Positions 1 to 27,497 of a stretch of DNA of 27,497 bases are shown one piece after another. The position numbers were made by a program, and so were the translations under genes. Position 1 is the stretch's first letter. Every line of letters begins with the position of its first letter. The notes under the pieces are model-generated. The model was given only the letters and a program-made list of their open reading frames with translations, did no database searches and was not told where the DNA came from. This DNA comes from Dichomitus squalens LYAD-421 SS1. Lineage: Eukaryota; Basidiomycota; Agaricomycetes; Polyporales; Polyporaceae. Location of the stretch: positions 3,532 through 31,028 of the forward strand of contig NW_006766925.1 of the NCBI RefSeq assembly GCF_000275845.1, written 5' to 3'.

Positions 1-701
1 CGAGGTATGCAAACCTACTGGGAGTATCGGGGCCAGGGAGGTATCAAACCTCCCAACCCACGCGGTCTGAGTGATACGCGTCGGTTAGAGTTTCGGTTAG
101 GGTTCGGTTAGGGTTCGGTTAGGGTTCGGTTAGGGTTCGGGTTCGGGTTCGGTTAGGGTTTGGGTTTGGGTTAGGCACTGCTCACACCTCCTCCTCCCCC
201 AAGAAGGGAGGCCGTCTGTATTTATCGCGCGAACGAGGCTTTAGAGTGCCCGCCTGAGTGCTCCTGGCTCGGGGGACTCCCCGAGCGCAGCGAGGGAGGG
301 GAGGGAGCACGAATGGCGGGTCCTCTTCGCGCAGCCCCCATCAAGCGCCACAATGGTAACTTCGATCATCAAAAAGTGCGCGCTGATGCGCCAGCGTCGG
401 TGGTCTTCCGTGTCGCGCGTCCCCCACCCTCCTCGCCCGCTGCACCTGCACAATGCTCTCCGTCAGTTGGACAACGCTGTCTCCTCAATTGCGACCTCCT
501 CAGAGAAGGAAGTGTCCGCGTCTTCGAGCTCCTCAAAGTTTGCTCAAGTACAAACTCAGTCTGTGGCACTGTTCTAGCCATCAAAATCCGATGCGCCCAT
601 ACTGATGTCCCAGGCGAACAGCCAATCACCTGCGGGATTGGGAGGTCTGATACCTCCCTGGCCCGATATCCCAGAGGTTTGCATACCTCGTTGTAGGCTA
701 C
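1..701. mobile_element. TIR element of about 700 bp, non-autonomous DNA transposon, left tip cut by window
   Basis: Bases 1-58 match the reverse complement of 631-690 almost throughout, with a few single-base gaps, which gives terminal inverted repeats of nearly 60 bp. Each repeat contains small palindromes (AGGTATGCAAACCT and GGAGGTATCAAACCTCC). The right end continues as TTGTAGGCTAC to about 701; the matching left tip would lie just before base 1. The outer motif resembles the ends of the element at 2756-3007, so the two may be related. The interior holds a telomere-like array and no convincing transposase. The short open frames on both strands look like chance. The insertion abuts the truncated 5' side of the family B remnant. 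Confidence 0.7.
82..176 (+). repeat. telomere-like tandem array, units TTAGGGTTCGG and variants
   Basis: About eight imperfect units are visible. An 11-bp TTAGGGTTCGG period dominates, then GGGTTC and GGGTTT variants follow and the array ends in GGGTTAGG. TTAGGG is the usual telomere repeat of filamentous fungi. This array is mixed rather than pure, lies inside the inverted repeats of the 1-701 element, and runs G-rich toward the interior of the window. A left chromosome end would show CCCTAA on this strand, so it is not a simple left telomere. Confidence 0.8.
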
Positions 702-1500
702 TCTTGGAGGAAGCAGCGGTGGGGAGAGAGGACAAGCAGATGGCGGTGTTGCGCAAGCCGATCAACTGCATCCACAAGGATTTGACTTGGACTTGAAAAT
801 GGATGGCTGTCCGGCCGTACGACAGGTACTTTGAATACGCGGACTTGCTCGCGGCCCAGGCACTTACCAAGCAGGCCGCCGCATTCGTAGAACTCGTGCT
901 TTCGGAGTCCATCGACGGTACTGGCTCGCGGTACGACTTCACTGTTGCTTAGGTCGACGCGTGTCTCTCCAAGGCTGCGAACGAGTCCCCTATTCCCAAT
1001 GTATGCCTTGCGACCACTGGCCCTGCCGTCCAAGCCACAGGTCCCTCGCTCCGGTCGTGTGCATCTCCTACGGCGATCGGTATGGTGTCCCGGCGGTCGG
1101 TCCGAAGCCACCCAGTCCGCACCTGCGCCCTCGGCCTATAACTTGTACGCCCCGCATGTCGAGGCAGTGCGATCGCAGAACGCATACGCATATGTTACTC
1201 CTGGAACCGCCGCGCAGCCTTAGCGGACCTACCAGCCCGCGATTTTGGCGCATACAACGGCGATCATGGTGATGCCACTGCTGGCCAGTCGCCGCCTGCA
1301 ACCTAGGCATAATGCGATCTATGCTGCGGGGGACGTGCCTATTGCAAAGACATGTTCTGGTGCATACAAAGCGGTCGGGTGGGATGCTCAGATGTACGCG
1401 TTGCCTGGAGATGGGGTGTTCAGGTCTTTGGCTGGGGCAGGCGACACGGAGACAACAGGACCCCATCGCAGAGGCTGCGAGGCGGACGAAGCTAGTGTAG
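702..1500 (+). pseudogene. family B remnant (unrecognised protein), broken
   Basis: This stretch aligns by eye with 7880-8650: both contain GCCGATCAACT, a block encoding a LLAAQ-type segment followed by KQA, and the run GGCTGCGAACGAG. Relative to that copy the frame is broken, with in-frame stops near 793 (TGA) and 949 (TAG) and small indels. The 5' part equivalent to 7737-7880 is missing, replaced by the inverted-repeat element ending at about 701. A shared tail (GTACAGTAAAAGAG near 1510 and 8660) shows that the duplication runs beyond the coding part. The family is not recognised, and the boundaries are approximate. Confidence 0.55.
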
Positions 1501-1559
1501 ATTTAAGCATGTACAGTAAAAGAGTCAATGCAATATCTCACTTCGTTTCAGTCGGGGTA

Positions 1560-3600
1560 GTGAGAAAATTGGAGGCGGACGTGAATGACGTCGGATCTAG
1601 AGCGCCTTTGCACCTCGCTCGCTAACTTCTCTCGCTTTCCTCTGCAGGGTAGCCCTGCACTTGCTTGTTCCGCCACACACTCTCTGCCAAGCAACCGTCG
1701 ATCGCTGTGGAAAGTAACGGCTCTTTGCCATCCTCGATCGCACGACCGCCTTCCGTCGTTCATCACCAGCTGCAGATGGGAGTATGCTACACCCCTGCTC
1801 CCCCGGCCCCGAGGCCGACTACGTCCTCTTCGACCGCGCCAGTAACGTCAAACCTACATCATCCCGAGGCTGAGAACTAGCTGCTGCGGGTTTCGTACTC
1901 ATGTAGATCATTTTCTTTACCCCTCGCCGAAGAAGGGAGCTCGGTAGGCCAGCTAGCGGCAGGCTACCTCTGCCACGCATGGTCCTACATCCCCAATTCT
2001 TCAAGACGCGTTTCCATCCTCACATACTTATCGTGCTCCGTGCTGCTTCTCGAGCTGCCTCACTGTAGCGTCGTGGCGAGGTTTGATCTCATTGGAACCG
2101 AGCGGTTCAGCGACCTTGACCTTGGTGAGTGCCCATGTGTCCACGCCTTCCCCGCACTTTGTGAGCTCGATTTGTCTATCTGCCTCTCTTCCTTGTCATC
2201 CCCACCGTGCCTGGATGCAATGTCCGTCCGTCATCAGTCACTGCTCACATTATCTTTACAGATCTCGATATCGACTTTCGCAGGGAAGTCCAGGACATGT
2301 CGTACCTCGAGAACCTGCTCACCCGGCAGTCTTACGTCATACACAACGCTCGACATGGCGATCTGCTCGTGTTTTGAGTGCTGCACCCTTGTGGAATCGG
2401 AGTCCGTTGCCGTCGAGGTGTGTACCCGTCGTCACCCCCCACCATGCTATGCGTCTCAATGTCTCTTATTCCCCTGGATCCGACCGACCCGTCCCCTATG
2501 CGTGACGCTGTAGGACAATGCGTCAACGCTCTGCGCCATGCGCGTCATTGAGATCTTCGTCCCTCCTCATGTCAAGGCCAGCTCCCCGACACGATCGACG
2601 CTTTGTCCACACCCGCGTCGGAGCACCTGAACACGTACCTGTCCATGATGGCTGCCACAGGGTCTGTACGCGGGCTGTGCGCGGACGTGCAGGAGCGGTA
2701 AGCTGACGCCAAGAAGGCCGGGACATGGAGGAAAGGAAGCAGCGGAGGAGGGCGAGTAGCCTACAACGGCGGTTATAACCCGAAGGGAAATCTGGCCTTG
2801 ACGAGTTTTAGAACAGTCGTGCACGGTGGGAATAGGGCGGGAAAGGAACCCGAGCGGTACGACGCTGGCGATGGAAGAGCCACCCCGGATGTGTGCACAG
2901 ACAACTCCGGACAGGCACGGTTGGCATCACGTGGAAGGGGAAAGGGAGGTTTTAAACCAGCATGGCCCGATTTCCCTTCGGGTTATAACCACCGTTGTAG
3001 TCTCTACGGAGGGCGAGGAACAGTGCGCATGCGCATGAGGCATGGCAAGGAAGCTACGGGTGCAATACGGGAATCGACTTCGAGGGGTCGAACGACGGTG
3101 TAGGTGAATTTTATGTGGGCGCTGTTAGTGTCGTGCGCAATCCTGAGTCGAATCGCAGTACGCTCTTCACATGGTGCATCGAAGACGTCGCAGGACCGGC
3201 AGATGACGGACTCAGCTCGGGTTGGCTGCGATAGATCTATCTCAACTTCCCTTCTGTGTGCACGAGCCACTTCCCCGGTTGCGTCTAAGTCTCACGCGTT
3301 CGAGTTACATCGGCATTTCGGGTCGCCAGTAGACTCCGAGTCAGGGATCGGGTGGTTTGGTTTCGTCGCTGTGCCTCGCCTTCTCGCGGCCTAAATGCGA
3401 GGGGAGTTTCCATACGCCTTGAGGCTGCGCCTGCTGAACTTCCGCAGACTCTCGTTCCTAGAAAACGGCGAAATGTTGCCCACCAAAAATTTTGTATTAC
3501 AGGCATTGCCTTGGCATTTCCGACCGTCACTCTCGACCTCGCGCTCATCATCCTGTACCAGTCGTTTTCGGCGTGCTTGTGCTCATAACTTCCCCAATCG
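1560..3600 (+). pseudogene. family A remnant, interrupted by a MITE at 2756-3007
   Basis: This is a decayed copy of the plus-strand family found in every module. Recognisable blocks are the GACGCGTTTCCATC region near 2006 (repeated near 8836), an exon-like block at 2262-2420 whose translation contains MSYLENLLTRQS and ARHGDLLVF before a stop, and a block near 2640-2700 translating to MMAATGSVRGLCADVQER. The 3' end at 3480-3590 encodes a hydrophobic segment (TLDLALIILY) that is equivalent to blocks near 15200, 19900 and 23800. Stops and frameshifts separate the blocks. I do not recognise the protein. Confidence 0.5.
2756..3007. mobile_element. 252-bp MITE with about 45-bp TIRs and 9-bp target-site duplication
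   Basis: Bases 2756-2797 match the reverse complement of about 2963-3007, with a few mismatches near the tip. Both termini start GTAG and then reach CTACAACGG, GGTTATAACC and GAAGGGAAATC. The 9-bp sequence GGAGGGCGA occurs directly outside each end, at 2747-2755 and 3008-3016. The empty site can be inferred from the paralogous family A sequence near 9500-9550, where similar flanks run together without the insert. A 9-bp duplication suggests a Mutator-like (MULE) source; hAT elements usually make 8 bp. The element has no coding capacity. Confidence 0.85.
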
Positions 3601-4097
3601 ACATGATCTGTGTCATCGTGCTATGAGGAGCATGTAGATGGTTGGATAATTGCGGGGACGAATATCGGCGTGGTCCGGATAACAGAACTGCAACTCGCCT
3701 TCCCGTCGCACTGGGAGACATCCAGTCGAGACGTTAGCGTCAGGCCTTATCGCGAGGCAGCGTGAACATGTTGGATACCTAGCACGGGTCGGATGTCCTG
3801 AACGGGAGCGGGAGAGTGAGATAGACACCGAACAGTTTGTAGGTGACGGACACTGCTGTGACTATCGGAGCCGACGTTTATGGCAGTTATCTTGACTCTT
3901 CGGACTAGAAGATAATTGCACGAGACGGAGCAGAGCCGTCTTGTTGTTCATCGCGCCTGGCGGCTTCGTCCACATACAAAGCGAATATATAGTAGGAGAA
4001 CGAGCACTCCCGTCTGCGAGCAATGTGATGGTCCAAGATAATTTCAGAAGCCACACATGGATGCACAATCGAAGACAAGTCTGCCAAACGTCCGCGC
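3600..4097. other. 3' flank of DUF6533 copy 1, no gene seen
   Basis: This is the spacer between the end of the family A remnant and the DUF6533 stop codon. It aligns by eye with 15330-15793 downstream of copy 3 (GATGGTTGGATAAT versus GATGGTTAGGATG, GAGATAGACACCGA versus GAGATGGACACCGA, ACGAGACGGAGCAGA in both). It is therefore part of the duplicated module and may carry the 3' untranslated region. The open frames here are short and not conserved between copies. Confidence 0.6.
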
Positions 4098-5734
4098 CTA
4101 CGACGTATCTTCGACCTCGTTCTCTTCATTGCCATCTTCATGGAGCGAGAGCTGGGCGCCCAAGGACCCAATGAAGCGGCTCGTGTTCCTCGACGTCTGC
4201 GGTTGGAATTCCAGTTCCCCGAGTGAGACGGACCGAGAAGAACCTGCCAGTTTGCGCTGGGTCCTCTGCAGGTCAATCAGGAATCTCGACGTGATGATGG
4301 CGGTCAAGCTAGACACAGTATCACAGTGAGAAATTGGCAGGGAAGCAACGCGGACGTACGGTTCCTCGAGAATAGCGATGACACTTGTCAATGAAGCTGT
4401 ACCGCTCTCAGCGACCTGGAAAATGTCAACAAGATACCGTCATACTAAAGTGCGGCTCACCCTAGTCAGAGTAAATGCCATATGGAGAACACTCAGAGTG
4501 AGCAATGCTCTTGTAACTCCTGGTAAGATCATTGGCTGCCCTTGACACGAGTGGGTATACTCACAAGAAATAGATTGTCCCTGTGATACGAGAGTGATTC
4601 AATGATAAATGCGTCACGCTCAAATGGAGGCCTGCATTTACGCACCATCCAGGAGAAGAATGTTTGCGAAGGTTTCCTTACCAAGGCTACGGAGAGACAG
4701 CCTGACAGTCTCATATGTTCGGTACCAGGTAACGCAGAGAACCACTAGATCAGAAGCAATCAAAGAAGATCGCGCCGCCACCATCACTGTGATGTCTCGC
4801 CTCAGAACGTGCCTCTGCGGAACATAATCTTGTGAAATATCCGCTTACGTCTGCGATCTGCAACGTTAGATATCACATTAAAGCAGTGTCGCAGTGAACT
4901 TACTTCAGAGTTGTGCTCGCCGATATTGAATGCAAGGGTATTATGCCCAGTTGCGGATCGTCGACAACTGAAAATCTGTACAAGTTGGACTTTGGGAATA
5001 CAATTTGATGCTGGTTGGGCATGGCCAATTCAGATTACGCACCCACATATTCGTGGCGATGGGCACCGAAGAAAGTGCGAAAACAGTCGCTGAAACAGGC
5101 CATCGATAAGGGTTGGGACATAAAGCATACGACCTGAGTGCTGAAAATGCTGCATGACAAAGAGGCTGTCAGAGCTGCCAATTCGCGTGGAGCATAGAGC
5201 GGTCACGTACCAGCCCATGGGAGATACTGCAAGGCCCTCAATACAGCATAAGCAACATAATCCGAAAATACACTGCGCATGCGTCAGAACCGTCGCACAA
5301 TTCAGGACCTGTCGAGAACACTGTATACCTCTGACACATTGTCAAGCATTCATCCACACATGCTAGAGGTAGAAAGACATACCTCCACAGACAAAAGGGG
5401 TGGGACCACATTCACTATTTGTGCAGCGAGAGTGACGTATCGGTTTAGGAGAAAGAGAATTGTCGCTCCGGACAGGCGGCCCCCCATCCAGAAGAGTGTG
5501 ACCTCGTAGCTGAATGTGAGGATGTAGTCGTAAACCAATAGTGCTGCGAATGAGGACACATTCCGCTTGTGAGTACATGCACGGCCTTGATTGCCTTCAT
5601 GAGGAACGAACCAATGGCGGCCGCTATCCAATACTCTGTGAAGCTAGACGGAAGTGTAGTAGTTACATGAGGTGCAGGGGCTACAGCACTTACAAGACCT
5701 CGAATATGGCCTCAGCCTCTGAGTTGTCTGCCAT
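4098..5734 (-). CDS. DUF6533 seven-helix membrane protein, copy 1 (13 exons, 321 aa)
   Basis: Exons in transcript order: 5694-5734, 5612-5643, 5383-5543, 5329-5330, 5211-5272, 5043-5149, 4904-4989, 4849-4850, 4646-4786, 4565-4580, 4461-4509, 4360-4415, 4098-4308. Together they make 966 nt with no internal stop. The start ATG opens MADNSE, as in the other copies. Residues 25-60 carry the DUF6533 signature (ALLVYDYILTF, EVTLFW, FLLNRY). About seven hydrophobic segments follow, including LQYLPWAAFSALRSYAL, LIASDLVVLCVTWY and the ILLLDGTIYF region, and then an acidic tail (RNTSRFIGSLGAQLS) that is probably cytosolic. The family is a fungal heptahelical, GPCR-like group of unknown function. All splice sites are GT-AG. 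The two 2-nt exons are forced by the reading frame. The exon model is an inference without transcript data. Confidence 0.9.
4849..4850 (-). other. predicted 2-nt micro-exon AC (exon 8, copy 1)
   Basis: It lies between a 53-bp intron (4851-4903, ends GCAG) and a 62-bp intron (4787-4848, GTAAGC to CACAG). It joins AA|AC|TG to give AAA CTG (KL) and continue into VAARSSLIASD. Confidence 0.7.
5329..5330 (-). other. predicted 2-nt micro-exon AG (exon 4, copy 1)
   Basis: It lies between a 52-bp intron (5331-5382, GTATGT..., branch-like CTTGAC, GTCAG) and a 56-bp intron (5273-5328, GTATAC..., CTGAC, GCGCAG). AG plus the first T of exon 5 makes the serine codon in VE-S-VFSDY. Confidence 0.75.
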
Positions 5735-6600
5735 ATTGAAGCTGTGAAGTGGCAGCGCAGAGGTATCGTGAAGGGCTGGGAAGAAAGTATCGCTTGGGTG
5801 GTTCACGCTCCAACGCCTATTTACCCACATACTCAACCACACACGGATCTCTAGCTATCTACCGATGAGGTTCATCTTCAGAAGAAACTATCAGCGACCT
5901 GTCGCAACCGTCCGATACTAGCACAGAGAGTACATGCTGCCTCGTGCTTGATATATCCCTCGTTCTGTATGGTGAAAAGACAGCTGTATAAGGGTGTGAT
6001 TGAGTAACGGGATCCACACAGCCGGGAACTGAGGCGATGAACACCATGCTCACGTCGCCAACACTGCCCCAGCGATTGAATCTGACAGAGTATCAGGAGA
6101 AGAGCTTCCATTGACTGATATCTAATACGAGTCAAAGAGAAAGTGGAAACGCGTAGTACATTGTATCAGCGATGTGCAGATGGAAGTGAAGGGCAGCTGA
6201 ACACGAACATCGCATACCGGAGATGAGTAGAGCAGGACAGGCCGACGCCCTGTTATGATCATGGCTTGATCACTTTCGATAGGATCCTGGAGCTGCTCAC
6301 TTCAACAAATAGCGGAAGAAACATCATGCCAAATTCTGTCCAACGAGCCGCGTCTGCGGCTGCATCGCAGTTGCGAATGTTGTCTGATCGGCGACCATAC
6401 AGGCATCTCCATGCGATGACATTGAAGGCGAGCTCGGCATATACGTAGCATGGTATCGCCGACTCCGATTGGACCTGGGCCTGCGGGCAAATCTTTCATA
6501 CAGTACTTGGGATCCGAGTCGGCCACGCGATGATTTGTTAGTAGGAGGACGAATGGTGGGGGGAGCCCCGTCGATTTCATGGCATCGACTCGGCGCTCCT
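5735..6600. other. 5' region between divergent DUF6533 copy 1 and family A
   Basis: No gene is supported here. The first 300 bp upstream of the ATG align by eye with 17431-17740 upstream of copy 3: CGCCTATTTA, ACCGATGAG, CTTGATATATC and CGGGATCCACR occur in the same order. The stretch lies between a minus-strand DUF6533 start and a plus-strand family A start, so it may hold divergent promoters. Confidence 0.55.
5815..5826 (-). promoter_or_regulatory. TATA-like box of DUF6533 copy 1
   Basis: On the minus strand this reads GGGTAAATAGGC, about 85 bp upstream of the ATG. The equivalent place in copy 3 reads GGATAAATAGGC. Confidence 0.5.
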
Positions 6601-6617
6601 GCTGAATTGGATTCGTC

Positions 6618-6640
6618 ACGTCTCACGTGGCATGTGACAC
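6618..6640 (+). promoter_or_regulatory. CACGTG/CATGTGAC motif upstream of family A copy
   Basis: The segment contains TCACGTGGCATGTGACA, an E-box followed closely by a near-palindromic partner. Very similar sequence, followed by the same TTGCGCGTCTGA, occurs near 18611. Related forms occur near 22956, and weaker ones near 13602 and 26883. Its place just before a family A start (ATG near 6751) suggests an inherited promoter element. Confidence 0.5.
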
Positions 6641-7736
6641 ATTGCGCGTCTGATTGGCAGCTGCGACTCGGACGTTCTCTTCTTCCTTCCTCCTCTCGGC
6701 CGACCCTTGGCTTGGGATCTGCGCGACACAGACTTGTGCGGAGAAGGATGCAATGAACAACCTTGGCCTTGTTCTCGACGGCGAACTGCTTTTCCCCACG
6801 GGATACCTCGACACACCTAGCCCCAGGACCCCCCTACGACAAGACTGTGAGCCTCTTTGACCTCCTCAGCGAGATAGATCTCAGCGCCAACTACTCAATG
6901 CTCAAGCAGGTCATGCGGAAATTCACTACTGGCGGTTTATGGGTATGTGCATGCGCAAATTGCTTGTATTCGGGCAGCCCTCGCTGACCAAGGAGCCCGG
7001 TAACTAGCGGCCATCCACCGTCGCGGCGCGCGACCGCACATTAGGCGTACTTCATAGTATGTCCCCGTTCCTATGCTATCCGTCCCCGTCACGATACACC
7101 TCGAGCTGCCTCCCCCTGGAACTACACGTGGCGCATTTGGTGAGTCGTTCCACGCCTTCCTTGTGTTCTGTGTATCGCATGCCTGACCGTCTCTTCTTCT
7201 CTTCTCCACCCTGCACGATTAATGGATTATCCTCGCGTCGTCAGCCACATCGCTCAGACCATTACTATGGACTTCTCTTTCGACGTCTACACCGGAGTCA
7301 AGGCCCTGTCATCCCTCAAGAACCTGTTCCTCTGGTATCGTACACAACGCCGAGCATGGCCATGTGCTCGCTTGTTGGGGACTTGATCCTCTTCGGCTTT
7401 GAGTCAAGGTGCGTCCCCATTGTCTCTCCCCCATCTCGCATATCTCCATGTCACCCTCCGTTCGCGTCAGACCATCGCCTGCCCCTCGTTCTATGCCATA
7501 CATAGACCAAGTGTCCATGCTCCACCTCGCGCGCGTCATTCACTGACTACCATAGGCTGCATCTTAGTCCCATCCTCGAGTCAACGCGTCCAACAAGCCC
7601 TTGTCGTGGTGTCCAAACACCCAGACGCTCGTGATGTTGGCTGCAGGGCCGATACGGAGGCTGCGAGCAGAGCACGGGATGTGTAGAAGCGGTTGACGGA
7701 CGCGCGGGAGGACTCAGAAACCGCGGTGTTGAGGAC
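6640..7736 (+). pseudogene. family A copy, 5' and middle parts, frameshifted
   Basis: A candidate start at 6751 reads MNNLGLVLDGELLFPTGYLD, then shifts frame within a run of C near 6832. The continuation encodes YDKTVSLFDLLSEIDLSANY and a block ending TTGGLW at a possible donor (GTATGTGC). A later exon-like block at 7271-7350 reads MDFSFDVYTGVKALSSLKNL and matches equivalents near 2262, 14230 and 19010. Another block near 7560-7690 matches 19270-19350. Several stops interrupt any joined frame, although undetected introns could explain some of them. The protein is unrecognised. The middle of this copy lines up with 18790-19350 over several hundred bases. Confidence 0.45.
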
Positions 7737-8399
7737 ATGGCGCAGGAGGAGGTGAGAAGAGCAACACTCAGGTCCATTATCACGGACGAACCTTGCGCTC
7801 ACCCAACAGATGTACTTCCATGGGAGTCCTTGTATCGGTCACCATACACTGCGCATGCGCCTGCGTCGCAGACTTTCGTCGAGAGGGTGAAGTTGTTCCG
7901 CACGCCGATCAACTACATCAACGGGGACTCAGGCTCGAGAACGGACGTGGACGACCCGGCGGTTTGCACGTACAGGCTGTCCAGGTTGGACGACAAGTAC
8001 CCCGAGTACGTGGAATTGCTCGCGGCCCAGACCGTCATCAAGCAGGCCGTCGCGTTCCACAGGCTCGTGCCTTTCGAGTACATCGGTGCTACTGGTTCGC
8101 CCTACAACTTCGCTCTGGGTCCGGTTTGCCTCCTGGAGGCTGCGAACGAGGGTCTGACTCGCAATACAGCCCTTGCCATCGCCGGTCCTGCCGTCCCAGC
8201 CACGGCCGCCCTCACTCCGGTCCTGCGGATCCCTCATAGCGATGGGTATAGTGCTCAGTACGGTGTCCCAGCGCTCTGCCCAAATTCGCTCAACGTGAAC
8301 CTGCGCCCTCGACTACGACTTGTACGTCCCGCATGTCCAGGCAGTGCCATGACGGAACACGGGCCCATATGCCCCTCACCGGCCCGCTGCGTAGCCTGA
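7737..8399 (+). CDS. family B hypothetical protein, 220-codon open frame
   Basis: This is the longest plausible plus-strand frame outside the DUF6533 genes. Codon usage looks protein-like in the middle (FVERVKLFRTPINYINGDSG, then RLDDKYPEYVELLAAQ and a PFEYIGATGSPYNF segment). I recognise no domain, signal peptide or membrane helix. The related sequence at 702-1500 keeps the same blocks with stops. Similarity between the two continues past this stop to about 8700, in another frame (YDLYVPHVQAV here, YNLYAPHVEAV in the other copy). The last third of this frame may therefore be a frameshifted or wrongly spliced extension. It could be a surviving gene or a recent pseudogene. Confidence 0.4.
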   Translation: MAQEEVRRATLRSIITDEPCAHPTDVLPWESLYRSPYTAHAPASQTFVERVKLFRTPINYINGDSGSRTDVDDPAVCTYRLSRLDDKYPEYVELLAAQTVIKQAVAFHRLVPFEYIGATGSPYNFALGPVCLLEAANEGLTRNTALAIAGPAVPATAALTPVLRIPHSDGYSAQYGVPALCPNSLNVNLRPRLRLVRPACPGSAMTEHGPICPSPARCVA

Positions 8400-8800
8400 G
8401 CCGACTTATCAGCCCGCGGTTTCGACGCATATAACAACGATCACGGTGGTGCCGCTGCTGGCCGGGCGCTGCGTATGACCTAGCGTCGCTTCTGAAGGCG
8501 GCATGCGCTTCAGGTCGCTGGAGATGTCGAAGGTGCCTTTCGATCGGTTGGTGCGGAGAGCGCAGTTGTGTGGTACGCTGGTACGCATCGCCTCGGATAC
8601 AACGGACACCGTCTTAGAGGCAGCGAGGCGGCCAAAGCCAGTGAAAATTCAAGCACGTACAGTAAAAGAGACAATGAGATATGTCATTGCTTTGCAGTCG
8701 AGATAATCCTTTGATACGGAAGTTGCGCAGAGGCACGAGGCGGAACTAGAGCGCCTATGAGACTCGCGAGTTGCGGGCCATCGGCCGAAATGTACCACTC
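8400..8800 (+). pseudogene. 3' tail of family B copy 2
   Basis: It aligns by eye with 1200-1610: CCCGCGATTTTGGCGCATA versus CCCGCGGTTTCGACGCATA, GTACAGTAAAAGAG in both, and CTAGAGCGCCT in both. No open frame spans it. It looks like the decayed C-terminal coding part plus the 3' flank. Confidence 0.45.
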
Positions 8801-8809
8801 TCGCTGCCC

Positions 8810-9860
8810 TCCTACTACATCTCCTTTTATTCACAACGCGTTTCCATCGTCTCGCAAACCTGTGTGCCACTCTGTCCCCCACTGTAGCATCCCAGCGAGG
8901 AATAATCAGCGGTACGACGACTTTGATCACGCGTCCATCCTGGATGTGCGCGACACTTATCTGTCGTTCTCCCTCGTCACCTCCACAGCGCACAAATGCA
9001 ATGTCCGCCCGCCATCGGTCATGCTGCTCACACTGTTCTCAGACTTCCATCTCGAAGTCTTAAAGGAGTCTAGCACATGTCGTACCTCGAAATCCTGCTC
9101 ACCAGGTACTCTTCCGTGGTAAGCAGGGCTCGACATGGCGATCTGCTTGCGCTCTGAATTTTCTACCCTCGTGAAATCTGAGTGCCTTGGCGGCAATGTA
9201 GGTACCCGTCGTCTCCCCCACCATGAAATACGTCTCAATAACCTCTATTGCTCCGGATCTGTCCAACCCGTCACCTATCTGTGAAACTGTAGGAGAAAGA
9301 GTCGACACTCTACCTCATGCGCTCCGTTGGCAACCTCGTCCCTCTTCATGTCAGCCAGTCCCCTTGACAGGATCGACACTTAGTCTAAGCACGTATCAGA
9401 GCACATACACGTTCACGATTGCTGCCGCAAGGCCTATACGCGGGCTGCGTGCGAAATGCAGGAGCGGTGAGCAGAGACCAAGGAGGAAATGAACGTGCAT
9501 ATAAGGAAGCAGTGGAGGCAGGTGGGTAAGAGTGCGCATGAGCACCAGGCAAGGAAAGGAATGGGTACAATACCGAGAATCAACTTCGAAGGGTCGAACG
9601 ATGGCGTAGGTGACCGGTGACCTGTTGTACCTGCTAGTATGCGAGCGCTCTTGGCGTGGTGCGCAAATCTTAATTGAACCGCAGTACCCGTCTTCAAATG
9701 GTGCCTCGGCCCGGAAACGCTACAGAGCCGGTACACGATGCACCAAGCTACGTCTGACTGCGACGCATCATATCGGCATCTCGTATCCCAATAGACTCGG
9801 GGACCCGGTGGGTTTGCGCTTTTCTATGTTCACAGCGGATATTAAATGGTAGAACGAACT
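8810..9860 (+). pseudogene. family A remnant upstream of DUF6533 copy 2 stop
   Basis: It parallels 1990-3330 block by block: ACGCGTTTCCATC, CACTGTAGC, the block at 9060-9175 translating to MSYLEILLTRYSS and ARHGDLLAL before a stop, the AGGAGCGGTGAGCAGA block near 9462, and AAGGGTCGAACGATGGCGTA near 9590. Stops and shifts prevent a continuous frame. Unlike the 1560-3600 copy it has no MITE, and so shows the uninterrupted insertion site near 9500-9540. Confidence 0.5.
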
Positions 9861-9933
9861 ATTTCATCTACAGGCGGCCTTGAATCATAAATGGATGTAC
9901 GATTTGAAGCCAACTCTACCGAAATACCCGTGT

Positions 9934-11598
9934 CTACGATGTATACTCGACGTCGTTCTCTTCACGATCATCCTCGTGAAACGAGAGCTGGCCTCCCAAG
10001 GACCCAATGAAGCGGCTCGTGTTCCTTGACATCTGCTGTTGGAACGCAACTTCTCCGAGTGATACTGATCCGGAAGAGGAGTCCTCCAGCCTGCGCTGCG
10101 CCTTTTGCAAGTTGATGAGGAACCTCGACGTCAGGATGGAGGTCAGACTGGATACAGCATGTCAATGAGAGTTTGGAAGTAGGGTGCAACGTAGACATAC
10201 GGTTCCTCAAGTAAAGCAATGACACTTGTTGGACCAGACGTATCACGCTCAGCGACCTGAGAATTGTCAGCAAAAAACCATCACACCAACGCATGACTCA
10301 CCCCAATAAGAGTGAACGTCATTTGTAAGACGCTCAAGATCAGCAGTGTTCTGTTCCTTTCGTATGAGGACACTATCTGAAGAGCCGGGAATGGCTGCAT
10401 CTACTTACACGAAGTAAATGGTCCCTGTGTGGATGTGAGGTAGCGCTTCAGTACAAATTCATCGGGCTTTGCTAACAAGATTAACTTCGCACCATCCAGG
10501 AGAATAATACTTGCGAAGGTTTCCCTTTCGCGTTCGCGCTCACGGAGGGATAGTCTGGCCGTTTCATATGTTCGATACCAAGTGACACATAGGACCACTA
10601 AATCGGATGCGATGAGACAAGATCGCGTCACGACCTCCACTGTCATCACCTATCTCAGAACGTGCGTTTGCCAAACAGAATCCGGTGATCCATGCACCTA
10701 CATCTGCCATCTACTGCGTCAGAGAGCACGTCAGAAAGCCGTGCGAGAACTTGCTTACTTCAAGTTCGTGCTCGCCGATATCGGAGTACTGAATGTGATA
10801 CCCAGGACGGGATCGCTCACAATTGACAGCCCGTGAAGGTTGGCCTTTGAGGGGAGATTTGATGCTACCCAAGCATGCAAAATTCGGTGTACGCACCCAC
10901 ATATTTATGACGATGGGCACCGACGCAAGCGCAAAAACACTTGCTGATACGAGCCATCGATACGAATCTGGGGACAGAGCATACGATCTGAGCGCTGAGA
11001 ATGCTGTATGGCGAAGTCGATTTTCAGAGCCGAGAACTCCGGAAATAGCATAGGGAAGTCTCATACCAGCCCATGGGAGATATTGTAAAGCTCCCAACAC
11101 GCTAGCAGCAACATATCCCGAGAATGCACTGTGTATGCGTCAGAAGACGTTTTCAGAGAAGTATGAAGATCACTCAGTACCTCTGCTATAGTATCAGACA
11201 TTGATCCATGCACGCAGAACGTAGGATGACATACCTCCACAGACGAAGGAATAGGGACCAGATTCATACTTTGCGCCGCGAGAGTGATGTATCGATTCAG
11301 GATAAACAAGACTGTTGCTCCCGACCGGTGGCCTCCTGTCCAAAAGAGGGTTACCTCGTTACCAAACGTGAGGGTATAATCGTAGGCCAATAGTGCTGCA
11401 TGACATGACACCATCTGGCCGTGAGCACTGGCACGACACTCATTTTTTCATGAGGGACCAACCAGTGGAGGCAAATGTCCAGCAATTTGTGAAGCTAGAT
11501 ACGAGCGAATGGGTTAGACTCTCGGGTACAGGAGCATTAGCACTGAGCTGTACTCACAAGGTACTATATGCGACCTGGACCTCTGAGTTGTCCGCCAT
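9934..11598 (-). CDS. DUF6533 seven-helix membrane protein, copy 2 (13 exons, 324 aa)
   Basis: Exons in transcript order: 11558-11598, 11463-11494, 11235-11395, 11181-11182, 11067-11128, 10897-11003, 10759-10844, 10702-10703, 10493-10639, 10409-10424, 10302-10350, 10201-10256, 9934-10147. The total is 975 nt, open throughout. The signature reads ALLAYDYTLTF, EVTLFW, FILNRY. This copy groups with copy 4: both have TFGNEV, RWLVSASVFALASVPIV and a 147-nt exon 9 that is two codons longer than in copies 1, 3 and 5. Here the extra length falls in a charged loop (RERERERE) between helix 5 and the LLLDG motif. One extra serine occurs in the C-terminal tail (DSSSGSVS). The upstream 600 bp match those of copy 4. 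Confidence 0.9.
10702..10703 (-). other. predicted 2-nt micro-exon AT (exon 8, copy 2)
   Basis: It is flanked by a 55-bp intron (10704-10758, ends GGCAG) and a 62-bp intron (10640-10701, GTAGGT to GACAG). The join AA|AT|TG gives KL before EVVTRSCLIASD. Confidence 0.7.
11181..11182 (-). other. predicted 2-nt micro-exon AG (exon 4, copy 2)
   Basis: It is flanked by introns of 52 bp on each side (11183-11234, ends AGCAG; 11129-11180, GTACTGAG to ACACAG, with CTGAC inside). Reading through either intron alone hits a stop in this copy. Confidence 0.75.
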
Positions 11599-12200
11599 AC
11601 TGAAGTTCTGAAGCGGTAGCTCTCCGGGCACGAAGGAGACGTATTGGTCTTGAACTAATGGTACTTTGCCATAGTGGTTTACCACCGTGAGACATATATA
11701 TGACGAGCTATCTATATATCTGCTGAGTTATGCGTCAAGGACCTATTCCTAGACATATTCTGTGTGACGAACTATCAGCGATCTGTCAGGACGGTGAGAT
11801 ATCGGCACAGAATATTCACGCTGTCCTATGTTTGCTATCTCTATGCTCTTCTGTCCAATACGGCGGCCTCTGTATGAATTGGCGAAGGGATGAATATGTT
11901 TGCACATCCAGTCATTGTGATGACTAACATCTATGTGACATCAGCGAAGCATCCTCCGCATCTTAACAGCCTCTCAAGCTCTCGATTTCTCTCAAGAATA
12001 GCTTCCATTATCTCATACCGAAGACGGGGCCGGGAAAAGTACGCGTAAGTCATACACTGCCTTGGTCCCTACCCGGCCCCTAGCGACGGGCAGCAGATGG
12101 ACTCAGAGGATCGCAGCCGAGCACGCACATCTCGTACTACCAGTAGGATTGCGGGACTTTTCTTGACCTATGGTGGACAGAGATCGTGTTGAGTAGTTCC
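11599..12200. other. 5' region of DUF6533 copy 2, no gene seen
   Basis: It aligns by eye with 22122-22660 upstream of copy 4. Shared strings in the same order include TATCAGCGATCTG, TTCGCTATCTCTA-like sequence, CATCTTA(A/T)CAG, CATCTCGTA and GAGATCGTGTTGA. It is thus a subtype-specific promoter region that was copied with the gene. The open frames inside it are short and not shared. Confidence 0.55.
11693..11702 (-). promoter_or_regulatory. TATA box of DUF6533 copy 2
   Basis: The palindromic CATATATATG lies about 100 bp upstream of the ATG, at the same distance as the TATA-like sites of the other copies. Confidence 0.55.
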
Positions 12201-12429
12201 CAATCAGCCGTAGCCATAGAGGACTACCAGTGACCGGTCACGGCAGGCGGTGAAGGACCTCGGTGTGGAGTACACCTGCGGCATATCAAAATGCATGTCT
12301 ATCTCTAGGCCAACTGCTACTGGCTCGAGAACAGCCTCCACGAGCGCGCAGATGACCCTCCCCGCCGAGCCCGCTGCCAGATTGAGCTCGGCACACCTCG
12401 ACAAGCTGTAGCTATCGGTTGAGAAAGAA

Positions 12430-13130
12430 TGCGTTACGGGTATGTGCCTATGTGGATCGCTCATGCAGCTCTCGCTGAACAAGGAGCCCGGAAGGCTAGC
12501 TCGCAGCTAATCATCTCTGTGACATACAAGACGTCATCGACATTTCCAAGTAGTACAGCGACAGCGTCCCCCCAGCGTTCCGCGTTCTCTATGCCTATCC
12601 ACATCTTCATCTCCACCGTAGTGTCCGTACGCCGTTGGTCACAAGTGCTAACGTCGTCTCCGCAGAATTCAGCCTCGACTTCCACATTGATGTATAGGTT
12701 CCCCGAGAATGTACTTACTCACCAGTCTCTGCGACATGCGACGCCGATCACGGCGATGTGCTCGTTAAGTGAGAATGTCGGCCTCGTACCTCAAGGCTCT
12801 TGCCATCGAGGTGCGTCTTCGCATCTTGTATTGCATCATACTTCAACACGTCTTCTACTTTCACGCTTGACCCAAGCCAGGGAAACGGACCGACTCTCTA
12901 GCCCCACTCATAGACCAGGCCAACGACTGCATCCTTGTCCCCCACGCGGCAACCTCAACCCATTCTTCAAACCCGCTTCTGAGCTTCCGAACATCCACAC
13001 GGGGCCTGAACTGGAGCTGAGCAGGACGTGCAAGAGCGGGGAATGCACGATAGGGACATTGGGACGTGCGCGTGAGGAAACAGTAGCCTAGGAAGGAAGA
13101 GAGGTGATCCAGGAGAAGGCGAATAGGACG
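12430..13130 (+). pseudogene. family A fragment between DUF6533 copies 2 and 3
   Basis: The block CGCTGAACAAGGAGCCCGGA near 12474 matches CGCTGACCAAGGAGCCCGGT near 6983. A TTCAGCCTCGACTTCCACA block near 12667 sits where the MDFSFDVY-type exon is found in other copies and is followed by an in-frame TAG. The stretch ending near 13050 corresponds to the GTCCATGATGGCTGC/GGACGTGCAGGAGCGG region of other copies. The long plus-strand frame at 12429-13091 crosses these blocks in a different register, so it is probably fortuitous. Confidence 0.35.
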
Positions 13131-13589
13131 AGTGAGACGTCCAGCACCGGCTTTCACAGTCTCACAGGCAATGGTAGGAGGAGTGTTGAGGCTCGAAAAT
13201 CGAAGTGATCGTGGGCGAGGATGCACATTTGCTGAGCTATGGGCCGTTGTTGTTGGAGATACTGATCGATTAATGTTGTACCTGAAGGAGGAGGGGGGCA
13301 TCCGGACGTGCTGCTCCCGGAAGTGTCTTTGGCATGTTGTGGGTTACTCACCCTCGGTAGTATAGACCCCTTATCCCTCGGGCTGCGCGGCATGAGCCCA
13401 CACTCCTGCGCCGATAGCTTGGACGGCAGCTCCGGTGAGCGCGGGTGCACCTGCGCCATACGGCGCAGTTTTTTGATAACTAGTGCTTTGAGCGAGTCAT
13501 ACAGGATGGATGAAGAATGAAGTCGGCATGAGGGTCGATGATAGATGGACGTTGCCCGTGGGCAACCCGACGCGTCGGCGGTCGTGGCG
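13131..13589. other. spacer between two family A fragments, no gene seen
   Basis: A long minus-strand frame covers part of this stretch (13154-13783), but it overlaps the family A block downstream. It shows no hydrophobic pattern, no conserved counterpart in other modules and no recognisable domain. Confidence 0.35.
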
Positions 13590-15320
13590 AGGATAGTGGC
13601 GACACGTGATACATTTCTCTGTGCGCTTCTGCTCAAAGCAGACGAGCAGCCATTCACGCACAGACAACTGCTTCTCTTCCTGCTGCTTCTTGGTTGACCC
13701 TTGGACACAATGGAGCCTCTCCAAGCGACTATCCCTGGCTCTTGCTTGGACGAGAAACTGCGATATACTGCTGCGAAAGACACCGGTTTTTCACAGCCCG
13801 TCTCAAGGAACCTGACAAGGGCAACTACGTCGTCTCCGACCTTGCTTGCCAGCTAGCACTTGCCGCGAACCAACCAGGTGTGAACGACATCATATGCATG
13901 CTACTGAAGAGCGGCTTTTCCCAGGCATGTACTCGCAAAGACCCTCATGCAGTCACTTGACCAAGGATCTCGATGGGCCAACTGGCAGCGGCCGTCCACT
14001 TCTGCGACGCACACTACGCCCCAACACATCGAGTCGCGCTCTCGCTGCGCGCCATGCCGCATTTCAAGCACTCTCCTGTTGACCTAACGTAACAGGTAGG
14101 CAATCTTGGTGAGTCCGCACTTCTGCGCCTTCTCCGCGCTTTGCGTCCCATCTTCCGTCTCATCTCCATGTTCAGGTGTGTGATGTTCGTGCCTCAGCGG
14201 TCCACGATGCTCATGCTACCTCTACAGATTGTGAGTTTGACGCTTATACCAAAGCTCGCGCCCTGTCGTACATCGAGAGCCCGCTCACACAGTAGTTTTC
14301 GCGGTACGTGTCGTTGGACTTGACTATATGCTCACCTGGGATCAGCCTCGCGAGCTTCAGAACCGTCGCCGTCGACTCAGGTACCCTTCCGTTCGTGCCG
14401 TCTCACTCTCACATCTCCCTGCTTACAAACGTCTTTCCGACTAGTACTGGCCTAGGTTTCCTGCCATGATGGGATAACTGAGTCCATGCTTTACCCTGCC
14501 TTCGTCATCGACAAAGCCAATGGCTGCGTCTACGTCCTATCCCTGATGCAAGTCCGGGTCGGTGCTTTCAAATACATACGCGCTCACGACGGCAACTGCG
14601 GGGCTGACCAGAGGCCTGCGCATGACCTTCCGGACGTGCGGGGGCAGTGGATCGGCGCCAGGGAGGGGTGGGCGCAGGGGAGAGCAAGTGATTCAGGCAG
14701 GAGGGTGGCTATACACGAGAAGTGCGTGAGGCAGAAGAGGATGGGTGGGATATGGGAACAGACCTTAAAGGACAACGATAGTGCGAGGCTCATTCGGCGT
14801 TGGTACACTCCAATACGTCAGCGCTATGTCCTGCATTAGTTCAAGGCAGTACGTGATTCAAACGACAGGAAACGTCTCCGGGGTGCGATGGAGGTGCTGA
14901 ACTGGCACACGACAGACTGTCCATCTGGCTCTACGTGAACTAATTTCGAGCGTGCATCTGACTCTTACGCCACATATCGGCACTATATGCCCTCTCCAAC
15001 GCAGGGAGAAGGGACTGAGATTGGCCACCCGTCCTCGCATCTTCGCAATCTGGCCGTGGGGGGTCTGCACACGCTTGAAGCTGTTTAAACTGTCCACGTT
15101 GCCACACTACTTGGGCCTGCCTTCTGCAGACTCCTGTTCCCGGAGACCGTCGAGGGAGTTTTGCTGAATTGGATTTTGCAGTGCTTCGCCACACATGCCT
15201 TCCACTGACCGTTGACAGCTTCGCGTTCACTATACCGGACAGGGCGTCGTGACCAGTGGCCTTGCCGTACTCGTGCTTGGGAGTTCTCAACTCGAGATAC
15301 TCGGTGTCATCCTTCTGTGA
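13590..15320 (+). pseudogene. family A copy upstream of DUF6533 copy 3 stop
   Basis: It starts with GCGACACGTGATACAT, related to the CACGTG element of other copies. A candidate start at 13710 (MEPLQATIPGSCLDEKLRYT) and a second frame at 13790-13925 (GNYVVSDLACQLALAANQPG) hold protein-like segments in different registers. A later block at 14230-14300 (TTGACGCTTATACC, then TACATCGAGAGCCCGCTCAC) corresponds to the YLENLLT exon but runs into TAG. The last block at 15212-15305 encodes a hydrophobic stretch (VVTSGLAVLVLGSSQLEILG, then VILL and a stop), so the original protein may have ended in a membrane segment. It is decayed overall. Confidence 0.45.
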
Positions 15321-15793
15321 GAAGCACCTGGATGGTTAGGATGTATGAGAGTGCGGATATTGGCCTGGAGGGTGAATCAGAACTCAAACCTCACCATCCC
15401 GTTGCGCTGGGTGACGGCTAGTCGAGAGGTCAGAGGCGATGCCTTGTCGCGAGGCTGCAGGGACAACTTTGATCCGCAGTGCGATGTGGATGGCTAGGAC
15501 GAGAGCAATAGAGTGAGATGGACACCGAGCTGTTGGTGGGCAACGGACAATGCTACGACTTTGCGAGCTGGCGTTTATGGTAGTGATATTGACTCGTCGG
15601 ACTAGAAGGCAGTTACACGAGACGGAGCAGAATCGTCCTGCTGTTCATCGCGCCTGACAGCCTAATGTACGTACAAAGCGAATATAGGGTACAAAGAGCA
15701 TGCCCGTCTACTAGCAATCTGATCGTCCAAGAAAATCACCAAGAAGCCACACATGGATGCACCATTGGAGACAAGTCTGCCAAACGCCCGCGC
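15321..15793. other. 3' flank of DUF6533 copy 3, no gene seen
   Basis: This is a spacer that parallels 3620-4097 downstream of copy 1 over nearly its whole length, including ATACAAAGCGAATATA-like sequence and CACACATGGATGCAC about 50 bp before the stop codon. It probably contains the 3' untranslated region. Confidence 0.55.
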
Positions 15794-17430
15794 CTACGAC
15801 GTATCTTCGACCTCGTTCTCTTCACCGTCATCTTCGTGGAACGAAAGCTGGGCTCCCAAGGGCCCAATGAAGCGGTTCATGTTCCTTGATGTCTGCGGTT
15901 GGGATACAACTTCCCCGAGTGAGATTGACCTAGAAGAGCCCGCGAGCTTGCGCTGGGTCCTCTGCAGGTCGATAAGGAACCTCGATGTAAGGATGGCGGT
16001 CAAGCTAGACACAGCATCGCTGTTAGGATTTGGTCATAAACCACAGCCTAGACGCACGGTTCCGCCAGAAAAGCGATGACACTGATGATTCCAGCTTCAT
16101 CGCTCACAGCGACCTGAGAGTTGTCAGCAAACTACCATCATACTGAATTGCGGCGCACCCCAGCCAAAGTAAACGCCATCTGGAGGACGCTCAGGATGAG
16201 CAGTGCCCTGTCATGTCATGATGAGATCGAGGGCTGACCTGGACACTAGTGCGTGTACTCACATGAAGTATATTGTCCCTATAACAAGAGAGCGCTTCAA
16301 TGATACATGCGTAGGGCTCAAATGAAGGCTTGCACTACGCACCATCCAGGAGGAGAATGCCTGCAAAGGTTTGTTTGCTACGGCTATAGAGAGACAGCTT
16401 GACTGTCTCATATGTTCGGTACCAGGTAACACAGAGAACCAATAGATCGGAAGCAATCAAAGAAGATCGCGTCGCCACCTCCACTATCAAATTTCGCTTC
16501 AGAACGTGCCTCTGCTTATCATAATGCTGTGATGAACACAAGTACTACATCTTCCACCTGCAGCGTCAGACATCACATCAGAGAAATATCACTGTTAACT
16601 TACTTCAGGAGTGTGCTCGCCGATATTGGTTGAGTGGTTATGATGCCCAGTGTCGGATCGTTGACAAGTGACAGTTTGTACAGGTTTCCCTTAGGTGGAA
16701 TTAATACTGCTCGGTTGTGGCAGACACAGGGTACGCACCCACATATTCACGACGATGGGAACCGAAGAGAGGGCAAAAATGATTGTTGAAACAGGCCATC
16801 GATAATGGTCGGGACACATAGCATATGACCTGAGCGCTGAAAATGCTGCATGACGAAAAGGCTGTCAGAGCTGCGAATTCGCGTGGAGCGCAGGGCATTC
16901 ACGTACCAGCCCATGGGAAATATTGTAAGACCCTCAATACATTGTAAGCAACATATTGCGAAAATGCACTGTGCATGCGTCAGAACCGTCGCACAATTCA
17001 GAGCCTGTCGAGAATACTGTATACCTCTGAGACAGTGTCAAGCTTTGATCCACACATGCTAGAGGTAGAAAGACATACCTCCACAGATGAAGGGATTGGG
17101 ACCGCATCCAACATTTGTGTCGCAAGAGTGATATATCGGTTGAGGAGAAACAGAATTGTTGCTCCGGAAAGGCGGCCTCCCATCCAGAAGAGTGTTACCT
17201 CACTGTTGAATGTGAGGATGTAGTCGTAAAACAATAGTGCTGCCAATGAGGACGCAATCCCTCCGTCAGTGCGTGCTCGGCGTTGATCGCTTGTATGAGG
17301 AACAAACCTGGGGTGGCGTATCCCCAGCAAGTTGCGAAGCTAGACGAAAGTGTAGTTGTTACATCGCGTGCAGGGGGTACAACACTTACAAGGCCTCGGA
17401 CACGGCCTGTACCTCTGAGTTGTCTGCCAT
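15794..17430 (-). CDS. DUF6533 seven-helix membrane protein, copy 3 (13 exons, 321 aa)
   Basis: Exons in transcript order: 17390-17430, 17308-17339, 17079-17239, 17025-17026, 16907-16968, 16739-16845, 16604-16689, 16549-16550, 16343-16483, 16263-16278, 16159-16207, 16058-16113, 15794-16004. Total 966 nt, the same exon lengths as copy 1 throughout. The signature reads ALLFYDYILTF, EVTLFW, FLLNRY. It groups with copies 1 and 5 (WMGGRLSG, LSLYS/LSLRS loop without the two-codon insertion). Differences include ATCWGYATP in exon 2, SAFSQYVAYNVLRVLQYFPW in helix 3 and NMNRFIGPLGAQ instead of NTSRFIGSLGAQ in the tail. No frameshift or stop is seen. Confidence 0.9.
16549..16550 (-). other. predicted 2-nt micro-exon AT (exon 8, copy 3)
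   Basis: The 53-bp intron 16551-16603 must end at GGAAG rather than at a CAG seven bases earlier. The following 65-bp intron (16484-16548) starts GTAGTA and ends GATAG. The join gives KL before EVATRSSLIASD. Confidence 0.65.
17025..17026 (-). other. predicted 2-nt micro-exon AG (exon 4, copy 3)
   Basis: It is flanked by a 52-bp intron (17027-17078, ends TCTCAG after CTTGAC) and a 56-bp intron (16969-17024, GTATAC to GCACAG). The joined codon is AGT, giving VE-S-AFSQY. Confidence 0.75.
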
Positions 17431-18600
17431 GCTGAGGGTTTATAGCGGTAGCAGTCCTGGTGCAGACGTGGTGTGAAAGCCTGGGAGAGAAGTTGGGCTG
17501 CTTCGCTGATACACGCAGCGACGCCTATTTATCCACATACCCAGTCACACCAAGACGCTCCTCGTCGTTATGTACCGATGAGATCCATCATTGGATGAAG
17601 TACCGGCGACCTCTCATGACGGTTAGGTACCAGCCAAGACGATGCACGCTGTCCTGCACTTGATATATCTGTCGTCCCATATACAGCAAAGGCAGCTGTT
17701 TGAGGGTGCGATCGAGTGACGGGATCCACGTATCCAGCAACTCGGGCGACTAGATCAATGGCGGCGTCGCCCTTAGTTCCGCAGTAATTGTAGCTTCCGA
17801 AACGTTGAATAGGGTATATTGCTAGAGCCCAAGCTACGAAATAGAGGCTCGAAGTGGTGTGAGATCGCCCGAGATCGCACTCCAATTCTTCTCGAGTGAG
17901 TGCGCAAGAGGTCTCTTGCACCCGCCGCACAGCCCGAATGTTGGTTTTCATTGGCTCGTACCTAGATCATTGCCATTCCAGGAAGGTGGCTAGCTCTCGG
18001 CATACCCCCCACCTTCGCTCGAGATGCAAGCGATTGTATCTCGAGCGACGTGAAAATAGCCTCAGCAATTTTGCCCTGGGCTCTCACAAATATACCCTCA
18101 TCTCAGCTTCAGTACTATGATGTTCAAGACAATACCAAGATATAGCATACGTATGTCATACATTGTCTTAGCGGTGTACCGATGGGAGAGAATGGCCGCT
18201 AGGCGCTCAGCACGGAGTTTTCATAGTCACGTTAGTGAGCAGATGTGGGATAGACAACTGCCCTGCTGTGACTCGTAGCTTGATGAGCTTCAAGTTGGAC
18301 AGATTGGAGTCATGTGGCTGCTTACCTCAATCTGTTGCGGACAAACACTACGTCGGATCTTGTTCAGCAGGCCGCATCTGCCAGAGCTGCTGCATCACAA
18401 GTCAGGATTTGGCCGGAGGCGTGCGGGTGGAGACCGCAGAGTTTCCAGACAGTATGGTCATGTCATAGCATATCTGCGCTCTCTGTTTGAGCGCAAACCT
18501 TACCGCCGCACTTGCACGAAGGCTGGGCTCGCAGGGATGGGACAATGTGGGCAGTCGCTCCGAAAGATAGCGAGGACGACTCGGCGCTGCTGAACCTAAT
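17431..18600. other. 5' region between divergent DUF6533 copy 3 and family A
   Basis: The part near the DUF6533 start matches that of copy 1. The longer distal part (17950-18600) has no supported gene. Open frames on both strands here are under 100 codons and have no counterparts in other modules. The region ends at the CACGTG element that precedes the next family A copy. Confidence 0.5.
17523..17534 (-). promoter_or_regulatory. TATA box of DUF6533 copy 3
   Basis: On the minus strand it reads GGATAAATAGGC, about 95 bp upstream of the ATG. Confidence 0.55.
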
Positions 18601-18610
18601 TCGTCATATC

Positions 18611-18633
18611 TCACGTGGGCATGTGACATGTTG
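18611..18633 (+). promoter_or_regulatory. CACGTG/CATGTGAC motif upstream of family A copy
   Basis: It reads TCACGTGGGCATGTGACATG and is followed by TTGCGCGTCTGAG. It is the closest match to the motif at 6618-6640, with one extra G in the spacer. Confidence 0.5.
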
Positions 18634-20010
18634 CGCGTCTGAGTGGCACTGCGTGTTCTTCCTTCCTCCTCGGCCGACCCGGGCTTGGGAACTGCGGCGA
18701 AGGGGGCATTACGTAATGATGAGTCTGGGCACGGCGGGATGCCGTCCCCCACGGGATACCTCGACACACCTTACTTAGGACTGTCAGGATGCTCACCGTA
18801 TGTGCTCATTCCTATGCTCTCCGTACCCACCACGCTGCGCCCCAAGCTGTCCCCCTGCTACCACAACATGGCGCTTTTGGTGTGCCGTCTACTCCTTCCC
18901 TGTGCTCTGCGTATTACATGCCTGATAGTCTCTTCTCCTCTTCTCTACCCTGCACCAATGTATTGTCCTCGTTCCGTCGGCCACCGCTCACCCTAGTATT
19001 CCTACGGACTCCTTCCCTTCCGCCTTCTACACCGAGATTCATGCCCTGTCATACCTCAATAACCGAGCACGCTTATTGGGAAGCGATCCTCGTGGGCTTC
19101 AATCCCCTCAGCGGCGAGGTGCGTCCCCATCGTCTGTCCCCCCCTCTCACATACACCCCTTCATCTGCGTCTGACTGACTCCCGACCCAGGCTCTATGTC
19201 GAACACAGACCGAGCGTCCGCGCTGCACCTCTCGCGCGTTGTCTAGTATGCCCCCGCACTGCACCTCCGTTCCACCTTCTAGTCGACGCCTTCGTCAGGC
19301 CCCCGTCGGGGCGCCCAACTGCGCACACGCTCGTACGGACGGGTAGGAGCGATAAGCAGACACTAAGGAGGAACCAGATGCGTAGGACGGGAAGCAATAG
19401 AAGCTGGCGGGGAAGAGGGTGTATCGGCCTGCGGCAAGGAAAGGGATGGCTGCAATACCAGAAGGGACGTCGGGGTCGAACAATGTAGCGGTGAGTGATA
19501 TGTCATAATTGCGGTATGTCGAACCTGTTAGCATAGTCAAAAATATTGAGTTGAACAGCAATACACATGTTTGCATGCTGGTCGGAGACGTTGCAGAACC
19601 GATGCCCAACGAGCCAAGCTGTATCTGACCGTGACGCATCATATCGGCATCTCATATCTCAATTGACTCAAGAATCGAGTAGCTTGTTTTGGTCGCTCGG
19701 CCTCCCATTCTCGCTACCTGATCATGGGGAAGTCTCCGTACGCTTTGCAACTACCGATGTCGCATACGCTCCCACCCTTCTTGACCGAGCTACCGTAGAC
19801 TCCTGCTCCTGGAGACCGTCCGAGGAGTCGTTTCTCAAGAGGCGCCCTCATCTCGCAGGCATTGCTTCGCCATATAAGCCTGTCACCGACCGTCCTCGAC
19901 CTCGTGCTCGCGACCCCGGACAGGGCGTTGTAGCCAGTTCATTTACCGTGTCGTGCTTGTGAGTTGACAAGTAGACATGCTATATCATCGTTCTGTCCTG
20001 AACGCTTCGA
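18634..20010 (+). pseudogene. family A copy upstream of DUF6533 copy 4 stop
   Basis: It follows 6640-7700 in order: CTTCCTTCCTCCTCGGCCGACCC, the CACGGGATACCTCGACACAC block (coding for PTGYLDTP in the other copy), GCATGCCTGAC-like sequence, and the TTCTACACCGAGATTCATGCC block near 19025. The 3' end near 19790-19960 matches 15120-15280 (GACTCCTG(C/T)TCC(T/C)GGAGACCGTC). The middle exons are badly eroded and the block equivalent to 6830-6950 is largely deleted. No frame exceeds about 130 codons. Confidence 0.45.
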
Positions 20011-20469
20011 CGGTCGGGAGAGGGTCACAGAATCTAGTTTGGTTGGTATATGATATCTGCACCCTCGTTGTCCCGTGGCACTAGGTGACAAGCAGTCGAG
20101 CCGTTAGCGTCAGACAGAAATGTCGTCATGGGCCTGGTGGCTGCAAGCTTCAGGTGTCAGGGACCACCTCGAAAAGCAGTATGTTTCAGATGGAAAGAAA
20201 GAGCGAGAGAGCGATGCAGACGGACGACCTGCTGGCTGTCGTCTCTGAGGTGTTGGACGGCTCCGTGACCGTTCAGGCCGTGAGGCCTGTTCGATGATTG
20301 TCTTGGCCCGGCGGGGGAGAAGATTGCTACATGACACTGAAAAGGACAATGTTGTTGTTTGTCATCCCTCGCCTATGTTGAAAGTGGATACTGGATCGTA
20401 GAACGAACACTGGGATCTACAGGTGGCCTGGATGCATGGATGAAGACAACTCTACCGAACTCGCGGTGT

Positions 20470-22121
20470 CTACAACTTATCTTCGCTCTCTTCACTGTCA
20501 TCCTCGTAGAACGAGAGCTGGGCCTCCAAGGACCCAATAAAGCGGCTGGTGTTCCTTGACATCTGAGGTTGGAACGCAACTTCTCCGAGTGACACTGATT
20601 CGGAAGAGTCATCCAGCTTGCGCTCAGCCTTCTGCAAATTGATGAGGAACCTCGATGTGAGGATGGAGGTCAGTCTAGATTCAGCATGTCGGTGAGAATT
20701 TGGCAGTGGGGTGCAACGCAAACATACGGTTCCTCGAGCAAAGCGACGACACTTGTTACGAAGAATGGACGAGCGGCGACCTGGAACAGGTCAGCAAAAG
20801 ACCATGATACGAAGGCGCAGCTCACCCCAGTCAGAGTGAATGACAGGTGGAGAATGTTCAAGATGAGCAATGTCCTGTAATTTCAAAATGAACAAACTGG
20901 ATGGTGGAATGCTAGGCATGGCTGCATCTACTCACATGAAGTACACGGTCCCTGTGGTCATGTGAGGCAGTGCCTCAGTGCTGATTCATCCGGCTTGAAC
21001 GGTGAGTTCGAGTACGTACCATCTAGAAGAATGATGCTTGCGAAGGTCTTCCTTCCGGGTCCGCCCTCACGGAGAGATAGCTTGGCGGTTGCATATGTGC
21101 GGTACCAGGTGACATACAGAACGACTAAATCAGATGCGATCAAAGAAGATCGCGTCACCACCTCCACTGTCGTGCTCAATTTCAGAATGTGCATTTGATA
21201 AACAGGGTCCTGTGAGCCGTGCACGTACGTCTGCCATCCGCGGCGTCAGAAAGCACATCACGGAGCCGTATGAGCAATTGCTTACTTCACGGTTGCGCTT
21301 GCCGATATCGGAGTACTGACGATGACACCTAGGACCGGGTCGCTGACAACTGACAGCTTGTGTAGGTTGCCCTATCCGGGGAGTTTATTGCTACCCAAGC
21401 GTGCAAAATCCGGTGTACGCACCCACATATTTGTGACGATGGGTACCGACGCAAGAGCAAAAACGCTTGCGGATACAAGCCACCGACACGGATATGGGGA
21501 CAGCGCATATGATCTGAGCGCTGAGAATGCTGCATGACGAAGTTGCTGTTCAGAGTTGTCAACTCCAGACAGAGCATAGGGCAGTCCCGTACCAGCCCAT
21601 GGGAGGTACTGCAAGGCGCCCAACACGCTCGCAGCAACAAAATCGGAAAATGCACTATGTATGCGTCAAAAAATATTATGGAAAAGTATGAAAATCACTC
21701 AGTACCTCTGCTACAGTGTCAAGCATTGATTTTCGAACGCAAACTGTATAATGACATACCTTTACAGACGAAGGAAGAGGGGCCAGATTTATACATTGCG
21801 CCGCGAGAGTGATATATCGGTTCAACACAAACAAGACTGCCGCCCCGGACATGTGGCCGCTCGTCCAGAAGAGTGCAACCTCGTTGCCGAACGTGAGCGT
21901 ATAATCGTAAGCCAGCAGTGCTGCATAAGACGGCGCAATCGGCTCGTGAGCACGTGCACGGTCTCCAATTCATTCATGAGCGACGAACCAGAGGAGGCAA
22001 ATGTCCAGCAATTCGCGAAGCTGAATATGAGCAAATGGGTTAGATCGAGTGTGGGGGTATTAGCACTAAGCTATACTCACAAGGTCCTATATGCGATCTG
22101 GACCTCTGAGTTGCCCGCCAT
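20470..22121 (-). CDS. DUF6533 seven-helix membrane protein, copy 4 (13 exons, 320 aa)
   Basis: Exons in transcript order: 22081-22121, 21989-22020, 21760-21920, 21706-21707, 21593-21654, 21423-21529, 21286-21371, 21229-21230, 21020-21166, 20936-20951, 20826-20874, 20728-20780, 20470-20674. Total 963 nt, open. It starts MAGNSE rather than MADNSE. The signature reads ALLAYDYTLTF, EVALFW, FVLNRY. The long exon 9 (147 nt) carries a REGGPGRK loop where copy 2 has RERERERE. Exon 12 is one codon shorter (VAARPFFVTSVVALLEEP) and the tail ends EDDSEESEDKL. Exon 3 ends SSVK instead of SSVE, but its donor (GTATGT) is intact. Confidence 0.9.
21229..21230 (-). other. predicted 2-nt micro-exon AC (exon 8, copy 4)
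   Basis: In this copy the acceptor GGCAG at the end of the 55-bp intron 21231-21285 is the only AG near that position, so no longer exon can be drawn. The next intron (21167-21228, GTACGT to GACAG) is 62 bp. The join gives KL before EVVTRSSLIASD. Confidence 0.75.
21706..21707 (-). other. predicted 2-nt micro-exon AG (exon 4, copy 4)
   Basis: It is flanked by a 52-bp intron (21708-21759, CTTGACACTGTAGCAG end) and a 51-bp intron (21655-21705, GTACTGAG to CATAG). The joined codon is AGT, giving VK-S-AFSDF. Confidence 0.75.
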
Positions 22122-22217
22122 ACTGAAGTTCGGCAGCAGCAGCACTGCAGGCGCAGAGGAAGGGTAAAGGCCTTGAAGCAATGAATTATTGCCTGTGCAT
22201 TTCGCCACCACGAGACC

Positions 22218-22229
22218 TATATGTATACA
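22218..22229 (-). promoter_or_regulatory. TATA-like box of DUF6533 copy 4
   Basis: On the minus strand it reads TGTATACATATA, about 100 bp upstream of the ATG. Confidence 0.45.
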
Positions 22230-22819
22230 TGCTCACTTACACATCAAGGGCCTGTTCGGAGTTGGCAGTCAGAGGCACATTCTATATGACGAAGTATCAG
22301 CGATCTGCCAGGGCGGTGGGATATCGACACGAGGGACTGGGTTTGGCCTATTTTCGCTATCTCTACGCTCAATCCGTCTATAGAGAAGTGGATGAAGATA
22401 TCCGGGTGACGTTGGCGCTGCATTCCCAGCATCTTATCAGCCACTTAAGCTCTTGATTTCTCCAATCGTGATCTCGTATTGAAGAAGCATCCCAGGAAGG
22501 CTATTCGTACCTCGAACACTGCTTTGGTCCTGCCCTAGCAATGGACACCTGATCAATGGACCCAGAGGCTCGGTAGTAAACATGCACATCTCGTAATGAG
22601 GGAATCGCGGGATTTACCTCAGCCCGGTGGGCGGAGATCGTGTTGAATACTGTCTGAGTGTCCGGACCATAGCAGGGGAAATCTTGTGTACAGTCTGAGC
22701 ACTGGTACATTCAGGGTAAAAGAATCCATGTATGCTCAGGCTGAGTATAGAAGGCGGCATATATGCGGTCTCATACCGCCGACTCGGATTGCGAGGTGTT
22801 ACAAGTGAAACACAGAGTT

Positions 22820-22831
22820 CCCTAACCCTAA
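22820..22831 (-). repeat. short interstitial telomere motif CCCTAACCCTAA
   Basis: Two perfect CCCTAA units lie in an intergenic stretch. This is too short for an array and may be chance or a scar of end repair. Confidence 0.5.
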
Positions 22832-22954
22832 GTCTCGTTGAAGTCGTGGCAGATCAGCATGTCATACATTAGTCTGAAGCAGGTACTGCTTTACTCACCG
22901 AAGGCTAGGTAGGGCAATCAAGCAGTCACAAAGCTCGGTGCACCTCTGATTTAC

Positions 22955-22990
22955 CGTCACGTGGCAGGCGACACGTCGGCGTCTGAGCGG
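22955..22990 (+). promoter_or_regulatory. CACGTG motif upstream of family A remnant
   Basis: It reads GTCACGTGGCAGGCGACACG and then GGCGTCTGAGCGGC. It is a diverged form of the motif at 6618 and 18611, followed by the same GCGTCTGA and CGACTCGGA strings as at 6646-6670. Confidence 0.4.
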
Positions 22991-23900
22991 CGACTCGGAA
23001 TTGATGGAAACGGCTACACTTTCTATTTCTATCTCCTTGATTATGCTCGCGCATCCTCGCTCATACCCCTGAGCTGCATCTTGGTCTTGCTGCTTAGTCG
23101 ACGCCGCAGTCAAGCCCTCCTTAGGCGCTCGAATACACTCACCCTCTTGATGTTTGTCGCAGGACCTATGCGAGGCTGCTCACTGATATGCAGGATACAG
23201 TGCGAATTGACACCATGGAAAAGAGATCATGCAGGAGTAGGAGACGAGGAAGAAGGAAATACATGGAATACGGTGGTAAGCTTCCAAGGGAACAGTGGTG
23301 GGGGCAGTCGATTATGGTGTTGTCGGTATGTTGACCCTATATGCTTAGTAGTTGACCAATGCATGCCGATCGTGGTTCGGACTACAGCAGGCGTTTGTGC
23401 ACGGTGCATCGGCGATGCTGGACCTGGCATAGGACGGACTCGATCCGGAGAAGCTGCTAGTGAGATACGTCAGTATACTGCGGTCTGCCCTTGCATGTCA
23501 ACACGAGCTATCTCTTGGGCTTCATCTGATACTTACGTGTCAGCTCGCCGTCTTACATTCATACTCGACTCAGGGGCAGAAGAGAGGCTTGGGATTGGTC
23601 CGCTTGTCCTCACGTCGTCGGATTTTGAACGCGGGGTAGTCTAGGTACGCCACGAGGCTGCCGATTCCGTCCACCCTCCCACCTTAGGCCGAGCTTCTCC
23701 CATTTACGAAGGCCGTCCGGGGATTGAGGCTCGAGACTTTCCTGTTGTCGGAGGGGTCACTCCACCGCGTCCCTCATCACGACCGTTCGTGGCCTTGCAA
23801 TGACCATTCTGTACCGAACCGTTGTCACCAATCGTCGTGACTCTGCCATAATTGTGCTCGACATCTCTAGGCTGGCTGTGTTAGCGTTCTGGGTGCGAGA
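22990..23900 (+). pseudogene. family A remnant upstream of DUF6533 copy 5
   Basis: The GTCGACGCCGCAGTCAAGCC block near 23098 followed by a GCAGGACCTATGCGAGGCTGC block matches 7577-7670 and 19280-19350. The 3' part near 23690-23850 matches the hydrophobic-tail region of other copies. A 227-codon plus-strand frame (22961-23644) starts inside the promoter-like motif and crosses these blocks in varying register. It looks like a fortuitous open frame across a pseudogene, although a rearranged real gene cannot be excluded. Large internal deletions make this the shortest module. Confidence 0.4.
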
Positions 23901-24321
23901 CTTGCAGTCTTAATAAGGCAGTGAGATATCCTAGCTTGGTCTCTATGCTAGTGCCGTATCGTGTTAGCTAGTCGAGCCCTCGCCGTCATAAGAGCGAAGC
24001 CTTGATGGGGAACTCCAATGCAATTATGAATACGGTACATGCGGATTGCCGAAAGACCGCGGGGCAGTCAGGATGGACGAGCTGTTGACTCTCATCCCCA
24101 GTATCCCGCGAGTACGTCGGCTGGTTGACCTACATGTCGATTTCCTTGCATAGCGAAATTGGATTCTGTGGAATGACATGTTACAGTCCTGTTCGCTACC
24201 CATAATCTATGTACAAAGCATATAGGCATATGGTAGAAAGGGCGCGGGAGATCGGGCGGTTCAAGACAACACATCTACACGCGGATGCACCACTGAAGAC
24301 AGGTCTATCGAAAGCGCTTGC
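23901..24321. other. 3' flank of DUF6533 copy 5, no gene seen
   Basis: The last 120 bp before the stop codon resemble the 3' flanks of copies 1 and 3 (TATGTACAAAGC, GCGGATGCACCACTGAAGACA versus ATGGATGCACCATTGGAGACA). The more distal part is unmatched. Confidence 0.45.
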
Positions 24322-25969
24322 CTACATTGCATCTTCGACCTCGTCCTCTCCGTCTTGGAAACCGTCACGAAACGACAGCTGGACTCCCAAAGACCCAATG
24401 ATGCGGCTGGTATTCCTCGACGTCTGCGGTTCGAAAGCAAGTTCCCCGAACGAGACCGACCTGGACGAGCCCGCGAGCTTGCACTGGGCATTTTGCAAAT
24501 CAATGAGGAATCTCGATGTCAGGATAGCGGTCAAGCTAGACACGGTGTCTTGTTGAGAATCTGGCAGTGGGATGCGATGTGTACTTACGGTTCCTCGATA
24601 AAACTGATAACGCTTGTGAACAAAGTCGTTCCGCCCTCAGCGACCTGGGAATTGTCAGCAAGATACCGTCATGCTAAAGTGTAGCTCACCCCGGTCAGCG
24701 TAAACGTCATTTGCAGGACGCTCAAGACCAGCAGCACCCTGTGGATTCCAGAAAGTGAGAACGTCGGTTGATCTAGGCATGGTTTCATGCACTCACATGA
24801 AGTAAATCGTCCCTGTGAAAAGTGAGCGCGTAAGATCATACTCATCAGGCTCAGGTAATAACCTGTAAGACACACCATCTAGGAGAAGGATCCCTGCGAA
24901 AGATTCCTTGCGAAGGCTACGGAGAGATAGCTTGGCAGTCTGATATGTTCGGTACCAGGTAACAAAGAGGACGACCAAATCAGAGGCGATCAAAGAGGAT
25001 CGCGTTGCCACCTCCACTGTGATGTCTCGCCTCAGTATGCGTCTCTGCTAATCATAATCCTGTGAAACGTTCGCCTACATCTTTCATCTGCAACGTTAGA
25101 CATCGTACTAGAGCATTGGCACCGCAAACTTACTTAAGGACTGTGCTCTCCGCTATTGGATTAGTGGGTAGGATTCCCAGTTCCGGATCATTGACAAATG
25201 ACAATCTGTACAGGTTGCCCTTTTAATGGAATGGAAATCTCAGCTTTGCGAAGACATATATAATCCAGAATACGCACCCACATATCCGTGACAATGGGCA
25301 CCGCAGAGAGTGCGAAAACAGTCGCTGAAACAGGCCATCGATAGGGGCATGGACATAAGGCATACGACCTGAGCGCTGAGAACGCTGTGCAACAAATCGG
25401 CTGTCAGAGACCCTGTCGACTCTATCCAGAGCGCGGAGCAGTCACGTACCAGCCCATGGGAAATACTGAAAGGCCCTGAACACATTCAGAGCAACAAACA
25501 TAGAAAAAGCACTGTGTATGCGTCAGAATGCGTAGTCCGGAGTCTATGGATATCGCTGTATACCTCTGCAACAATGTCAAGCATTGATCCGCCCACGCTA
25601 CACGTAGAAAGACATACCTCCACAGATGAAGGGAACGGGAACAAACCAATAATTTGTGCTGTGAGAGTGATGTATCGGGTTAGGAGAAACAGGATTATCG
25701 GTCCGGACAGGCGGCCTCCCATCCAGAAAAGTGTGACCTCGCTGCTAAACGTGAGGACGTAGTCGTAGGACAATAGTGCTGCGGATGAGGACGCATTCCG
25801 CTCATGAGTACGAGGGCGGCGGTCATTGCCTTCATGAGGAACAAACCAATGCAGGCGTATGCCCAACAATCACCGAAGCTGGACGAAATTATAGTGGGTA
25901 CATGACGTGCAGGGGCTACGGCACTTACAATACATCGTACAAGGCCTGAACCTCTGAATTGTCTGCCAT
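24322..25969 (-). CDS. DUF6533 seven-helix membrane protein, copy 5 (13 exons, 322 aa)
   Basis: Exons in transcript order: 25929-25969, 25847-25878, 25618-25778, 25564-25565, 25450-25511, 25278-25384, 25134-25219, 25079-25080, 24876-25016, 24797-24812, 24690-24738, 24589-24644, 24322-24535. Total 969 nt, open. The signature reads ALLSYDYVLTF, EVTLFW, FLLTRY, with threonine replacing the asparagine of the NRY motif found in the other four copies. It groups with copies 1 and 3 (MGGRLSG, LSLRSLRKESFAGILLLDG). Helix 3 is more diverged (SAFSMFVALNVFRAFQYFPW), and the tail ends DGEDEVEDAM. Confidence 0.9.
25079..25080 (-). other. predicted 2-nt micro-exon AT (exon 8, copy 5)
   Basis: The 53-bp intron 25081-25133 must end at GAAAG, skipping a CAG seven bases upstream. 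The next intron (25017-25078, GTAGGC to CACAG) is 62 bp. The join gives KL before EVATRSSLIASD. Confidence 0.65.
25564..25565 (-). other. predicted 2-nt micro-exon AG (exon 4, copy 5)
   Basis: It is flanked by two 52-bp introns (25566-25617, CTTGACATTGTTGCAG end; 25512-25563, GTATAC to ACACAG with CTGAC). The joined codon is AGT, giving VE-S-AFSMF. Confidence 0.75.
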
Positions 25970-26870
25970 GCTGAAGTGTTGCAGTGGTAGTACTCCAGGC
26001 CCGGAGCAGAGGTATCGTGTGATGCTGGTAGAGAAAGTGTGTCGCTTGGGTGAAACATGCCATGATGAATCTTTATGTACACGCCCTGAGACGCCGTTCG
26101 TACCTAGGGCCAGAGACCTGCCCACGAAGTGCTTCTTCGAACGATGTATCAGCGACCTCTGGTGGCGGCCAAATGCTAGTTCAAAAATGGACGCTGTTCC
26201 ACATTAGTATGTCTGTCGTTCCATCTGCAAAGGCAACTGTATGAAGGTACGAACAAGTGGCAGGATCCGCAGATCAGGCCCCTGAGTCGACCGAATCCAT
26301 TGCAGCGTCGCCAATTCTTCTCTACAGCGACCTGAGCTTGCGATGCCTGAGTTGATCAGCTTCCGTGGTGTCATGTCGAGTATGATTGAGACAGATAGAT
26401 GCGTACCTCGTTGATTGCCATGACATTGCGCCGAAAGAAGAGTATGGAGGCTGTGTGCGAGCAACTTACTTATCTTTGTTCTACATATTGAGTTGAGCAG
26501 GACGGGAAACTGCCCTGACGGGAATGTTTCATCAGCTTTTGAAAGATTTCAGATCCCGTGGCTGGTCACGTCAGCCCGTGGCGGGAAAGCATCACGTCGG
26601 ATTATGTCCGGGAGCTGTGACTGCTGCTGTATCGCGGCCGCGGTTCACTGGGAGCGAAATCTATATGCGTTCACGTTGGGTACAAGATTAGGATATACGC
26701 GTGACCTTACTGCGGTGATGTAGAGCAGGCGGAGTCGTTAGAATCATGGCATAGCAGCGGTTCGATTCTCCGCGCAAGGCAGTAGACTACTCATAGTATA
26801 CAGTATATGTAAGCCTTGTAGGCCTGGACTCGGTGCAATGGGGCTCCAGACGCGTGAGAACGCCTGCCGT
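25970..26870. other. 5' region of DUF6533 copy 5, no gene seen
   Basis: Some strings match the upstream regions of copies 1 and 3 (ATCAGCGACCT, AAAGGCAACTGTATGAAGG versus AAGACAGCTGTATAAGGG, AGGATCCGC versus GGGATCCAC). No supported coding sequence is present. Confidence 0.45.
26068..26080 (-). promoter_or_regulatory. weak TATA-like site of DUF6533 copy 5
   Basis: On the minus strand it reads GTACATAAAGATT, about 105 bp upstream of the ATG. It is less TATA-like than in the other copies but at the same position. Confidence 0.3.
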
Positions 26871-27497
26871 CCACCCGATTCGTCACATGTCACACTTCCC
26901 GTGCCAGTGCGCCGTGACAAATTGCACGCGGCGGGCGTTCAAACGTCCGCCCGACTGTTCAAACGCAGGAGATTTGTGCACTTGAGACAGCGCCCTCCAG
27001 ACCTACCTGATGACGCCTTTGGTGGAGATTGGCAGCGCCCGCTAGCCGATGTTCAGGACATGTGATAGAGACGCTCGCCGCTATATCGAGATTTGTCCGA
27101 TTCCGATTATCTTGGCTGCATTATCATCTAAGCGACACGATTGCGATTGAATTTATGAGCCCGACATGGTCCTTCAGTGGTACAACGTCAAATCGTCCTT
27201 TCTGAGGTGCTTTCAGGCTGTAAGTTGGGGCAGGATAGATGGCAGGCCTATTAGGGTTACTGACATTCCGTTACGTTACTAAGTATAGCCGCATGCTGCG
27301 GGTGGGAACGTCAAACTTTATCGCCGCTTTGTGCTGCTTGTCTTGAGCTGCTGGGCGTTAGGATGGGTGTCAGATGTAGAGCTATGAGGCAGCCCAGAAT
27401 ATGTCCGGATGGGAGGAGGAATGTGGTAAGGCTGATATTTCTCCTTTGCTAGTCGCCTGTCACTAATTCTTCACATCTGACTTGCAGAGTGAGCTTT
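26871..27497. other. possible start of a further family A module, cut by window end
   Basis: The string CGATTCGTCACATGTCACAC near 26878 resembles GGATTCGTCACGTCTCACGTGG near 6609, in the position expected for the next family A promoter (about 0.9 kb beyond a DUF6533 start). The 75-codon plus-strand frame at 26838-27065 crosses this motif and is probably not a gene. Nothing else is recognisable to the end. Confidence 0.3.

Follow-up and report, generated by a model that had tools for sequence, protein, structure and literature searches.

A probable two-nucleotide exon between two complete introns in the DUF6533 genes of Dichomitus squalens

How can two coding blocks of one gene be joined when the frame of the second requires two bases that neither block provides? 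This question is raised by five DUF6533 genes in a 27,497-nucleotide stretch of the genome of Dichomitus squalens LYAD-421 SS1 (contig NW_006766925.1, positions 3,532 to 31,028), to which we refer as the window. A preliminary description, made from the letters of the window, had proposed that each gene carries a two-nucleotide exon, AG, between two short introns. The search for DUF6533 genes in the genome recovered all five copies, and the Pfam domain (PF20151) was recognized with 52.3 bits in copy 1 and 50.1 bits in copy 3, against a curated cut-off of 24.1. Over 54 residues, exon 3 of P0010, a gene model of the same strain, shows full identity to exon 3 of copy 1. The window also holds four uninterrupted open reading frames of at least 200 amino acids with an ATG, GTG or TTG start, at 7737-8399 (+), 12429-13091 (+), 13154-13783 (-) and 22961-23644 (+). 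None of these four had a Pfam match at E 0.01, and comparison of 7737-8399 (+) with 12429-13091 (+) revealed them to be unrelated to each other.

An exact position check found AG between two introns at the proposed coordinates in all five copies, on the minus strand (Table 1). As had been described, exon 3 ends in phase 0, with SVE in copies 1, 2, 3 and 5 and SVK in copy 4, and the flanking introns lie within the 51-56 bp given for them. In every copy, both introns have a donor and an acceptor of their own. Intron 1 reads GTATGTC...CAG in all five copies, while intron 2 begins with GTATAC or GTACTG and ends with CAG or TAG. After intron 2, exon 5 opens with TGCATTTTC and similar sequences, and the product of copy 3, joined with AG, reads IPSSVESAFSQYVAYNVLRVLQYFPWA.

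Table 1. Positions, in the window, of the exons and introns around the predicted two-nucleotide exon in the five DUF6533 copies.
Feature	Copy	Position	Strand	Remarks
Exon 3 (DUF6533 exon)	1	5383..5543	-	phase-0 end ...SVE; start inferred at GCAG/CACT acceptor; Pfam PF20151
Intron 1	1	5331..5382	-	52 nt, GTATGT...CAG
Two-nucleotide exon AG	1	5329..5330	-	
Intron 2	1	5273..5328	-	56 nt, GTATAC...CAG
Exon 5	1	5211..5272	-	62 nt, VFSDYVAYAVLRALQYLPWA
Exon 3	2	11235..11395	-	
Intron 1	2	11183..11234	-	52 nt; tandem acceptor TAG/CAG
Two-nucleotide exon AG	2	11181..11182	-	
Intron 2	2	11129..11180	-	52 nt
Exon 5	2	11067..11128	-	62 nt
Exon 3	3	17079..17239	-	
Intron 1	3	17027..17078	-	52 nt
Two-nucleotide exon AG	3	17025..17026	-	
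Intron 2	3	16969..17024	-	56 nt
Exon 5	3	16907..16968	-	62 nt
Exon 3	4	21760..21920	-	
Intron 1	4	21708..21759	-	52 nt; tandem acceptor TAG/CAG
Two-nucleotide exon AG	4	21706..21707	-	
Intron 2	4	21655..21705	-	51 nt, acceptor TAG
Exon 5	4	21593..21654	-	62 nt
Exon 3	5	25618..25778	-	
Intron 1	5	25566..25617	-	52 nt
Two-nucleotide exon AG	5	25564..25565	-	
Intron 2	5	25512..25563	-	52 nt
Exon 5	5	25450..25511	-	62 nt

The frame requires exactly two extra bases, both in the five copies and in the family parse described below. Indeed, one intron spanning both introns gave the wrong frame in all five copies and a stop in copy 2, in agreement with the preliminary description. Its statement that reading through intron 1 meets TGA in several copies did not hold, as TGA occurs inside the intron in copy 1 only. 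Retention of intron 2 leads to a stop in copies 1-4 and leaves copy 5 open but out of frame. We then enumerated parses from 75 nt before donor 1, requiring an open frame. Copies 1-5 allowed 186, 80, 67, 82 and 106 two-intron GT-AG parses, respectively, of which two were common to all five. Both of these put AG at the predicted place and they differ in donor 1, the second taking a GT located 6 nt upstream. Intron, AG, intron, which had been put forward as the sole arrangement that works, was the only kind among those enumerated to fit all five copies. Across the 21 codons formed by AG and exon 5, moreover, the variable columns among the five copies number 5 at codon position 1, 6 at position 2 and 13 at position 3, which fits coding in the predicted frame.

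The survey was extended to the genome (40.35 Mb, 116 contigs), where at least 150 DUF6533 hits were scored, a lower bound since 204 candidates were seen. The query of the search for relatives carried residues upstream of exon 3 that are intronic or wrongly joined, and it was used only to find relatives. With three further loci, the 150 scored hits gave 153 loci for parsing (L001-L157 minus four duplicates). On visual inspection, most of the sequences listed show CAG-AG-GT flanked by two introns of 50-60 nt. The first family parse used splice-site scores and open frames only, without a protein profile, and allowed a middle exon of 0-12 nt; a length of two (k=2) came out on top in 100 of 113 loci. 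Two other schemes were discarded. Scoring by the profile alone while accepting every GT and AG proved too permissive (k=2 on top in 49/113), and the profile with splice scores but without exon 6 put k=2 on top in 74/113, a count explained by single-intron candidates that could reach exon 6.

Both were replaced by a full parse that combined the protein profile, splice scores and exon 6, and weighed k=2 against k=0, 1 and 3-12, one intron and none. The splice scores were derived from 69 examples of intron 3, themselves picked partly by site quality; CTRAY was found in 24 of the 69, and the later scores took no account of branch-site motifs. The profile comprised 16 proteins from outside Dichomitus squalens, 12 of them gene models of other species. 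At the junction, twelve of the 16 align without gap or insert and four differ by one or two residues. These proteins had been picked for crossing the junction, so the profile leans towards the right frame, and with it k=2 was the best parse in 128 of 153 loci, with a median margin of 10.9 bits. An earlier run of the full parse had given 92 of 113; locus L041, which had no first match, was left out of the 113-locus runs and included in the later ones.

The 25 loci in which k=2 was not on top consist of four near ties, four loci within 3 bits, six intron losses and eleven others. In the near ties (less than 0.7 bit), the competitor was a 5-nt exon through a tandem acceptor in three cases and a 10-nt exon in one. 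The 128 winners and the four near ties (L014, L017, L028 and L032) form the set of 132 loci used hereafter. The four loci within 3 bits of k=2 (L030, L048, L091 and L099) and the eleven others (L002, L024, L054, L063, L064, L086, L110, L131, L143, L147 and L150) were not counted as two-base genes. When the intron interiors were dinucleotide-shuffled, k=2 won in 8 and 10 of the 132 loci, compared with 128 of 132 unshuffled; as these loci had been chosen as k=2 winners or ties, the shuffle tests specificity and not rate. This control used the same junction-crossing profile, which the 100/113 parse did not.

Thus, what had been described as the same feature in five genes stands, but it is family-wide and its letters need not be AG. 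In the set of 132, the two bases are AG in 82 loci, GG in 12, GA in 10, AC in 8, CT in 6 and AT in 5, followed by CG (4), CA (2) and TC, AA and GC (1 each). Their length is conserved while the letters vary, a pattern that coding bases would show and a mere splice motif would not. Phase 0 at the two-base exon was found in 132/132 loci, the residue following the junction is Cys in 96/132, and exon 5 measures 62 nt in 127 of the 130 loci with a called intron 3. Intron lengths, by comparison, spread over all residues modulo 3 (39, 50, 43 and 39, 41, 52). Donor 1 is GT in 130 loci and GC in 2, and donor 2 is GT in 131 and GC in 1; the GC donors beside the two-base exon belong to L109 and L149 (donor 1) and L141 (donor 2). 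The observation is confirmed at the level of the DNA, and it is larger than first described.

The strongest evidence that the two bases would be coding is provided by natural intron losses. Two loci have lost intron 1 and carry the two bases on exon 3: L057 reads CAG AA, a single intron, then A TGT (Gln-Lys-Cys), and L112 reads CAC GG, intron, C TGC (His-Gly-Cys). Three others have lost intron 2, and after the remaining intron they read GCG TGT (L047), AGA TGT (L076) and ACT TGC (L126), with an exon 5 of exactly 64 nt, that is, 62+2. The sixth, L155 on contig C29, reads AAT AGC TGT without a break at the site, and it is less clean as a case of loss because an extra, unusual 93-nt intron lies just upstream and its exon has 88 nt. 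In a tree of 138 joined peptides, which is built on few columns, leaves many forks open and has a bootstrap that had not converged, L112 and L126 (contig C18) are sisters with opposite intron losses (support 100/99), and L155 is sister to L153, which carries the two-base exon AC (support 100/90).

The DNA therefore contains two introns, two coding bases, a fixed phase and the natural loss of either intron. Taken together, these data argue strongly that each gene has a two-nucleotide exon between two complete introns, and that this is an old feature of DUF6533 in this genome; we regard this reading as very probable, and the interpretation given in the preliminary description is supported by it. 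Inclusion of the two bases would be, we infer, the normal, constitutive product.

We considered other ways in which exon 3 could be joined to exon 5. In copies 2 and 4 and a few other loci, an upstream tandem acceptor could yield a 5-nt exon, CAGAG, which would add one Gln and would exist beside the two-base form. Both copies have the tandem acceptor TAG-CAG-AG (11183-11188 and 21708-21713), at which the longer exon scores equally and keeps the frame; in L014, L017 and L028 its score differs from that of the two-base exon by no more than 0.5 bit, and an AG lies 3 nt upstream of acceptor 1 in 7/132 loci. However, copies 1, 3 and 5 have no tandem acceptor, and the extra residue is lacking in them and in most of the family. 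We judge this form rather unlikely, and hypothesize that copies 2 and 4 may make both products.

A single intron with other splice sites, for instance with its donor 10 nt farther upstream (GTCTGT) or its acceptor within exon 5, is a much less probable solution. Taken singly, each copy does permit such joining (12, 17, 10, 21 and 21 open parses in copies 1-5, with GT or GC donors and AG acceptors), and gene models P0002 and P0003 resemble joining through the -10 donor. Nevertheless, when parses were enumerated starting 75 nt ahead of donor 1, no single-intron open parse was common to all five copies. Copies 3 and 5 lack the -10 donor, and copies 2 and 3 lack the inner acceptor (TTGCAG/TTTCAG). 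Likewise, the family parse prefers the two-base exon in most loci, and the copies that lack intron 2 have 62+2 nt.

We hold it to be still less probable that the introns form a strict stwintron, in which an internal intron interrupts the external donor, or undergo recursive splicing, in which an acceptor abuts a donor. The two introns do follow in direct succession, and consecutive splicing of adjoining introns has been published in fungi, as far as the available part of that report goes (PMC8469720). Both mechanisms, however, leave zero bases in the mRNA, and k=0 came first in one of the 153 loci, L143, where the parse is an odd one. In the DUF6533 genes, both introns are complete, the split falls two bases upstream of donor 2 and interrupts no donor, branch or acceptor element, acceptor 1 does not abut donor 2, and two bases are needed between the outer exons and survive in the intron-loss copies. 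The preliminary description had named a nested (stwintron-like) or sequential route as an alternative account of the same join; the strictly nested version fails, since with no bases left between the exons the frame is wrong, while sequential splicing of two complete introns is likely. Finally, that the copies are pseudogenes and the frame mismatch a sign of decay is scarcely credible: L024 has broken sites and no acceptable parse, but the same two-base gap, flanked by open exons, recurs in about 130 genes, and changes in exon 5 of the five copies are in excess at third positions. L024 (contig C25, 271115-274300) itself looks decayed, with donor 1 and the exon 5 region not recognizable.

With the two-nucleotide exon as the preferred reading, our model suggests how the join would be made. 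Two complete U2-type introns, mostly of 50-60 nt, would lie two bases apart in about 130 genes, the two-nucleotide exon giving the first two bases of one codon and exon 5 the third. Because acceptor 1 and donor 2 are separated by two bases, there is hardly room for two complete sets of splicing factors to occupy them simultaneously. As the sites are too close for joint use, the introns should be removed one after the other. Intron 1 would probably leave first because it is transcribed first and donor 1 is the stronger, its score exceeding that of donor 2 in 99 loci of the set of 132 and falling below it in 29. Its removal would join the two bases to exon 3 and thereby provide donor 2 with a normal exonic side. 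Skipping of the two bases would shift the frame, and in 89/132 loci a stop follows within exon 5 or the next 120 nt. If intron 1 is kept, a stop lies inside it in 77/132 loci, and if intron 2 is kept, a stop is met in 127/132. Regulatory use of such skipping is possible.

To see how the join is annotated, 56 proteins listed by a mixed-alignment search were aligned, and the join was judged at the protein level. The predicted join is present, without gap or insert, in eleven gene models of other polypores, which belong to Ganoderma, Lentinus, Trametes, Epithele and Lenzites (P0016, P0019-P0023, P0026, P0029, P0033, P0048 and P0061), an example being TDKSCNASV at the junction of P0016. The same holds for P0046 of Dichomitus (PSVESVFSGDVA). 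Several Dichomitus gene models appear to be mis-joined here. Among the models that depart from the predicted join, P0010 omits exon 5, P0001, P0004 and P0013 continue into intron 1, P0005 retains intron 2, and P0015 carries four surplus residues. P0017 and P0018 deviate in the exon 5 region, part of which is missing from several further proteins. Public DUF6533 models therefore need checking at the two-base join, beside a conserved cysteine. Four 'lgn' proteins come from contigs of 1100-1940 bp; P0062 (contig of 1315 bp) and P0066 (1100 bp) span the junction without a gap, while P0065 and P0070 span it with one or two residues more or less. As P0065 and P0066 fill most of their contigs although the genes are intron-rich, a cDNA origin is suggested, and P0062 and P0066 may be cDNA-derived. 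The Cys directly after the junction (C96 of P0016, the first row) is invariant in 16/16 rows of profile alignment A3, in which a second Cys, C164, is nearly invariant; a receptor-like disulfide between C96 and C164 is conceivable.

Single-nucleotide exons have been described in APC11 of Arabidopsis (PMC4674806) and in APC11 and VPS55 of land plants (PMC8831610). According to the available portions of these papers, the plant genes resemble DUF6533 in having an exon of fewer than 3 nt that annotation overlooked and that is flanked by two complete introns, and in having intronless copies that hold the base within a larger exon. They differ in that the plant exons involve one base and two gene families and were demonstrated by transcripts (for APC11 also by reporter constructs), whereas the DUF6533 exon involves two bases and about 130 genes of one family and is predicted from DNA. 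In fungi, the excerpted report on CYP621A of Fusarium (PMC12940212) describes a single-nucleotide exon confirmed by reads. This ultra-short exon was likewise inferred from exon phases that do not match, a double-length intervening sequence and a relative without introns; it has one base and an identical AGGGT throughout the subfamily, whereas in DUF6533 the letters vary within a large paralogous basidiomycete family. Very small exons, the shortest of 6 bp, together with introns of 45-55 bp are reported, in the part available, for the P450 genes of another wood-decay fungus, the white-rot Phanerochaete chrysosporium (PMC1184071). The Hypoxylaceae stwintrons (PMC8469720) share two consecutive splicing reactions on adjoining introns; in the sections at hand, their internal intron splits or sits within the external one and no exon remains, whereas in DUF6533 the introns are complete and two bases remain.

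No report of a family-wide two-base exon, nor of a comparably large set of exons shorter than 3 nt in one genome, was found in the literature searched (DUF6533, two-nucleotide exons, fungal microexons, smallest exons and recursive splicing), which mostly excluded subscription papers; the only paper matching two-nucleotide exons dealt with a disease database, and the DUF6533 literature found, in its accessible parts, contained nothing on splicing. The novelty lies in the number of genes, in letters that are free to vary and in introns lost naturally. As a wider and tentative proposal, the exon could be ancestral, fixed in length and nearly free in sequence, across the DUF6533 genes of mushroom-forming fungi, so that many hundreds of genes might depend on obligatory two-step splicing. 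As skipping would shift the frame, the exon could then switch a receptor-like, seven-helix family on or off.

The family comes with built-in controls, namely variable letters at a fixed length and sister genes that lack the left or the right intron. With them one can test how the spliceosome copes with introns separated by two bases, in which order they are removed, and how a two-base exon persists through a large gene expansion. The family also includes a gene of fruiting-body patterning. In the available part of its description, Snowball (snb1) of Coprinopsis cinerea is a DUF6533 gene with seven predicted transmembrane helices (PMC10949477); it shares the protein domain with the window copies, the comparison being one of domain and not of gene structure. 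In Dichomitus squalens, the DUF6533 family is very large, with at least 150 hits in a 40-Mb genome, many of them clustered (for example on contigs C14, C32, C72 and C2).
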